NCBI GenBank assembly: GCA_002319075.1
Contig: NVQB01000001.1
Span: 2,480,001 to 2,544,000 of the forward strand
DNA length: 64,000 nucleotides
Direction: 5' to 3'
Source of the DNA: Sphingobacteriaceae bacterium
GTDB lineage: Bacteria; Bacteroidota; Bacteroidia; B-17B0; Aurantibacillaceae
Position 1 is the first letter of the stretch. Each line of letters opens with the position of its first letter. Of this stretch, positions 1 to 64,000 are shown piece after piece. A program made the translations under genes and the position numbers. The notes under the pieces were generated by a model. The model saw nothing but the letters and a program-made list of their open reading frames with translations, was not told the DNA's origin and did not search any database.

Positions 1-1
1 C

Positions 2-916
2 CATTTTGTAAATATTATTATGGTAGTTGCCAGTATAGTGTTGGGCGTGTTGTTCGCTAATGCCGAAGGAACAAGCGGAATGACGCAGTTATGCATTATG
101 ACTGCTATTTCAGGATTTGTAGGTGTGATGTTGGTTATGGCTATTGGTGGTGCAGACATGCCGGTGGTGGTTTCTATGTTGAATTCTTATTCCGGTTGGG
201 CCGCATCAGCTGCGGGTTTTATGCTTGGAAACGATTTACTGATTGTTACAGGCGCATTGGTAGGTAGCTCAGGTGCTATTCTTTCTATCATTATGTGTGA
301 AGCAATGAACCGTTCTTTCTTCTCTGTTATTTTAGGTGGATTTGGAAATGCACCTGCTGCAAGTGGCGATGCAAAAGCTATTGAAGGAGAAGTAACTTCT
401 GTGAGTCATGAAGAGGTTGCTGACTTATTGAAGGAGGCAAAATCTGTAGTAATTGTTCCTGGGTATGGAATGGCTGTTGCAAAAGCGCAGTATCCTATTT
501 TTGAGATGGTACAACGTTTACGCAAAGCGGGTAAAAAAGTGAGATTCGCTATTCACCCAGTGGCAGGGCGTTTACCTGGACATATGAACGTGCTATTAGC
601 GGAAGCAAATGTACCTTATGATATTGTTTTAGAAATGGATGAGATCAACGAAGATCTTCCGGAAACAGATGTAGTAATGGTTATTGGGGCTAACGACGTT
701 GTAAATCCTGGTGCACAGGATGATCCCTCAAGTCCTATTTACGGAATGCCTGTAATAGAAGCATGGAAAGCAGAAAAAGTAATTGTGATGAAACGTTCTA
801 TGTCTGTGGGATATGCGGGTGTTGAGAATCCTTTGTTCTACAAATCAAATGCAGAAATGCTTTACGGCGATGCTAAAGAGAGCGTTGAGAAAATTTTAGG
901 CTTTCTAAAAGCTTAA
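2..916 (+). CDS. pntB: NAD(P) transhydrogenase subunit beta, 5'-truncated by window edge
   Basis: Beta subunit of the proton-translocating NAD(P)+ transhydrogenase, an inner-membrane enzyme that uses the proton gradient to make NADPH from NADH. The frame is open from base 2, so the ATG at 20 is probably internal; about 305 of the usual ~460 residues are present. Counting from that ATG, residues 1-110 hold the last hydrophobic helices of domain II. Residues ~130-298 form the NADP(H)-binding domain III, with [10 protein letters not shown] at 148-157, GANDVVNP at 223-230 and [10 protein letters not shown] at 258-267, all near-invariant in the family. The alpha subunit would lie upstream, outside the window. 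Confidence 0.96.
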
Positions 917-935
917 TTTAAATAGTTTGAAATAG

Positions 936-1331
936 AAAAGAGGCTGTCAAAACTACGCATCTTATGACGTGTCACATCGAACGTAGTCTGGATGGTTGTG
1001 AAGGCAGCGGGGTAAGTCGTTCTCGACTACGCTCGAACTGACATCTGCTTGACTACGCTCGAACTGAGATCTGCTTGACTACGCTCGAACTGACATCCGC
1101 TTGACTACGCTCGAACTGACATCTGCTTGAGTACGCTCGAACTGACATCTGCTTGACTATGCTCTAACTGACATCTGCTTGACTACGCTCGAACTGAGAT
1201 CTGCTTGACTACGCTCGAACTGACATCCGCTTGACTATGCTCGAACTGACATCTGCTTGACTATGCTCGAACTGACATCTGCTTGACTATGCTCGAACTG
1301 ACATCTACTCGACTCGGTGACAACCTCTTTT
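936..1331. terminator. Terminator-like inverted repeat whose loop holds a tandem array
   Basis: Bases 936-949 (AAAAGAGGCTGTCA) and 1318-1331 (TGACAACCTCTTTT) are reverse complements at 13 of 14 positions. They sit just after pntB, and the right arm runs into a T-rich tail. Short hairpins of this form are plausible bidirectional terminators between convergent genes, here pntB and fdhA. The unusual point is the roughly 370-base gap between the arms, filled by the 26-bp array. Confidence 0.45.
1018..1310. repeat. 26-bp direct tandem repeat array, 11 units
   Basis: The core GCTCGAACTG (or a one-base variant) recurs at 1031, 1057, 1083, 1109, 1135, 1161, 1187, 1213, 1239, 1265 and 1291, an exact 26-base period. 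Units differ by single substitutions such as TACGCTC/TATGCTC and GACAT/GAGAT. There are no unique spacers, so it is not CRISPR. Apart from this array and its flanking arms, the 917-1354 interval holds no gene that I can support. Confidence 0.95.
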
Positions 1332-1354
1332 TATTTATTCGAAAATAGATCTTA

Positions 1355-2545
1355 TTAATTTTTGATCATGCCATGCGGATCAATCACAAATTTTTTTGCG
1401 GCGCCCTTATCAAAATCGTGATACCCGCGAACGGAATCCTTTAAGGAAATGACTTCCACGTTTACGGCTTTTGCAATTTCAATCTTACCATATAAAATGG
1501 CATTCATCAATTGTCTATGGTATTTCATAACCGGACATTGACCTGTATGGATAGAGTGAGACTTTGCCCATCCTAAACCAATACGTATGCTTAAGCTACC
1601 TTTTTTAGCAGCTTCGTCTTTTGCACCAGGATCGCCCGTTACATATAAACCCGGAATTCCTAAAGAACCGCCAGCACGTGTAACTTCCATGATGGAATTT
1701 AAAACGGTAGCAGGTTGTTCTTCTCCGCTGTCGTGTCCGTGTCCCTTTGCTTCAAAGCCTACACAGTCTACGGCACAATCTACTTCCGGTATGCCGACAA
1801 TAGCAGCTATCTGATCTCCCAAAGGAATATCTTTTTTCAGATCGATAATTTCACAACCAAAACTTTGCGCCTGCGTTAAACGCTCGTCGATCATATCGCC
1901 AACAATCACTACTGCAGCTCCCAACAAATGACAAGAGGCGGCACAGGCGAGGCCTACAGGACCCGCACCAGCAATGTAAACAATACTTCCCGGACCAACA
2001 CCTGCGGTCACAGCACCGTGAAAGCCTGTCGGAAAAATATCAGATAATAAAGTAAGATCTTTTATTTTTTCCATCGCCTGATCGCTGTTTGGAAATTTTA
2101 GCAGATTAAAATCGGCGTAAGGAATCATAACATACTCTGCCTGTCCACCAACCCAGCCGCCCATGTCTACGTAGCCATACGCTGCACCTGGACGTGCGGG
2201 GTTTACATTTAAACAAATGCCTGTTTGTCCAACTTTACAATTTCTGCAACGTCCGCAAGCGATATTAAAAGGTACAGAAACAAGATCTCCTACCTTTACA
2301 AATTCAACATCGCGGCCCGCTTCTATTACAAGGCCGGTAATTTCATGGCCGAGCACAAGACCTTCCGGGGCGGTGGTTCTTCCGCGCACCATGTGTTGAT
2401 CGCTTCCGCAAATATTTGTAGAAACGATTTTAAGGATTACGCCATGTTCACATTTTCTGTTTCCCAAAGCAAGTTTAGGATATTCTATTTCTCTTACTTC
2501 AACCACTCCCGGCTTTACATAAGTTACTCCATGATTATGACACAT
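1355..2545 (-). CDS. fdhA: Glutathione-independent formaldehyde dehydrogenase (zinc, NAD+)
   Basis: Zinc-dependent medium-chain dehydrogenase that oxidises formaldehyde to formate with NAD+, without glutathione; it closely resembles Pseudomonas putida FdhA in length (396 against ~399 residues) and motifs. Catalytic-zinc motifs are ICGSDQHM at 45-52 and GHE at 66-68. The structural-zinc cysteines are 97, 100, 103 and 111. The nucleotide-binding glycine motif GAGPVGLA is at 193-200. The segment around 115-130 and the GLGWAKSH segment near the C terminus are typical of this subfamily and not of ordinary alcohol dehydrogenases. It lies 20 bases downstream of a GlcG/HbpS gene on the same strand, probably one operon, possibly for aldehyde detoxification. 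Confidence 0.93.
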   Translation of the reverse strand: MCHNHGVTYVKPGVVEVREIEYPKLALGNRKCEHGVILKIVSTNICGSDQHMVRGRTTAPEGLVLGHEITGLVIEAGRDVEFVKVGDLVSVPFNIACGRCRNCKVGQTGICLNVNPARPGAAYGYVDMGGWVGGQAEYVMIPYADFNLLKFPNSDQAMEKIKDLTLLSDIFPTGFHGAVTAGVGPGSIVYIAGAGPVGLACAASCHLLGAAVVIVGDMIDERLTQAQSFGCEIIDLKKDIPLGDQIAAIVGIPEVDCAVDCVGFEAKGHGHDSGEEQPATVLNSIMEVTRAGGSLGIPGLYVTGDPGAKDEAAKKGSLSIRIGLGWAKSHSIHTGQCPVMKYHRQLMNAILYGKIEIAKAVNVEVISLKDSVRGYHDFDKGAAKKFVIDPHGMIKN

Positions 2546-2565
2546 AAGAATCGGATAAGTGACTA

Positions 2566-2967
2566 TTATTTTACCGCCTCAGCTCCGGCTAAAGCCACTG
2601 TGTGGTCGTTCTCAACAGTACTTCCTGAAACACCAATAGCACCAATAATTTCTCCTTTAGCATCTTTAATACAAACACCACCGGGAAAAGTAATAAGTCC
2701 ATTATTTGAATGTTCGATATTGTACAAAGATCCGCCGGGTTGCGATAAACTACCAATGATACCGGTATCCATGTTGAAATAGCGTGCAGTGCGCGCTTTT
2801 TTCATCGAAATATCAATTGATCCAAGCCATGCTCCGTCCATACGCGCGAAAGCTGTTAGGTTAGTACCACTATCCACGATTGAGATATTCATTAATAAAT
2901 TTAAGTCTGCCGCTTTCTTCTTCGCTGCTTTAATTGCTGTTTCTGCTTGTTCTAATGTAATATTCAT
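2566..2967 (-). CDS. GlcG/HbpS family heme-binding-like protein (DUF336)
   Basis: Small (133 aa) single-domain protein of the GlcG/HbpS (DUF336) family. Members bind heme or small molecules, and the biochemical role is usually unknown. The pattern seen is an N-terminal helix rich in Ala/Lys, the strand with VDSGTNL, the segment ARMDGAW, and the C-terminal FPGGVCIKD and [10 protein letters not shown] motifs that mark the family. The frame extends to 3003, but the ATG at 2967 gives the usual N terminus (MNITLEQAE). It is the first gene of the pair with fdhA and is divergent from an AraC regulator. No signal peptide is seen, so it is probably cytoplasmic here. Confidence 0.85.
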
Positions 2968-2986
2968 AATTTTTAGTTTAAATGGT

Positions 2987-3014
2987 TTAGGCAAACCTAA
3001 CACTATAGCTTAGG
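2987..3014. promoter_or_regulatory. Candidate operator: TTAGG/CCTAA half-sites
   Basis: The divergent region between the GlcG-like gene and the AraC gene contains TTAGG (2987-2991), CCTAA (2996-3000) and TTAGG (3010-3014), giving two overlapping inverted repeats. Their position fits binding by the adjacent AraC protein, but the elements are short and could be chance in AT-rich DNA. Confidence 0.25.
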
Positions 3015-3118
3015 TATTATTTGCATTATCCTCCCTATTTAGCGCCTTATTGTTCCATCCTTCCACTTGCTTACATTAAAAGATAAAAAAAGGGTAAATT
3101 CACTTAATAGTTTTTCTT

Positions 3119-4021
3119 ATGAAGCATACTCTACAACCTTTAAAAACCACGCTTTATAGCGAAGCCTCAGCGCTGGTTGAAAATAAAAAGGTTTTCACGA
3201 TGAAAAATTGCGAGCTGAATATTTTTGAAACCTTTCAGCATTGTACGAATGTTCCTTTGGTTTATGATGGACTGGTAATAACCAGCATGCTTCGCGGAAA
3301 GAAAATCATTCGCCTGCAGGAAGAAGAAGCCTTTTCTTTTTTGCCAGGAGAAACAATGATCTTGCCGGATAATAAAAACTTTCATGTAGATTTTCCGGAA
3401 GCCAGTGCCACAAATCCTGTGCAATGTGCTACACTCACCATCGATACGCAGGAAGTAAAACGGACACTTGATTTTTTAAACGATAATTATCCTAAGAATA
3501 ACGGAGAAGAAAACTGGTCACTGGATTTTAACCGCTACCATTTCCACAACAATAAAGAGCTGGCCATGTTGCTGAATAAAATCATTCATGTGAGCATGGA
3601 AGATAATCTCGCCAAAAACGCGTTAGTAGATCTTACTTTAAAAGAACTCCTTATCCGTACCATTCAAATACAAAACTTAGAAACCGTAAAAGTGCTTCCC
3701 GATAACAATCGTTTTGCAGGCGTGGTTCAATACATTCATGCTCATATAAAAGATCAGATAACCATTGAGAAATTATGTCGTGAGGCCTGTATGAGTAAAA
3801 CTACGCTTTTCAGATACTTTAAAGATACTTTCGGAATTTCTCCCGTAGATTATATTATCCGCGAACGCTTAATTTACGCAAAAGAATTATTAGGAAATCC
3901 CGGCATTACAATTGCCGAAGTCTGTTACAACAGCGGCTTTAACAATGTGAGCTACTTTTCGCGTCTATTTAAAAAGACCGAAGGCCTTACTCCAAAAAGT
4001 TTTCAAAAGGGAAATTCCTGA
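3119..4021 (+). CDS. AraC family transcriptional regulator
   Basis: A 300-residue regulator. Residues ~1-190 form an N-terminal sensing domain with a cupin-like part (GKKIIRLQEEEAFSFLPGE and following) resembling the AraC_N type. Residues ~205-298 are the double helix-turn-helix AraC domain. The first recognition segment is CREACMSKTTLFRYFK; the second ends in the family signature NVSYFSRLFKKTEGLTP. It is transcribed divergently from the GlcG-like/fdhA operon with a 151-base intergenic space, so it probably controls that operon, perhaps in response to an aldehyde or related compound; this is inferred from position only. Confidence 0.9.
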   Translation: MKHTLQPLKTTLYSEASALVENKKVFTMKNCELNIFETFQHCTNVPLVYDGLVITSMLRGKKIIRLQEEEAFSFLPGETMILPDNKNFHVDFPEASATNPVQCATLTIDTQEVKRTLDFLNDNYPKNNGEENWSLDFNRYHFHNNKELAMLLNKIIHVSMEDNLAKNALVDLTLKELLIRTIQIQNLETVKVLPDNNRFAGVVQYIHAHIKDQITIEKLCREACMSKTTLFRYFKDTFGISPVDYIIRERLIYAKELLGNPGITIAEVCYNSGFNNVSYFSRLFKKTEGLTPKSFQKGNS

Positions 4022-4036
4022 ATGGATTGAGAAACT

Positions 4037-4549
4037 TTATTTAACGGGTAACTCTTTTGTCATCACATCGTTTTTAAAAAGAAATTTGCGCGATACAGCT
4101 CCGGTAGAATCGTAATAAGTCCAGATACTATCTTTCAGATCGTTTTTGTAAAAACCAGTGTAACGTGTTTTGCCATCTTCGAAGTAAGTAAGGTTTGGTC
4201 CATGACGCAGGCCTTTATCGTAATGCAGTTCGCTCCAGGCTAAACCGTTTGGATAGAAAGACAGCCATTGTCCGTGAAATTTTCCAAAACGAAAATTACC
4301 TCTGAATTTGGTGATACCGTTTGGATATTTATCCACATAGTCGCCGGTGTAGTTGCTATCAGGAGGCATTATTAAAAGTGGATTTTTTTTCTTTAAAGAA
4401 TCAGCATTTAATTTTTGAGCGATGCGCGAAAGAGAATCCTGAATGTATTTTTCAGCGTCCGTCAATTTTTTTTCTTCCTCTGGGGGGTCACAAGATGACA
4501 CGACAGAAAGAATGAAGCAGCAACAAATAAAATAGAACAAATTTTTCAT
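4037..4549 (-). CDS. Lipoprotein with MORN-like repeats (YwqK type)
   Basis: A 170-residue predicted lipoprotein. A hydrophobic signal sequence ends in a lipobox with Cys20 (VVSSC), followed by an acidic, Lys-rich linker. Residues ~70-165 carry MORN-type repeats with the recurring pattern YPNG-x(n)-G-x-W-x-x-YYPNG (seen as DKYPNGITKF, SFYPNGLAW and YYDSTGAV), the arrangement called YwqK or MORN_2. Such repeats are common in Bacteroidota surface lipoproteins of unknown function. It lies 8 bases downstream of the polyprenyl synthase gene on the same strand, so it may be cotranscribed with it. Confidence 0.75.
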   Translation of the reverse strand: MKNLFYFICCCFILSVVSSCDPPEEEKKLTDAEKYIQDSLSRIAQKLNADSLKKKNPLLIMPPDSNYTGDYVDKYPNGITKFRGNFRFGKFHGQWLSFYPNGLAWSELHYDKGLRHGPNLTYFEDGKTRYTGFYKNDLKDSIWTYYDSTGAVSRKFLFKNDVMTKELPVK

Positions 4550-4557
4550 AGAAGGTA

Positions 4558-5535
4558 TTATTTTTTTCTTTCGATGGCATAAACCAGAAGGCGTTCAAGA
4601 CTTTGCCGCGCTTCGTTTTCTGGAAATTGTTTTAAAACAGCGAGGGCCTGGTCTTTATACTGATGCATGATTTTATTCGCGTAAGAGATGCCTCCTTTAG
4701 CGATAACAAAATCAATTACTTTTTTTACTTCTTCACTTTCTTCGTTATGATTTTTAATGATGTTGATGATTTTGCGTTTCTCCAGCCAGGTGCTATTGTT
4801 CAAAGCATAAATCAATGGCAAAGTCATTTTCTTTTCTTTGATATCGATGCCTGTTGGTTTACCGATGTTATCATCACTTCCAAAATCGAAGAGATCATCT
4901 TTTATCTGGAAGGCAATTCCGGTTAATGTCCCAAAGTCGCGCGCAAGATTGATTGCTTTTTCATCATTTGTAACCGAGGCTGTGCCCGCTGCGCAACAGG
5001 CGGCAATAAGGGTTGCCGTTTTTTTAGTAATAATGTCAAAATAAACTTCTTCTGAAATATCCAGTCTCCTGGCTTTTTCAATTTGTAGAAGCTCTCCCTC
5101 ACTCATCTCCCGAACTGCGGTACTTACTATTTTTAAAAGATGAAAGTCATTATTATCGAGTGAAAGCAAAAGACCTTTGGAAAGCAAAAAATCGCCTATT
5201 AAAACGGCAATCTTGTTTTTCCACAGGGCGTTTACGCTAAAAAACCCTCTGCGTTCATTGCTGTCATCTACTACATCATCGTGAACAAGTGTGGCAGTAT
5301 GCAAAAGTTCTATTAGAGCAGCCGCGCGATGCGTGCTATCATTTATTTCCCCGCTTACCTGTGCAGATAAAAAAACAAACATGGGTCGGATTTGTTTTCC
5401 TTTTCGTTTTACAATATAAGAAGTGATTTTATCCAGCAGTGGAATGGAACTTTTCATGGCGTCCTTGAATTTTTCTTCAAAGACCTCCATGTGATCTGCA
5501 ACCGGATTTTTTATTTCATCAACTGTTTTTGACAC
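4558..5535 (-). CDS. Polyprenyl diphosphate synthase (IspB-like)
   Basis: Trans-type isoprenyl diphosphate synthase that extends farnesyl diphosphate with isopentenyl diphosphate, probably for the menaquinone side chain. The all-helical fold is marked by KGKQIRP (46-52), the first Asp-rich motif DDVVD (86-90) and the second DDLFD (213-217), which bind the Mg-diphosphate substrates; GKPTGIDIKE follows. Length (325 aa) is normal. The start codon is GTG at 5535; the next in-frame ATG (5490) would remove a weakly conserved N-terminal stretch and cannot be excluded. Chain length cannot be read with confidence from the sequence. Confidence 0.92.
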   Translation of the reverse strand: MSKTVDEIKNPVADHMEVFEEKFKDAMKSSIPLLDKITSYIVKRKGKQIRPMFVFLSAQVSGEINDSTHRAAALIELLHTATLVHDDVVDDSNERRGFFSVNALWKNKIAVLIGDFLLSKGLLLSLDNNDFHLLKIVSTAVREMSEGELLQIEKARRLDISEEVYFDIITKKTATLIAACCAAGTASVTNDEKAINLARDFGTLTGIAFQIKDDLFDFGSDDNIGKPTGIDIKEKKMTLPLIYALNNSTWLEKRKIINIIKNHNEESEEVKKVIDFVIAKGGISYANKIMHQYKDQALAVLKQFPENEARQSLERLLVYAIERKK

Positions 5536-5589
5536 AGGGCTAATTTACTTTTTTATACCAGATTAAAGAAATATAAAAATCTTTTAGTA

Positions 5590-6648
5590 TCATTTCAATT
5601 CAGGAGAAATAAGTTTGTTTTTATTTGCCAGTTGTCCGCAGGCAGCATCAATGTCCTTACCCCGACTATGGCGAACGTTACAAATGATACCATGACTTTC
5701 GAGGTGTTTCGTAAAAGCAAGAAGTCTTGTGGTACTTGTTTGCTGAAACTCTCCTCCGTCAATAGAGTTATATTCAATAATATTTACTTTGCTTTTTACG
5801 CGTTTACAATATTCAACTAATTCCTGCGCGTCCTGTAACGAATCATTAAAGTCTTTAAAAACAATGTATTCAAAAGTAGGGCGGGTGCCGGTTTTTTCTG
5901 TAAAATATAAAAGTGCTTCTGCTAAATTATCGAGTGTATTTGTTTCGTTAATCGGCATTAGTTTGTTGCGTTTTTCGTCGTTTGCCGCGTGCAGAGAAAG
6001 TGCAAGATTAAATTTCACATTGTCGTCTCCAAGCTTCTTAATCATTTTTGCAACACCCGCTGTAGAAACGGTAATACGTTTTGGCGACATGCCCAATCCG
6101 GTGGGGCTGGTAATTTTTTCAACCGACTTAAGAACTTCTGTATAGTTTAAAAGAGGTTCACCCATGCCCATGTAAACGATGTTTGTAAGAGGTGCCTCAT
6201 AACGTTCAGAAGCTGTATTCTTAACCAAAACAACCTGGTCAAAAATCTCGTCTGCATTGAGGTTTCGCATACGTTTTAATTTTCCGGTCGCACAGAATTT
6301 ACAAGTCAAACTACAGCCCACCTGCGAAGAAATACAGGCCGTCATCCTTTCGTGGTGCGGAATTAGAACACTTTCCACAACATAATTGTCGTGCAGTTTC
6401 ATGGCACATTTTATTGTACGGTCGGAACTTACCTGTAATTCATGTATTTGTACGGCGTTGATAGCAAAGTTTTCTTCCAGGTAATCGCGTAATTTTTTTG
6501 AAAGATTCGACATCTCACCGAATTCAACTACTCCCTTAGCCCAAAGCCAGTCGTATACCTGCTTTGCACGGAAGGCGGGTTCGCTGATCTCCTCAAATAA
6601 GTGCGTGAGTTGAACGAGTGATAAAGCTCTTATATCTTTTTTTGTCAT
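5590..6648 (-). CDS. rlmN: Dual-specificity 23S rRNA A2503 / tRNA A37 methyltransferase RlmN
   Basis: Radical SAM enzyme that methylates C2 of adenosine 2503 in 23S rRNA and A37 in some tRNAs. The frame runs to 6699, but the ATG at 6648 gives the usual N terminus (MTKKDIRALSL) and 352 residues. The cluster motif is CSLTCKFC (Cys112, 116, 119). GEPLLNY follows, and the C-terminal segment RGKDIDAACGQL contains the second catalytic cysteine. The stop lies 54 bases from the polyprenyl synthase start, on the same strand. Confidence 0.96.
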   Translation of the reverse strand: MTKKDIRALSLVQLTHLFEEISEPAFRAKQVYDWLWAKGVVEFGEMSNLSKKLRDYLEENFAINAVQIHELQVSSDRTIKCAMKLHDNYVVESVLIPHHERMTACISSQVGCSLTCKFCATGKLKRMRNLNADEIFDQVVLVKNTASERYEAPLTNIVYMGMGEPLLNYTEVLKSVEKITSPTGLGMSPKRITVSTAGVAKMIKKLGDDNVKFNLALSLHAANDEKRNKLMPINETNTLDNLAEALLYFTEKTGTRPTFEYIVFKDFNDSLQDAQELVEYCKRVKSKVNIIEYNSIDGGEFQQTSTTRLLAFTKHLESHGIICNVRHSRGKDIDAACGQLANKNKLISPELK

Positions 6649-6708
6649 GAATTGCGAGGCAAAGATACCACTTTTAGCGCAATAGAGCGAAGATTCCACC
6701 TTTTTTGG

Positions 6709-6726
6709 TTCCGATGGCTATCGGGA
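6709..6726. repeat. Near-palindromic CCGATGGCTATCGG element
   Basis: Bases 6711-6724 read CCGATGGCTATCGG, a near-palindrome, between divergent rlmN and the amidohydrolase gene. A diverged version (CCAATAGCTATCTGG) occurs once in each 214-bp repeat unit at 33.7-34.6 kb, which suggests a small dispersed element. Function is unknown. Confidence 0.3.
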
Positions 6727-6844
6727 TAGGTTCGCCTTTTTTTCTGCCTTACCACTTACAAAATCCCTGCCACCACTTACATCACGTGAGAGTGTTTTTT
6801 CAGCTTCTGCATAGGCTTAAAGCTATATTTCGCTAAATTTACAC

Positions 6845-7999
6845 ATGCGTTTTTTGAAGGCAGATAAAATTTTTGATGGACAGAATTACCTGGCTGCAGA
6901 TGCTTTATTGGTGCTCGATGGTAAAAATACTCTGACGGAAATTATTTCTGAAACCCGTGTAGAAAAGGCTGAGGTAGAATACCATGTAGGCATTCTCACA
7001 CCAGGTTTTATAAATGCGCATTGTCATCTCGAGCTAAGTCATTTAAAAGGTAAGATCGCTCAACATAGCGGTCTGCCGGCTTTTGCAAAAGAAGTTGTTT
7101 CATTAAGAAACACCATCCGTAAGGAAGAAATTTCTTCAGACATGCAGGAAGCCAATATCCAAATGTGGAATAAGGGCATTGTAGCTGTGGGAGATATAAG
7201 TAACACTGAAGATAGCTTTCAGGAAAAACTCAACAGTAAAATTTATTACCATACCTTTTTAGAACTTATTGGATTAAATCCTGCAAATGCGAATGTTATT
7301 TTTGCAAAAGGACTGCAGCTATTAGAGAAATTGTTGTCTCTTAATTTAGCGGGAAGTCTTTCGCCTCACGCTCCCTACAGCACTTCCAAAGAGTTAATTA
7401 AACTCATAGCCGATCAAAATGTTTTAAGCAATACCTCTCTGAGCATTCACAACCAGGAAAGTGAAGAGGAACATAAATTTTTTCACGGTGAACCGAGCGC
7501 GTTTGAAGATCTTTATAGATCATTGGGACTGGATCTTACCTGGTACAAGGCTCCGAACACTGCTAGTTTATTGCATTACGTGGAAGTTTTATCAGCAAAG
7601 CCTTCTATTTTGGTTCACAATACTTTTACAAAAGCGCCTGAGTTAACATCCACAGAAACTAAAAACATTTTCTGGTGTTTCTGCCCTGGAGCAAATCTTT
7701 ACATAGAAAATAAATTACCCGATTTTTCCATTTTCGCGGGTAAAAAAAACACTGTTGTATTAGGCACCGATAGCCTTGCCAGTAATACAGACTTAGATAT
7801 TATAGCCGAAGCAAATCTGGTCTCAAAAAATACAAACGTTTTCTCGAAGGAAGACCTGCTGAGAGCAGTTTGCAGTAATGGTGCTGCGGCATTAGGAATC
7901 TCTGAACATTACGGACACCTTCTCCCTGGAAAAAATGCGGGAATTAACCTCATAAACTTTACGGATTCAAAAATCAATTTTATAAAAAAAATAGCTTAG
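6845..7999 (+). CDS. Amidohydrolase family protein (metal-dependent deaminase-like)
   Basis: Member of the amidohydrolase superfamily (384 aa), with metal ligands in the usual order: HCH at 59-61, SPHAPYST with His175, SIHNQE with His202 and GTDSLASN with Asp309. The fold continues into a C-terminal beta part (HYGHLLPGKNAGINLIN) typical of the composite domain. The closest subfamilies act on cytosine, chlorinated triazines, S-adenosylhomocysteine or aminodeoxyfutalosine; the substrate cannot be assigned here. An aminodeoxyfutalosine deaminase role in menaquinone synthesis is one option, but no other futalosine-pathway gene is in the window. The MBL-fold gene follows after 6 bases. Confidence 0.8.
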   Translation: MRFLKADKIFDGQNYLAADALLVLDGKNTLTEIISETRVEKAEVEYHVGILTPGFINAHCHLELSHLKGKIAQHSGLPAFAKEVVSLRNTIRKEEISSDMQEANIQMWNKGIVAVGDISNTEDSFQEKLNSKIYYHTFLELIGLNPANANVIFAKGLQLLEKLLSLNLAGSLSPHAPYSTSKELIKLIADQNVLSNTSLSIHNQESEEEHKFFHGEPSAFEDLYRSLGLDLTWYKAPNTASLLHYVEVLSAKPSILVHNTFTKAPELTSTETKNIFWCFCPGANLYIENKLPDFSIFAGKKNTVVLGTDSLASNTDLDIIAEANLVSKNTNVFSKEDLLRAVCSNGAAALGISEHYGHLLPGKNAGINLINFTDSKINFIKKIA

Positions 8000-8005
8000 A
8001 AACTT

Positions 8006-8644
8006 ATGCTTTATCTAAAATCTTTCACCTTTAATCCTTTCCAACAAAATACATATCTCGTTTATGATGATGAAGGAACAGCGTATTTATTCGATGCTGG
8101 AAATTCTACAACAAGCGAACATGCTGAATTAAAGAAATTTATTGAAGATAAAAAACTGACACTCAAGCGTTTTCTTTTAACTCATGCGCATATTGACCAT
8201 ATCCTGGGTGCACGTTATATCCTGGATACCTGGGGACTTTTACCTGAAATGCATGAGAATGAAATTTTCTTTATTGATCGTATGGCTCAAAGCGCAAACA
8301 TGTATGGAATTAATTTTGAGCAGGCACCCATGGCGGAAAAGTTTTTGAAGGAGGGTGACGTTGTGCAACTTGGCAATTATGCATTCGAATGTATTTTTAC
8401 TCCGGGACACTCACCGGGAAGTATCTCTTTTTACAACAAAGAAAATAAATTGTTGATAGGTGGCGATGTTTTATTTAGAGGAAGTATTGGTAGAACAGAT
8501 CTTCCATTAGGAGATCACGACACCCTGATTACGGCTATTAAGGAAAAACTTTTCGTATTAGAGGATGATGTAAAAGTGTATAGTGGTCACGGACCTTCCA
8601 CCACCATTGGTTTTGAAAAACAAAACAACCCGTTTTTAGTTTGA
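8006..8644 (+). CDS. MBL-fold metallohydrolase (glyoxalase II-like)
   Basis: Metallo-beta-lactamase-fold hydrolase of 212 residues. The dinuclear metal site is complete: THAHIDH (His60, His62, Asp64, His65), TPGHSPGS (His135), GGDVLF (Asp154) and YSGHGPST (His195). The pattern and length match the YcbL-type glyoxalase II-like family, which hydrolyses thioesters such as S-lactoylglutathione or unknown thiols. No signal peptide is seen, so it is probably cytoplasmic. It sits 6 bases after the amidohydrolase gene, suggesting an operon, although a functional link is not evident. Confidence 0.88.
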   Translation: MLYLKSFTFNPFQQNTYLVYDDEGTAYLFDAGNSTTSEHAELKKFIEDKKLTLKRFLLTHAHIDHILGARYILDTWGLLPEMHENEIFFIDRMAQSANMYGINFEQAPMAEKFLKEGDVVQLGNYAFECIFTPGHSPGSISFYNKENKLLIGGDVLFRGSIGRTDLPLGDHDTLITAIKEKLFVLEDDVKVYSGHGPSTTIGFEKQNNPFLV

Positions 8645-8660
8645 TCTTAATTTTATAGAA

Positions 8661-9269
8661 ATGAAAAAATTAAAACTACTTCTGTTCTTCGTTACCGCTG
8701 CCCTGAATATGTTAGCGCAGGAAAAACCAAAGAAAATGCCGGACTTTTTTCGCAAAGAAGAAATCATTTATGACAACAAACGCTATAGAATTCACAATTG
8801 TTATCTCACACTAGGACCTGGTTTCTTGCAAACAAGTATTCGAAAGGAGGTACAAAGAACAATAGCTTTGGATTTTCAATTTCCTATCCGTCGTCATCAT
8901 TTTCAGGCGGGTGTGCAGATGAGTGGTGAGTCTTTTGGTTCAAACAACAATATACAAGGACATGTATGTTATGGCTGGCGGAAGGAAAAAACCCGCAATA
9001 ACCTTGCTGCATATGTGGGACCAAGTGTTTATACGGGCGTTGAAACAGGTTCTATGGGAGAAGCGGTTTTTTACCAGGGACTTGGCCTTTATGGTTGCGT
9101 TCAGGCCGTTACAAAACTTGCATACGACATTGGAATAGGTGCCGAACTCTTCGGCGACATCAGTCCAAAGCAAGGTATGGTAGGATTAAAACTGATAGTG
9201 TTTTTTTCAGGAGCTTATCGTGGCCCTAAAAAGAATGTCAATATAAATGTAAGGTCAGAAAATCCTTAG
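8661..9269 (+). CDS. Hypothetical secreted protein, probable outer-membrane beta-rich protein
   Basis: Family not recognised; 202 residues. An N-terminal signal peptide (basic start, hydrophobic core, cleavage near LAQE) is followed by a sequence rich in alternating polar and aromatic residues. Glycines recur in strand-turn patterns (YLTLGPGF, HFQAGVQMSG, AAYVGPSVYTG), resembling small outer-membrane barrel proteins of Bacteroidota. It is in line with the genes on either side, 16 bases after the MBL gene and 11 bases before the FAD oxidoreductase. Confidence 0.6.
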   Translation: MKKLKLLLFFVTAALNMLAQEKPKKMPDFFRKEEIIYDNKRYRIHNCYLTLGPGFLQTSIRKEVQRTIALDFQFPIRRHHFQAGVQMSGESFGSNNNIQGHVCYGWRKEKTRNNLAAYVGPSVYTGVETGSMGEAVFYQGLGLYGCVQAVTKLAYDIGIGAELFGDISPKQGMVGLKLIVFFSGAYRGPKKNVNINVRSENP

Positions 9270-9280
9270 CTTTATCTTTT

Positions 9281-10345
9281 ATGCTGGATTTTATAATTGT
9301 TGGCAGAGGTCTTGCGGCTACAACGCTGGCTCATAGCTTTGAAACACATAACCTGACGTTTAACATGGTGGGTGATGAAAACCTGAGCGCTTGTTCTAAA
9401 GTGGCTGCGGGTATCTGGAATCCCGTGGTTTTTAAGCGCCTGACAAAAAGTTGGTTGGCTGATGAGGTGGTTGACCATCTCAATCTGTTTTATTCTGAGT
9501 GTGAAAGCAGGATAGGCGTCAAAGTAATGACTCAAAGGCCTATATTAAAGCCCTTTACAGAAGATCAGGAGAAAGCACTCTGGCTAAAAAAAGCCAGAAC
9601 TGATTTGGAAAACTTCTTGGATGAAAAAATTCACGAAGCTTCAGAAAAGGCGTTAACTAATTTTAAAATTACTAACGGTTATGGCCTTGTTAAAAATAGT
9701 GGAAATCTGAATGTTGTCTTATTTTTAGAAGCTTCGTCCCGCTATTTTAAGGATCAGATCAGAGATGAGGTTTTCGATTACCACCAATTAGAAATTACAG
9801 ACGAAAAGGTTTCCTACAAAGGACTGGAAGCGAAGACTATCATTTTTTGCGAAGGCTACCTTGTAAAAAACAATCCTTTCTTTAACTGGATTCCTTTAAA
9901 GCCGGCAAAAGGCGAAATAATCACGATTAAAGCCGAAGGACTAACCTTAAAAAATGAAATTTTTAATCGGAATGGTTTTTTAATGGATGTTTCTGAGGAG
10001 ACTTACAAAGTAGGGGCGACGTATGCATGGGACGATCTCACAGATCAGATAACCAGTAAAGGTCTTGAGGAATTGAAATCAAAAACCAGGCAAATGATTC
10101 AAAGCGATTACTCGGTAGTAAAACACGAGGCCGGAGTACGCCCGTCTTCTCTCGATAGGCGTCCGATCATAGGAAATCATCCTTTCTATAAAAATGCGCA
10201 TGTGTTTAATGGACTGGGAACAAAAGGAGTTATGCTGGCGCCGTATTTCTCAAAAAATTATGTAAATTTCTACTTACAAAAGGAACCGCTTCACACAGAG
10301 GTGGATGTAAAAAGGTTCTACCATTTTTATGGCAAAGAAAAATAA
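9281..10345 (+). CDS. FAD-dependent oxidoreductase (DAO family)
   Basis: A 354-residue flavoprotein of the D-amino-acid oxidase/glycine oxidase type. The FAD dinucleotide-binding motif is at the extreme N terminus (IIVGRGLAATTLA, residues 5-17). AAGIWNPVVFKRL follows, a conserved position after the Rossmann helix. The C-terminal half has HEAGVRPSSLDRRPIIG and NGLGTKGVMLAP, where the isoalloxazine ring is held in this family. The oxidised amine or amino acid is not predictable. The last 17 bases overlap the retropepsin-like gene, implying translational coupling. Confidence 0.83.
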   Translation: MLDFIIVGRGLAATTLAHSFETHNLTFNMVGDENLSACSKVAAGIWNPVVFKRLTKSWLADEVVDHLNLFYSECESRIGVKVMTQRPILKPFTEDQEKALWLKKARTDLENFLDEKIHEASEKALTNFKITNGYGLVKNSGNLNVVLFLEASSRYFKDQIRDEVFDYHQLEITDEKVSYKGLEAKTIIFCEGYLVKNNPFFNWIPLKPAKGEIITIKAEGLTLKNEIFNRNGFLMDVSEETYKVGATYAWDDLTDQITSKGLEELKSKTRQMIQSDYSVVKHEAGVRPSSLDRRPIIGNHPFYKNAHVFNGLGTKGVMLAPYFSKNYVNFYLQKEPLHTEVDVKRFYHFYGKEK

Positions 10346-10775
10346 GATTAGATTAATCGGACGCAGGGAATTTATAAATTTTCTGAGCCTTGACATTTCG
10401 CAGGTGGAAGCAAAAATTGATACAGGAGCTTATACGTCTTCTCTACATTGCGAAAACATCACCATAAATTATGAAAATTCAAAACCAATTCTTTATTTTA
10501 CTATAGAGCTGGGAGAGCCTAAAACCTTTCGCTTTGAAGAGTATACGCAAAAGAAAATAAAAAATTCTTTTGGCGAAATGGAAGAACGCTATGTTATTAA
10601 AACACTTGTGCAAATTGGAAGAAAAAAAATTAATGCAACTATTTCTCTTAGCAACAGGGATAATATGCGTTACCCGGTGCTTATTGGCAGAAGGCTGCTA
10701 AAGGCAAAATTTTTAATCGATGTAAATCAGATTCACACTAACGGATTCAATTTAAAAAAGTCCCCTACACTTTAA
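10329..10775 (+). CDS. Retropepsin-like aspartic protease of the RimK neighbourhood (DUF785)
   Basis: A 148-residue protein of the family once called putative ATP-dependent zinc protease and now grouped with retropepsin-like aspartic peptidases (RimB-like). The catalytic motif is [10 protein letters not shown] starting at Asp31. The C-terminal signature is [19 protein letters not shown]. The N-terminal IGRREFINF strand is also typical. Family members are encoded beside rimK, as here (11 bases upstream), and are thought to process or regulate the glutamylated product. No signal peptide is seen. It overlaps the preceding oxidoreductase gene. Confidence 0.85.
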
Positions 10776-10786
10776 ATTCAACTACA

Positions 10787-11683
10787 ATGAAAATCGCTGT
10801 ATTATCCCGCAATAAAGGTCTTTATTCTACCAAGCGTCTAATCGAAGCAGGTGAAAACAGAGGTCACGAAATGGTTTTGCTTGACCATATGAAATGTGTT
10901 CTTGTCATTGAACAAGGCCGACCGCATATTTATTTTAATGGTAAAGAAGTAGTTGGTGTCAATGCCGTTATTCCTCGCATTGGTGCTTCTGCTACGTTTT
11001 ACGGATCGGCCGTTGTTCGCCAGTTTGAAATGATGAAAATATTTACCGCAGTTGAATCACAGGCATTGGTACGTTCGCGTGATAAGCTGCGTAGCTTACA
11101 GATTCTGGCCCGCGCGGGTATAGGTATCCCCAAAACAGCTTTTGCGTCTTCACCAAAGGATAGAGACATTGACAATGTAATCGAGAATATTGGTGGCGCA
11201 CCTTGTGTAATCAAGCTATTGGAAGGCACTCAGGGTATTGGTGTTATCCTTGCAGAAAATCAAAAGGCCGCTAAAAGTGTTGTGGAGGCTTTTTTAAAAT
11301 TAGAAGCGAACATGTTGGTGCAGGAATTTATTAAAGAGGCCGGGGGCGCTGATCTGCGGGTGTTTGTGGTAGACGGACAAATTGTGGGTTCTATGAAACG
11401 GCAAGCCAAAGAAGGAGAATTCAGAAGTAATTTGCATCGGGGTGGGTCTGCATCTCTCATTGATCTTACCGCCGAAGAGCGCTCAACAGCTATTAAATCT
11501 GCAAAGAAACTAGGACTTGGCATTGCCGGAGTCGATCTTCTGCAATCAAGCAGGGGGCCATTAGTAATGGAAGTTAACTCTTCGCCCGGATTAGAAGGTA
11601 TTGAAGGCGCTACAGGAGTAGACATAGCCGGAAAAATTATTGAGTACGTTGAACGCAACGAATTTACGAAACCAGGTGAGTAA
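10787..11683 (+). CDS. rimK: RimK family ATP-grasp alpha-L-glutamate ligase
   Basis: ATP-grasp ligase that adds glutamate residues to the C terminus of ribosomal protein S6 or, in some family members, makes poly-alpha-glutamate. The 298 residues match the family length. The N-terminal domain is followed by [21 protein letters not shown]. The ATP-binding segment has [17 protein letters not shown], and the metal-binding motif [17 protein letters not shown] lies at the C terminus. A retropepsin-like gene precedes it and an AstE-like gene follows, the classic RimK gene set. A hairpin separates rimK from the AstE-like gene. Confidence 0.93.
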
Positions 11684-11694
11684 ACAATATAAGC

Positions 11695-11737
11695 CCCTGG
11701 CAGGATTTAAAAACAATAATCTTGTCAGGGTTTATTT
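11695..11737 (+). terminator. Hairpin with T-rich tail after rimK
   Basis: CCCTGGCAGGATT (11695-11707) can pair with AATCTTGTCAGGG (11718-11730), with two mismatches and a ten-base loop, and TTTATTT follows. It may be an intrinsic terminator or attenuator between rimK and the AstE-like gene. Confidence 0.5.
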
Positions 11738-11748
11738 AACCAAATGAA

Positions 11749-12705
11749 TTGAAAGTGCAAAAAACTATTACGATTAACGGACAGACTATTGAACCAGGAG
11801 AAACAAAAACAGTGGTCCTGAATTCATACGAATTGCATACACAAACCAAGCTCGAAATTCCGGTGGTTGTTATCCATTCGAAAGAAGAAGGTCCGGCAGT
11901 GTTATTGAGCGCCGGCATGCATGGTGAAGAAACAAACGGGATTGAGATTATTAGAAAAGTCATTACTAATCCTGAAGTACAGTATCTTAAAAGGGGTACT
12001 TTAATTGCTATTCCCGTTATCAATGTTATTTCTTTTTTATTCGGAAGCCGTGATTTGCCTGATGGACGTGACCTTAACAGGTGTTTCCCGGGAAATAAAA
12101 GAGGATCAATAGGAAGTAGAATTGCTTACGATTTAATGAAACACATTTTACCAATCATTGATTTTGGTATCGACTTTCATACTGGCGGGGCTAAGATCAG
12201 CAACTATCCACAATTGCGTTGCGTGTTCGATTTTCCGGACAATGTAGCTTTGGCAGAAAAATTTTCGGCACCGTTAATCATTGATGCTCCTTACAGAGAA
12301 GGGACTTTTCGTCATGAAGCCTCTTTAAAAGGTAAACCTATCCTGGTGTACGAAGGTGGCGAAAGTATGCGTTTTGATTACATCGCGATCCAGGAAGGTT
12401 TAAATGGATGTTTACGTTTGATGAATTCTTACGGGATGATAAATTTTGAAAGCTTAGGAAACGCGTCTGTAAAAATTAAAAAAGATACCTGGGTTAGGGC
12501 TAATAGCAGTGGATTGTTCCATATGACTGTGAGTAATGGCGCTCCCGTATCAAAAGGTGATCTTTTAGGAATTATTCACGATCCTTTTGGCGATGAGGAA
12601 GAAAAGATGTTAAGCCCTACAGATGGCTACATTGTTGGGATCAACAATCAGCCGGTGGTAAACCAGGGGGATGCTTTGATCCATATAGGGATCCGGGAAG
12701 AATAA
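11749..12705 (+). CDS. Succinylglutamate desuccinylase/aspartoacylase family protein
   Basis: Zinc carboxypeptidase-like hydrolase of the AstE/AspA family, 318 residues. The zinc site is GMHGEETNG (His58, Glu61) and GIDFHTGG (His144). The C-terminal ~80 residues are a biotinyl-like beta barrel (VSKGDLLGIIHDPFG, PTDGYIVGI) seen in the bacterial subgroup. The frame begins with TTG at 11749 or GTG at 11755; no usable ATG is in frame. Orthologues cluster with RimK and the retropepsin-like protease, which suggests a part in removing or trimming the glutamate modification; this is inference from gene order. Confidence 0.88.
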   Translation: MKVQKTITINGQTIEPGETKTVVLNSYELHTQTKLEIPVVVIHSKEEGPAVLLSAGMHGEETNGIEIIRKVITNPEVQYLKRGTLIAIPVINVISFLFGSRDLPDGRDLNRCFPGNKRGSIGSRIAYDLMKHILPIIDFGIDFHTGGAKISNYPQLRCVFDFPDNVALAEKFSAPLIIDAPYREGTFRHEASLKGKPILVYEGGESMRFDYIAIQEGLNGCLRLMNSYGMINFESLGNASVKIKKDTWVRANSSGLFHMTVSNGAPVSKGDLLGIIHDPFGDEEEKMLSPTDGYIVGINNQPVVNQGDALIHIGIREE

Positions 12706-12723
12706 AATTTCGTAAATTTGTTT

Positions 12724-12834
12724 ATGAGAAATTCAATTGACCTTAGCGACCTTTTCATCATCCTTTTTGTGGCGATGATCTTTGTTTCGGGTTGTGTGGT
12801 GGTTTTTAAATTTATGCGCGGAGGCAAACGATAA
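12724..12834 (+). CDS. Small membrane protein, 36 aa, coupled to tatA
   Basis: A short frame, ATG 12724 to TAA 12832-12834, encoding 36 residues. It has a polar start with two Asp, a hydrophobic stretch from about residue 11 to 28 (FIILFVAMIFVSGCVVVF) and a basic end (KFMRGGKR), which predicts one transmembrane helix with the C terminus inside. The stop codon overlaps the tatA ATG by one base (TAATG), a strong sign of translational coupling. TAAATTTG lies three bases before the start. No family is recognised. Confidence 0.55.
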   Translation: MRNSIDLSDLFIILFVAMIFVSGCVVVFKFMRGGKR

Positions 12835-13085
12835 TGGTACTGAATCAATTTATAGCATTTTTAAATTTAGGTGGCGGCGAAGTAGTCATGATCGTGTTAG
12901 TGATTCTGCTTTTATTTGGAGGAAAGGGAATTCCAACCATAGCTAAAACTTTAGGAAAAGGTATCAGGGAGTTTAAAGATGCCACCGACGGTTTGAAAAA
13001 AGATTTGCGGGATAGCACCAGCGGTATAACAGACCAGGTGACCGAACACATCCAGGAAGTAAAAAAAGAAATTGAAAAGGAGTAG
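12834..13085 (+). CDS. tatA: Twin-arginine translocase subunit TatA
   Basis: Pore-forming subunit of the Tat system that exports folded proteins. The 83 residues have the usual plan: a short polar N terminus, one transmembrane helix (about residues 17-29, VMIVLVILLLFGG), the hinge GGKGIP, then an amphipathic helix (IAKTLGKGIREFKDATDG) and a charged tail. It overlaps the upstream 36-residue peptide gene by one base. The partner tatC is 12 kb away on the opposite strand. No tatB is seen, as expected for a TatA/TatC-only system. Confidence 0.95.
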   Translation: MVLNQFIAFLNLGGGEVVMIVLVILLLFGGKGIPTIAKTLGKGIREFKDATDGLKKDLRDSTSGITDQVTEHIQEVKKEIEKE

Positions 13086-13303
13086 GGTCTCGACTACGCT
13101 CGACCTGACACTCGACTACGCTCGACCTGACACCTGAGTACGCTCGAGCTGGCACCTGAGTACGCTCGAGCTGCCACCTGAGTACGCTCGACCTGACACC
13201 TGATTACGCTCGACCTGACAGTTGAGTACGCTCGAGCTGTCACCTGAGTACGCTCGAGCTGGCACCTGAGTACGCTCGACCTGACACCTGACTACGCTCG
13301 AGA
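13086..13303. repeat. 22-bp direct tandem repeat array, 10 units
   Basis: The core GCTCGA recurs at 13098, 13120, 13142, 13164, 13186, 13208, 13230, 13252, 13274 and 13296, an exact 22-base period. The array starts immediately after the tatA stop codon. Units vary (ACCTGACA or AGCTGGCA after the core), but all keep TACGCTCGA. The same core is in the 26-bp array at 1.0-1.3 kb. Open frames seen on the reverse strand here are only a product of the repeats. Confidence 0.95.
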
Positions 13304-13334
13304 AACGAACCTTCAAAACTAACAACGTAAAAAA

Positions 13335-13796
13335 TTGAACCTAAAAATTTTAATATTTCTTTTCATTTTAAGTTTTTTCGGAATACTTTCAGCGCAACCT
13401 GTCGAAAAGATCAGATTCAAAAAAGATCAGTCGCTTATTTATTTTTTTCAGAAAGGCTCTAAAACTGACACGCTTCACAAAAACCGAGATAATTTTTTTT
13501 ATCTGATCGTTCCGGATTCTATTAAAAAAAATTTATCCATCGCTGTTGAAAACGGTCAGCTGATGGCCACAGTAAACGACAGCCTTGTAAAATTTAATTA
13601 TTTGCCAGGGTTTAAGTATGAATCTTTTTATACGGCCAAAGATGTAAACGCAGGTAAAAAAGCGAAGCCCGAATACGAGTATAAAACCATGGTAGATGGA
13701 ATTTCTATTCTGCCGGAAAATAAAATAAGTATTAGTTTGATCAATAAACAAACCGGCGGTTTGATCCTTGAGAACGTGTTTTTCTATACGAAATAG
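13335..13796 (+). CDS. Hypothetical secreted protein
   Basis: Not recognised; 153 residues. The start is TTG at 13335, since no in-frame ATG precedes the signal sequence. An N-terminal hydrophobic stretch ends near ILSAQP, a likely signal-peptidase I site. The mature part is Lys-rich and beta-like (KDQSLIYFFQKGSKTD, YLIVPDSIKKNLSIAVENG, DSLVKFNYLPGFKYESFY). It lies directly after the 22-bp array and converges with punA, ending 4 bases from the punA stop. Secreted or periplasmic location is inferred from the leader. Confidence 0.6.
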   Translation: MNLKILIFLFILSFFGILSAQPVEKIRFKKDQSLIYFFQKGSKTDTLHKNRDNFFYLIVPDSIKKNLSIAVENGQLMATVNDSLVKFNYLPGFKYESFYTAKDVNAGKKAKPEYEYKTMVDGISILPENKISISLINKQTGGLILENVFFYTK

Positions 13797-13800
13797 ATCG

Positions 13801-14616
13801 CTAGATCCTCTTCACTAATTCTTTCATAATCAGCGTCATCTTTGGCTCCTGAAGGCTGGCAATATGTAAAACCTCTTCGTGTGTTACGGTTTGCACTTTT
13901 CCTTCTACACCTAAATCGGTAACAATGCTGATTCCAAAAACATCCATGCCGGAGTGTTTTGCTACAATAACTTCAGGAACAGTACTCATACCTACTACGT
14001 CCGCGCCTATGCGCCAGAGCCAGCGGTATTCGGCAGGGGTTTCAAAGCATGGTCCGGTTAAACCGGCATAAACACCTTCGCTGATTTTAATATTATTTTC
14101 TTTGGCAATTTGTTTTCCTAATTCTACATAGGTTTTTTTGTATGTCTCGCCCATGTCCGGAAAACGCACTCCTAAAGAGGCTTCGTTTCTTCCTATGAGT
14201 GGATTGGTTGGAAATAAATTAATATGATCGTTGATGATCATTAATTCTCCGACTTCGAAAGTGGGATTCATTCCACCGCAGGCATTGCTCACGCAAAGTG
14301 TACGCACACCTAAAGCTTTCATGATTCTTACAGGAAAAGTTATCTGCTGCATGGTGTAACCTTCGTAAAAATGAAAGCGACCTTGCATGGCCACTACTTT
14401 TTTTCCACCCAGTTCTCCGAAAATGAGTTTGCCACTGTGGCCTTCTACGGTACTGGTCGCAAAGTTAGGAATGTCGGTATAAGGAATAATAAATTCGGCT
14501 GTGATCTCTTTTACTAGTCCGCCAAGTCCTGTGCCCAATATAATACCAACCGAAGGCAGAAAGTTGTTGGTTTTTTCACGTATACTTTTGGTGGTAAATT
14601 CTATTTGTTCTAACAT
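13801..14616 (-). CDS. punA: Purine nucleoside phosphorylase (trimeric type)
   Basis: Phosphorolyses inosine, guanosine and their deoxy forms to base plus (deoxy)ribose-1-phosphate in purine salvage. The 271 residues fit the trimeric PNP/MTAP family: phosphate loop GTGLGGL (28-34), VEGHSGKL, GRFHFYEGY, the SNACGGMN segment, GPCFETPAEYR and the base-binding VVGMSTVPE. The start ATG at 14616 lies inside the lpxK coding region (41-base overlap), suggesting cotranscription and coupled translation with lpxK. Confidence 0.95.
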   Translation of the reverse strand: MLEQIEFTTKSIREKTNNFLPSVGIILGTGLGGLVKEITAEFIIPYTDIPNFATSTVEGHSGKLIFGELGGKKVVAMQGRFHFYEGYTMQQITFPVRIMKALGVRTLCVSNACGGMNPTFEVGELMIINDHINLFPTNPLIGRNEASLGVRFPDMGETYKKTYVELGKQIAKENNIKISEGVYAGLTGPCFETPAEYRWLWRIGADVVGMSTVPEVIVAKHSGMDVFGISIVTDLGVEGKVQTVTHEEVLHIASLQEPKMTLIMKELVKRI

Positions 14617-15664
14617 ACTTTAAAATAAGCTCATTCAACTCTTCTTCCTTGTCTTTAAATGTAATTTCGAGAGGCAGGATATAAATGTTCATGCGTTTTG
14701 CCACGTCCCAAAGTCCGGGATTTTTTAGGCGCATCAAATCTTTCTCAGTAGTCACCAATATCTTATTTCCACCCTCAAAACTGTTGTAATAGCGTTCAAT
14801 ATCTTCGAGATCTTTCAGGGTATATTCGTGATGATCAGAAAAAGGTAAATGTTTTACTTCTGCAGAATATTCTTTCAGATAATTGATCATAGGTTGGGCA
14901 TTCGCAATACCAGCGAAAGAAATCACACGGTAACGAAACAACTCGTTCAGAGTATCCAGTTTTTTGTTTTTGTTATCTAAAGCATAAAGTTCTCCGTACT
15001 TTAAATAACTAAAGAACACACGCTGGTGCGCCTTAGGAGCAATATCTTTAAGTATGTTTCTTATTTCTACAGGACTGGTCCTTTCGGGAGTCTTACTTAT
15101 GATGATCAGATCTGCACGAATAATCCCACTCTTAAATTCCCGTAAAGTTCCTGCGGGAAGCATCATGTCTTTAAAATACAGATTGTTGTAATCGCTCACC
15201 ACTATATTGAGTCCACATCTTACAGAGCGGTGCTGAAAAACATCGTCGAGCAAGATGATTTTCGGTGCTTTTTCTTTTAAGGCCATCAGGTTTTTAATGC
15301 CATTCACCCTTCTTGCATCAACAGCTACCTGCACATTGTACTTTGTTTTGTACATCAGGGGTTCATCACCGATATCTTCGGCAGTGCTATTTTCGTCAGC
15401 CAAAACATAGCCTTTTGTTTTACGCTTGTAACCGCGGCTTAAAGTAGCTATCTGCGAATCTTCTACGGTTAGTAACCGGATCAGGTATTCCACAAGGGGA
15501 GTTTTGCCCGCACCACCTACAGCAAGGTTTCCAACCCCAATGGTATGAATATCGAAACGTCTTTCTCTGAGAAGTCGCCAGTCGTATAAACTATTCCTAA
15601 AAAAAGTAATGATGCCGTAGAGAAATGCAATCGGCATTAACAGTATTTTTAACCCGTTATTCAA
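14576..15664 (-). CDS. lpxK: Tetraacyldisaccharide 4'-kinase LpxK
   Basis: Inner-membrane kinase that phosphorylates the 4' position of the lipid A disaccharide precursor. The 362 residues begin with a short hydrophobic helix, then the Walker A motif GGAGKTPLVEY (50-60) in the family context IGVGNLAVGG. Other family marks are SRGYKRKTKGYV, GDEPLMYKTKYNVQVAVDARR, the ILLDDVFQHR motif and, near the C terminus, FSDHHEYTLKDL and TTEKDLMRL. The start is TTG at 15664; the ATG at 15637 would cut off part of the N-terminal helix. The 3' end overlaps punA. Confidence 0.95.
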   Translation of the reverse strand: MNNGLKILLMPIAFLYGIITFFRNSLYDWRLLRERRFDIHTIGVGNLAVGGAGKTPLVEYLIRLLTVEDSQIATLSRGYKRKTKGYVLADENSTAEDIGDEPLMYKTKYNVQVAVDARRVNGIKNLMALKEKAPKIILLDDVFQHRSVRCGLNIVVSDYNNLYFKDMMLPAGTLREFKSGIIRADLIIISKTPERTSPVEIRNILKDIAPKAHQRVFFSYLKYGELYALDNKNKKLDTLNELFRYRVISFAGIANAQPMINYLKEYSAEVKHLPFSDHHEYTLKDLEDIERYYNSFEGGNKILVTTEKDLMRLKNPGLWDVAKRMNIYILPLEITFKDKEEELNELILKYVRTNRIYHQKYT

Positions 15665-15787
15665 ACAGGTTAAATATGCTTATTTTTTCTTAGAAATTGA
15701 AATTTGCAGAGAATTTGATGAAATAGCTGCAATAACGTTTTATGATCGCAGAATAACTCTGGCACAGTAATTGTGAAATTGCTAATC

Positions 15788-17215
15788 ATGAAAACCCAAA
15801 TTACCTTTCTGTTAGTATTTTTTTTCCTGCAAAGTTTTAAATCGCAGAATGGGATTTGCCTAACTCAGGCTCAGAATCCAAATGCCTCTCTAGTATCAAC
15901 TCCAGCGCTTGATAAGGGTGATTTTAATAATGATGGGAAAGAAGATATATGTGTGAGCGGATCTGACACTTCTTTATATGGGATTAGCGTTATCAAACTC
16001 TACTCTTCATCCGGATCTGGCAGTTTTACTGCTTCGACCCATACTTTAAATTTCGCTAACAAGTTGAATGCTCGTAGAATTGATTTTCTAAAAACAGGTG
16101 ATTTTAATAGTGACGGCAAACCAGATGTATTTGCCCTCTGCCACTCAGATAGCATCTTTTATTTGAACGGAACTGGGAATGGAAGTTTAAATGCGGCTGT
16201 CAGTTTTTCTTTGCCTTATGAACCCACGGCTTTACTAATTAATGATTTTAACAGTGACGGTAAAAACGATTTGGTTGTAACAAGCAATGTTACACCATCC
16301 GTTTCTATTCTTTTCGGAAACGGTACAGGCGGATTCAGCAGCATCAATCATTACAGCCTTGCATTGCCCGCAACTCAATTGGTGTCGGGCGATTTTAATA
16401 ATAATGGCACGCTGGACATCTATTTAATTACCGGTGGTAACTCCTATTTTATGAAAGGTTCCGGCACCGGTGGATTTACAATAACCCCCACATTTAGTTT
16501 AGACTGTGGTAGTTTAAAAGTAGAAGACATTAATTCGGATAATAAGCTGGACCTTGTTTACAGCGATTTAACAAGTAGTAAACTCTGTGTGCGAATGGGC
16601 AATGGTAATTTTACATTTAGTTCTGTAACTACATACTCTGTAAATAAAATAAAAGGAGGTTCCAGCATCACTGCTGTGGGTCCAGTTGAAATAGCTGATT
16701 TTAATAAAGACGGCAATAAGGATATAGCTGTTTTATCTGACGACATGAACATAAGCGTTTTTCTAGGAGCCGCAAATGGAGTTTTTTCGAATTCAGCAAC
16801 CTATACTCTTAATTCCACAGGGTTTTATTTGATTGTGTTTAATTTGATTGCGGCTGATATTAGTGGAGATGGAAAGCAAGATATTGTTGTGCTAGCCGGG
16901 GATATGGGTCAAACATATCTCGGAGAACTAAAAGTTTTTCTAAACTGCAACACAGTTGGAATTAACAAAGAATATTATATAGCAGGGAAAATCAAACTCT
17001 TCCCAAATCCCGCAAAAGATTATTTGCAAATAGAAACATCAGAAAACACCTTTAATCGCATTTTTATTTATAACGAACTAGGGCAGCTGCTAAGAGAAGA
17101 AGAATTAGAAAACAACACTCTAAACATAAGTGAACTTTCAAACGGAGTTTATTCTCTTGTTTTAAAAGATAAAAATTCTTTAACTGTCAGTAAATGCTTT
17201 ATTATCGCCAGGTAA
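15788..17215 (+). CDS. FG-GAP/VCBS repeat surface protein with T9SS sorting domain, copy 1
   Basis: A 475-residue exported protein. The signal peptide ends near SFKSQNG. Seven calcium-loop motifs of the FG-GAP/VCBS type follow at regular spacing (DFNNDGKED, DFNSDGKPD, DFNSDGKND, DFNNNGTLD, DINSDNKLD, DFNKDGNKD, DISGDGKQD), predicting a beta-propeller. The last ~75 residues (LFPNPAKDYLQIE, NELGQLLREE, LSNGVYSLVLKD) are a type A T9SS sorting domain. The ATG at 15788 is chosen because it matches copy 2; a GTG at 15773 is also in frame. The next gene is a tandem duplicate, and 33 bases before the ATG are also shared. Confidence 0.88.
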   Translation: MKTQITFLLVFFFLQSFKSQNGICLTQAQNPNASLVSTPALDKGDFNNDGKEDICVSGSDTSLYGISVIKLYSSSGSGSFTASTHTLNFANKLNARRIDFLKTGDFNSDGKPDVFALCHSDSIFYLNGTGNGSLNAAVSFSLPYEPTALLINDFNSDGKNDLVVTSNVTPSVSILFGNGTGGFSSINHYSLALPATQLVSGDFNNNGTLDIYLITGGNSYFMKGSGTGGFTITPTFSLDCGSLKVEDINSDNKLDLVYSDLTSSKLCVRMGNGNFTFSSVTTYSVNKIKGGSSITAVGPVEIADFNKDGNKDIAVLSDDMNISVFLGAANGVFSNSATYTLNSTGFYLIVFNLIAADISGDGKQDIVVLAGDMGQTYLGELKVFLNCNTVGINKEYYIAGKIKLFPNPAKDYLQIETSENTFNRIFIYNELGQLLREEELENNTLNISELSNGVYSLVLKDKNSLTVSKCFIIAR

Positions 17216-17246
17216 CTCTGGCACAGTAATTGTCAAATCGCTAATC

Positions 17247-18671
17247 ATGAAAACCCAAATTACCTTTCTGTTGGTATTTCTTTTCCTGCAAAGTTTTAAA
17301 TCGCAGAATGGAATATGCCTGTTACCTGCGCCTGATCCTTCGCTTAGCGTTTTTTCCAGTGTTGTTTTAGAAAAAGCAGATTTTAATAACGATGGTAACG
17401 AAGATGTTTTTTCAATTGGGCCTGCACCTGTAAGCCCTTACTACAATAATTTGGTAGTATTTCTATCTAATGGTACTGGTAGTTTTACGGCGTCTAATTT
17501 TACGATAAACAGTGCTCATACCTTTTCCAATGATCGTATAATTTTTGCCAAGCCTTGCGATTTCAATATGGATGGTAAGCAGGATATTTTTATCTCAACT
17601 ACTTGTGATACCCTGTTTCTTTTAAAGGGTAACGGAGCTGGAAGTTTTACTGCAACCCCAAGTTTTACTTTGTCATATAGTCCAACTACATTTATTTCAT
17701 CCGATTTCAACGGTGATGGAAAGCCAGACATCGCAATGACAAGCACCTCCACGCCCTCTGTGTCTGTTTTACTGGGAAATGGAACAGGAGGATTTTCATC
17801 TATCACCAATTATGCTCTTGCCAGTGCTGCCAAATTACTAGTGGCCGGTGATTTTAATAATAATGGCACGAACGACATTTTTGCTTTAACGGGTGGACCA
17901 TCTTATTTTTTACGCGGGAATGGTATAGGATCGTTTACAGTAACAAACGGGTTAAGTCTTGCAGCCGATGATGTAAAAGCTGTGGATATTAATTCGGACA
18001 ATAAGCTTGATCTCATTTATACAGATATTGCGTCGGGTAAATTAAACATTATTAAAGGCAATGGAAATTTCACATTTGGCACAGCTACGTCTTTTACTGT
18101 TGCGCAGATTGGGGGTGGATCAATGAACATCATGCCAGGGACATTACACTATGCAGATTTTAATAAGGACGGAAAAACTGATATAGCGGTACTTTCAGAC
18201 TTTATGGGAATGTCCATTTTTCAGGGTACAGGAAACGGTTCTTTCGCAGCGCCTGTAAGCTATTCCGTTAATTTAACATCATGGTTTACCGTTTTTAATT
18301 TTGTGGTTGCAGATATAAATAATGACGGGAAGCAAGATATTGTGGCTCTTGCAGACAACGGAGGTTCTATACCTTATGGTGAATTGAAAACCCTGGTTAA
18401 CTGCAACACAGTTGGGATCAACGAAGAAAATTATATGGCAGCAAACATAAAACTCTTTCCCAACCCCGCAAAAGATTATTTACAAATTAAAATATCAGAA
18501 AACACCTTTAATCGCATTCTTATTTATAATGACCTTGGTCAGCTCCTTAGAGAAGAAGAATTAAAAAACAACACCCTAAACTTAAGTGAACTCGCAAATG
18601 GTGTATATTCTCTTGTTTTAAAAGACAAGAATTCAAATGTCACTAGCAAACGCTTTGTAATAGCCAGATAA
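17247..18671 (+). CDS. FG-GAP/VCBS repeat surface protein with T9SS sorting domain, copy 2
   Basis: A 474-residue paralogue of the preceding gene, with an almost identical signal peptide (MKTQITFLLVF) and the same seven calcium-loop motifs in order (DFNNDGNED, DFNMDGKQD, DFNGDGKPD, DFNNNGTND, DINSDNKLD, DFNKDGKTD, DINNDGKQD). The T9SS sorting domain (LFPNPAKDYLQIKIS to KRFVIAR) is also shared. The ends are much more alike than the middle blades, which indicates duplication followed by divergence of the propeller surface. The ligand is unknown; display on or release from the cell surface is predicted. Confidence 0.88.
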   Translation: MKTQITFLLVFLFLQSFKSQNGICLLPAPDPSLSVFSSVVLEKADFNNDGNEDVFSIGPAPVSPYYNNLVVFLSNGTGSFTASNFTINSAHTFSNDRIIFAKPCDFNMDGKQDIFISTTCDTLFLLKGNGAGSFTATPSFTLSYSPTTFISSDFNGDGKPDIAMTSTSTPSVSVLLGNGTGGFSSITNYALASAAKLLVAGDFNNNGTNDIFALTGGPSYFLRGNGIGSFTVTNGLSLAADDVKAVDINSDNKLDLIYTDIASGKLNIIKGNGNFTFGTATSFTVAQIGGGSMNIMPGTLHYADFNKDGKTDIAVLSDFMGMSIFQGTGNGSFAAPVSYSVNLTSWFTVFNFVVADINNDGKQDIVALADNGGSIPYGELKTLVNCNTVGINEENYMAANIKLFPNPAKDYLQIKISENTFNRILIYNDLGQLLREEELKNNTLNLSELANGVYSLVLKDKNSNVTSKRFVIAR

Positions 18672-18694
18672 AATTAGCTGGAGAAATTTTCGAT

Positions 18695-19339
18695 TTAGTT
18701 AGCGGTATCCCCAGTACTTTGAAAGCCCTGTAAATAATTTTGCGGATCGAATTTTAACTCTACAAAATTTTGAGCGCCTTTGTGGTATTTCCAAACAATA
18801 GGAGAAGACTTGTCCCAATCGTCTACCGATTCAGTGCTCATATCGGTAATAGCTTTCATGCAGGATTCAACGGTTTTAATTCTTACCACCGCTTTATTGG
18901 TGGCGGTATTCCAGCGAACGAAAAATAATTTTACTTCTTTACCGGCATCGCAAGCGGGTTTGTCAAAGGGTTTACTGAATGCACGTACATACACCAAAAC
19001 ATATGTACTGTCGCCTTGTTTTTTCTCAAATAAAATTTTAGAAACTTCCGGATCTTTTGTAAGAGAGTCGTTGATGCAATGGTTAAAGACTGTTCCATTA
19101 CTTACAAGATTAATGCAGAGTTTGTTTCTCTCGCCTTTTATTTTTGAGCGTTTGGTGTAAACAGCAAATTCTTTTGGAATAGCTGCTGCTTCCGCGAGAC
19201 GGAGAGCTGCTGTATCTATAGCAACAGGTTTAACGGTGTCTTTTGTGGCGACTGGTTTTGTGGTTTTAGCTACAGGTTTTTTTGTCTGAGCGTTTGCGAA
19301 CGATGCAAAAAATATGGTAAGGATAAGAATTCTATACAT
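18695..19339 (-). CDS. Hypothetical secreted protein with Lys/Thr/Pro-rich linker
   Basis: Not recognised; 214 residues. The signal peptide has a hydrophobic core ILTIFFASFANAQ and likely cleavage after ANA. A low-complexity linker follows (~residues 18-45, repeats of KPVA and TTKPV), and then a globular region of about 150 residues. Four cysteines in that region (NKLCINL, FNHCIND, KPACDAG, VESCMKA) could form disulfides in the periplasm. It converges with the copy 2 FG-GAP gene. Function unknown. Confidence 0.6.
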   Translation of the reverse strand: MYRILILTIFFASFANAQTKKPVAKTTKPVATKDTVKPVAIDTAALRLAEAAAIPKEFAVYTKRSKIKGERNKLCINLVSNGTVFNHCINDSLTKDPEVSKILFEKKQGDSTYVLVYVRAFSKPFDKPACDAGKEVKLFFVRWNTATNKAVVRIKTVESCMKAITDMSTESVDDWDKSSPIVWKYHKGAQNFVELKFDPQNYLQGFQSTGDTAN

Positions 19340-19450
19340 AGGGATAAAAATAGCAATAAAAAATTAAATGGCAATTGAAGAACCCATGACATGGAGGAGT
19401 GTTAGCGGCTGGAGTAACTGTTTGGCCTTTGTTAAGAATCTTGGTGAAAA

Positions 19451-20095
19451 TCAGAATTGTCCGGCTTCAACCAATTTTACGGCCCGTTCAATCATAATGT
19501 CTTCCACCTGGGCATCGTACTCGACTTTCATGTTATGGCCAAAGATTCTGGCAACGGTTTGCCACATGGCAGCCTGAAAGCTTCCCCGTAATTGTTTTAC
19601 GATTTCGTAAGTCGTTTTTTCGGTTTCACGATCTATCAATTTCATCAGGATTTTACCTTGTGAAACGGTAAGTCCTTTTAATTCGTCTTCAAACTCCGTA
19701 CGGAGGTCTTTTTCGCAGACTTTAATAAAAGCTTTTCTCAAATTTTCTTCTTTTATAGCAGCCAGTGCTTTATCGTATTCTTTCAGCTTTGCTGCAGCAA
19801 GAATAGCATAAGGATAAACTTTTTTTACGTTAAATTTTACACGGGTCCATTGTTCGCGCTGGCGGGTGTTAGAGAAAACAAAATTGGTAACGATCTCTAC
19901 CTCATTAAAAACAACCATGGGGAAAGTATCTTTTCCAACCACTTCGGCACGGCAACGAAAGCCATTTTCAGGCGGCGTTAGAATGTCGGCCGCTTGGGGA
20001 CTTTGCGAAAATAAGGAAACAGAAAATCCGGAAAACAGAATTATAAAAACTGATTTTAAAGGAACCTTTGGATATTTATAAAAACGATCTAACAT
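19451..20095 (-). CDS. DUF4294 domain-containing protein
   Basis: A 214-residue exported protein with a signal peptide (VFIILFSGFSVSLFSQ). The DUF4294 region has the typical RVKFNVKKVYPYAILAAAKLKEYD segment, where a long amphipathic helix begins, followed by ELKGLTVSQGKILMKLIDRET and LRGSFQAAMWQTVARIFGHN. The family is confined largely to Bacteroidota, and its function is unknown. It is on the same strand as the biotin carboxylase gene, 48 bases downstream. Nothing here points to a partner. Confidence 0.82.
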   Translation of the reverse strand: MLDRFYKYPKVPLKSVFIILFSGFSVSLFSQSPQAADILTPPENGFRCRAEVVGKDTFPMVVFNEVEIVTNFVFSNTRQREQWTRVKFNVKKVYPYAILAAAKLKEYDKALAAIKEENLRKAFIKVCEKDLRTEFEDELKGLTVSQGKILMKLIDRETEKTTYEIVKQLRGSFQAAMWQTVARIFGHNMKVEYDAQVEDIMIERAVKLVEAGQF

Positions 20096-20143
20096 TCAAT
20101 CATTTATATACTTAAACGCCTAAAGTAACCTGCAAGTTGCGTG

Positions 20144-21625
20144 CTAATTCAAGCGATTTGTTTTCCATTTACTTTTTTTAACAGTGACCTCTCCGGTCTT
20201 AACATTTTGTGTTCCTGCTGAGAAAATAAGGGAAGCGGCTATAGCGGCTACTTCTTCGAGTTCGTCATTCTGCACATTCAGCATTTCTGGCTTGTAATGG
20301 GTTGCTATAAAACCAGTATCAAATTTCCCACTTACAAAAGCATCGTGCTTTAATACGAATTTACAAAAATCAAGGGTTGTTTCAACGCCTACAATTTTAT
20401 AATCGTCGATGGCCCGAATCATTTTTGCGATGGCTTCTGTGCGGTCTTTTCCATGCACAATTAGCTTTGAAATCATAGGATCGTAATAGATAGGGATTTC
20501 CATTCCTTCTTCAAAACTATCGTCAACACGTACTCCCGGACCCGATGGTGTTTTATAAACCACCAATTTGCCAATGTCTGGTAAAAAGTTATTTGTAGGA
20601 TCTTCTGCGCAAACCCTCACTTCAAGAGCGTGTCCGTTTATTTTAAGATCTTCCTGGGTAAAAGAAAGTTTTTCGTTGCGAGCCACTTTAATTTGTTCTT
20701 TCACCAGATCAAGTCCGGTAATAAGCTCAGATACCGGGTGCTCAACCTGCAAACGTGTGTTCATTTCCAGGAAGTAGAAATTCAATTTATCATCTACTAA
20801 AAATTCAACGGTGCCGGCACCGCTGTAATTACAAGCCTTTGCCACATCTACAGCACATTTTCCCATTCTCTCACGTAACTCAGGACTTAAAACACTGCTG
20901 GGCGCCTCTTCGATAAGTTTCTGGTGACGGCGTTGAATACTGCACTCACGTTCAAAAAGGTACACACAATTGCCATGATTATCCGCCAATAACTGAATTT
21001 CAATGTGACGGGGTCCGGTTGCATACCTCTCAATAAATACAGCGCCATTCCCAAAAGCAGAAATAGCTTCGCTTACCGCCATATTCATTTGCTGTTCAAT
21101 GTCTTCTTCACGTTCTACAAGACGCATACCTTTTCCGCCACCACCGGCGCTGGCTTTAATCAATAAAGGGAAACCTACTTCTTTGGCTACGCTAATGGCT
21201 TCCTTAATATCACTGATAGCACCTTCAGATCCCGGGATCATAGGCACTTTATATTTTTTTGCTGTGGCTTTTGCGCTGAGTTTATCGCCCATAAGGTCCA
21301 TACTTTCAGGACTGGGTCCGATAAAAGTGATGCCTGCGTCCCTTACTTTTCGGGCAAAATCAGCGTTTTCACTTAAAAAGCCATACCCTGGGTGAATAGC
21401 ATCTACGTTCAGTTCTTTGCAAATTGCAATAATTTTATCGCCTTGTAAATACGACTGTGCGCTTGGTGGAGGTCCCACACAAACAGCTTCGTCGGCATAT
21501 CTTACAAAAAGCGCATTTCTATCGGCCTCTGAATAAATGGCTACAGTTTTAATTCCCATTTCACGTGCGCTGCGCATAATACGCAAGGCAATTTCTCCGC
21601 GGTTAGCTATAAGGATTTTTTGCAT
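20144..21625 (-). CDS. accC: Biotin carboxylase subunit of an acyl-CoA carboxylase
   Basis: ATP-grasp enzyme that carboxylates biotin on a carrier protein with bicarbonate and ATP, the first half-reaction of acetyl- or propionyl-CoA carboxylase. Family marks are the N-terminal KILIANRGEIALRI, the glycine loop ASAGGGGKGMRLVE, FERECSIQRRHQKLIEEAPS and EMNTRLQVEHPVSE. At 493 residues it is some 40 longer than E. coli AccC; the extra C-terminal part ends in a Lys-rich tail. No biotin carrier or carboxyltransferase gene is adjacent. A propionyl-CoA carboxylase role is therefore possible, supported weakly by the methylmalonyl-CoA epimerase gene at 60.7 kb. Confidence 0.9.
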   Translation of the reverse strand: MQKILIANRGEIALRIMRSAREMGIKTVAIYSEADRNALFVRYADEAVCVGPPPSAQSYLQGDKIIAICKELNVDAIHPGYGFLSENADFARKVRDAGITFIGPSPESMDLMGDKLSAKATAKKYKVPMIPGSEGAISDIKEAISVAKEVGFPLLIKASAGGGGKGMRLVEREEDIEQQMNMAVSEAISAFGNGAVFIERYATGPRHIEIQLLADNHGNCVYLFERECSIQRRHQKLIEEAPSSVLSPELRERMGKCAVDVAKACNYSGAGTVEFLVDDKLNFYFLEMNTRLQVEHPVSELITGLDLVKEQIKVARNEKLSFTQEDLKINGHALEVRVCAEDPTNNFLPDIGKLVVYKTPSGPGVRVDDSFEEGMEIPIYYDPMISKLIVHGKDRTEAIAKMIRAIDDYKIVGVETTLDFCKFVLKHDAFVSGKFDTGFIATHYKPEMLNVQNDELEEVAAIAASLIFSAGTQNVKTGEVTVKKSKWKTNRLN

Positions 21626-21738
21626 AAAAATTTTAATACAGCTTAAAGATAATGATTAATTTTTGTATACATCTGCGGCTATTATGGGAATATCTGCACA
21701 GTATTTCTGGGAATCTTTTGTTATTTTAGTCAATCATT

Positions 21739-22506
21739 ATGTTTTTCTACTTCTCAAAATTAATTGCTTTTTTATTTTCTCCACTTGTTTGGGTTTTTGT
21801 TTTATTTCTTTGGTCTTTTAGAACAAAAGTGGAGGGAAGGGCCCGTAGATTGCGGATTATAGCCGTAACCGTTCTTTATTTATGCAGCAACCCTTTTTTA
21901 GTAGATGAACTTTTCCGCGCCTGGGAACCTGTGACGCCTGATTATGATCTTATGGACACGAAGTACGAAGGCGCTATTGTATTAGGTGGTATTGGAGACA
22001 TTGATATGAGACTGGAAAAAATAAATTTTAGTCATAGTGGTGACCGTTTATTTCAAACCCTGCCCCTTTATTATAAAGGAAGAATAAAGCGTATTATTTT
22101 CACAGGCGGATCAGGTAGCATTGAATTTCCTGAAAAAAAAGAAGGTTATTTTGTAGGCAAATATTTAAAAAGTATAAATTTTCCGGATAGCAGTTTGATC
22201 ATTGAAGCGCAAAGCAAAAACACATATGAAAATGCGGTCTTCACCAAAAAAATTCTCGACAGTCTTCATATTGATGGAAATTTTCTGTTGGTAACATCGG
22301 GTTATCACATGCCCAGATCTATGGCGATATTTAAGAAGGCAGGTTATAAAAACGTGACACCTTATATAACAAATAGATCGAGTGGAGTGAGGCGTTACAC
22401 GTTTGATCATCTTTTTATACCGAACCCGGGAACTCTTTTTGCTCTTCAGTTTTTAATTCATGAGTGGATCGGTTATCTTACTTATAAGGTAAAAGGTTAT
22501 GTTTAG
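21739..22506 (+). CDS. YdcF family (DUF218) membrane protein
   Basis: A 255-residue protein of the YdcF/ElyC/SanA group, implicated in envelope integrity. Two hydrophobic N-terminal segments (~5-25 and ~40-58) precede the DUF218 domain. That domain has AIVLGGIGD at its start, IKRIIFTGGSGSI, the conserved Ser/Asn-Thr-Glu-Asn segment KNTYENAVFTK and VTSGYHMPRSMAIFKKAG. The 3' end overlaps the DUF2851 gene by 8 bases, suggesting translational coupling. Confidence 0.87.
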   Translation: MFFYFSKLIAFLFSPLVWVFVLFLWSFRTKVEGRARRLRIIAVTVLYLCSNPFLVDELFRAWEPVTPDYDLMDTKYEGAIVLGGIGDIDMRLEKINFSHSGDRLFQTLPLYYKGRIKRIIFTGGSGSIEFPEKKEGYFVGKYLKSINFPDSSLIIEAQSKNTYENAVFTKKILDSLHIDGNFLLVTSGYHMPRSMAIFKKAGYKNVTPYITNRSSGVRRYTFDHLFIPNPGTLFALQFLIHEWIGYLTYKVKGYV

Positions 22507-23791
22507 ATTCAGCGAGGAACTACTGCAATTTATCTGGCGGCACAAACTACTGAAGCCTGTGCCGTTGATCACAAAAGCAGGAAACACGCTAACACTGCTA
22601 AACCCCGGTGAATTAAATGTAGATGCGGGTCCCGATTTTTTTAATGCGAAGATTAAAATAAATGAGCTGATGCTTGTGGGCAATGTGGAAATTCACATTC
22701 TCACGAGTGACTGGTTAAAGCACAGGCATCAGCAGGACAAAAGTTATAATACAATCATTCTTCACGCGGTTTATGAGCACGACATTGATCTTGATCAAAA
22801 CACAAAACACAATGTCGAAATTTTAGAACTAAAACCCTTTATTGAAGAAACTACTTTGATGATGTATGAGCAGCTTGCAACAGCTAAAGCAAAACTACCT
22901 TGTAGTAAGCAATTGCCGTTGGTTAGTGATCTCAAATTTATCGGCTGGATAGAGCGTATGACCATCGAAAGGTTAGAGGATAAAGTACAAAAAATTGAAG
23001 ATTTATTTACAGCCTTTGAAGGGGATTACACGCAAACATTTTACACCTGCCTTCTTCGTAGTTTTGGTTTTAAAGTGAACGCACTTCCATTTGAAATGCT
23101 GGCTAAACACTTGCCGATTCATCTTGTTTTGAAGCATTCAGATAACCTCATGCAACTGGAAGCTCTGTTCCTGGGCATGGCCGGACTTCTGGAAGATCAG
23201 TTTAAAGATAAGTATATTCAAAATCTTCAAAATGAATTTGAGTATCTGAAAACGAAATATCAGTTACAGCCTTTAGCAAAGGAGTTATTTAAATTTTCAA
23301 AAATGCGTCCTGCTAATTTTCCAAATGTAAGGCTGGTGCAGTTCGCAGCGGTGATACGCGGGAATAAAGGTTTATTTACGAATCCTCAAAGTAAAAGAGA
23401 GTATAAAACTTTAATGCAGGCTTTTGAGTTTGAAGTGAGCGATTACTGGAAAAAACACTATAGTGCTGATGGCAAAGTTCTAACTAAAGAACTTTCATTC
23501 GGAAGAAATTCGGCTGAGAGTGTTATAATCAATGCATTTGCTCCATTCTTTTTCTTTTATTCCAAAAAGCTGGCAAAACCTGAGTTTACCGAAGCCACAA
23601 TTAATCTTTTAAACAGTTGTAAAGTAGAAGTAAATACAAAAACAAAGTTATTTGAATCACGTAAACTGCATTTGCAGAATGCCGCGGCAAGCCAGGGAAT
23701 TATAAATCTTCATGACAACTATTGTACTAGTCGCCGCTGCTTAAAATGTGGTATTGCCGCGGCAATTTTGAACCCGGCACCGAAAATATAA
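22499..23791 (+). CDS. DUF2851 family protein
   Basis: A 430-residue protein of unknown function, family DUF2851, seen mainly in Bacteroidota. Recognisable parts are the N-terminal ELLQFIWRHKLL, then LNPGELNVDAGPDFFNAKI, GNVEIHILTSDW and TIILHAVYEHD, and at the C terminus a cysteine cluster (NYCTSRRCLKC). The cluster suggests a bound metal, possibly zinc or an iron-sulfur group; this is inference. No signal peptide is present. It overlaps the upstream ydcF-like gene. Confidence 0.87.
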   Translation: MFRFSEELLQFIWRHKLLKPVPLITKAGNTLTLLNPGELNVDAGPDFFNAKIKINELMLVGNVEIHILTSDWLKHRHQQDKSYNTIILHAVYEHDIDLDQNTKHNVEILELKPFIEETTLMMYEQLATAKAKLPCSKQLPLVSDLKFIGWIERMTIERLEDKVQKIEDLFTAFEGDYTQTFYTCLLRSFGFKVNALPFEMLAKHLPIHLVLKHSDNLMQLEALFLGMAGLLEDQFKDKYIQNLQNEFEYLKTKYQLQPLAKELFKFSKMRPANFPNVRLVQFAAVIRGNKGLFTNPQSKREYKTLMQAFEFEVSDYWKKHYSADGKVLTKELSFGRNSAESVIINAFAPFFFFYSKKLAKPEFTEATINLLNSCKVEVNTKTKLFESRKLHLQNAAASQGIINLHDNYCTSRRCLKCGIAAAILNPAPKI

Positions 23792-23835
23792 AATGGGGAA
23801 GACGGAAGATGTATTAAATGTTTTATCTTTGTTTT

Positions 23836-24072
23836 ATGATCAGCAGAATTTCTAAATGGTTTGAACAAAGAGCTTTTGGTGTTTGCCAGTGGCTTGGTAA
23901 AAAAATGGGTATTCGCACCACAACGGTTAGGATGTACTTTATTTATCTTTCTTTTTTTACGTTTGGAAGTCCGATCATCATCTATTTTATTCTTGCTTTT
24001 CTTTTAGAGCATAAAAATTACTTTAAGCCTTTTTATACAAGAAAACGTCCAAGTGTGTGGGATATAGATTGA
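23836..24072 (+). CDS. PspC domain small membrane protein
   Basis: A 78-residue protein with a PspC-like domain: GVCQWLGKKMGIRTTTVRMYFIYLSFFTF, then a hydrophobic helix (IIIYFILAFLL) and a basic tail. The frame opens at 23818, but the ATG at 23836 gives the usual N terminus (MISRISKW). A TATCTTTG box sits four bases before that ATG, so the upstream ATG would lie before the box. PspC proteins associate with envelope-stress responses; no other psp gene is nearby. Confidence 0.75.
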   Translation: MISRISKWFEQRAFGVCQWLGKKMGIRTTTVRMYFIYLSFFTFGSPIIIYFILAFLLEHKNYFKPFYTRKRPSVWDID

Positions 24073-24129
24073 TAATGTAGAATGTTATCTGGCGGAAGGG
24101 AAAAGCGTTACTTAAGTTACATGGTAATA

Positions 24130-24342
24130 TTAGCTGGCTTCTGAATTTTCAGGCTTATCAGAGTTCTCCAGAGAACGATCAGGCAATAAAGAAAGAATAA
24201 TAGTTGCTATTCCCGGTAAAAAAAATCCGATCAAAAACCATTTCTTAGGATTTCGTCCCATTTCTCTAGCATAAAAATAAGTGATTGTTGGTAAGCCCAG
24301 CAGAATTGCCGAAACAAAGCTTACTATAAGTAATGCGCCCAT
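24130..24342 (-). CDS. Small two-helix membrane protein
   Basis: Not recognised; 70 residues with two hydrophobic segments (about residues 3-22 and 36-53). The loop between them is basic (REMGRNPKKW), and the C-terminal tail is polar and acidic. The gene is the last of the minus-strand run pabA-aroB-aroA-tatC-CMD, 5 bases after the CMD stop, so it is probably cotranscribed. A link to Tat export is possible but unsupported. Confidence 0.6.
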   Translation of the reverse strand: MGALLIVSFVSAILLGLPTITYFYAREMGRNPKKWFLIGFFLPGIATIILSLLPDRSLENSDKPENSEAS

Positions 24343-24347
24343 GCAGG

Positions 24348-24689
24348 TTATTTACTAAGTTCTTCCCAAAATTCGGCGCCACGGCGGGTGTGTGGAATTA
24401 CAATGGTTCCACCCACAATGTTTGCTACGGCAAAAATCTCGTAAATCTCTTCAGTAGTACAACCCTGTTCTTTACATTTTTCAAGGTGGTATTTAATGCA
24501 ATCATCACAACGTAAAACCATGCTTGCAACAAGGCCCAGCATTTCTTTTGTTTTCACGTTTAAAGCGCCTTCAGAATAGGTCTGGGTGTCGAGATTGAAC
24601 AAACGTTTGATTACCAAATTATCTTTTGCGAGAATAACCCCGTTCATTTTTGCGCGGTACTCGTTAAATTCTTTTACCTGATCTGACAT
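24348..24689 (-). CDS. Carboxymuconolactone decarboxylase family protein (AhpD-like)
   Basis: A 113-residue member of the CMD/AhpD fold. The active-site CxxC-His pattern appears as RCDDCIKYHLEKC, and the following segment is GCTTEEIYEIFAVANIVGGTIVIPHTRR. The CxxC suggests a peroxiredoxin-linked disulfide role like AhpD, not lactone decarboxylation. It is 9 bases downstream of tatC, in the same operon. Confidence 0.85.
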   Translation of the reverse strand: MSDQVKEFNEYRAKMNGVILAKDNLVIKRLFNLDTQTYSEGALNVKTKEMLGLVASMVLRCDDCIKYHLEKCKEQGCTTEEIYEIFAVANIVGGTIVIPHTRRGAEFWEELSK

Positions 24690-24698
24690 GATTCTTTT

Positions 24699-25541
24699 TT
24701 AAGCGTTCAACTTATGTTTCTTAATAGCCCAACCAGATACGAAAATACTGATCTCGAACAGTAAATACATAGGGATTGCTACTACCATTTGCGAAGTAAC
24801 ATCGGGACTCGGAGTGATAACCGCCGCCGCAATTAAAATGATAATAACCGCATGCTTACGGTATTTACGCATAAATTGGGGTGTAAGAATAGTCATGCGC
24901 GTGAGAAAATAAACCAGCACGGGCATCTCAAAAATAATTCCTGAAACCAAAACCATTGTGCTTATCAAAGAAATATAATCGTCGAAAGTATTTTGTGTTT
25001 CTACAATACCACTGGATGATACCTGGTAATTAACAAGAAAATTGTAACTCATTGGAAATAATAGAAAATATCCAAACCCAATTCCAACTAAAAAAAGAAA
25101 AGAGGCGATAATGACAAAAATTTTAACCGGACCCACTTCCTGATTTTTTAAAGCCGGGCGAATAAATTTCCAGAGTTCCCATAGAACAAAGGGAAAGGCA
25201 AGAATTAAACCCGTAACAAGGGAGATCCACATGTGATTAAAAAATTGTTCCGAAGCACTGAGTGTTTGCAGGTGTGCAGGTTTCACAGTCATGCACATAA
25301 CATCTCCGGCACCAATTTTATACCCTAAAGCACAAAGAGCCCGGTAAGAAATGAAGTCCTGTTTTAAGGGCCCAAAAATTATCGTATCAAATAAAAAGTC
25401 GTTGAGGCAAAATGCTGCGATTCCGAAAACCACAATTACAGCGGCGCTGCGTACAAGGTGCCAACGTAGCTCTTCGAGATGTTGAAGGAAAGACATTTCT
25501 ACCCCTTCTGCAGTATTTTTTTTGGATCCGAAAAAAGCCAT
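24699..25541 (-). CDS. tatC: Twin-arginine translocase subunit TatC
   Basis: Membrane receptor of the Tat system that binds twin-arginine signal peptides. The cytoplasmic N terminus carries MSFLQHLEELRWHLVRS, the conserved signal-binding segment, and the 280 residues contain six hydrophobic helices. Other marks are FPFVLWELWKFIRPALK, GYFLLFPMSYNF and AVITPSPDVTSQMVVAIPMYLLFE. An insert of about 25 residues between helices 1 and 2 (with two cysteines) is longer than in E. coli and is common in Bacteroidota. One base separates it from the aroA stop. Confidence 0.95.
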   Translation of the reverse strand: MAFFGSKKNTAEGVEMSFLQHLEELRWHLVRSAAVIVVFGIAAFCLNDFLFDTIIFGPLKQDFISYRALCALGYKIGAGDVMCMTVKPAHLQTLSASEQFFNHMWISLVTGLILAFPFVLWELWKFIRPALKNQEVGPVKIFVIIASFLFLVGIGFGYFLLFPMSYNFLVNYQVSSSGIVETQNTFDDYISLISTMVLVSGIIFEMPVLVYFLTRMTILTPQFMRKYRKHAVIIILIAAAVITPSPDVTSQMVVAIPMYLLFEISIFVSGWAIKKHKLNA

Positions 25542-25542
25542 A

Positions 25543-26808
25543 TTAAGGATGCAAATTTACACTAAAACCCACGGATTTCAAATCTTCCCAGAACCTGGGA
25601 TAAGATTTAGCTACTACAGAAGAATCGTCCATCATAATTTCTTTAACCACCAGCGCTAAGGGAGCAAAGCTCATAGCCATTCTGTGGTCATTATAAGTAC
25701 GAATTAGTTGGGTGTTCGGATCAGTAAATTTGTTTTTTAATTCTTGTGGATCAGATTTTTTAAGACTTAGTGAGTCAGACGTTAGTTGTATTTGGGCTCC
25801 AAATTTTTCCAGTTCAGTTTTTAAAGCAAAAAGGCGATCTGTTTCCTTCACTTTTAATGTGCTTAAACCTGTGAGTTCAGCTCTTATACCTAAAGCGAAA
25901 CAGGTTACCGCCACAGTTTGAGCAATATCCGGGCAATTAGTAAAATCATAATAAAACTCTTTAGCAAGAACTGTTTCTGAAGAAAGAAGGATGGCGTTTT
26001 CTTTAAAAATAGTTTTTACACCGAGGTTTTTATAAAGTTCAGGAAGAATTGAATCGGCTTGCAGGCTTTTTGGATGAAAATAAGTTAGTTCAATTTTTGA
26101 ATCTGGCAACAAGGCACATATACTATACCAGTAGGAAGCTGAAGACCAGTCTGATTCTACGAAATACTGTGGCATAACTTTAGGTATATGATCAAAAGGA
26201 ATTACCTGGATGGTTTTTTCTTTCTGCGAGACCTGAATTCCGGTTTGTTTCAGGAGTTCAACTGTCATATCAATATAAGGTTGCGAAACCGTTTTTCCTT
26301 TCAGATTAAGCTTTAAGCCGTTCTTAAATTTGCAGGCTATTAAAAGAAGTGCTGAAATAAATTGACTGCTCACGCTGCTCTCGATTTCGATATCACCGCC
26401 GTTTAAAGTTTTTCCTTTTATAAGCAAGGGAGGATAATTCTCTTTTTCAAGATAGTTAATTTCAGCACCAAGTGTTCTAAGAGCAGTTACCAGTTCGCCA
26501 ATAGGCCGTTGTTTCATGCGCTCTGAACCAGTAAGCATCCATTCACCTGGAGTAACCGAAAGATAGGCGGTAAGAAAGCGCATGTCGGTGCCAGCATGAT
26601 GTATATCGATCGTAGCCTGATTTTGATCTTTGATTTGTTGAAGGGCTTTTTGCAGAAGTTGGGTATCTTCGGAAGTGGAAAGGTTTTCAACTGTCTGATC
26701 AGAATTTAAGAGCGCACTCAATACAAGGAGCCGGTTGCTGATACTTTTGGAGCCGGATAAGCTCAACGAAGTTTGTCCGATAGTGTTTGTGGCCTTAAGT
26801 CTGATCAC
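25543..26808 (-). CDS. aroA: 3-phosphoshikimate 1-carboxyvinyltransferase (EPSP synthase)
   Basis: Shikimate-pathway enzyme that joins phosphoenolpyruvate to shikimate-3-phosphate. The 421 residues carry the family motifs: LSGSKSISNRLLVLSAL at the N terminus, GTDMRFL, SSVSSQFISALLL, ESDWSSASYW, LKVKETDRL and NDHRMAMSF. It starts with GTG, and its start overlaps the aroB stop (GTGA), a mark of tight coupling. The Gly-rich PEP site differs from the commonest E. coli form, which may affect inhibitor sensitivity, but that cannot be judged from sequence alone. Confidence 0.95.
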   Translation of the reverse strand: MIRLKATNTIGQTSLSLSGSKSISNRLLVLSALLNSDQTVENLSTSEDTQLLQKALQQIKDQNQATIDIHHAGTDMRFLTAYLSVTPGEWMLTGSERMKQRPIGELVTALRTLGAEINYLEKENYPPLLIKGKTLNGGDIEIESSVSSQFISALLLIACKFKNGLKLNLKGKTVSQPYIDMTVELLKQTGIQVSQKEKTIQVIPFDHIPKVMPQYFVESDWSSASYWYSICALLPDSKIELTYFHPKSLQADSILPELYKNLGVKTIFKENAILLSSETVLAKEFYYDFTNCPDIAQTVAVTCFALGIRAELTGLSTLKVKETDRLFALKTELEKFGAQIQLTSDSLSLKKSDPQELKNKFTDPNTQLIRTYNDHRMAMSFAPLALVVKEIMMDDSSVVAKSYPRFWEDLKSVGFSVNLHP

Positions 26809-27863
26809 TTCCTTGAGAGTTTGATGTAGTACTCGAAAGATTTCTTAATCTGCGCTTCGGTGACTTCTACATTGATTTTGCAAGAGCCTATTTTATCGAT
26901 CAAAGCAAAACGAAATTTATTTTTCAGAGATTTTTTATCGTTTTTGATGTGAGTAAGAATACTTTGTAATGTGAGATCATGAATAGGTAACATCGTAAAA
27001 TGTTCCCGAAATAATGAAACTAGCTCTGTGAATTCTGTTTTGCCGAGAAGTTTCTTTTGAAAAGCGATATGACTCTCCAACATCATCCCTATAATAATGG
27101 CTTCACCATGCAGCAACTCGTTTTTGCTTCCTAACAAGAGGGCTTCAAGTGCATGGCCGATGGTATGCCCGAAATTTAAAATGTTACGGATGCCTCTATC
27201 AAATGGATCTTTTAAAACTAGTTTGTTTTTTAAGTCTATGCTCTTATTGCAGAGTGTTTGTGGATCGAGTCCTACTTTTAATTGCTGCCAGAATTTTTTG
27301 TCGCTAATTAATGCAATCTTGTAAATCTCGGCTAAACCATTCTGAAAATGGCGTTCAGATAACGTGTCAAGAAAATCTGTATATACAAAAACCGCTTTGG
27401 GTTGCGCAAAAGTTCCGATAACGTTTTTCAGATTCAGAAAGTCAATTCCGTTTTTTCCACCTACACTTGCATCGGCCATAGCTAAGAGTGAAGTGGGAAC
27501 ATTTATAAAGTCAATCCCTCTTTTATATACTGAAGCAGTAAAACCGCCGAGGTCGCTTACCACACCGCCACCTAAATTAATTAACAAAGAATTTCTGTCC
27601 GCGTTATTTTCGATCAAAGTCTGCCAGATATTTGCGCTAAACTCTAAAGATTTGCTTGTTTCTCCGGCCTCTATTTCAATAATTTCAGCCGGCGCTAATT
27701 TCGGGCAGGAAGTTATTAGCAGGGGGAGACAGTGCTGCAAAGTATTCTCATCGCATAGAATAAAATAAGAGGAATACGAGTTCTTTGCAAGAAAAGCGTT
27801 TAAAAACTTAAAAGTGTCTTTCCCTGTAAAGATGGAATAGCCATTCGATTTGATTACTGCCAT
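26805..27863 (-). CDS. aroB: 3-dehydroquinate synthase
   Basis: Second enzyme of the shikimate pathway; converts DAHP to 3-dehydroquinate using NAD+ and a divalent metal. Family marks are LLINLGGGVVSDLGGFTAS, KRGIDFINVPTSLLAMADAS, GGKNGIDF, the NGLAEIYK segment and NFGHTIGHALE with metal-binding histidines. An in-frame TTG is at 27869, but the ATG at 27863 is preferred. The 352-residue length is normal. It overlaps aroA by 4 bases and lies 12 bases after pabA. Confidence 0.94.
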   Translation of the reverse strand: MAVIKSNGYSIFTGKDTFKFLNAFLAKNSYSSYFILCDENTLQHCLPLLITSCPKLAPAEIIEIEAGETSKSLEFSANIWQTLIENNADRNSLLINLGGGVVSDLGGFTASVYKRGIDFINVPTSLLAMADASVGGKNGIDFLNLKNVIGTFAQPKAVFVYTDFLDTLSERHFQNGLAEIYKIALISDKKFWQQLKVGLDPQTLCNKSIDLKNKLVLKDPFDRGIRNILNFGHTIGHALEALLLGSKNELLHGEAIIIGMMLESHIAFQKKLLGKTEFTELVSLFREHFTMLPIHDLTLQSILTHIKNDKKSLKNKFRFALIDKIGSCKINVEVTEAQIKKSFEYYIKLSRK

Positions 27864-27875
27864 AAACAATCAAAA

Positions 27876-28448
27876 TTAATTATTTAAAGTTAACCAGTTC
27901 CGGATGATTATCTCACCGTATTCTGAAAGGATAGATTCGGGGTGAAATTGTACCCCGCGTACATCATAATGTTTGTGTTTTGCCGCCATAATAAGATTCT
28001 TTTCATCCACAGCTGTCACCAGAAGATCAGTACTTACTTTTGTTTCGTCGATTACCCAGGAATGATAACGCCCAACCTGGAAGGTGGGTGGACAATTATT
28101 AAAAAGTTGGTCAGGGTGCGTTAAAATAATTGGAGTTGCCATGCCATGCATAACCTGTGAAAGATTCCTTAATGGTGAATTGAATGTTTCGCCAATAGCT
28201 TGTAATCCTAAGCATACGCCGAAAATGGATTTACTCGCATGGTATCTTTTTAAAAGATCAGGCATAATGCCAGCCTCAGAGGGAAGTCCGGGGCCCGGTG
28301 ACAAAAGTATTTTAGAATACTGGTTTATTTGTTCCAGAGCGATTTCATCGTTTTTAATTACATCGAAAGAGATGTTGCTCACCTTCTCAATCAAGTGAAC
28401 AAGATTGTAGGTAAAACTATCGTAATTGTCAAGAACCAGCAATCGCAT
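27876..28448 (-). CDS. pabA: Aminodeoxychorismate/anthranilate synthase glutaminase subunit
   Basis: Class I glutamine amidotransferase of 190 residues that supplies ammonia to PabB or TrpE. Marks are VLDNYDSFTYNLVH at the N terminus, the oxyanion loop SPGPGLPSEAG, the nucleophile GVCLGLQAIG (Cys79) and GVQFHPESI with the catalytic His and Glu. PabA and TrpG cannot be separated by sequence reading alone, and no synthase large subunit lies in the window. The shikimate genes that follow fit either folate or tryptophan supply. Confidence 0.88.
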   Translation of the reverse strand: MRLLVLDNYDSFTYNLVHLIEKVSNISFDVIKNDEIALEQINQYSKILLSPGPGLPSEAGIMPDLLKRYHASKSIFGVCLGLQAIGETFNSPLRNLSQVMHGMATPIILTHPDQLFNNCPPTFQVGRYHSWVIDETKVSTDLLVTAVDEKNLIMAAKHKHYDVRGVQFHPESILSEYGEIIIRNWLTLNN

Positions 28449-28530
28449 CAGGCTTTAAAGGTAAGTATTTTAGAACTGTTAAGCAGTCAATTTTAAATCC
28501 AAAATAAAACCGATCTCGTAAATTTGGTTG

Positions 28531-29211
28531 ATGATTTTAATTAAAGGATTTTTATACACGACGGTTTCTATCGTCATTTTAGTATCGGCGCACTTTATGC
28601 AAAATTCAAAAATTATAACCTATCTCCCTTTGGGTGATTCTTATACCATTGGAACGGGCGCTTCGAAAGACGAGGCCTGGCCTGCTCTTTTAGCCGAACA
28701 TTTAAATGCAAATAAAATTCGCTGTAAGCTTTTGGCAAATCCTGCAAGAAATGGATTTACCACGCAGGATCTTATTGCAATTGAATTGCCCCAGGTGAAA
28801 CAGCTTAATCCTGATTTTGTAACGCTATTAATTGGCGTGAATGATTGGGTGCAGGGTGTGTCAAAAGCTAGTTTTACAAAAAACCTGGTTTTTATTTTAG
28901 ATGAAGTTGAACGACAAATACCGGATAGAAAGAAACTGCTGCTTGTAACCATTCCTGATTTTGGGGTAACACGTACTGGAAAAAATTATTCGGGCGGAAG
29001 AAATATCAGTGACGGAATTTCGGAGTTTAATACGGTGATAAAAGAAGAAGGAAGAAAAAGACACCTCACTGTGGTGGATATTTTTGAAATCTCAAAAAAA
29101 ATGGGAAGCGATAACTCTTTAGTAGCTGGTGATGGCTTACATCCTTCAGCGAAAGAATATGCTGTTTGGGAAACAATCATCTTTCCTGAGGCTTTAAGGC
29201 TTTTGAAGTAA
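28531..29211 (+). CDS. SGNH/GDSL-type hydrolase (lipase/esterase)
   Basis: Secreted or membrane-anchored esterase of 226 residues. A hydrophobic N-terminal segment (residues ~7-21) is followed by the SGNH blocks: GDS at 35-37 with catalytic Ser37 in PLGDSYTIG, the glycine of block II in NPARNG, GVNDW in block III and DGLHPSAKEY with the catalytic Asp-x-x-His pair. A TTG three bases upstream is in frame, but the ATG at 28531 is preferred. TAAATTTG lies just upstream at 28519-28526. The substrate is unknown. Confidence 0.85.
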   Translation: MILIKGFLYTTVSIVILVSAHFMQNSKIITYLPLGDSYTIGTGASKDEAWPALLAEHLNANKIRCKLLANPARNGFTTQDLIAIELPQVKQLNPDFVTLLIGVNDWVQGVSKASFTKNLVFILDEVERQIPDRKKLLLVTIPDFGVTRTGKNYSGGRNISDGISEFNTVIKEEGRKRHLTVVDIFEISKKMGSDNSLVAGDGLHPSAKEYAVWETIIFPEALRLLK

Positions 29212-29212
29212 C

Positions 29213-29235
29213 TTCTCGACTACGCTCGAAGTGGC
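29213..29235. repeat. Single unit of the TACGCTCGA repeat family
   Basis: TCTCGACTACGCTCGAAGTGGCA follows the SGNH hydrolase stop at once. It matches the first unit of the array behind tatA (CTCGACTACGCTCGA) and the core of the array behind pntB. It is one unit only, so it may represent an unexpanded ancestor of the arrays. Confidence 0.7.
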
Positions 29236-29270
29236 ATGGTGCAAGTCAGTTCCGGCGTGTTTGCGAACAT

Positions 29271-29306
29271 AAAAAAGGCGGTCTTTTCGGACCGCCTCAA
29301 ATTTTT
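29271..29306. terminator. Bidirectional intrinsic terminator
   Basis: AGGCGGTC (29276-29283), a six-base loop and GACCGCCT (29290-29297) form a perfect 8-bp stem. An A-run lies upstream and a T-run downstream, so the hairpin can end transcription on both strands. It sits between the convergent SGNH hydrolase and DUF3276 genes. Confidence 0.85.
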
Positions 29307-29315
29307 TCAAGCAAC

Positions 29316-29672
29316 TTATTTTCCAAGATCTTCGAAACTGATATCAGCTGAGTCTGTTTTTTCGCCAGATTCGTATTTGTCTCCGCCGCCTTCGTAGCTG
29401 GATTCTACTTCTGGAGCGTTTTCTTTAATGTGCGTAATAGCTTCATTCAAACCTTCAATAAATTTTTCGAAATCCTCTTTATATAAAAAGATCTTGTGTT
29501 TTTCGTAAGTAAATTTCCCATCGGTTCCAAAACGTTTTTTGCTTTCGGTAATGGTTAAGTAATAATCGTTACCGCGTGTACTTTTCACATCGAAAAAGTA
29601 AGTACGCTTTCCAGCTCTAACAGATTTTGAGAACAAATCGCCCCTATCATTTTTTTCAAGTTCTTCTGACAT
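29316..29672 (-). CDS. PUR-alpha-like DNA/RNA-binding protein (DUF3276)
   Basis: A 118-residue protein of the DUF3276/PUR family, related to eukaryotic PUR-alpha and the Borrelia BpuR protein that bind single-stranded nucleic acid. The PUR repeat is visible as SVRAGKRTYFFDVKSTRGNDYYLTITESKKRF, then KHKIFLYKEDFEKFIEGLNEAITHI. The C-terminal tail is acidic and Gly-rich. It is likely an abundant nucleic-acid-binding regulator; targets are unknown. Confidence 0.85.
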   Translation of the reverse strand: MSEELEKNDRGDLFSKSVRAGKRTYFFDVKSTRGNDYYLTITESKKRFGTDGKFTYEKHKIFLYKEDFEKFIEGLNEAITHIKENAPEVESSYEGGGDKYESGEKTDSADISFEDLGK

Positions 29673-29763
29673 AATTTTTAGTTTGAATTAAGCAAATATT
29701 AGAAAAATCTTCTGAGAATAGGCATGCTGTTAATAATTTAACGTTATTGTTAATAGTCATATA

Positions 29764-29797
29764 TGAAAAAAGCCGCTATTGAATAACAATAGCAGCC
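29764..29797 (-). terminator. Intrinsic terminator for the 29.8-30.3 kb lipoprotein gene
   Basis: GCTATTG (29775-29781) and CAATAGC (29787-29793) form a perfect 7-bp stem with a five-base loop. An A-run on its left becomes a U-run in minus-strand RNA, so it can terminate the lipoprotein gene whose stop is at 29822. Confidence 0.7.
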
Positions 29798-29821
29798 TAT
29801 ACAGCCAAAAAAGAAAAATGT

Positions 29822-30346
29822 TTAAGAATGTTCTTTTTTTAGTTCTTTAATGTTTTTTGCAGAGTCAAACATTTTTTGAATGGCATCTTTCCCTAAAGTC
29901 GGGGCTTCAGTATCGTGAATGTCTTCAAAGTTATAATCGCTGTTTCCTATTTTTTGATTCATTAAAAAATGAAATTGAGGTTGTTCTGCGATCTCGCTCT
30001 CCCACATGATAGCATTTGGTTCGTCGGCGATATAGTTTTTAAACTTGTTAACCTCGTCACCTTTAATGTCTTCTTTGCGCATAGCAATGTCGGCAGCTTG
30101 CTCGTTGATGCTAATAGCGAAACTCTTTCCTACTTTAATATCAAGCGCTCCGTTAGATTGTTCGATGATCTCCATTTTGTTCGCAATGGTATCTGGCACA
30201 AATATCGCGAAGGGTTTTCCGAAACGATTCAGGTCAAGCGTATTCATTCCTTGAGGAGCAACAATGTCTTCTTGTTTTTTTCCACCGCAGGAAACCAATG
30301 CAGCTATAAATGCAGCTGACAATACTGTGATAAGTGTTTTGTACAT
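29822..30346 (-). CDS. Hypothetical lipoprotein
   Basis: Not recognised; 174 residues. The signal sequence ends in a lipobox (ALVSC at residue 20), followed by GGKKQ, so an outer- or inner-membrane lipoprotein is predicted. The mature part has no cysteine motif. It has a repeated acidic pattern (NKMEIIEQSNGALDIKVGKSF, DEVNKFKNYIADEPNAIMWE) suggesting an alpha/beta domain. It is a single-gene unit with its own terminator. Confidence 0.6.
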   Translation of the reverse strand: MYKTLITVLSAAFIAALVSCGGKKQEDIVAPQGMNTLDLNRFGKPFAIFVPDTIANKMEIIEQSNGALDIKVGKSFAISINEQAADIAMRKEDIKGDEVNKFKNYIADEPNAIMWESEIAEQPQFHFLMNQKIGNSDYNFEDIHDTEAPTLGKDAIQKMFDSAKNIKELKKEHS

Positions 30347-30480
30347 GATGTTATTTTAAAATTAATGTTTACGACTGTATTTGATCATGTAAATATAAGA
30401 AACGAATTAAACCTGCTGAAGTATATGTGTTTTAAATCAAACACGCTGATGCGGAACTCTCTTAGTGAATACAAATAAAA

Positions 30481-30503
30481 AACCCTACTTGCGTAGGGAG
30501 TTT
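30481..30503 (-). terminator. Hairpin with A-tract, possible second terminator
   Basis: CCCTAC (30483-30488), TTGC and GTAGGG (30493-30498) form a perfect 6-bp stem flanked by an A-run on the left and TTTATT on the right. It lies 20 bases from the next hairpin; tandem hairpins may reinforce termination of the histone-like gene. Confidence 0.6.
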
Positions 30504-30512
30504 ATTGTAAAC

Positions 30513-30540
30513 AAAAAACCCCGCTAATGCGGGGCTTTTA
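30513..30540 (-). terminator. Intrinsic terminator directly after the histone-like gene
   Basis: CCCCGC (30519-30524), TAAT and GCGGGG (30529-30534) form a perfect 6-bp GC stem. The A-run at 30513-30518 becomes a U-run in minus-strand RNA, fitting termination of the gene whose stop is at 30541. Confidence 0.8.
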
Positions 30541-30660
30541 TTACTTTTTCTTAGCTGCTTTTTTTGCAGTTTTTTTAGCTGCTTTTTTTGGAGCTGCTTT
30601 TTTTGTTGCTTTCTTAGCTGCTTTTTTAGGAGCTGCTTTTTTTGCTGCTTTTTTTGCCAT
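30541..30660 (-). CDS. Histone H1-like Lys/Ala-rich DNA-binding peptide
   Basis: ATG at 30658-30660 to TAA at 30541-30543 encodes 39 residues composed almost only of Lys and Ala in AAKKAA-type repeats with two APKKAA segments and two threonines. There is no other domain. Such tails resemble the C-terminal domain of histone H1 and of bacterial Hc1/AlgP-like proteins, which bind DNA through positive charge. Its own terminators follow directly, so it is expressed as a unit. The 281-base interval upstream (30661-30941) is AT-rich and shows nothing else I can support. Confidence 0.8.
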   Translation of the reverse strand: MAKKAAKKAAPKKAAKKATKKAAPKKAAKKTAKKAAKKK

Positions 30661-30941
30661 GGTTTCTTGTTTTTGAGATTTGTTGATACGAAGTAAATAA
30701 ATTTTTGAGTGTTATCTAATTATTAAGTGATTATTTTTTCAACATTGATTTGTTGAAATTGTTAATAGCGTAAATTCCGCCGACGTTATTTTCTCACAGT
30801 CTTGTCATTCAAAGCTTCAGTTTTTTTTTGAATGGTCTGTAAGTATTGATTTTAAAGGGCTTTTCGGGAGAGTGATTTTAATTTATTTTTTTAAACGCCT
30901 AAATTTGAAAAAAACGAAGCCGAAAAAATAAAATGAGCGAA

Positions 30942-32579
30942 TTACTCTTTAATCAAAATTTCTTCTTCAATTTCCCAATCTGATAAAACTTTTAGTTGTT
31001 TTGAATTAATAATGACCTTTTCGGGTTGTTGTTTGCGAAGAATATTACCACTGTCCCATTTTTTATTTTTATTGTCGTCAAAAATAATTTTTGTTGTGTA
31101 TACAGCGGGCAAAACATCAATAAATTCAAGTGTTACAGCGTTACTATCAGAAAGTGAAAGAGCTACTGTTTGTTCTCTTACAACTTTTTCCTGCTCATTT
31201 ATAAGTTGAACTACATAATCTTGTTTTTGATCAAAAAGAAGTTTAAGGGTCAGTTTTCCGAATTCGATTTTGCTTTGCGTTGTAAAATTGACCATGCTGC
31301 TATCGTTTGTTATTTGTTTGAGATCAAAAAACGCACTCGTATCAACTTTGAGTGTATAACTGACTCCTTCTTTTAATTTGTGATCGATTTCATACACCGT
31401 AATGCCTGTCCAGCGGCCTTTTACGGGCACTTCGCTTATTAGTGAATCTTCTTTGCTGCTGAATTTGATTTTACTGAGATCACTTCGCGTGGTATCCATC
31501 CAGGTTAAAAAATTAAATCTTAATTTGTCATATAAGGCCAGTTTATTACCAATGGTATTTATCGTATAGGCTTTTAATTTTCTTTTCGCACTTAATCTTG
31601 GTAAAGTTAGCTTTAGAGTATCCGTTTTATTTATGCTGAGGTTTTCGAGTACTATTCCCAGGGTGTCAGTGGCATTTTTATAATAGAATGAAACCGTGTC
31701 TTTCTCTTGTCCCACGCTGGTTTCGGAAAGATTGCTCAGGTCGGCTGGTTTTAAAGAGCTTAATTGCACCTTTGCTTTTTTATTCAGAACAATCTGGCTA
31801 AATCCGTAGTAAGGACTGAGTGTTTTTTTGATAAAGGACTTTGAAGCTTCTTCCTGGAAAAGTTTTAAACGAATAGTGGTATCTGAAATTAATTTCAGGC
31901 TTGAACCCAAAAAAGCTATTCGCTCAGCGTCACCGTCGTAAAGATTGTTTTTATTTTTATCTGCGAAAGCGTAAAGCAAAAAAGATCTGTAAGGTAGGTT
32001 GGTAATCGAAAAAGCCCCGTTATCGCTGCTTCGTGCAATGTAATCAGGTTCTGTTTTGTAAGGAAGACTGTCGTTTGCTTTTTCGGAGTTGTAAAGTGCG
32101 ATCAAAACGTCTGAAACGGGTTTATTTGTAAAAGCGTCAATAACATCACCTTTAATTTTTAATGTATCGATAAAAGTGCCGGTTGAAAAAACATATTCAA
32201 AATCTTGAATTGAATTGGATTCGTTCATATCGGCAATGGCTTTGCCGAAGTAGATGCGGTATGTAGTATTGGGTGCAAGTTCTTCTTTTTTAAGTTTCAC
32301 CAGAATTTTCTTCCCGTCTGCACTTATATCGGGAGTGCTTTTTAAACGTGGGGTTACGATTAACTGATTGGTGAGATCTTTTACCTGCACAAATTCATCA
32401 AACCTAAGCGTGATGACTTCTGAATTAAAATTCGTTGTCTTAGCCGCAGGAACAGCTTCCAGCATTTTTGGGGGAGCTTCGTCTCTTTTACCACCGCTTA
32501 ACGGAACTACCTGAGCGCAGCGCACAATCACTAAAATTAAGCTAAAAACAAAAAGTATTTGTAGTACTTGCCTGGTCAT
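30942..32579 (-). CDS. Ig-like domain-containing lipoprotein
   Basis: A 545-residue lipoprotein. The signal sequence ends with Cys21 (VRC-AQVVPLSGGKRDE), the usual start of this Bacteroidota family. An Ig-like domain of the SbsA type follows (about 40-135: VITLRFDEFVQVKDL, LAPNTTYRIYFGKAIADMNE). A second domain (about 140-230) resembles a carboxypeptidase-regulatory-like fold (IKGDVIDAFTNKPVSDVLIALYN and an FADKNKNNLYDGD calcium-like loop). The remaining ~300 residues are beta-rich and unassigned. Surface exposure is likely but not shown. Confidence 0.8.
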   Translation of the reverse strand: MTRQVLQILFVFSLILVIVRCAQVVPLSGGKRDEAPPKMLEAVPAAKTTNFNSEVITLRFDEFVQVKDLTNQLIVTPRLKSTPDISADGKKILVKLKKEELAPNTTYRIYFGKAIADMNESNSIQDFEYVFSTGTFIDTLKIKGDVIDAFTNKPVSDVLIALYNSEKANDSLPYKTEPDYIARSSDNGAFSITNLPYRSFLLYAFADKNKNNLYDGDAERIAFLGSSLKLISDTTIRLKLFQEEASKSFIKKTLSPYYGFSQIVLNKKAKVQLSSLKPADLSNLSETSVGQEKDTVSFYYKNATDTLGIVLENLSINKTDTLKLTLPRLSAKRKLKAYTINTIGNKLALYDKLRFNFLTWMDTTRSDLSKIKFSSKEDSLISEVPVKGRWTGITVYEIDHKLKEGVSYTLKVDTSAFFDLKQITNDSSMVNFTTQSKIEFGKLTLKLLFDQKQDYVVQLINEQEKVVREQTVALSLSDSNAVTLEFIDVLPAVYTTKIIFDDNKNKKWDSGNILRKQQPEKVIINSKQLKVLSDWEIEEEILIKE

Positions 32580-32591
32580 TGATTAACTTTG
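32558..32591 (+). promoter_or_regulatory. Candidate Bacteroidota -33/-7 promoter for the radical SAM gene
   Basis: TTTG (32558-32561) and TAACTTTG (32584-32591, matching TAnnTTTG) lie 22 bases apart upstream of the plus-strand radical SAM gene at 32661. The spacing is near the 19-21 base norm. The -33 box overlaps the 5' end of the divergent lipoprotein gene. Confidence 0.4.
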
Positions 32592-32660
32592 TAAAAGTAA
32601 TGACAATAGTTGAGATAGCCCTTAGGTTTAGCTTTCTTTACGATTTTAAAATTTAAGCGT

Positions 32661-33674
32661 TTGCCAGACTATTATATAGGTATATTAAAAAAGCTAAGCT
32701 TGGCAAAATGTTTTAATTTTTTAAAACTGTTTGCAGGATTTCATTATTCACGACTTATTGGCCAGCCCAAGCAATTCGGACTTCCCGTTTTTGTGAGTAT
32801 AGAACCCACCACCAGTTGCAATCTAAGATGTCCACAGTGTCCGAGCGGTTTGCGTGAGTTTACGCGTCCAACCGGAATGCTGCAAAATCAGCTTTTCGAA
32901 AAGATCATCCTTCAGCTTAAAAAACACTTGCATAGCCTGACTTTTTATTTCCAGGGCGAACCTTATCTCAATCCTGATTTTTTAAAAATGGTTTCTTTTG
33001 CCAATGAGAATAATATTTACACCATCACAAGCACCAATGCTCATTATCTTACTGAAGAAAACGCTAAACAAACAGTAAAAAGTAAGTTAGATAAGCTTGT
33101 GATATCTGTGGATGGCATTACCCAGGAGGTTTATCAGCAATACCGCATTGGCGGCAAACTTGATAAAGTTATTGAGGGTACAAAAGAAATTTTAAAACAG
33201 AAGAAAGCATTAAAGAGTAAAACACCACATGTTGTTTGGCAATTTGTTGTTTTTAAACCGAACCAGGGGCAAATTGAAGCGGTAAAAAAATTAGGAAGGG
33301 AACTGGGCGTAGATGAGGTGAAAATTAAAACCGCCCAGATTTATGATTTTGAAAATGGACACGATCTTATTCCGGAATTGGATGCCTATTCGCGTTACAA
33401 AAAGAATGAGTCGGGAAACTTTGAAATTAAAAATAAATTATTGAACCAATGCTGGCGTATGTGGCAGGGCTGCGTAATAACCTGGGATGGAAAAATTGTG
33501 CCTTGTTGTTTTGATAAAGATGCCAAGTATAAGTTGGGGAATCTGGAATCTGACTCTTTCGAAAAAATATGGTTTTCTGATTCTTACAACAATTTCAGAA
33601 GATCGGTTCTAAGAAGCAGGAATCAAATTGATATTTGTACGAATTGTACGGAAGGTACGAAGGTTTGGTCTTAG
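32661..33674 (+). CDS. Radical SAM/SPASM domain protein
   Basis: A 337-residue radical SAM protein. The cluster motif is CNLRCPQC (Cys53, 57, 60) in SIEPTTSCNLRCPQCPSGLRE. SAM-binding strands follow (TFYFQGEPYLNPDF, ITSTNAHYLTEENAK). The C-terminal SPASM domain has cysteines in CWRMWQGC, VPCCFDKD and CTNCTEG, for auxiliary iron-sulfur clusters. SPASM enzymes modify peptides or other substrates; no precursor peptide is seen nearby. The start is TTG at 32661. The last 97 bases are the first copy of a 214-bp tandem repeat, so the 3' end has been amplified downstream. Confidence 0.88.
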   Translation: MPDYYIGILKKLSLAKCFNFLKLFAGFHYSRLIGQPKQFGLPVFVSIEPTTSCNLRCPQCPSGLREFTRPTGMLQNQLFEKIILQLKKHLHSLTFYFQGEPYLNPDFLKMVSFANENNIYTITSTNAHYLTEENAKQTVKSKLDKLVISVDGITQEVYQQYRIGGKLDKVIEGTKEILKQKKALKSKTPHVVWQFVVFKPNQGQIEAVKKLGRELGVDEVKIKTAQIYDFENGHDLIPELDAYSRYKKNESGNFEIKNKLLNQCWRMWQGCVITWDGKIVPCCFDKDAKYKLGNLESDSFEKIWFSDSYNNFRRSVLRSRNQIDICTNCTEGTKVWS

Positions 33675-34634
33675 CAGAAACATCCTTCATTTTTAAAACA
33701 CATAGAGACATAGTTCCAATAGCTATCTGGGCTATAGATTGCACTGTGTCTAGCTTAGAGTGACATAGGAATTGCGCTAAGCGCAATTATGTGATTCTTA
33801 CAACAATTTCAGAAGATCGGTTCTAAGAAGCAGGAATCAAGTTGATATTTGTACGAATTGTACGGAAGGTACGAAGGTTTGGTCTTAGCAGAAACATCCT
33901 TCATTTTTAAAACACATAGAGACATAGTTCCAATAGCTATCTGGGCTATAGATTACACTGTGTCTAGCTTAGAGTGACATAGGAAGTGCGCTAAGCGCAA
34001 TTATGTGATTCTTACAACAATTTCAGAAGATCGGTTCTAAGAAGCAGGAATCAAATTGATATTTGTACGAATTGTACGGAAGGTACGAAGGTTTGGTCTT
34101 AGCAGAAACATCCTTCATTTTTAAAACACATAGAGACATAGTTCCAATAGCTATCCGGGCCATAGATTACACTGTGTTTAGCTTAGAGTGACATAGGAAT
34201 TGCGCTAAGCGCAATTATGTGATTCTTACAACAATTTCAGAAGATTGGTTCTAAGAAGCAGGAATCAAATTGATATTTGTACGAATTGTACGGAAGGTAC
34301 GAAGGTTTGGTCTTAGCAGAAACATCCTTCATTTTTAAAACACATAGAGACATAGTTCCAATAGCTATCTGGGCTATAGATTACACTGTGTTTAGCTTAG
34401 AGTGACATAGGAATTGCGCTAAGCGCAATTATGTGATTCTTACAACAATTTCAGAAGATCGGTTCTAAGAAGCAGGAATCAAATTGGTATTTGTACGAAT
34501 TGTACGGAAGGTACGAAGGTTTGGTCTTAGCAGAAACATCCTTCATTTTTAAAACACATAGAGACATAGTTCCAATAGCTATCTGGGCTATAGATTACAC
34601 TGTGTTTAGCTTAGAGTGACATAGGAATTGCGCT
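33578..34634. repeat. 214-bp direct tandem repeat, about 4.9 copies
   Basis: Units begin at 33578, 33792, 34006, 34220 and 34434; the last is cut short at 34634. Marker words (GGTCTTAGCAGAAACATCC and others) recur at exactly 214-base spacing, and copies differ at only a few positions. Unit 1 covers the last 32 codons and the stop of the radical SAM gene plus 117 bases of flank; units 2-5 repeat both parts. Most units carry the 19-base near-palindrome AATTGCGCTAAGCGCAATT (33770-33788 in unit 1). No gene is found in the 33675-34654 gap. Confidence 0.96.
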
Positions 34635-34654
34635 TTGTTCAATTTTAACCGGAA

Positions 34655-35893
34655 CTATTCTTTATTAAAGACCAGGGTAAAACAGGCACCGCCGTCGTTG
34701 AAGAACCGTGATTTTCCGTTTAACTGTTCTGAAAGTCCTTGTATAACACTTACTCCCAGCGAATCATGTTTATCGAAATCTTCTTTTAGCCCGCTTCCAT
34801 TGTCTTTTACGGTTAACATTAACTCGTCGTTTTTTGTAATAACCAGATCAATGTTGATCATGCCTTTTTTTGCATCCTTAAAAGCATGTTTATAGCAATT
34901 ATTTAAAACCTCATTTAAAATGAGCGCACATGGAACCGCAGTATTCAGATTTAGTTTTACATCTTCGATATGTGTTTTCACCATAACCGAATTCACTAAC
35001 GAGGGATAAGACTCCTGTATCTCCACCAGCAGATCTTTCAGATAGTTTGTAAAATTTATTTCTGAAAAATTACCGGTTTTGTATAAGCGATTATGAATAA
35101 GTCCCATGGAATTTACATGGTTCTTACTTTCCCGGAGGATAGTATGAACTTCTTCATTCTCAGTACCATTTAGTTTCAGATTAAAGTAACCCACTATAAC
35201 GGCAAGATTATTTTTTACGCGATGGTGCAATTCAGCCAACAAGATTTCTTTTTCAGCCAGTGTTTTTTTGATCAGCGCTTCATTTTCTTCTTTTTCTTTC
35301 AGACGCTGTTCGTAAAGCTTACTATTGAGATTATTGTCCTGGATGGTGAGGTAAATAAAGAATCCCACAGCGGCCGAGCTCACTACAAGATTAATGACGA
35401 ACATCTGGTAACGCACACTTCCGGCACTCATACTTATTTCTGCTGAAGAGCTGTAAGTTATTGCATAAATAAGAAGTAGAACAGTGGTAAAACAAAACAG
35501 AAAGATCATAATTTTCCTGTCTTTCTCAGCATCAAAGATAAAGGATATGGCCAGCACGAGTGGAAAATAATAAAGATAATCGCCGGCCTGGATACTGGCG
35601 AGTGTACCAAAATAAAAAATGGTAAGGCTAATGTGAAGAAAGGTAGCAACGACAATAACCCGGTTATGCTGAAGGTTAAACGCTATCAAAGTAATTAAAA
35701 TGGCTGCAGTTGCCAGGAGGATAGATGATTCCAAATAATAACCATACCAAAAATCAGAAAAGCCGTTAATCAGGTAAATAAGAATAGCAATGGCAGAATA
35801 TTGGTTAACCAGTGTAAAACGCTTAATCTCTTTAGGAGTGAGTTCTGGTGTAAGGCCAAGTTTACAAATTGAAGCCCAGAGTTTTTTGATCAT
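34655..35893 (-). CDS. Membrane sensor histidine kinase (HisKA_2 type)
   Basis: A 412-residue kinase. The N-terminal ~190 residues hold about six hydrophobic helices, without a large external sensor domain. A short coiled coil (~190-220) leads to the HisKA_2 motif ELHHRVKNNLAVIVGYF, with the probable phosphoacceptor His224 in HRVKNN. The ATPase domain has NEVLNNCYKHAFKDA (N box) and VKDNGSGL (G1 box). No response regulator is adjacent, so it is an orphan, probably sensing a membrane or envelope signal. Its 3' end lies 20 bases from the 214-bp repeat. Confidence 0.87.
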   Translation of the reverse strand: MIKKLWASICKLGLTPELTPKEIKRFTLVNQYSAIAILIYLINGFSDFWYGYYLESSILLATAAILITLIAFNLQHNRVIVVATFLHISLTIFYFGTLASIQAGDYLYYFPLVLAISFIFDAEKDRKIMIFLFCFTTVLLLIYAITYSSSAEISMSAGSVRYQMFVINLVVSSAAVGFFIYLTIQDNNLNSKLYEQRLKEKEENEALIKKTLAEKEILLAELHHRVKNNLAVIVGYFNLKLNGTENEEVHTILRESKNHVNSMGLIHNRLYKTGNFSEINFTNYLKDLLVEIQESYPSLVNSVMVKTHIEDVKLNLNTAVPCALILNEVLNNCYKHAFKDAKKGMINIDLVITKNDELMLTVKDNGSGLKEDFDKHDSLGVSVIQGLSEQLNGKSRFFNDGGACFTLVFNKE

Positions 35894-35992
35894 GTACGGA
35901 GGTAAAGATAAGAGATTATTCGGGTTTGGAGTTTATGTAGCGTTTTTTGAAACTCAAAATTGCCTGGTCAGATTTAGGATAGAAGTTTACGA

Positions 35993-37789
35993 TTAGTCTT
36001 CCGCGCCAAAAATTTTTGCAATTAAAGTTTGGTTTTTTTCCACAATGGCTTTTCGTTTTAAACTTAGTTTAGGTGTTATTTCACCGCTTTCTACACCCCA
36101 CACGGCGTTGATAAGCTGGTACCGTTTTATTTGTTCAAAAGGAGCAAGGCTTGTATTTATTTTTTTGACATGATCGGCAATAATCTTTTTGAGTTCTTCA
36201 TTTTGAACCATTTCTGCATTGCCCCTCCATTCAATTCCATGATCGTTAGCGTATTCTTTGAAATTTGCAAACGAAGGCACAATGAGGGCGGAAGCAAATT
36301 TCTGGCCTTCACCAATTACCATCGACTGTTCGATATATTTTGATTCCTTTAATTTATTTTCAATCGCAATGGGTGAAATGTATTTTCCTCCACTATTTTT
36401 GAAAATTTCTTTTTTACGGTCGGTAATTTTTAAGAATTTGCCTTCTACAAAAGTTCCTATGTCGCCTGTATGGAACCAGCCGTTTTTATCGATGACTTCT
36501 GCAGTAGCTTCCGGATTTTTATAATAGCCCAACATTAAACTCGGACCTTTCATTAAGATCTCACCATCTTCGGGCGCAATTTTTACTTCTGAATTCTCAA
36601 CCGGAATTCCTACGGTTCCAAACATCCGGTGATCTTCGTCGAATCGGTTTACAGAGACAACTACGCAGGTTTCGGTTAAACCGTAGCCTTGCAAAAGGTT
36701 TAATCCTGCGCAATAAAAAATCCTTTCCAATCTTGGATTAAGCGCTGCTCCACCGCTTACTACAGCAACAACTTCACCACCAACAGCCGCGCGCCATTTT
36801 TTATAAACAAGAATGTCGGCAATTTTTACCTGCAGCGCATACCACATTCCGTTTTTGCCGTGTAGCTCAAACCTTTCGGCCAGGCGCATACTCCAATCGA
36901 AAATTTTCTTTTTGAAACCGGTGAGCTTTTCGCCTGTATCTGTGATCTTTTCTAAAACACGCTCTAAAACCCTGGGAACTGCTACAAAAATCTGCGGATG
37001 AATTTCCCTGCAATTGTCACCGATCGTTTCAACGCTTTCGGCATAATAAATACTTACGCCATGATACAAATAAAGCGTATTCAGGAACCGCTCATAAACA
37101 TGATTTAAAGGTAAAAAACTTAAGGCTTTCCATTTGTTTGTAAATGGAGCAATGTGTTCGCAGACATACACATTGGCCATCATGTTTTTGTGTGAGAGCA
37201 TCACACCTTTGGGTTGACCTGTAGTTCCTGAAGTATAGAGAATAGTCATCAGATCATTTTCGTCCACTTTATCTTTCAGAGCTGCAATTTTGTCGAGATC
37301 AAGATTCTTTTTTCCGAGCTCGATGAATTCCGAGAAAGTTTTTAGCCCTTCTAAGCCATCCAGACTGAAAACATATTTTAAATGCGTTAACTCCTTTTCT
37401 ATAGCTGCTAATTTTAACCAGGTAGATTTTTCGGAAATAAAAATCAGCTTGGCCTCACTGTGATTTAAAATAAACTTTAGATCATTATTGCTGATGGTTG
37501 GAAAAATCGGGGCTGTTAAAATGGATACCTGCTGACAACCATAATCCACAAAATTCCACTGCGGAGAATTGGCAGCCATGATTGCTATGTTGTCGCCGGG
37601 CTTAAGCCCAAGATGCAATAAACCTGAGCTCACGTAATTGGCGTTATTAATAAAATCATCTAAACTATAACTTACCCATTGCCTGCCGCCTTTGTCTGCA
37701 CCTAAATTCTCTTTTGCATTTAAAATGTCTTTTTTAGGAGCGTAGGTTTTTAGCCGGTCCAGGATATCGAATACACGTTTTAATTCCAT
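35993..37789 (-). CDS. Long-chain fatty acid--CoA ligase (AMP-binding)
   Basis: Adenylate-forming enzyme of 598 residues that activates fatty acids with ATP and CoA. The AMP-binding signature is YTSGTTGQPKGV (about 185-196), followed by SFLPLNHVYER, VVAVVSGGAALNPRLER, LQGYGLTETCVVVS, GWFHTGDIG, ITDRKKEIFKNSGGKYISP and the C-terminal lysine region LSLKRKAIVEKN. The frame runs to 37906, but the ATG at 37789 gives the normal N terminus (MELKRVFDILDRL). It is divergent from hldD. Confidence 0.93.
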   Translation of the reverse strand: MELKRVFDILDRLKTYAPKKDILNAKENLGADKGGRQWVSYSLDDFINNANYVSSGLLHLGLKPGDNIAIMAANSPQWNFVDYGCQQVSILTAPIFPTISNNDLKFILNHSEAKLIFISEKSTWLKLAAIEKELTHLKYVFSLDGLEGLKTFSEFIELGKKNLDLDKIAALKDKVDENDLMTILYTSGTTGQPKGVMLSHKNMMANVYVCEHIAPFTNKWKALSFLPLNHVYERFLNTLYLYHGVSIYYAESVETIGDNCREIHPQIFVAVPRVLERVLEKITDTGEKLTGFKKKIFDWSMRLAERFELHGKNGMWYALQVKIADILVYKKWRAAVGGEVVAVVSGGAALNPRLERIFYCAGLNLLQGYGLTETCVVVSVNRFDEDHRMFGTVGIPVENSEVKIAPEDGEILMKGPSLMLGYYKNPEATAEVIDKNGWFHTGDIGTFVEGKFLKITDRKKEIFKNSGGKYISPIAIENKLKESKYIEQSMVIGEGQKFASALIVPSFANFKEYANDHGIEWRGNAEMVQNEELKKIIADHVKKINTSLAPFEQIKRYQLINAVWGVESGEITPKLSLKRKAIVEKNQTLIAKIFGAED

Positions 37790-37932
37790 GAATCTAATAT
37801 CGGAATTTTTGTAGAATGCGTGTTCTTTTCGTCGCTGATTACAGTGAGGACACTGTTTTTTTTGATAATTATCAAAAGCGCTTATGTTGACGCAACATTT
37901 TTTCAAGTCTTTTTTAGCTGAGTATTAAATCC

Positions 37933-37940
37933 TAACTTTG
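37933..37940 (+). promoter_or_regulatory. Candidate -7 box (TAACTTTG) upstream of hldD
   Basis: TAACTTTG matches the Bacteroidota -7 consensus TAnnTTTG and ends 16 bases before the hldD ATG. No clear TTTG box lies at the expected upstream distance, so support is partial. Confidence 0.35.
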
Positions 37941-37956
37941 TATCCGTATAAAGTAT

Positions 37957-38922
37957 ATGGTAGTAATTACAGGTTCGGCAGGATTCATAGGAAGCTGCCT
38001 CGTTTCAAAGTTTAATTCAGAAGGAATTACTGATCTGATTTTAGTGGATGATTTTTCTAAAACAGAAAAAGACAAAAATTCTGTTGAAAAAAAATTTCAG
38101 CAGAAAATTGAACGCTCTGAGTTTATTGAATGGCTGAAAAAAAATTCTGATAAAGTGGAGTCTGTTATCCATATTGGAGCAAGAACCGACACCACTGAGT
38201 TTGATGTTGAACTGTTTAACGAACTAAACTTAAACTATACCAAGTCTCTTTGGACCATTTGCACGGAAAATAATATTCCTTTTATATACGCTTCTTCAGC
38301 AGCTACATACGGCTTGGGCGAACAAGGATACAAAGACGATGAAACAAAAATTCCCTTATTAAAACCACTGAATCCTTATGGAGACAGTAAAAATGATTTT
38401 GATAAATGGGCTATTATTCAAACAAAAACGCCCCCACATTGGCAGGGATTAAAATTCTTTAATGTGTATGGGCCGAACGAATATCACAAAGGCCGCATGG
38501 CATCGGTAATTTTTCACTCCTTTCATCAGATTAATGCTACCGGAAAAGTTAAATTATTCCGTTCTCATAATCCTAATTATACCGATGGCGGGCAATTGCG
38601 TGATTTTGTGTATGTGAAGGATGTGGTTAATGTAATTTGGTTCTTATTTAAAAATAAGCCAAAAAGTGGCATTTATAATTTAGGAAGTGGTAAAGCCAGA
38701 ACTTTTTTAGATCTTGCCAAATCTACTTTTAAAGCTTTAGGTAAGGAGGAAAACATTGAATTTATTGATACACCCGTCGATATCCGTGACAAGTACCAGT
38801 ATTTTACAGAAGCCGACATGAATAAATTAATTGCTGTGGGCTATTCAAAACCGTTTACCTCTTTGGAAGAAGGTGTGGAGGATTACGTAAAAAATTATCT
38901 GGTTAAGGAAACTTATTTGTAA
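37957..38922 (+). CDS. hldD: ADP-L-glycero-D-manno-heptose 6-epimerase
   Basis: Short-chain dehydrogenase/epimerase that makes the heptose precursor of the lipopolysaccharide core. The NADP-binding motif is GSAGFIG (6-12), in VVITGSAGFIGSCLV. The catalytic pair is Tyr141-x3-Lys145 in YGDSKNDF. Family marks include IGARTDTTE, YASSAATYG, FFNVYGPNEYHKG, QLRDFVYVKDVV and DIRDKYQYFTEADM, which separate it from UDP-glucose epimerases. The 321-residue length is normal. It is transcribed alone, 167 bases from the divergent acyl-CoA ligase gene. Confidence 0.94.
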   Translation: MVVITGSAGFIGSCLVSKFNSEGITDLILVDDFSKTEKDKNSVEKKFQQKIERSEFIEWLKKNSDKVESVIHIGARTDTTEFDVELFNELNLNYTKSLWTICTENNIPFIYASSAATYGLGEQGYKDDETKIPLLKPLNPYGDSKNDFDKWAIIQTKTPPHWQGLKFFNVYGPNEYHKGRMASVIFHSFHQINATGKVKLFRSHNPNYTDGGQLRDFVYVKDVVNVIWFLFKNKPKSGIYNLGSGKARTFLDLAKSTFKALGKEENIEFIDTPVDIRDKYQYFTEADMNKLIAVGYSKPFTSLEEGVEDYVKNYLVKETYL

Positions 38923-39013
38923 GAGGCAAAGCTTTACTGCTCTGTTTTGCTTTTCGGCTTTGATTCAAATATACAGAATCAACTAATTTACATTTCTTTT
39001 TGTACATTTAAGT

Positions 39014-41449
39014 ATGAAGAATTTGTTTTTATCTAAACGTTTAGCATTTCTGTTTTTTGTAGTTTGGACCGGTGATTTTTTAACGGGACAGAACACTGCT
39101 TGTCAATCTTGCAAAAGCATGCAAAACCTGGGCCTTTACTATTCTGCTGAAAATCTTCGCAGTGACACATTCAATGTTTTAAACTATACCATCAACCTCG
39201 AAGTAGGAACAACCACCAACGCTCTTTTGGCAGGTAACACACAAATTCGCTTCGCCCCCAAATTGAATAACCGGACATTCATTCGTTTTGATCTATTAAA
39301 ACTCACGGTTGATTCGGTAAAAGAAGGAAATCAGATCTTGACTTATACTTACAACGATACGCTTCTCAAAATAAATTTTACTAGTCCGAAAAACACCACT
39401 GATACCTCGGTTTTTACAGTGTATTATAAAGGCTCACCGCAAATTGATGCAACGGGCTGGGGAGGATTTTATTTTGACAATGCGCAAAATGCGCAGTATG
39501 CATTTAATCTCGGCGTAGGTTTCGGCGCCAAACCTCACAACTATGGACGCGTATGGTTTCCCTGTTTCGATAATTTCGTTGAACGCAGTAAATATGAATT
39601 CAATATTACTTGTGACACTATGCGCAGAGCTTATTGCAACGGTCAATTAATTTCAGATTTAGTAGTAGCCAACAAGAGAACCCGCAAATGGATCTTGAAT
39701 GAGGAAATTCCTACTTACCTTGTGAGTGTTGCTGTGGCAAATTACACGCAGGTTAATTGGACTGTGAATACTCTTACTGGTGTTAAACCCATTACGTTGG
39801 CGGCTCATGCAAATGATACAAGCGCCCTGAAAACCGGTTTTGTGAATCTAAAAAATTGCATTGCCGGCTTTGAAAATTATTTTGGCCCGTACCAATGGAA
39901 TCGTTTTGGTTATTGTCTGGTACCTTTTAGTGGCGGCGCTATGGAGCATGCTACAAATATTGCATATCCACGGGGATTTATCGGCAATCTTACTTACGAA
40001 GCTGATCTTATGGCACATGAGTTATCACATCATTGGTGGGGCGATTTGATCACTTGCGAAACTCAGGAAGATATGTGGATCAATGAGGGTATGGCCACAT
40101 TTAGTAGTTACATGTTTACTGAATGGCAATATGGAAAAGCCGCTTATTTCAATAAAGTTAAATCAGTACACGACGAGCTGTTACATTTTCTGCATAAAAG
40201 TGAAGGCTTTCGCCCCATTAGTGGAGTACCGCATGCTTTAACGTATGGAGATCATGTCTATAAAAAAGGGGCAGACATAGCTCATACTTTAAGGGGCTAT
40301 ATGGGCGACTCGGCTTTTTTCGCCGCATCAAAATTTACGCTGCAGCAAAATGCGTTTAAAAGCATAAACAGTAATGAGTTCAGAGATCACATGCAAACGG
40401 GAAGTGGACAAAGTCTCACAGATTACTTCACAGATTGGGTTTTTTCACCAGGTTGGTCACAGTTCGCGATTGATTCGGTTCGTTATATTCAAGGCGTTGC
40501 TGGAACCGATGCTATTGTTTTTCTGAAGCAAAAATTATATGGCGCAAGTAATTTACATAACAATGTTCCATTAGAATTAAGTTTTTTCAGCAGTAACTGG
40601 ACCCGCACTATTAAAAAAGTAGTCATGTCCGGAGCTACAAAATCATTTACCCTTTCAAATGTAAACGGTACAAGTTATTGTGCTTTAAATTACGATGATA
40701 AAATTGGAGACGCTACTTCGCATGAAGCAAAAATTATCAAAGCTATTGGTAATCTCAATTATACGCTCGGCAAAGTGTTTTTGCAAGTTCAGAAGAAGGG
40801 CGTTGATTCTTCTTTAATAAGAATAATTCACAATTACGTAAAACCCGATCCTTTTAAATACAACCCACTTAACCAAAAATTATCTGACCAACATTTCTGG
40901 AAAGTGGAAGGGATAATGTCTCAAGGTTTTGTGAGTAAAGCCAGATTTAATTACGATGGTAACAAAACAATTGGCGGCACCTATTCGTATATGGATACCT
41001 TACTCACCAGTGTGAATGCAGACAGTATTAATTTATTTTATAGGAAAGATGCTGCCGATGAATGGAAATTGCTGACTGGAGTAACCAAATTTTCTTCAGG
41101 AGCAAGATCAGGGTATATTCAAATCGATACTTTAAAATTAGGTGAATATAGTTTTGGAAATCATGGAGACTCTAGCCTGGTAGGCATCAAACAACACACA
41201 AAAGAAATTGAAAGTATAAAGATCTATCCTAGTCCAGCCGCACATAAATTCACACTCGAATTTAAAGAGTATTTGAAGAAAGAATATCAAATGATCATTT
41301 TAGATGCTGAAGGGAAGATAGTTTTATCTAAATCTATTAGCGCTAAATTAACTTCAGTAGACATTAATCATTTGTCTAAAGGTTTGTACCTCGTACAAGT
41401 GAGCATAAAGGGCACGCCCGTATACTCAAACAAATTAGTGGTTGAATAG
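39014..41449 (+). CDS. M1 family metallopeptidase with T9SS sorting domain
   Basis: Secreted zinc aminopeptidase-like protein of 811 residues. After a signal peptide, the aminopeptidase N fold carries GAMEH (308-312, the GAMEN motif variant) and the zinc site HELSH (335-339), with the distal glutamate Glu358 in WINEGM, the M1 spacing HEXXH-x18-E. A conserved Tyr may lie in GDHVYKKGADIAH. The last ~75 residues (IYPSPAAHKFTLEF, LSKGLYLVQVS) are a T9SS sorting domain, so it is exported to the surface or medium, probably to digest peptides. The GAMEN variant has His for Asn. Confidence 0.93.
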   Translation: MKNLFLSKRLAFLFFVVWTGDFLTGQNTACQSCKSMQNLGLYYSAENLRSDTFNVLNYTINLEVGTTTNALLAGNTQIRFAPKLNNRTFIRFDLLKLTVDSVKEGNQILTYTYNDTLLKINFTSPKNTTDTSVFTVYYKGSPQIDATGWGGFYFDNAQNAQYAFNLGVGFGAKPHNYGRVWFPCFDNFVERSKYEFNITCDTMRRAYCNGQLISDLVVANKRTRKWILNEEIPTYLVSVAVANYTQVNWTVNTLTGVKPITLAAHANDTSALKTGFVNLKNCIAGFENYFGPYQWNRFGYCLVPFSGGAMEHATNIAYPRGFIGNLTYEADLMAHELSHHWWGDLITCETQEDMWINEGMATFSSYMFTEWQYGKAAYFNKVKSVHDELLHFLHKSEGFRPISGVPHALTYGDHVYKKGADIAHTLRGYMGDSAFFAASKFTLQQNAFKSINSNEFRDHMQTGSGQSLTDYFTDWVFSPGWSQFAIDSVRYIQGVAGTDAIVFLKQKLYGASNLHNNVPLELSFFSSNWTRTIKKVVMSGATKSFTLSNVNGTSYCALNYDDKIGDATSHEAKIIKAIGNLNYTLGKVFLQVQKKGVDSSLIRIIHNYVKPDPFKYNPLNQKLSDQHFWKVEGIMSQGFVSKARFNYDGNKTIGGTYSYMDTLLTSVNADSINLFYRKDAADEWKLLTGVTKFSSGARSGYIQIDTLKLGEYSFGNHGDSSLVGIKQHTKEIESIKIYPSPAAHKFTLEFKEYLKKEYQMIILDAEGKIVLSKSISAKLTSVDINHLSKGLYLVQVSIKGTPVYSNKLVVE

Positions 41450-41481
41450 CATCAAGATAAACTGAAAATTTGTCCTGTAGT

Positions 41482-42360
41482 TTACTGAACCGTAATCAAC
41501 TTCTGACTCACTTTTTGTTGGTTCGCGTTGGTTTTAATAAAGTAAACACCCGAAGCAACTCCATTAAGATTTAAAATTTGGGTGTGAAAACCTGGAGCGT
41601 CCTCCTGTTTGTATAATTCTTTTATCACTTGCCCTTTAATGTCTATTAGCTGAATAGAGATGGTTTTAGACTGACTTAAGAAATAAGAGATATTTGTAAT
41701 GTCACTTGCCGGATTCGGAAAAACAGAAACTTGTGAAATACTACTTGCATTTTCTTTCAAACCAACCGTATTTGGTTCTTCAACGGTGGGCGTTGGAGCG
41801 GCCACCAGTGGCAAGTTTACAGGAGAAATAATAAAATCGCCACTCGTAGTTCCGTTATTATTAACAGCATTTGCAATAGCATAAATAGTTGCAGGATCTC
41901 CTGTTTTTGGCGCTTTCCATTGGTAAATAAAAACGGTAGGTGTATTGGCTGCAGCAAGTTTAGGTGTGGTATGAACAGCCGTTCTCTTAGATCCTGCATT
42001 TAAAAATTTTACGCCGGTTCCCGGGGTTTGTAATGTTCCGGAATTAATATTAGAGGCAGTCAAAATTTGCGATGCAAAGCCATAGCGCGTAAATCCACTT
42101 GCTGCAACTTCAATTCTGATAGTGTACAATGAATCCTGCATATACTCCAATTCAGAATTTGTATTGAGTGAAAAATCCGGAACAGAAGTAATAGTTATTC
42201 CAGAGGCAGCAGAAGTGCCGCCACTGTGGCAATTTGAACAAGTGCTTTCTCCAGGTGATCCTGCATATCCTTGAATGCCTGAGCTGTTTTTAATAATAAA
42301 AGCCGACGTTCCTATAATAGTAAGAGACGCAAGAAGAAGTGTAGTAATTGTTTTTTTCAT
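41482..42360 (-). CDS. Choice-of-anchor V domain protein with CxxCH motif and T9SS sorting domain
   Basis: A 292-residue exported protein. A signal peptide is followed by CSNCHSGG (Cys41-Cys44-His45), the c-type heme pattern at the mature N terminus, typical of this anchor family. A beta-sandwich region of about 150 residues follows (DFSLNTNSELEYMQDSLYTI, AAANTPTVFIYQWKAP). The C terminus is a T9SS sorting domain (VFPNPASDITNISYFL, SGVYFIKTN). The CxxCH and T9SS signals together suggest a surface protein that may carry one heme, but heme binding is not shown. Confidence 0.82.
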   Translation of the reverse strand: MKKTITTLLLASLTIIGTSAFIIKNSSGIQGYAGSPGESTCSNCHSGGTSAASGITITSVPDFSLNTNSELEYMQDSLYTIRIEVAASGFTRYGFASQILTASNINSGTLQTPGTGVKFLNAGSKRTAVHTTPKLAAANTPTVFIYQWKAPKTGDPATIYAIANAVNNNGTTSGDFIISPVNLPLVAAPTPTVEEPNTVGLKENASSISQVSVFPNPASDITNISYFLSQSKTISIQLIDIKGQVIKELYKQEDAPGFHTQILNLNGVASGVYFIKTNANQQKVSQKLITVQ

Positions 42361-42433
42361 AGGTTCTAAGTGAATGGTGTATGATTCGGTTTAACAAATT
42401 TAGTTTAGATGGATAGGATACTACTGTCTCATT

Positions 42434-43336
42434 TCAGGAAGGTCTTGCACTTTTCAACGATTTGGTGTGGAATTGACTTCTGTATGCCAGAGGACTTAAT
42501 CCAGTATGTTTTTTAAAGAAACGATTAAAGTAGGGCAGATCTTCAAAATGAAGGTAAAAGGATATTTCTTTAATATGCATGTCTGTTGCATACAAAAGTC
42601 GTTTCGCTTCCAGTAATGTTCTTTCCTGTATTACCAGGCTTGCAGTTTTGCCTGTGTATTTCTTGCAAATCGCATTTAAATGATTTGGTGAAACATTTAA
42701 TTTTTTGGCATACTCGGAAACCGAAATATGCGAGAAATAATGTTTGTCAATAAGTGTCTTGAACTGAAAAACCTTATTACTTATTACCTGGGAATCTTGT
42801 TTTAAGTTTTTTATTTTTTCATTAAATACAGCTTTGAGTTTTAATAGAATAATATTCAGATAAGAACGGCAGATGTCCATATCGGTTTGTTCATTAGCTT
42901 GCATTTCTGCCTGCAAAGATTTTATCAACTCTTCAATCTGCGCGCTAAGATCTTTCGTAAGGATAATTATGGGAGGCTGAGAACCGTTATAAAATGGAAA
43001 GGCCTCGGTAAATGGTTCTTTTGATTTTAAAGAAACAAAGTCCTCATTAAAACAGAGTACATAACCCTTGTTTTTTTTGAGAATGAGCTTATGAATTTGG
43101 CCCGGCGATACTAGGTGGACGCTGTTTTTTTCTACTGTAAAATGATCGAAGTCTATTTCATGTTTTCCCTGAGCTTCATTAAAAAACAAAAGTTCATAAA
43201 AGGTATGCCTGTGTGGCACACTGCTGTCGTATACCTTCCCTCCGCTACCGAACAAGTCTATAATTCCAAAACCAGAGGGACCCATTTCCTTGGTTTTAAT
43301 AGTATGCAGTGGAACTTTTTGTGTGTAAGAATTCAT
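42434..43336 (-). CDS. AraC family transcriptional regulator with cupin-like sensor
   Basis: A 300-residue regulator. The N-terminal half has the cupin-type pattern PHRHTFYELLFFNEAQGKHEIDF and VHLVSPGQIHKLI. The C-terminal AraC domain (about 195-292) has VSEYAKKLNVSPNHLNAICKKYTG, the first helix-turn-helix, then IKEISFYLHFEDLPYFNRFFKKHTGLSPLAYR. The ligand is unknown, and no nearby operon is clearly its target. Confidence 0.87.
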   Translation of the reverse strand: MNSYTQKVPLHTIKTKEMGPSGFGIIDLFGSGGKVYDSSVPHRHTFYELLFFNEAQGKHEIDFDHFTVEKNSVHLVSPGQIHKLILKKNKGYVLCFNEDFVSLKSKEPFTEAFPFYNGSQPPIIILTKDLSAQIEELIKSLQAEMQANEQTDMDICRSYLNIILLKLKAVFNEKIKNLKQDSQVISNKVFQFKTLIDKHYFSHISVSEYAKKLNVSPNHLNAICKKYTGKTASLVIQERTLLEAKRLLYATDMHIKEISFYLHFEDLPYFNRFFKKHTGLSPLAYRSQFHTKSLKSARPS

Positions 43337-43419
43337 TCAGCTAAAAGCAAAAATAAACTATTTGCTGATTAAGCCATCAAAAACGCGAGAAATAATGCTA
43401 CTGATAGCCGGTATAAATT

Positions 43420-44775
43420 CTAGTTTGGCCTCTTTTTTATTTCAAGGTTTTGCAGGTCTTTTGTGCTGAAGGGTCGGGAAACCAGGTAGCCTCCCTGGTT
43501 TGCGGCAACACAAACAAATAAAGAATCTCCATCTTTATAGGGAATAATTCTAGTTGTAGCACCGTTAGACCAAAGGTAAGAACTGTATCCTCTACCTGCA
43601 TCTAAAAAGAGCTGACCATTTTTTTGAAAGTACTTAATTTTCGGTCTTTGTACCTGCAAAGCCGGATTTTTATAGTTAAAGACGCGATAACTCCGTCTGT
43701 TATCATTAAAATATAATTCCAAGCATTTTTCACCATGGGGTGTCAAAACCGTAAATAGCGTTTTTGATTTATTACTGTTACCGTAATTGACAAGTGTACC
43801 GCCGTTGTCAAGTCTTTGCACGCTACCCATTCCCATACTACTGTGCGCCGTAGAATCATTTATATACGACCAGGCAAGTGTGGCAGTGAAATTTTTTTCG
43901 TCGAGACTATATTCCTTAGCAGTAGCAGGGTGTATTTTTTGACCCTGTTTTCCGTTATCAAATAAGGAAATATTTCCATTAGGTAAACGGACAATATGAT
44001 GCTGGCCACAAAATTTGAGCGAATCATTTCTGAAATCAAACTGGTTGTTTTTTCCGCCCAGGCGCCACATAATAGATCCATCTTTTCGGTTTATTTTAGT
44101 GATCTCGCTAAAATTTTTTGAGGAGAGAAGAAGATTTCCATCCCAATCTTCTTCAATGGCGTTGCAATGGGTAATATCTATTTTGGTCGGATCTTTTATG
44201 TAGAATGTGTCGATGTCTGTTACTCTAAAATGCTTTTTACTGCGCCATTCAAATACAAGATTTTTAGCGGCGTCAAATTCTTGTATAACACCAAAGGTGA
44301 TTGTAGTAGTAGGAGCAGAAAAAAAACCCGACTTGAGAAGTTGATAGGGGCGAATGTCAACTGTTTCAGATTCCATAGCAAGTAGAAGGTAGTGACCGTT
44401 CTTTGTGAGTTTAAGTTCGTGATGATCAGAATTGAAGCTACGTGTAACAGAGATGGAATCAACCACACTAAGAGACTTATTCATAAAGTAGAATTTACCG
44501 TTCGAGTGATAAGAAATAAGTCCGTTTGGCAGCAATTTGAAATCAACTGGTTTAGAATCACCGGTAAATTTTTTAAAGTAGAAAAGATCTCCTTTTTCAT
44601 CCAGTATAATATTAAACGAAATAGATTGTGTGCCAATAGTTCCCCTGATAGCAGGAGTTAAAAAATAATAGCCCTCTGATTTTTCGTTGCAAATAGTTAC
44701 CGTGTAAGGAGGCGGAATTTGCGCTGTTGATGAAAGGCGACAAAAAAGTATTAAGAAGAAAATCGTTACCCGCAT
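43420..44775 (-). CDS. Arylsulfotransferase (ASST) family protein, copy 2
   Basis: A 451-residue exported protein whose N-terminal signal peptide ends near STAQIP. The body is a beta-propeller of the arylsulfotransferase type: HHELKLTKNGHYLLLAME, DWDGNLLLSSKN, DGSIMWRLGGKNNQFDF and GQHHIVRLPNGNISLFDNG, the repeated active-site-like blade. The C-terminal part (GRGYSSYLWSNGATTRII) is the Bacteroidota surface Ig-like motif. It is a tandem paralogue of the next upstream gene, 10 bases apart. True sulfotransferase activity is not proven, and many family members may have other roles. Confidence 0.8.
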   Translation of the reverse strand: MRVTIFFLILFCRLSSTAQIPPPYTVTICNEKSEGYYFLTPAIRGTIGTQSISFNIILDEKGDLFYFKKFTGDSKPVDFKLLPNGLISYHSNGKFYFMNKSLSVVDSISVTRSFNSDHHELKLTKNGHYLLLAMESETVDIRPYQLLKSGFFSAPTTTITFGVIQEFDAAKNLVFEWRSKKHFRVTDIDTFYIKDPTKIDITHCNAIEEDWDGNLLLSSKNFSEITKINRKDGSIMWRLGGKNNQFDFRNDSLKFCGQHHIVRLPNGNISLFDNGKQGQKIHPATAKEYSLDEKNFTATLAWSYINDSTAHSSMGMGSVQRLDNGGTLVNYGNSNKSKTLFTVLTPHGEKCLELYFNDNRRSYRVFNYKNPALQVQRPKIKYFQKNGQLFLDAGRGYSSYLWSNGATTRIIPYKDGDSLFVCVAANQGGYLVSRPFSTKDLQNLEIKKRPN

Positions 44776-44784
44776 ATCCTGGAA

Positions 44785-46131
44785 TTATAAATCTGAAACC
44801 ACATGTGGCAATGAACCAATCCAACCACCATCCTGCGAAGGTATAAACGCTTTATAAGTCCCATTCGCTTTTGCGGCAATAATGCGTGTTGTTTCACCTG
44901 TTGACCATAAATAAGATTTGTAACCTTTGCCCGCATCTAAATAAAGCATACCCTCCTTGCGAACAGTTCTTATCACGGGACGTTTTACTTTGAAAGTAAT
45001 ACCACTGAAATTAAATGCACGGTATGTTAAGCGACCACCGGCCAGTTGCATTTCGAAATTCTTTTTTCCATCGGGTGTTAAAAGTGTAAATAATACAGGC
45101 GACTTATTAGTTCTGCCGTAACCTACAAGTGTGTTTCCGTTAGCGAGTCTTTGAACATTCCCAAGCCCTGCTCCACTGTGCACGGTAGAATCATGCACAT
45201 GTTTCCAAACGAGCGTTGCTGTTTTTGCGTTTTCATCTAAGGCATATTCTTTTGCAGCGCAAGGATGAATAGGTATTTCACCTCTTCCATTATCAAACAA
45301 AGTAATGTTTCCATTCGGCAGCCTTCTTATGTCGTGCTGAGTAAGGAATCTTCCGGTATCGTTTTTAAAGGTAAACTGATTGTTCCGCCCGCCCAGATGC
45401 CAGATAATGCTACCATCTTTACTATTAATTTTTACGATCTCATCAAAATTCCGAACAGATAAAAGATAGTTCCCATCTGCATCCAATTCCACGGCATTAA
45501 AATGCGTCCAGTCTAAAATTTTTGGATCCTTAATAAAAAAGGTGTCCATATCCAAAAAGGTAAAATGGTTTTTGGCGCGCCAATCAAACACTACATTTTT
45601 GTGGCCATCTAATTCCTGGAACCCTCCGCATATAACTGTGGCCGCAGTACTTCCTGCACAATTGTTCGGCTTAAAGAGTTTATACTTGCTTAAATCAATC
45701 AATGGTTGTTCTTCACCTAATAAAAGATAGTGACCATTTTTTAGAATCTGCATATCCTGCCGTGCAACGGTTAAGCCATTCTTGCAAGCTACAGAATCAA
45801 CAATTTTAAAAGCCATGTCCATCAAATAATAGTGATTGTTTGAAAAATAAGACATCTGCCCATTTTGCTGAACTTTAAAATCATTGGATTTGTAATCCCC
45901 TGTAAATTTTTTAAAGTAAAAGAGATCGCCTGTCGAATCTAATATCATATTAAACGAGATAGAATAATTAGACATGGTGCCCGGCTTGGCGGAATTCATA
46001 AAATAGTAGCCGGTAGATTGTTCGTTACAAATGGTAACACTGTAGAGCGGAATTGTTTGAGACTTTAAAATGAAACTGCCAGAGAGAATTACGAGGAGAA
46101 CGAAGAAATTTTTGAAAATTTTCGAGAACAT
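44785..46131 (-). CDS. Arylsulfotransferase (ASST) family protein, copy 1
   Basis: A 448-residue exported protein, the upstream member of the tandem pair. The signal peptide ends near FILKSQTIP. It has the same propeller blocks (RQDMQILKNGHYLLLGEE, ELDADGNYLLSVRN, DGSIIWHLGGRNNQFTF, TQHDIRRLPNGNITLFDNG). The same C-terminal Ig-like end is also present (GKGYKSYLWSTGETTRIIA). Similarity to copy 2 runs over the whole length, so it is a full duplication. A decayed third piece lies 240 bases upstream at 46.4 kb. Confidence 0.8.
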   Translation of the reverse strand: MFSKIFKNFFVLLVILSGSFILKSQTIPLYSVTICNEQSTGYYFMNSAKPGTMSNYSISFNMILDSTGDLFYFKKFTGDYKSNDFKVQQNGQMSYFSNNHYYLMDMAFKIVDSVACKNGLTVARQDMQILKNGHYLLLGEEQPLIDLSKYKLFKPNNCAGSTAATVICGGFQELDGHKNVVFDWRAKNHFTFLDMDTFFIKDPKILDWTHFNAVELDADGNYLLSVRNFDEIVKINSKDGSIIWHLGGRNNQFTFKNDTGRFLTQHDIRRLPNGNITLFDNGRGEIPIHPCAAKEYALDENAKTATLVWKHVHDSTVHSGAGLGNVQRLANGNTLVGYGRTNKSPVLFTLLTPDGKKNFEMQLAGGRLTYRAFNFSGITFKVKRPVIRTVRKEGMLYLDAGKGYKSYLWSTGETTRIIAAKANGTYKAFIPSQDGGWIGSLPHVVSDL

Positions 46132-46370
46132 GTTAGACGCATTTTAAGCGTTGAAGTTACTGAAAATCTTTTATTTAATTTGATTGTGTAGGCCAATTAG
46201 ATCTACTTACAGTATCGTGTAATGCCGGCAAGTAGCGGTATAAAGATATGGATACTAAGAATCCAGAATTAGTTCAGAGCGAAGAAAGTAAGCCTCCGTG
46301 TCCGGCAGCTACAAAAACCAGCTAAGTTCCTAGAGTTTATTTCGAGGGTCTGCGTGGTTTTACTCTTTTC

Positions 46371-46449
46371 CAATTATAAGATTTGTAACCAATTACTGCA
46401 TCGAGATAAGTCATACACCCTTTTTTAGAACAGCGAATGAGTGGCCTTT
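46371..46449 (-). pseudogene. Remnant of a third ASST paralogue
   Basis: The minus strand of 46371-46447 reads RPLIRCSKKGCMTYLDAVI followed by GYKSYNW. It matches the C-terminal part of copy 1 (RPVIRTVRKEGMLYLDAGK followed by GYKSYLW) at most positions. The nucleotides also align. A stop lies directly before the segment, and the frame is lost on both sides. The rest of the 46132-46626 interval (495 bases) shows no gene I can support. Confidence 0.7.
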
Positions 46450-46626
46450 AATTACAATAGGAAGTCTCGTACCATGAAATTCGGTAGCTTCATAAAGTAT
46501 CTTGAAAACTAATTTCAAAAAAATTTTTTCTTTTGATGCAATGCACAAAGCACAGTGAACTTTGTTATAGCAGAAGAATGCCTATCGGACATTTTGTGAA
46601 GTGTCGATCATAATCACAGGCATGAA

Positions 46627-48078
46627 TCAAAAGCTGAAGCGAACATTTGGAATTGTTTTTCTTAATTTCAAGAGACTTTTTTGGGTCGCGAGAACATAAT
46701 AAGGATAAGCGAGAATCTTTTTAAAATCTTTGTTTTCTGAAAAATTTCTGATTTTTTTCTCAGCTTTTTTCTGGCGGTAAAGCTTATGTATGTAGTGATG
46801 CAGTTGTTTGTAAAACGCGGGTGGATAGGTGTTATTAAACATGAGGGTCATATCATCAGAATCGGACCAGTTTGTTTTTTCCTTAAGATCGAGTTTTACT
46901 TTTTCATAAAATTTTGTGCCAGGTAAGGGATAAGATACAGAAATTCCAATATCGTCGGGCAATAGATCTGCCACCATTTTTAAAGTCAGTTTTATGTCGT
47001 CAATTTGTTCACCGAGATAACCAAGTTGAAGAAATAATGAGACGCGGATGTTATATCTTTTAAGCAGAGCAGTTGCTTCGTAGATTTGTTCTACTTTTGT
47101 ACCTTTATCCATGGCATCCAAAATTTTCTGTGAGCCACTTTCAGCGCCCATCCACACTTCTTTGCAACCCGATGCGGCAAGTGCTTCCACATAGTCTGCC
47201 TCTACAAGTAAATCAGCACGCGACTGAATTTTATAGGATATTTTAAGATTTTCCTTTTTTATCCAATTGCTAAATTCAATAACCCAACTCGACTTTAATC
47301 CAAAAATATCATCCGCAAACCAAACATGGGTGAATCCAAAAACTTCCTGCCATTTTTTGATCTGTTTTGCTATTTGTTCCGGACTGTGCGTATTATACCG
47401 GTTACCATAAATAGGTTTTGCGCACCAATTGCATTTATAAGGACAGCCCCTGGTGGTAACGAAATTTAAAGAGAAATAGCCATGACTTTGAAGCCACATG
47501 TTTTTATAAGGAGTTATATCCAATAAGTCCCATGCGGGTGGCGGCAGTGTATCGAGATCTTTGATCACAAGCCGTTTACCTGTTTTTTTAACTACACCGT
47601 TTTCTTTATGAGCTATCCCTGAAATATGAGCTATGCTCTTATTTGTCTTAAAAGCATCACAAAGTTCAAGAACAGTCTGTTCAGCTTCGCCTATTGCAAT
47701 AGCATCTGCGCCATTTTTTAAGTAAGATTCAGAATGATCTGCTGCATCTGAACTGGAAGTGATGACTTTAATACCTTTGGATTTTGCATAAGCTTGCATA
47801 CTAAAACAAGCCTCCCGCATGTTTGTTAAGCACATTTTTGTTAGATAATTAAACCCGTCATCATAACTGATTAAAATATCCGGTTTATAGTCATCTATCG
47901 TTGCTTCTATCTCTTTTGCTGAATCGCAGAACATCGTATCAAACAACTTCACCTCATAGCTTTGTTCGCGTAAATACGCCATGGCATACAAGGTTCCTAA
48001 GGGAGGATAGGGCATTGCAGTTTTAAATTGCTTAAGATCGAACTTTAAAAAATAACTATGAGTGAAAAGCACTTTCAT
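46627..48078 (-). CDS. Radical SAM protein with N-terminal B12-binding-type domain
   Basis: A 483-residue protein of the cobalamin-type radical SAM superfamily (BchE-like). The N-terminal ~140 residues are a Rossmann-like domain of the B12-binding kind, starting MKVLFTHSYF and containing PYPPLGTLYAMAYL and the GADAIAIGEAEQTV segment. The usual cobalamin axial motif DxHxxG is not seen. The radical SAM motif is CPYKCNWC (Cys212, 216, 219), in TTRGCPYKCNWCAKPIYG. A paralogue is at 58069-59433. It is the last gene of the long minus-strand run. Confidence 0.85.
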   Translation of the reverse strand: MKVLFTHSYFLKFDLKQFKTAMPYPPLGTLYAMAYLREQSYEVKLFDTMFCDSAKEIEATIDDYKPDILISYDDGFNYLTKMCLTNMREACFSMQAYAKSKGIKVITSSSDAADHSESYLKNGADAIAIGEAEQTVLELCDAFKTNKSIAHISGIAHKENGVVKKTGKRLVIKDLDTLPPPAWDLLDITPYKNMWLQSHGYFSLNFVTTRGCPYKCNWCAKPIYGNRYNTHSPEQIAKQIKKWQEVFGFTHVWFADDIFGLKSSWVIEFSNWIKKENLKISYKIQSRADLLVEADYVEALAASGCKEVWMGAESGSQKILDAMDKGTKVEQIYEATALLKRYNIRVSLFLQLGYLGEQIDDIKLTLKMVADLLPDDIGISVSYPLPGTKFYEKVKLDLKEKTNWSDSDDMTLMFNNTYPPAFYKQLHHYIHKLYRQKKAEKKIRNFSENKDFKKILAYPYYVLATQKSLLKLRKTIPNVRFSF

Positions 48079-48099
48079 TGTAATATGGAAAGATTTAAA

Positions 48100-49038
48100 T
48101 TAGTGAAGCTTTATCTGAAAGCGCTGTTCGAATTCTTCCATTTTTTCCTGCCACATGGTTAGTACTTTGTTTTGAAATCCATGGGTATGTCTTTTGCATA
48201 CATCTTTACGTGTACGGAATTGTAATTCAAAATCTCCACTGTTTAGTTCCGGGTATTTTTTTCTCCAGCGCTTAAGTGTGAGGCCAAGCAGAAGATTATC
48301 GAGCCTGTTTCCGCCAAAAACTTCCAATAATGTTTCGATCGACTTTTTTAGGAAGTTTTTTCGCATAGGAGTGCATGTAGTAGCGAGTGCTTCTGTTTTA
48401 TTTGGAAACCTTGATTTGTACCAGCTGTTTTTATCTACAAGTTTTTTGTAAAGCTGATAATTTACTGTTGGAATAAGATATGCCAGTTCAGTTGAAGTAA
48501 AAGCATTTACATCTGGAATGGAAAGGTTTTCTGAGCTTACAAAATAGTTGGTGCACCAGAATTTTTTTAAAGGGCCCGGTAGAAATTTGTAAACTATAAT
48601 TAAAAGACTACGACAGATCCAAAGACGGTTAGGGCTTGTAATGATGAAAAAATCAATGTCACTATAGGCGTCATAATAATTTTTCGAAAGTCCCCCAGAA
48701 AGACAAACCGCTTCAACGAAAGGAAAGCCCGCTATCAGCCGACTATATTTTAATGCCTTGGGCATAATTTTTTTTGCACCTTCATTTCCCTGCAACCGTT
48801 TTTGAAGATCGAGTTTTGTTTTGTCAAAATTTAAGATAAACTCTCCCTCTGATCTAATGAGATTCATTTGCAGAAGTTGATCCAGTTCGCTGTTAAACTT
48901 TTCTTTCGAAATAGTAATTGCAGAATTTTCAAAAAGCTCTTGTCGTGTTAACGGATATCTAAAAACATCAAAGTAGAATACTGCTTTGAGAATTTCAGTT
49001 TGTTCACCCGTTAAAGCTTGTTGTAAAAGTTTGACCAT
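48100..49038 (-). CDS. Nucleotidyltransferase-fold protein with N-terminal winged-helix
   Basis: A 312-residue protein. The N-terminal ~75 residues look like a winged-helix domain (EILKAVFYFDVFRYPLTRQELF then LDQLLQMNLIRSEGEFIL). Next comes a nucleotidyltransferase motif, SGGLSKNYYDAYSDIDFF, with the metal pair Asp127/Asp129 and a GG in place of the usual GS. The C-terminal ~150 residues are not assigned. The ATG at 49038 is preferred; a GTG at 49080 is also in frame. It sits between two radical SAM genes and a methyltransferase, so it may load or modify an intermediate, but this is inference. Confidence 0.7.
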   Translation of the reverse strand: MVKLLQQALTGEQTEILKAVFYFDVFRYPLTRQELFENSAITISKEKFNSELDQLLQMNLIRSEGEFILNFDKTKLDLQKRLQGNEGAKKIMPKALKYSRLIAGFPFVEAVCLSGGLSKNYYDAYSDIDFFIITSPNRLWICRSLLIIVYKFLPGPLKKFWCTNYFVSSENLSIPDVNAFTSTELAYLIPTVNYQLYKKLVDKNSWYKSRFPNKTEALATTCTPMRKNFLKKSIETLLEVFGGNRLDNLLLGLTLKRWRKKYPELNSGDFELQFRTRKDVCKRHTHGFQNKVLTMWQEKMEEFEQRFQIKLH

Positions 49039-49110
49039 AGTTTTGCCAACTAAATTATAAAAAAAAATAGCAAGTTTCACAACAAAACCTTCGCGAACAA
49101 GCCATAAAGT

Positions 49111-49800
49111 CTACAAACTACCCGAATTCGGATAAACGCGAAAAATATAATTATTTTCCCATCTTATTTTTTTTTCTTCCTGTAAACTGAAACTAAATCC
49201 GAATTCTTTGGCGAGCGTAAAAATTCTTTTTAAATCACAATTTTCGGCTAGAACCATATAAATTTCAGTTTGTCCTTGTAGATAAGAAGATAGTCCTGAA
49301 AATAATTTTTTAAAATATTCGCCATTTTTTCCGCAATTCCAGGCCCATTGTTGTTTGCTTTTTATTTCTTCAAAAAAATAGGGTGGATTAATAACAACTA
49401 CATCATAAGTTGTAGGAGCAATATTTTCAAAGAGGTCGCTTAAGAAACATTTAAAAGTGGGCGAGTGAACACCGAAATTTTTTGCAAAATTAATGAGAGT
49501 GCATTCTACAGCCGCGGGATTAATGTCTGTGCAACTTACATCTGCACCTTTTCGATACGCGGTTAGACTTATCAATCCTGAGCCACAGCCTATCTCCAGG
49601 AATCTTTTATTCTTAAGATCAAGACCTTTTACAAAGTCTGAAAGATAACCGCTGCTAAAAAAGAAAGCAGGATGAAATACGGTAGGTTTAACCAGAAGAG
49701 TAAATCCCCGATAATGTGCCGTGCGGTCGTGTCTAAGATATCTTTGCAGAAGAGGCTTGACAAAGAGTGTTGTTAATTTTTTTTGTAAGGCATCCAGCAT
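49111..49800 (-). CDS. Class I SAM-dependent methyltransferase
   Basis: A 229-residue methyltransferase. Motif I is EIGCGSGLI and motif IV is VVINPPYFFEE, the NPPY form used by N-methyltransferases of the PrmC/HemK and RlmG-type groups. A basic N-terminal segment precedes the domain. The frame extends upstream to 49902, but the ATG at 49800 follows the upstream gene's stop (49802) by one base, which fixes the start. The substrate is unknown; its place in the locus suggests it modifies the same product as the radical SAM enzymes. Confidence 0.75.
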   Translation of the reverse strand: MLDALQKKLTTLFVKPLLQRYLRHDRTAHYRGFTLLVKPTVFHPAFFFSSGYLSDFVKGLDLKNKRFLEIGCGSGLISLTAYRKGADVSCTDINPAAVECTLINFAKNFGVHSPTFKCFLSDLFENIAPTTYDVVVINPPYFFEEIKSKQQWAWNCGKNGEYFKKLFSGLSSYLQGQTEIYMVLAENCDLKRIFTLAKEFGFSFSLQEEKKIRWENNYIFRVYPNSGSL

Positions 49801-49801
49801 T

Positions 49802-51301
49802 TTAAAACCCTTCTGTTTCCGGCTGACGGTATTTCCACTGGTAGTGAAGAAAGCGGATCTCTTTTGGAAATTTATAGAATCCCGATTTGTAACGCCACCC
49901 ACTTATCAGTTTTAGAAATTTTCTTTTTGCCGGCGTTAGACGAATGTCTGAATTGGTTGGATAATAACCGTTCAAAACGGTCTCGAATTGTTTGATCTTA
50001 TCGATCATATACGGTTTTAACCAGGGAGTGAGAGGATTTTTACGTAAGTCGAAATTTTCCCAGACCGGATTTACCCAATCTTCAAGCTTTTCAGGAAATT
50101 TGAAACCACTTGCCAATACCTGATTATACATATCCGAACCTTCTGTTGGTACCGGGCTATAAGTGTAGATAATTATTTCAGTATCCGGATTTACGGTTTT
50201 AACTTTTTTAATAAAAGCAATGTCTTCTTCTATTTGTCTATTAACCTGTTCTTCGCTATCCCCTGGAATGCCCAGCACAAAAGAGTATTCAGGAATAATA
50301 TCAAATTTTTTAAGGCGCTCGGCAAATTTTAAGATCTGCGCCCCTGTTTGTGTTCCGCCTTTGTCCATTTTTTTAAGCACTTCATCATTACCGGTTTCTG
50401 CGCCAAAAAAAATCATTTTACAACCCGATTCCCGGATTATCGCTAAGGACTCATCTTTATATTTATCCATTGTATCGATCCTCGCCTCACCCCACCAGAT
50501 CATATTCTCATCCTTAAGAAGCTTCGCGAATTCTACAGTTCGCTTTTCTGATACAAAAAAATTATTATCGTGAAATTCTATAGCGTCTGCCTGATATTTA
50601 TCTTTCAGCGCTTTCACATCATTGTAAATTCCAAGAGCCGATTTACCTTTCCATCGTGCGTTATAAATAGGCACTACAGCGCAAAAAGAACAGGTGAATG
50701 GACAGCCAAAACTGCTGTGATAAGCAAGAGTTCGGTTTCCAAGATAAGACTTGCCCAAATATTTTTTTATGGGATAAAAAGAATTTAATTTTTCATAAGG
50801 TAGAAAAGGAAGTTTATCAAGGTCGAGTAATTCTTCTTTAGCGGTTTTTATAATTTTGTCGGCTTCTTTATAGATAAGATTTTTAATGTTAGCCAAAGGG
50901 CCGTTTGTTTCGAGTGCTTGTAAAAGCTGCGGAAACGCGTTATCTCCTGGACCATTGATAATATAATCGACATAGCCTGAATCAAGACAAACCTTATATT
51001 GATTAGAAGCAAAATATCCACCCCAGATTATTTTTATGCTGGGATATATTTCACGGATTTTTTTTGTAAAAGGAATAGCTTCTTTTAATTGTGGTCCGGG
51101 CATTACAGTGCAGCCAAAATAGGCAAATTTGCCCGAGGCTAAATAAGCATTTATTTTGCTCCAGGGATCTGTTTCAAGATTTCCGTCAACAATAACCCAA
51201 TCGTGCGTGCTGTTAATGCTTGCAGCAACCTGCAGTACGCTGTTCGGCACACGAGGCTTATATTTGGCAGCACGGGGATTAAATAGAAGTAGAGATAACA
51301 C
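49802..51301 (-). CDS. Radical SAM protein with N-terminal B12-binding-type domain
   Basis: A 499-residue radical SAM protein of the B12-dependent type. The N-terminal domain (1-160) starts LSLLLFNPRAAKYKPRVPNS, and WGGYFASNQYKVCLDSGYVDYI matches the family fold. The cluster motif is CPFTCSFC (Cys200, 204, 207), in SFGCPFTCSFCAVVP. Later marks are FHDNNFFVSEK, GAETGNDEVLKKMDKGGT and FVLGIPGDSEEQV. The start codon is GTG at 51301. The stop is one base from the methyltransferase ATG. It differs from the paralogues at 46.6 and 58.1 kb, so it may act at a separate step. Confidence 0.83.
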   Translation of the reverse strand: MLSLLLFNPRAAKYKPRVPNSVLQVAASINSTHDWVIVDGNLETDPWSKINAYLASGKFAYFGCTVMPGPQLKEAIPFTKKIREIYPSIKIIWGGYFASNQYKVCLDSGYVDYIINGPGDNAFPQLLQALETNGPLANIKNLIYKEADKIIKTAKEELLDLDKLPFLPYEKLNSFYPIKKYLGKSYLGNRTLAYHSSFGCPFTCSFCAVVPIYNARWKGKSALGIYNDVKALKDKYQADAIEFHDNNFFVSEKRTVEFAKLLKDENMIWWGEARIDTMDKYKDESLAIIRESGCKMIFFGAETGNDEVLKKMDKGGTQTGAQILKFAERLKKFDIIPEYSFVLGIPGDSEEQVNRQIEEDIAFIKKVKTVNPDTEIIIYTYSPVPTEGSDMYNQVLASGFKFPEKLEDWVNPVWENFDLRKNPLTPWLKPYMIDKIKQFETVLNGYYPTNSDIRLTPAKRKFLKLISGWRYKSGFYKFPKEIRFLHYQWKYRQPETEGF

Positions 51302-51354
51302 GGATTATACAATAAAAACGAAATTAGTGAATTTTTGAATACTTTGCACTGAAT

Positions 51355-52878
51355 TTAGTCTGCCGTTTTTTTTAAACATGTAACCTTGTAGAAAAAATAC
51401 CTTTCTGATTTAATGATGGAATTATCCTGCGTTTCAATGGGTTTTAAGGACAGGCCCTCTATCCTTTTGCTTTGCCAGTTTTGTGTCATAATTTTTCCGG
51501 CTATATCTTCCGTATTACAGATCAGAACCATAGTCTTATGTTTCTCCAGGAGTATTACCAGCCTTTCTAAAATTACACTATCACTTATCAATATTGGATT
51601 TGTATTCCATTCACAAAAGCTTCCGTTGCGATTTGGTTCCAGGTAAAAGAAAGAGCGATTTGTGTAAACACTAAGGGCTGGGCCTGAAGCAAAATGCGTT
51701 ATTGCCAGTACCTCGTTTTTATTCAGGGAATTGTTTATATAGTGCGCTGTTTTTTTAGAAGCCGAAAATGGAAGACAAAGGTCCATAAAGTAATAAAATA
51801 TGCCGCTGAACAATTGCAGCACAAGGATAAAAGCAATGCAAGGTTTTCCTGCTTTTTCCAGAAGAACTAAAAGTTTGAAATCTTTTTTCAGGAGAAGTCT
51901 TTGCTTAAGTGTTCTTGTCAGCCAAAGTGCCGCAAACAATGATATTGCAAGAAATCCGCAATGCCGCGTTGCTACTCTCAGTGGAGTGAAATAAACAAAA
52001 GCAAGTGTTAAAATAACACACCCATAAAAAAAGAGGAACGAAGTTTTATTCCTGGCTAGAACTGGAAACGAAAAAAGTAAAATGCTCAAGGCCAAAACGG
52101 GACTAAGCATGTGACAGTGATTCAAAATAAAAGAGTTGTTCCAGAAATTGGAAGAGGAAAGATCAGGTATAGGAAAAAAGCCCAGGATAAAAGCATCAAA
52201 GCATTTCCAGACACGTTTTAGTGACATAAGTGCATCTTTATTATATGCATGCATAAAATGATCTGCAGGTGGAATAATGTGTACTGCACAAAAGGCAATA
52301 CAAACAGTAAAGATCACAAATCCATAAATTTTAGTGCGGGTGTTTTGTTTTTGCAAATCGTTCCAAAGAACAGGAAGAAACATGAAGGCAATAAACGCAG
52401 ACAAAATATGCGTGTTTAAAAGTAAGCCCAGAAGAATAAAGATAAGCAGGTAGTTCCTTTTTTGTGAGGAGAGCTGTATGAGGATCAGTAAGACAAATAG
52501 TAAACTTATAGAATAATTACGGCTAATAACTGAATATTCATAAAGCATGTAATATCCAAAGCAAATCAGAATATTAATAAAGAACTTAAAAGGAGAAAAG
52601 CGGAGAATAATAAAAACGCAAGTGCTCGAGATTAACACATGAAAGATCTGTACAAGCAAGACGTCAGTACTTATACCAGTTAAAAAGTACAAAATAAAAT
52701 TCCATAATAGCGGATGTCCTTCATAGCGAGCGTTGTAGATCAATTGATAAAGAGAGTTGCTATCTCTCGCAATTAAAATATGCTGCGCTTCATCGAGCCA
52801 GAGTTCGTGATTCAGAATACCACAAACCATTAAAATAAAATGGAACAAAGTTATAAGTAAAGATACCTCCCTTTTCAT
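51355..52878 (-). CDS. GT-C type multi-pass membrane glycosyltransferase (probable)
   Basis: A 507-residue membrane protein with about ten hydrophobic helices. The first external loop carries NHELWLDEAQHILIARDS; the Asp-Glu pair in this position is the catalytic-type motif of GT-C enzymes (GT39/ArnT-like), which transfer sugars from polyprenyl phosphate carriers. SRNYSISLLF and the large C-terminal external domain (~380-507) also fit. It lies 53 bases upstream of the radical SAM gene and 11 bases after the CxxCH gene. The sugar and acceptor are unknown. Confidence 0.6.
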   Translation of the reverse strand: MKREVSLLITLFHFILMVCGILNHELWLDEAQHILIARDSNSLYQLIYNARYEGHPLLWNFILYFLTGISTDVLLVQIFHVLISSTCVFIILRFSPFKFFINILICFGYYMLYEYSVISRNYSISLLFVLLILIQLSSQKRNYLLIFILLGLLLNTHILSAFIAFMFLPVLWNDLQKQNTRTKIYGFVIFTVCIAFCAVHIIPPADHFMHAYNKDALMSLKRVWKCFDAFILGFFPIPDLSSSNFWNNSFILNHCHMLSPVLALSILLFSFPVLARNKTSFLFFYGCVILTLAFVYFTPLRVATRHCGFLAISLFAALWLTRTLKQRLLLKKDFKLLVLLEKAGKPCIAFILVLQLFSGIFYYFMDLCLPFSASKKTAHYINNSLNKNEVLAITHFASGPALSVYTNRSFFYLEPNRNGSFCEWNTNPILISDSVILERLVILLEKHKTMVLICNTEDIAGKIMTQNWQSKRIEGLSLKPIETQDNSIIKSERYFFYKVTCLKKTAD

Positions 52879-52889
52879 TTTGAGGTCTG

Positions 52890-54041
52890 TTAGTATACGC
52901 GTTTGAAAAAATTGGGCTCCGATTCAGTTTCGTCACGGATATTTCCAGGTAATTGACCTAAGCTATATTTTGTAAGAGTTTTTATTTCACTGCGGTTAAC
53001 AAGATCACCAAGAAAAGAAAACTCGTGATGCTTATGGGTTGGTAGGGATTTCAAAAGGTGCCTTACTTTTTTCTCAGACATTCGCCATTCTTGTGATAAA
53101 CGTCGCACAGAGGGCTCCATAAAACTGATATAAATAAGTTCCTGATAAGTGTGATCCTGCACTCTTGAAAAATCTATATCACTGTCTAATCCAGCCCTGT
53201 ATAATGTTAGTAGATCATTTTGAGCCCTTATTTTTCTTTGGAAATCGACAGGACTCATATATCCCAATAAAGTATCTGTATTTACAAACAAAGGCTGAAT
53301 AACAATTTCATGGCACCATATACATTTTGCAGGTTTGCCCGCATCTCCAAATTTTTTGACAGAAGAACTTACTAATTTACCACCTTGATCATAGATCATA
53401 AACCGTAGCTGGCCATTCTTCATTACATCCATTGCTTCATATTCTAAAGCATTAAAGGTATTGGTTAAAAGATCGCCGTCGCCTTCTTCGGCAACAAAAG
53501 CAGATTGCTGCACGATATCATCCAGCTTCATTTTTAACATTCGGTGATGATGCGAAATAGAAGATTTGGTTATGGGCATCAATTCATACTTTGTGAACTT
53601 ATGAAGCTCTATAAATTCCTGGTAAGTTTTTGGCACATCTGTTATTTGATAGTAATGCCAGCTACTTCCAAGTGTAAGTGTTATGAAATGACCAAGGTCA
53701 ACAGCCTTTCGTTTTTTATATGCATCTGTTTTTTTTAGGCTGTCAAGGATAATTACTAACGTTTGTAACGCTCTTTTTGTAAAACCTAAGTTTTCAAAAT
53801 TAATGGTGAATGTTTGCTTGCCTTTAGAAACAATACTTTTGTCAAAACTGTTTTTTGGCAAAGTGGCTCCAAGATAGGATAAAGTCCAAAGCAATCCGGT
53901 TTTGTTATTTTGCCAACTATCATTATTAAAATTTAAAGTATAGTGAATGGTAAGAGTATAATCTTCTTTTTTTGAATGAGAAGACGTCAAGATCAGACTT
54001 AGACAAATAAGTAAACTAACTATGATTTTATTTTTATTCAA
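52890..54041 (-). CDS. Secreted protein of unknown function with CxxCH heme-type motif
   Basis: Not recognised; 383 residues. A signal sequence (KIIVSLLICLSLILTSS) starts the protein. A single c-type heme motif CIWCHE (Cys240, Cys243, His244) lies in FGDAGKPAKCIWCHEIVIQPLF. The rest is not assigned: a beta-rich N-terminal part (LTIHYTLNFNNDSW), a region HHHRMLKMKLDDIVQQSAF, and a helical C terminus (SFMEPSVRRLSQEWRMSEKK). It sits within the flippase/GT-C operon. A monoheme electron carrier, or an enzyme acting on the exported product, is possible. Heme binding is not proven. Confidence 0.55.
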   Translation of the reverse strand: MNKNKIIVSLLICLSLILTSSHSKKEDYTLTIHYTLNFNNDSWQNNKTGLLWTLSYLGATLPKNSFDKSIVSKGKQTFTINFENLGFTKRALQTLVIILDSLKKTDAYKKRKAVDLGHFITLTLGSSWHYYQITDVPKTYQEFIELHKFTKYELMPITKSSISHHHRMLKMKLDDIVQQSAFVAEEGDGDLLTNTFNALEYEAMDVMKNGQLRFMIYDQGGKLVSSSVKKFGDAGKPAKCIWCHEIVIQPLFVNTDTLLGYMSPVDFQRKIRAQNDLLTLYRAGLDSDIDFSRVQDHTYQELIYISFMEPSVRRLSQEWRMSEKKVRHLLKSLPTHKHHEFSFLGDLVNRSEIKTLTKYSLGQLPGNIRDETESEPNFFKRVY

Positions 54042-54047
54042 AATATT

Positions 54048-55256
54048 CTAAATGGCAACTTCTGTTGGTCTATGATCGCTGTACTTTGTAAATAAAATGT
54101 AGATAAATATCAGAGTGGCAGTGTTGCTTATAAATGCACCTTCTATTCCTAAAAACGGCACACAAACAAATGACATTAAAACGTTGAATAAGCCGGAAAA
54201 TAAAATGATCTTTCCCATTAATTTTTGATTATTAGTGCGAGTGTAATTAAGTATAGATGTGCAAATCAAAGTGAAAAAAAGAAGATTGATAATTATAAAT
54301 ATGGAAAATAAATAATTTAATGTGATATTATAATAAATAGCACTCATTAAAAATATTGCTAAAGTACAAAATAGCGAATAAAATATACCAAGCCTCAACG
54401 ACCATAAACTAAAACGTTTGAAAGTTGCTTCATTATAACGAAGAATGTTTGGGCGGAAAGTACTTATGAAAGTATTAAAAACAATTTGACCAAGGATCAC
54501 TAGATTAATTATAATAAAATAACGACTTAATTCATTATTATTTAATAGGAGTCCAACTACGTAAAGATCGGCTCTGGAGCACAAAAATCCGGCAAGAGAT
54601 ATGTAAAAAAAATACCGCGATTCTTTTAAAAACGCAAAAGTTTTTTTAAGGTTCGGTTTAAATAAAACGAATTTTCCAAAGAAACTGAAATTAATCAGTG
54701 TCCTCAGCAATTCCATACCAATTAATTCGGCAAGAAAAATTTCTGGCCGGGAAATATTTTTATCAAATAATAAGGTAATAACCAGCAAAGTATTTAAAGA
54801 AAGGTCAACAAATAAAAACGCATGGAACTTTTTTTGCACTGTAATAACAGCTTCGATAAAGGCTCCAAGAACTTTAAGCACTAAATATATCCCAATAAAA
54901 AATTTAAACGACAATAGTGCGGGTAAAAAGAAAACCGGTAAAATGCCTGGCAAGATCAAAAGGATCCGACTTGCTAAGATCAAGTTAAAAGTTTCCCGAA
55001 ATTTATTGGTGTTTTGTGAAAACGCCTGTATGCTTTGATCTTTGCCACCCCAGTTACATAATACAAAAAGAAAACTAGTAACAGTGTTGCAATAAACATA
55101 AGCTTCAAATACTTCTCTTGATTTATAATTGATAAGAATAAAATTTATAACCAGACCAATGATACTGACAAATAATCCTCTCGAAATATTTGAAAAGGAC
55201 ATTAGGAACCTGTTAAATTGCTTTACGGTATTAGGACGTAGTTTTTTTTTAAACAT
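54048..55256 (-). CDS. Oligosaccharide flippase family protein (Wzx-like)
   Basis: A 402-residue membrane protein with about twelve hydrophobic helices. The N-terminal part (FNRFLMSFSNISRGLFVSIIGLVINFILI) and the repeated pairs of helices fit the MOP-type polysaccharide flippases, which move polyprenyl-linked glycans across the inner membrane. Motifs are weak, so some other multi-pass transporter is possible. It starts one base from the FkbM stop and lies 6 bases before the CxxCH gene. Confidence 0.65.
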   Translation of the reverse strand: MFKKKLRPNTVKQFNRFLMSFSNISRGLFVSIIGLVINFILINYKSREVFEAYVYCNTVTSFLFVLCNWGGKDQSIQAFSQNTNKFRETFNLILASRILLILPGILPVFFLPALLSFKFFIGIYLVLKVLGAFIEAVITVQKKFHAFLFVDLSLNTLLVITLLFDKNISRPEIFLAELIGMELLRTLINFSFFGKFVLFKPNLKKTFAFLKESRYFFYISLAGFLCSRADLYVVGLLLNNNELSRYFIIINLVILGQIVFNTFISTFRPNILRYNEATFKRFSLWSLRLGIFYSLFCTLAIFLMSAIYYNITLNYLFSIFIIINLLFFTLICTSILNYTRTNNQKLMGKIILFSGLFNVLMSFVCVPFLGIEGAFISNTATLIFIYILFTKYSDHRPTEVAI

Positions 55257-55257
55257 T

Positions 55258-56205
55258 CTAATTCTTTGCGCTTAAGCGATTGCTAAAAAATCTCCAGGCC
55301 AATGGGGGGGTAATATTTTTCAATAATAATCGAACTCTCTCTTTTAAAGTAGGTTGAAAGGCATCAAAAATAATATCTTTTTCTTCTTTTAGCATAGCCG
55401 CCTCTTCAAGCGTGTATAAGGATAGACTCACATAACCAAGCCACATCAATATGAGCGCTTTTTTTAATTTAGACGGTTTATCTTCGACTTCAGAGTTAAG
55501 AATATAAATTGCATCGCCGGAAGGACCTGAGTGTTTTGGAATTATTTTTTTTGAGAAAGCCGATGTAAAATCATCGCGGTAAATCCTGAAATCAACCAAG
55601 GTATAATGGAGATTACGTAGAAAAAGATCAATTTCTGAAAACAAAACCTGTTCTTTATAAATCGGAACAGTTGAAACTTCCAGCATAATGGTATTTACTT
55701 TTTTTTGGCGTAATAATTCCAGCGCTCCTTTTAAAACTGTTAGTTCGCTTCCTTGGGTATCTATCTTTAGAAAGTCGATTTTATTATTACTGCTTTCAAA
55801 ATACGAATCTAAAGTTTCGGCCTTCACCTCAATTTTCTTATCTAAGTTCATAAACTTTTCCCACCGTTCAAATTCTTTGAGTTTGCCAAAATGTTTTTGA
55901 TAATTAGGCATGTCCGATTCCAGCAAGCTACTCATGGAATCGTGCTCGAAAATATAAAATGGAAACATACCTTTTTTGTCAGACAAGGCACGTTCATTTA
56001 GATGTAATTTTTTAAAGCCTGAAGTTTTATATTTTGTAGCAAGTTCTTTAAGTGCACTTGGATTAGGTTCAAAAGCGTGAAGTATAGTTATTTCCTCCAG
56101 CCCTTTAATATATTGTAATTCTCCTTTGGCGCCGACATCTACAAATAACAGATCTCCAGCAAGGTGTTTAGTGAATAGTTCCCTTATTTTTAAGGTATTT
56201 TTCAT
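55258..56205 (-). CDS. FkbM family methyltransferase
   Basis: A 315-residue SAM-dependent methyltransferase. Motif I is LFVDVGAKGE (residues 20-29) and motif II is HAFEPNPSALK. The FkbM signature is in DFLKIDTQGSELTVLKGA. FkbM proteins O-methylate sugars or polyketides, and many lie in surface-glycan loci. It sits between the GT87-like and flippase genes with gaps of one base on each side. It is likely to cap or decorate the glycan made by the locus; this is inference. Confidence 0.8.
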   Translation of the reverse strand: MKNTLKIRELFTKHLAGDLLFVDVGAKGELQYIKGLEEITILHAFEPNPSALKELATKYKTSGFKKLHLNERALSDKKGMFPFYIFEHDSMSSLLESDMPNYQKHFGKLKEFERWEKFMNLDKKIEVKAETLDSYFESSNNKIDFLKIDTQGSELTVLKGALELLRQKKVNTIMLEVSTVPIYKEQVLFSEIDLFLRNLHYTLVDFRIYRDDFTSAFSKKIIPKHSGPSGDAIYILNSEVEDKPSKLKKALILMWLGYVSLSLYTLEEAAMLKEEKDIIFDAFQPTLKERVRLLLKNITPPLAWRFFSNRLSAKN

Positions 56206-56206
56206 T

Positions 56207-57751
56207 TTACAAAGGAACGCTTCTTAATTTATAAAACCTAACAGCCTGGTTAAGATCACTCATAAAGACAATTGAATTATTATAAAGGAAAGGCTGTTCT
56301 TTATTACTCTTGTCATTGCATACTACTTTATGGTTGTAATAAATTATGTTGTTTCGAATAAACAAACTGTCAGAAAAATGAGCTTTCTCTTTTAAAGGAT
56401 ATTTTTCGAAAATATTTTTATCACCCATACAACTTTTTAAAATAAGTGAATCATTTTTGATATCTATTTCGTACAGGATCCCTTTGGTATTTTGAATGCT
56501 AAAGTAACTTACATCTGCAACAGGCAAAGAAAAATACTTTAAAATTAAAACGGGTAGAATTAATGCTGCGAAAATTTTATAGTTGAAATGAATCCGGTAA
56601 TGGTATAGGATAAGCGCAAGCAATATCAAAAGCCCATACAGGCGTATGAAAGGTAAATTAAAAAAACCTTCAATAAATACATTTGGAATAGTAGCCATTC
56701 CCAAACTAATAAAGAATATAGTACCTGACAGAAACGACGGTTTTTTGTCTGATAGTAAAGCAATGAGAACAGGCAGTATCAGGATCATACCATAACTTGT
56801 TGAATAACGCGAAAGGAGAAGTCCGGTGAGCGACACAAATCCAAAAAATATAGTTGGACTGCGTTTTAGCATAGAGAAACAAAAACCAAGTATAAGTGCA
56901 AAAAATACACTTTCAAAAAATACCACAAATAAAGGTTGATTTATGAGAGGATTAATATTGGCAAGACCATCATAAGAAAACAAGTGAAGAAGCAGGGTAT
57001 AAAAACTTTGGTTACCTGCATGGTAGGTCCCTACAATGTCATTATTGAAAAGACGAGGAAGTATGTCTGTAAAATAACTAAACGTAACGGTATCTGGTAA
57101 AAGCAAACTGGTAACGCTCGTAAGAATAATTAACATAACTATAGAAAGTCCCACAATGCGCCAGTTTTTTTTAAAAATAAAATACAGCAAGATTATTCCA
57201 GGAAAAATTTTAAGAGCAATAATAACTGCAATAAGAAAAGACGGATAAAACAGCCGTTTCTTTTGGGAGGAATAAAAAATCTCAAAAAGCAATGCTACAA
57301 TAAGCAGATAAGTTTGCCCCTGCTGAATATTAGCATAGAGTGGAAAGAACAGTATCAATGGAAGGATATATAATGTCTTGGAGTTTGTATCTAAAAACTT
57401 TAATAGACGAAAGAGACTCCAGCAAAAAAGACAAAGACTTACTAAGTTAAAAACAAACTTTGCTTTGAGACTTGAGAAAATACAAAAAGGAATATAAAAC
57501 AGTGCGCTAAACGGCGGCACTGGAATGTAATTTTCAAAGTAGTTTGTTTCACCATAACTCCCAATCTGTTCGTTAAAGTGATGAATACTGGTATAAATTT
57601 CAGAACTGAAGTTTCCGTCAAGTAGCAAACGACTGCCGTAGTAATAGTTTCCAAAATCGCGAATGGGTTCATGTCGACTGAAGAAAATGCAAAGCAATCC
57701 TGCAAAAAGAAATAATAGTGGCACCCATATTTTGATTTGCGACCCTTTCAT
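56207..57751 (-). CDS. GT87-like membrane mannosyltransferase family protein (DUF2029)
   Basis: A 514-residue membrane protein with about ten hydrophobic helices in the first ~400 residues, then a ~110-residue external beta-rich tail (FSIQNTKGILYEIDIKND, KEKAHFSDSLFI). The first loop carries SRHEPIRDFGNYYYGSRLLLDG, and NIQQGQTYLLIVALLFEIF and ALKIFPGIILLYFIFKKNW are typical of the GT87/DUF2029 family (polyprenol-phosphate-mannose dependent). The sugar is not known. It is the first gene of the long minus-strand operon. Confidence 0.72.
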   Translation of the reverse strand: MKGSQIKIWVPLLFLFAGLLCIFFSRHEPIRDFGNYYYGSRLLLDGNFSSEIYTSIHHFNEQIGSYGETNYFENYIPVPPFSALFYIPFCIFSSLKAKFVFNLVSLCLFCWSLFRLLKFLDTNSKTLYILPLILFFPLYANIQQGQTYLLIVALLFEIFYSSQKKRLFYPSFLIAVIIALKIFPGIILLYFIFKKNWRIVGLSIVMLIILTSVTSLLLPDTVTFSYFTDILPRLFNNDIVGTYHAGNQSFYTLLLHLFSYDGLANINPLINQPLFVVFFESVFFALILGFCFSMLKRSPTIFFGFVSLTGLLLSRYSTSYGMILILPVLIALLSDKKPSFLSGTIFFISLGMATIPNVFIEGFFNLPFIRLYGLLILLALILYHYRIHFNYKIFAALILPVLILKYFSLPVADVSYFSIQNTKGILYEIDIKNDSLILKSCMGDKNIFEKYPLKEKAHFSDSLFIRNNIIYYNHKVVCNDKSNKEQPFLYNNSIVFMSDLNQAVRFYKLRSVPL

Positions 57752-58068
57752 CTTAAGCTATTATTGCAATCAAGTTCGCTGTTATGATTTTAGGAGGGAT
57801 TTGCCTGCGCATAATTTGCACTAATATAAAAAAGAATAATCTAAATTCCCTGAGCTGTAGCTTTTAGTGAAACATTTGTGAATACCGCATATTAAAATAG
57901 TTTAATTTAGTATACATGTTTTGTTACAAGATTACTAAATCTGCAAATAGCATCGTTTATCTTTGTATTTATTTGTTGGTTTAACTGTAGTTTTGTAATT
58001 AAGTATTAAATTTTACTGTCAGATTATTGTCACCTTAATTGTTTCCACAACTCCAAGCTACAAAAAAC
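57752..58068. promoter_or_regulatory. Divergent intergenic region with TATCTTTG box
   Basis: This 317-base AT-rich space lies between the minus-strand nine-gene run and the divergent radical SAM gene. TATCTTTG at 57958-57965 matches the -7 consensus TAnnTTTG on the plus strand, but no clear TTTG box lies at the expected distance. No gene or hairpin stands out. Both promoters of the locus should lie here. Confidence 0.4.
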
Positions 58069-59433
58069 ATGATACTTTTAACACACGGATATTTTCTTGA
58101 AGATGATTTAAAAGAACAGGCGATCATGCGTCCTTATGTCCCGCTTGGAATTCTCTATATATCTGCTTATCTTGAATCTAAAGGAATTTCACACAATCTT
58201 CATGATTCCACTTTTTCTTCGTTTGAAAAATTCAAAGACTATCTTCTCAAAAATAAACCCGGTCTCATAGGAATCTACACCAATTTAATGACAAAGCTCA
58301 CGGTGGTAAAGATGATGGACTTTATAAAAGCTAATCCTGATCTTCAGCATTGCAAAATTATTTTAGGCGGGCCTGAAATACGATACAACGCTCAAAACTA
58401 TTTAGACGCAGGTGCTGATATGCTTGCAGTTGGAGAAGGCGAACAAACATTCTTTGAACTCTGCGATTTTTTTCTGAAAACTGGCGAGTTGCCTTTCGAT
58501 ACCGATGGTACAGCCTACTTAAAACAGGGAGTAACAATTTTCAATTCTGAACGCACTCTTATCAAAGATATAAATGTTCTACCAATGCCTGCACGCAAAA
58601 AAATAGACCTTTCTCTTTATGGGAAAGCGTGGAAAGAGCATCATGGGTACAGCATGTATTCTGTTAGTACCATGCGTGGTTGTCCATATACCTGCAAATG
58701 GTGCAGCCGTGCTGTTTATGGAGGAACTTACCGCAGGCGGAGCCCTAAACTTGTGGTGGATGAATTAGAATCTTTAAAACAAGATTATGATCCGGACAGG
58801 ATCTGGTTTGTGGATGATGTATTTACCATTAATCATAAATGGTTAAGAGAATTTAAAGAAGAGCTGCTCAATAGGGGTATAAGTATTCCCTACGAGATTA
58901 TTACCCGGGCTGACCGAATGAATGAAGAAGTCATTCAGATCCTGAAAGAAACAGGTTGCTTTCGGGTTTGGATAGGCGCAGAAAGCGGTTCTCAGAGTGT
59001 GATTGATGCCATGGACAGGCGTGTGGAGGTTGGTATGGTTCGCGAGATGATTATAAAGGCAAAAGCAGCAGGGATAGAAGCAGGTACTTTTATTATGCTT
59101 GGTTATCCCGGTGAAAGACGCGCTGATATAAAAGAGACTATTAATCATTTGCGGCTTTCAGATCCGAGTTTTTATACAATTACTGTTGCTTACCCAATTA
59201 CTGGAACTCCTTTATACAATGAAGTGAGCGGATCTTTGAATTCGGAAGGTTCCTGGAAAGAGAGAACAGACAGGGATTATGATTTTAAGCGGAAACATTC
59301 CCGTAAATTTTACGAACACGCTGTTACCTGGGTCTATAATGAAGTAAATTATAACAAAACAGAAAGTGTGTTAAGTAAATTGAAGTTTAAATCAAGATCG
59401 TTTTTGGCCCAGGCTATGATGATGATTAGTTAA
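58069..59433 (+). CDS. Radical SAM protein with N-terminal B12-binding-type domain
   Basis: A 454-residue paralogue of the 46.6-48.1 kb gene; both begin with a similar N terminus (MILLTHGYF here, MKVLFTHSYF there). It has an N-terminal B12-binding-type domain with VPLGILYISAYLESKG and GADMLAVGEGEQTFF. The cluster motif is CPYTCKWC (Cys205, 209, 212), in TMRGCPYTCKWCSRAVYG. Later marks are WFVDDVFTINHKW, WIGAESGSQSVIDAMDRRV and TFIMLGYPGERRADI. The ATG at 58069 is preferred; an upstream TTG at 58039 is in frame. It is divergent from the nine-gene run, with which it probably shares a pathway. Confidence 0.85.
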   Translation: MILLTHGYFLEDDLKEQAIMRPYVPLGILYISAYLESKGISHNLHDSTFSSFEKFKDYLLKNKPGLIGIYTNLMTKLTVVKMMDFIKANPDLQHCKIILGGPEIRYNAQNYLDAGADMLAVGEGEQTFFELCDFFLKTGELPFDTDGTAYLKQGVTIFNSERTLIKDINVLPMPARKKIDLSLYGKAWKEHHGYSMYSVSTMRGCPYTCKWCSRAVYGGTYRRRSPKLVVDELESLKQDYDPDRIWFVDDVFTINHKWLREFKEELLNRGISIPYEIITRADRMNEEVIQILKETGCFRVWIGAESGSQSVIDAMDRRVEVGMVREMIIKAKAAGIEAGTFIMLGYPGERRADIKETINHLRLSDPSFYTITVAYPITGTPLYNEVSGSLNSEGSWKERTDRDYDFKRKHSRKFYEHAVTWVYNEVNYNKTESVLSKLKFKSRSFLAQAMMMIS

Positions 59434-59533
59434 AGGAACCTGTTAAAAGGGCTTTCTCATCGGCTTTTCTGTAAATAAAAACAAGTACCTTCACAAAACA
59501 ATAATAGGCAAGGTTTGTTATTAAAGTGACGCG

Positions 59534-60262
59534 ATGTTTGGAACTGCAGATCTCATAAACGAAATTACCGCACTGCGAAAAAAAACGCAATACAATGGCG
59601 ATGCTGCCATATCGGAAGCGCGAAAAATCTTAAAAAAAGATCTTTTTGCCGAGAAGAAAATTTTGCAGAACCTGAATCTTTACAAAAGCTCTTTTTCGGT
59701 GGCAGATGAAGAAGATCTTGATCGATCAAAGATCTGGAGCCTGCAGGAGATTAAAGAAATGGCCACACTCTACCGGTTAAAGTTTCTCGAAAGCAGATAT
59801 TATAAACCCGAAATTCCTTTTGAAGTAACAGCCAGACTTCAGAATATAAACGAAGAATTTAAAAAAGAAATCAAAGACTTTTATATCCTTTCAGTTCCCG
59901 AAAGTTTTAAGAAAGCAAATTCTGATAATAAAACACTGGTACTTTTGCGCACAAACTACGACAATTATTATGTCATGCACAGTTGGGGAAAAGAACTCGC
60001 TAAAAGCCGGAAATTACTTTACTGGCCTTTAAGAAGATTCGAAACACTGATAATTACCATTCTAATTGCAACATTGATCATTGATCTGTCATTGCCCACC
60101 CGCCTTATTACTCTTGATCATAAAGCCGTTTACTGGAGCGGTTACCGTGCGGCAGCTTTTTTCCATCTGCTGATTTTTAATTCAGGAGTAACCGTGTATT
60201 TTACCTTTGCATTCGCGCGTAATTTTAGCAGCACGGTTTGGAACCGCTATAAAGATTTCTGA
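59534..60262 (+). CDS. Hypothetical protein with two C-terminal membrane helices
   Basis: Not recognised; 242 residues. The first ~150 residues are charged and mainly helical (LINEITALRKKTQYNGDAAISEARKILKKDL), followed by two hydrophobic helices (~168-190 and ~206-229). No signal peptide is present, so the N-terminal domain is probably cytoplasmic and membrane-anchored by its C terminus. It converges with the ferredoxin gene, the stops being 4 bases apart. Function unknown. Confidence 0.6.
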   Translation: MFGTADLINEITALRKKTQYNGDAAISEARKILKKDLFAEKKILQNLNLYKSSFSVADEEDLDRSKIWSLQEIKEMATLYRLKFLESRYYKPEIPFEVTARLQNINEEFKKEIKDFYILSVPESFKKANSDNKTLVLLRTNYDNYYVMHSWGKELAKSRKLLYWPLRRFETLIITILIATLIIDLSLPTRLITLDHKAVYWSGYRAAAFFHLLIFNSGVTVYFTFAFARNFSSTVWNRYKDF

Positions 60263-60265
60263 GAG

Positions 60266-60592
60266 TTAAATCCCGTCGCCCATTATTTTTACTGTCACTT
60301 CATTCAAACTATCGTTTAAACGCAACTGACAGGCAAGGCGTGAAGTAGGAGTAATATTGGGAAGGGTATCAAGCATCGCGTATTCGTCGTCGGAAATTTC
60401 AGACAGATTATCAAATCCTGAAACTACTTCTACGTGACAGGTGGCGCACAATGCCATTCCCCCGCAGGTAGCAAGGATGTCATAATCGTTTCCTTTTAAA
60501 AATTCCATAAGGCTTAATCCCATATCTGTGGGAGCTTCCAGGGTGGTAATGGAGTTATCAGGATTTTGTATATTGATTTTTATGTCGGTCAT
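60266..60592 (-). CDS. 2Fe-2S ferredoxin (adrenodoxin type)
   Basis: A 108-residue electron carrier. The 2Fe-2S ligands are Cys43, Cys49, Cys52 and Cys88, in ATCGGMALCATCHVEV and SRLACQL, the C-x5-C-x2-C-x35-C spacing of adrenodoxin-type ferredoxins. The frame runs to 60619, but the ATG at 60592 gives the usual start (MTDIKINIQ). It may serve a cytochrome P450, a radical SAM enzyme or iron-sulfur cluster assembly; the partner is not in evidence. Confidence 0.9.
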   Translation of the reverse strand: MTDIKINIQNPDNSITTLEAPTDMGLSLMEFLKGNDYDILATCGGMALCATCHVEVVSGFDNLSEISDDEYAMLDTLPNITPTSRLACQLRLNDSLNEVTVKIMGDGI

Positions 60593-60673
60593 AATTTTTT
60601 CGGATGTAAAGTTCCGCAATTATAGGAATCAAAACAAATTTACTTGTCTTAACTTTTTTAGAAATGCGTCATA

Positions 60674-61078
60674 CTAGTGTTTCTCTTCACACAGTTCCAC
60701 AAGAACACCGTTGGTAGATTTCGGATGCAAAAAACAAATACGTTTATTGTCCGCCCCGTCTTTTGGCTCTTTATTTATAAATTCGAACCCTTCAGACTTT
60801 AAGCGTTCCATTTCTTCTTCAATATTATCTACGGCATAAGCAATATGATGAATGCCCTCGCCCTTTTTTTCAATAAATTTTGAAATGGCGCTCGTTTCAC
60901 TGGTCGCGGCAACCAATTCAATTTTTGTTTCTCCCAGCATAAAAAAAGACGTGCTCACACCTTCACTTTCCACGGCTTCGATTTTATAATGCTCTTTGCC
61001 AAAAAGTTTCTTAAATAAGGCATTGCTCTCATTAATATTTTTTACAGCAATTCCGATGTGTTCAATTTTTTGTATCAT
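60674..61078 (-). CDS. mce: Methylmalonyl-CoA epimerase
   Basis: Vicinal-oxygen-chelate enzyme of 134 residues that interconverts (2R)- and (2S)-methylmalonyl-CoA in propionate metabolism. Metal ligands and family marks: KIEHIGIAV with His7 near the N terminus, GEGIHHIAYAVDNIEEE with the second His, and FLHPKSTNGVLVELCE with the C-terminal Glu. Its start overlaps the end of the J-protein gene by 17 bases, so the two are probably coupled. The biotin carboxylase gene at 20.1 kb may belong to the same pathway. Confidence 0.9.
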   Translation of the reverse strand: MIQKIEHIGIAVKNINESNALFKKLFGKEHYKIEAVESEGVSTSFFMLGETKIELVAATSETSAISKFIEKKGEGIHHIAYAVDNIEEEMERLKSEGFEFINKEPKDGADNKRICFLHPKSTNGVLVELCEEKH

Positions 61079-62027
61079 TCTGTTTATTTGCGTAATTAAA
61101 AAATTCCTTTTCGCTTATTTTTTTAAACCCTTCGTTATTTCCAGCCACCAGGGTAAGTTCGCTCAATGAGTTGAATATACTTGCCTTGTTGCTTTTGAAA
61201 AACTCTTCTTCTTTCGTAAATCTTCCCGAACCATTTATGGCTGTTAATGAGAGTGAGGAATCAAAAACTTTTCCGCTTACATAAAAAATAGAAATAGGTT
61301 CTTTTGGAAGTTGCGCCACTTCAGCCGAGATATTATCTGTCATGTAAAAACACCGCACAAATTCCTTTTTTGCAAAGAGGCATACGACGAGTTCTTTACC
61401 GCTTAAATTTTTTATGGAGAGGGAAGTATAATCTTCAGTAACATAAAGAGGCTGCCCAAAAATCATGTTATACGGAGCATCTCCAAGTTTTACATCAGAA
61501 ACCTTTTCAATAGGAGCGGCTTTCTCTGAACGCACCGGACTCATGGAACTAGTTTGAACGAATTCACTCCGGTCTTTTGACGCGAAATGCATGATCAATA
61601 AAAACAACAGAACTGCCAGGGGTGTAGCAAATAAAATATACTTAAACTCGTTGTAGTTTTTTTTTGTCTCCGCTTCCGCCATGTATTGGGAAGTTTGTTT
61701 TGCGTATTTTTTGATATGCTCGTTATAATACTGCCTGCGTTTTAATTCGCGCTCGTCAAACTTCCAGGTTTTTGTAGTTTGAGGTGCAGTCTTCGTTTCA
61801 CGCTGGTACTGCGTTTGAGCCTGGTGATAATTAAGTTTATAATCGTACGAAGCCTTTAAGGTGGGGTTAGAAAGCGTTTCGTAAGCCTTCAGAATTTTTG
61901 TAAAATGCTCAATGCCATCAGGATTTTTATCTGGATGGTAAAGTTTGGCGAGATTACGAAACGCGGCTTTTATTTCAGAAATTCCTGCACTATTACCTAA
62001 GCCCAATATTTCGTAGTAATTGATCAA
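61062..62027 (-). CDS. DnaJ-domain membrane protein
   Basis: A 321-residue protein. Residues 1-65 are a J domain with YYEILGL and the HPD motif (His31-Pro-Asp33), which stimulates Hsp70 ATPase activity. A charged, helical linker leads to one transmembrane helix (about 129-148), and the C-terminal ~160 residues form a beta-rich, probably periplasmic domain of unknown kind. The start codon is TTG at 62027, judged from the position of the J domain. It overlaps mce. Confidence 0.78.
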   Translation of the reverse strand: MINYYEILGLGNSAGISEIKAAFRNLAKLYHPDKNPDGIEHFTKILKAYETLSNPTLKASYDYKLNYHQAQTQYQRETKTAPQTTKTWKFDERELKRRQYYNEHIKKYAKQTSQYMAEAETKKNYNEFKYILFATPLAVLLFLLIMHFASKDRSEFVQTSSMSPVRSEKAAPIEKVSDVKLGDAPYNMIFGQPLYVTEDYTSLSIKNLSGKELVVCLFAKKEFVRCFYMTDNISAEVAQLPKEPISIFYVSGKVFDSSLSLTAINGSGRFTKEEEFFKSNKASIFNSLSELTLVAGNNEGFKKISEKEFFNYANKQNDTKN

Positions 62028-62065
62028 ACGTTTTTAATGTGCAAAAATTTTCTGTGGTTTTTAGA

Positions 62066-63508
62066 TTATAATTTAATGCAGACATTCTTAGGTTCAGTAA
62101 AAAAGTCAAGCGCTTCAAAACCTCCTTCACGACCAACACCACTGGCTTTTACGCCGCCAAAAGGTGTGCGCAGATCACGCAGCAACCAGCAATTTATCCA
62201 CACAATGCCGGCATGAAGCGAATTTGCCAGGCGATGCGCGCGGGTTAAATTTTCCGTCCACACAATACTTGCAAGTCCGTAAATGGTAGAGTTGGCCATC
62301 ATCAAAGCTTCGTCTTCTGTGTCAAAGGGTGTTATAGTTACTACAGGCCCAAAAATTTCTTCCTGATTCGTTCTGCAATCGTAGCTCAAACCTTCAATAA
62401 TGGTGGGTTCAATGTAATATCCCTCTGACAGGTTTCCTGGCGCTGTGAATTTCTTTCCGCCGCAAAGCACCGTGCCTCCTTCTTGTTTGGCGAGTTCTAC
62501 ATAGCTTAAAACTTTTTCCTGGTGTGGCTTAGAAACTACGGCGCCAATCCGCGTCTTCTCATCTAAAGGATCACCGATGATCATAGCCTTGGTTTTAGCA
62601 ACAAAATCGGTTTTAAATTTTTCGTAAATACTTCTTTCCACAAAAATGCGTGAACCGCAAAGGCAAATTTGTCCCTGGTTAGCGAAAGACGAATTCAAAG
62701 TCATGCTTAACATTTTATCATAATCGCAATCGGCGAAAATGATGTTTGGATTTTTTCCGCCAAGCTCTAAGGATAATTTTTTAAACATCGGAGCCGCAAT
62801 AGATGCGATCTGTTTTCCGGTAACCGTGCCACCGGTAAAAGAAATAAGCGGAATATCTTTATGACTTACAATGGCATTTCCAACCTTGCCACCTAAGCCA
62901 TGCACTATATTTAATACACCGGCAGGTAAGCCGGCTTCAATACAAATTTCTGAAAGCAAATAGGCGGTCATTGGGGTAATTTCCGAAGGCTTTGCAACTA
63001 CGGTACACCCTGCTGCAAGCGCGGGTGCTATCTTCCAGCTAAATAAATACAAAGGCAAATTCCAGGGAGATATGCAACCGGCAACACCAACAGGTTGACG
63101 TAAAGTATAATTTATTGCAGAGTCTTCCATGCTATGCGCATGTGAAGCGTAATGCAAAATGCCTGTTCCATAAAAATGAAAATTAGCAGCTGCTCTTGGA
63201 ATATCTACAGATTTTGCGAGTTTCAGCGGTTTGCCATTATCACTACTTTCAGCAAGCGCGAGTTTATCAAGATTTTTTTCGATAAGTGCAGCAATCTTTA
63301 ATAAATATTGCGAACGCTTATCTTTTGGTGTAATGCTCCATTCTTTAAAAGCCGCATTAGCAGCGGCATAAGCTAAGTCTACATCTTTTTCATCACTATC
63401 AGGAATGTAAGAATAGACTTTGCCGGTAGAAGGATTATAATTATCTAAATAGGATTTAGAAACGGGTTCTATAAGTTGACCGTTAATGTAATTTTTTATG
63501 TACTGCAT
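62066..63508 (-). CDS. Aldehyde dehydrogenase (2-aminomuconic semialdehyde dehydrogenase-like)
   Basis: NAD-dependent aldehyde dehydrogenase of 480 residues. Marks are SPWNLPLY (147-154), KPSEITPMTA, FTGGT (224-228), the general base Glu248 in LELGGKNP and the catalytic Cys282 in GQICLCG. The C-terminal TPFGGVKASGVGREGG is also typical. Overall similarity is nearest to the 2-aminomuconic/2-hydroxymuconic semialdehyde group and betaine-aldehyde-like enzymes, so a role in tryptophan or aromatic breakdown is possible; no other pathway gene is nearby. Confidence 0.88.
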   Translation of the reverse strand: MQYIKNYINGQLIEPVSKSYLDNYNPSTGKVYSYIPDSDEKDVDLAYAAANAAFKEWSITPKDKRSQYLLKIAALIEKNLDKLALAESSDNGKPLKLAKSVDIPRAAANFHFYGTGILHYASHAHSMEDSAINYTLRQPVGVAGCISPWNLPLYLFSWKIAPALAAGCTVVAKPSEITPMTAYLLSEICIEAGLPAGVLNIVHGLGGKVGNAIVSHKDIPLISFTGGTVTGKQIASIAAPMFKKLSLELGGKNPNIIFADCDYDKMLSMTLNSSFANQGQICLCGSRIFVERSIYEKFKTDFVAKTKAMIIGDPLDEKTRIGAVVSKPHQEKVLSYVELAKQEGGTVLCGGKKFTAPGNLSEGYYIEPTIIEGLSYDCRTNQEEIFGPVVTITPFDTEDEALMMANSTIYGLASIVWTENLTRAHRLANSLHAGIVWINCWLLRDLRTPFGGVKASGVGREGGFEALDFFTEPKNVCIKL

Positions 63509-63694
63509 GAATAAGTATGAACCCTTAAAAATAGTATTTTATTACGCACTTGCAGAGAGATTAATCGCAAATTCTGATAAAAAGCGCCATTTTAAAGGCT
63601 TTTTACCCCTTTTTTTAACTTTTAAAGGCATTGTTGCCTGATCAATTTGTTTTAATTTTACTAACTAAAAATTATCATAAAAACCCACCTCAAA

Positions 63695-64000
63695 ATGAAA
63701 AAATTTACGAAAGGCGCTCTTTTTGTTGCAAGTCTTTTTTTAACGACTCTCAACTTTCAGGCTCAGAATCAACAAACAAAACTGGCAGAAATTCCAAAAA
63801 GCAAATCTACCACTAACACAACTCACAAAGCTCTTGTGGCTTCGTCAGAATCTTTAGCAAAGCCGCAAAATTCTGCATACGTTGCAGGAAAATCAATGGC
63901 GCTTAATACCTGTACTGATCTAATAGAGTACGTGGGTAACACTGGTAGTAATTATATAACTATTGGAAGTAACACAAATACTTCGTCCACATGGGAAATT
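63695..64000 (+). CDS. Hypothetical secreted protein, 3'-truncated by window edge
   Basis: The frame opens at ATG 63695 and stays open to the end of the window (102 codons). A signal peptide is clear: basic start MKKFTKG, hydrophobic core ALFVASLFLTTL, and cleavage near NFQAQN. The mature part is Ser/Thr/Lys-rich (KSTTNTTHKAL), then becomes more ordered (CTDLIEYVGNTGSNYITIG). It resembles Bacteroidota secreted or T9SS-exported proteins, but the rest is missing, so no family can be named. The upstream 186 bases are AT-rich with no definite promoter. Confidence 0.65.
   Translation, partial: MKKFTKGALFVASLFLTTLNFQAQNQQTKLAEIPKSKSTTNTTHKALVASSESLAKPQNSAYVAGKSMALNTCTDLIEYVGNTGSNYITIGSNTNTSSTWEI

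Follow-up and report, generated by a model that had tools for sequence, protein, structure and literature searches.

A 214-bp tandem array behind a radical SAM gene contains half of a dispersed inverted-repeat element whose ends also bound GxxExxY genes

Introduction

Behind a radical SAM gene of a Sphingobacteriaceae bacterium, a 214-bp unit that includes the end of the gene is repeated almost five times. The question raised by this locus is whether the array is a device of the gene or has another origin. The original prediction, made from the letters alone, was that the repeated hairpins form a tunable 3' UTR. The DNA analysed, referred to as the window, is a stretch of 64,000 nucleotides (NCBI GenBank assembly GCA_002319075.1, contig NVQB01000001.1, positions 2,480,001 to 2,544,000 of the forward strand). 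Coordinates without a contig label are window positions, and the genome containing the window is called the source genome.

Results

Each unit joins a gene end to half of a dispersed element

Tandem Repeats Finder placed the array at 33578-34634, with a period of 214, 4.9 copies, 98% matches, 0% indels and a score of 2051; an array of such regularity is far beyond chance. The five unit starts given originally (33578, 33792, 34006, 34220 and 34434) were all borne out, and the claim of recent tandem amplification was supported. The features of the locus are listed below, where CATAG is the name given here to a dispersed inverted-repeat element.

32661..33674, plus strand: radical SAM/SPASM gene, 337 aa (Pfam SPASM and Radical_SAM over cut-off)
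33578..33791, plus strand: unit 1, with the true gene 3' end, spacer, CATAG left half and central palindrome
33698..33713, plus strand: left terminal repeat ACACATAGAGACATAG of the element in unit 1, again at 33912, 34126, 34340 and 34554
33770..33788, plus strand: central palindrome AATTGCGCTAAGCGCAATT in unit 1, again at 33984, 34198 and 34412, and as a half at 34626-34634
33792..34005, plus strand: unit 2
34006..34219, plus strand: unit 3
34220..34433, plus strand: unit 4
34434..34634, plus strand: unit 5, partial, stopping at the palindrome centre
34655..35893, minus strand: sensor histidine kinase-like gene, the convergent neighbour (HisKA_2, HATPase_c)

Within a unit, the gene end is followed by the left terminal repeat, the left arm, the central palindrome and ATG, and then by the TGATTC of the gene. 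The coding part was found to have 31 sense codons before the stop (97 nt if one extra base is included), and not 32, as first counted. The near-palindrome AATTGCGCTAAGCGCAATT, announced for every unit, was exact in units 1, 3 and 4, carried one mismatch in unit 2 and was halved in the last unit, behind which the CATAG right half is absent. That exchange between units keeps the gene intact is true by geometry, since the 3' end and the stop are present in every unit. No specific function could be assigned to the radical SAM gene from the NCBIfam matches listed (25 of 46 families), which were all under curated cut-offs.

Pairwise identity between units was 97.7-99.0%. Each unit differed from the consensus at 1-3 positions, with at least one private substitution in each, and one substitution was common to units 1 and 2; the copies are therefore distinct and partly ordered by descent. 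Three coding changes were seen, a small number, all non-synonymous and all in the extra copies (I to V, S to L, D to G), and the coding part of unit 1 equals the consensus. An assembly artefact would be expected to multiply a single unit, against which the private substitutions argue, and the array sits on a contig of 5,648,308 bp, a length (5.65 Mb) that would hardly be obtainable from short reads alone. We consider an artefact scarcely credible. The array is known from one genome of the species, no second one having been found.

The full 214-bp unit occurs at a single place in the source genome, where three more matches span 22-40 bp of the spacer. The spacer and hairpin of the unit are the left half and the central palindrome of CATAG. 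Allowing up to 2 mismatches, ACACATAGAGACATAG had 38 matches in the source genome vs 2 for the reversed pattern, and CATAG was located at 19 places, a few of them possibly chance. In relatives, the complete form reads TTTAA-CCACATAGAMACATAG ... ACATAG-palindrome-CTATGTG ... CTATGTKTCTATGTGG-TTAAA (consensus by eye). The 16 complete copies found there measured 121-142 bp, except for two among them that carry a further insert and measured 171-172 bp. A profile built from these 16 elements matched all five units (E 0.0011-0.0020) and nothing else in the window, and had no match in five shuffles. With E about 0.001, these matches to the window are weak, and they span no more than profile positions 2-66 of 147. 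The window contains half copies only.

CATAG shares several traits with miniature inverted-repeat elements (MITEs). The 16 complete copies from relatives are short and gene-less and have terminal inverted repeats. The element is dispersed, with 19 places in the source genome and up to 65 sites in genome G019, and it has its ends in common with a gene-bearing partner, described below. At two G019 loci (L265, L271) a further palindromic insert of the CCTCCTCTTGAGGAGG type lies inside CATAG; it is absent from the G006 counterpart of L265. A G019 locus with CATAG ends 1.4 kb apart (L279) was considered as an autonomous element and rejected, as its ORFs resemble host genes by eye.

The array is absent from 28 orthologous loci

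When the unit was searched in 60 genomes (source genome included), relatives matched only positions 1-103 of 214, covering the coding stretch and the bases directly after it, with the exception of one 27-bp spacer match in G034. A search of related genomes had been proposed with the original prediction, and its outcome was negative: of 28 orthologous loci (one of 29, L075, being left out), 0 had a long-period array where the gene ends. One locus (L074) has a 7-bp unit repeated five times directly behind the stop, and two (L084, L086) have arrays in another part of the locus.

Element-like sequence was present on the 3' side of the gene in 3 of the 28 loci. One complete CATAG element lies about 40 bp behind the stop in G035 (L069). 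In the closest relative, G001 (L059, 90% protein identity), the gene is followed by another word-repeat sequence, ACCACCAAGAACACAAAG, and in G026 (L066) by yet another, GCCACAGATTTCGCGGATTACACAGA (both by eye).

Five intergenic G019 sites, picked where matches broke, were compared with G006 or G021. CATAG element 1 was missing from G006, and G021 has at least part of it; element 3 was present in G006 and missing from G021, and element 4 had other sequence in its place in G021. Two elements built of CAGAT and CAAAG words were both missing from G006. Gain and loss were indistinguishable at the five sites, and no target-site duplication was readable there, the flanks being too diverged. The elements may be mobile.

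Arrays recur at CATAG and at other dispersed repeats

Tandem arrays were found at 5 of the 19 CATAG places. A gene 3' end is included in two of them and a gene 5' end in one; the other two have neither.

Array A: the window array, 214 bp x 4.9, with the radical SAM 3' end
Array B: C1:269675-270608, 215 bp x 4.4, including the 3' end of a gene that we take, from its sequence, to be pirin-like
Array C: C1:3989448-3989897, 197 bp x 2.3, including a small gene's 5' end
Array D: C1:3095178-3096110, 104 bp x 9.0, without a notable neighbouring gene end
Array E: C1:962004-962484, about 240 bp x 2.0, likewise without a notable neighbouring gene end

With one array carrying a 5' end and two neither, the gene 3' end in the unit reflects the chance reach of a duplication and no rule. 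In an even 0.8-Mb sample of the source genome, 12 array regions with a period of at least 40 were found, seven intergenic and five coding (split by eye, without gene calling). All seven intergenic arrays consist of dispersed repeat sequence, three of the word-repeat type and four of a TCGA type. In G001, 0.4 Mb contained one such array region.

These counts bear on a rival account of the array, ordinary tandem duplication. Tandem duplications arise without special sequences, and any 200-bp stretch could have been duplicated here, the element being present by coincidence; that array boundaries vary from case to case fits this reading. The share of CATAG places that are arrays and the repeat nature of every intergenic array in the sample speak against it, and we regard it as unlikely.

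TCGA-type arrays (TACGCTCGA / TCGAC words, units of 21-60 bp) are frequent in the source genome, at 1025-1314 and 13095-13301 of the window and also at L181, L183, L203, L208 and L210. DUF559 genes were tried as their partners and rejected on a small sample, two source-genome loci with flank scores of 8 and 11. Upstream of array D, an open frame stops inside the first CATAG unit (about positions 3178-3196 of L397, G000:C1:3092001-3099000), so that the element seems to supply its stop codon. A lysine/alanine-rich low-complexity repeat at 30544-30655 of the window, with units of 12-13 and 39 bp, is probably the end of a minus-strand coding sequence.

A tunable 3' UTR is not supported

The predicted 3' UTR device would have hairpin copies setting mRNA stability or termination, with the unit number varying under selection. 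As RNA, the palindrome does form a strong hairpin (-16.7 kcal/mol, z -4.6), and the array stands between convergent genes. The remnant in the last unit folds poorly (z 0.09). Terminator-like sites, defined as a hairpin followed by a T tract, numbered 0 in 33400-34900 vs 1.0 expected in shuffles, and no structured RNA was matched in Rfam (E up to 1) within 32000-36000. The absence of the array from all 28 orthologous loci, the same kind of array elsewhere with a gene 5' end or without any gene end, and the amino-acid changes in the extra copies also speak against such a device. The hairpin itself is the central palindrome of an element dispersed over 19 genome places. The 3' UTR reading is thus not supported, and we rate it as very improbable; nothing supports a regulatory role of the array, and a mild one may exist.

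CATAG ends also bound GxxExxY genes

At three loci (L269, L276 and L277, 461-469 bp), CATAG ends surround a gene of the GxxExxY family (TIGR04256/PF13366), which to our knowledge is named by NCBIfam after its motif only. L269 was identified by a family scan, and all three places were recovered in the family search, L277 with one internal stop. The source genome has four GxxExxY matches. One of these (L314) has CATAG ends on both sides; its inverted repeat reaches a score of 10, short of the 12 required below. The L314 palindrome, ACATAGGAATTGCGC..GCGCAATT, is of the type seen in the window's unit, at a similar distance from the terminal repeat (by eye). In G056 (L281), CATAG elements with a 29-bp spacer form a tandem array, of which the first ones keep only the GxxExxY 3' part (by eye). 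These remnants suggest that gene-less copies can arise by internal deletion.

For each GxxExxY locus, the two 300-bp flanks were compared and their best ungapped inverted repeat was scored. A score of at least 12 was reached at 68 of 92 loci vs 23 of 276 mismatched pairings and 6 of 300 places picked at random; direct repeats reached it at 13 of the 92. Split by kinship, 28 of 36 loci from other genera and 40 of 56 from the source genome's genus were positive. Five of 97 loci were left out for lack of a motif match (L315, L356, L368, L373 and L277), and the off-centre L306 and L312 were kept. A second, phylum-wide set gave 16 of 25 loci vs 31 of 600 mismatched pairings (two of 27, L431 and L447, were truncated and left out). 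Among plasmid records, 3 of 8 had flank repeats (Bacteroides finegoldii, Gemmatirosa and Bernardetia). The flanking repeats are reiterated short words that differ between loci. At many loci, though not at all of them, a GxxExxY gene thus lies between inverted repeats of reiterated words.

The family was over cut-off in 0 of 14 control genomes and had matches in 50 of 60 and 29 of 61 genomes, the source genome being in both sets. D, E and K of the motif, presumably the catalytic residues, were conserved in 90 of 90, 88 of 90 and 90 of 90 rows. No relatives were found in the PDB by sequence (E up to 1). Rpn/YhgA-like proteins have a PD-(D/E)XK fold as well and, unlike GxxExxY, belong to Pfam family PF04754. 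In the cited passages, the PF04754 proteins were formerly called transposase_31 and are linked to RecA-independent transfer (PMC5350276, PMC10327210).

The nature of the enzyme bears on a further origin for the array. The element's enzyme could copy from one end, in a rolling-circle-like manner, taking flanking host DNA along and depositing it in tandem, which we take to resemble IS91-like one-ended transposition. Element and flank are indeed joined in the units of several arrays (A, B, C and, with its 29-bp spacer, G056 L281). The enzyme found has a PD-(D/E)XK-type nuclease motif, however, and no HUH one, and the units end at differing points of the element; one-ended copying appears doubtful at best.

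Repeat words follow protein lineages among relatives

On a tree of 67 labelled GxxExxY proteins (25 of the 92 loci had no word label and were left out), the flanking word changed 15 times vs 41.9 in shuffles (0 of 200 as low), and 8 of 9 CATAG rows fell in one supported clade. With the 22 rows from other genera only, 9 changes were counted vs 12.1 in shuffles (3 of 200 as low), a weak signal. Among relatives, word and protein clearly match; at depth, between genera, the match is no more than suggested. Word labels may rest on one flank; at L365 (G033), labelled CATAG, the flanks agree only outside the word.

CATAG sites had a median of 25 in the 8 genomes with a gene labelled CATAG-type vs 1 in the other 52 (one-sided p 0.003), with only 0-2 sites in 3 of the 8; G033, whose gene is labelled CATAG-type, has none. 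Five genomes (G012, G020, G021, G026 and G056) have 11-34 CATAG sites without a CATAG-type gene among the GxxExxY genes sampled, and G012, with 11 sites, has no GxxExxY match at all.

Discussion

The array is probably a by-product of the instability of a dispersed inverted-repeat element, and not a selected 3' UTR device. An ancestral CATAG element, a gene-less relative of the carriers of GxxExxY (PD-(D/E)XK) genes, would have stood 23 bp behind the radical SAM stop. A local duplication would then have fused the right foot of its palindrome (AATTATG) to TGATTC in the last 100 bp of the gene, creating a 214-bp direct repeat; 2-3 bases common to both sides may have guided the join once a break had formed or a fork had stalled at the palindrome. 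Unequal recombination or slippage could have expanded this repeat to five units. As the unit ends are the palindrome foot and a TGA in the gene, the duplication may have started at the palindrome. We infer the break, any part of a nuclease, the shared bases at the join and the expansion by unequal exchange. Taken as a whole, an origin in element instability is the reading that we judge probable. Joining by snap-back copying of a palindrome arm, suggested by the last unit without its arm, was discarded because the palindrome is a normal, central part of complete elements.

Similarly to BrickBuilt, a MITE of Porphyromonas gingivalis with 23-nt unit repeats inside the element, CATAG is an intergenic inverted-repeat element of Bacteroidota tied to tandem repetition; here, unlike in BrickBuilt, half an element and a gene end repeat together as 214 bp, and the BrickBuilt abstract makes no GxxExxY link (PMC4596501). 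The IS982-derived MITE of Cardinium is likewise, in the cited passages, a short gene-less element with ends common to a longer gene-bearing one (PMC9769881). Unlike IS-derived MITEs as portrayed there, the partner in our case encodes a PD-(D/E)XK protein, and reiterated words make up the terminal repeats (PMC9769881). The REP/RAYT systems also tie dispersed extragenic palindromes to a protein family; CATAG is set apart from their description in the cited passages by its 121-172 bp, its word-repeat ends and its GxxExxY partner (PMC2817692, PMC3733652). Work on quasipalindrome template switching and palindrome-associated rearrangement describes, in the passages cited, rearrangements that start at palindromes; in contrast to those studies, only the product is seen here and not the event (PMC7202029, PMC7999016). 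Open-access literature on MITEs and on PDDEXK proteins with terminal inverted repeats contained nothing alike among the matches listed, which is no claim of absence from print. Of the papers that name GxxExxY or PF13366, one does so in an unrelated passage (PMC8934634).

The tie of the element to GxxExxY is the part worth pursuing. GxxExxY is a small putative DNA-cutting enzyme, and its element class a little noticed one. The chances seem to us evenly balanced that GxxExxY proteins serve as the enzymes of a widespread and so far undescribed class of mobile elements, in which a PD-(D/E)XK nuclease gene lies between terminal inverted repeats of a reiterated 7-8 bp word and each protein lineage recognises its own word (CACATAG, CACAGAG, CACAGAT, CACTAAG, CGCAAAG and others). 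Gene-less palindromic derivatives would seed part of the intergenic repeats, and breakage and repair would yield arrays that take in gene ends, as in the window. This proposal gives anonymous intergenic repeats of Bacteroidota a testable identity and points to a possible function of GxxExxY. Should GxxExxY proteins act on the word repeats of their own elements, this one family would comprise nuclease-type mobile-element enzymes of many natural specificities. The array in turn illustrates how such an element may amplify part of the gene next to it and leave that gene whole.

Two further settings of GxxExxY were observed. On a Sphingomonas parapaucimobilis plasmid (L382), the gene lies between fabD and fabG, on the same strand and with short gaps, without a flanking inverted repeat. 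Matches were also located inside 883-aa frames (G084:C9:91044, G096:C22:338277 and G110:C1:72354), which may represent one family in which the GxxExxY domain is fused to a large protein.
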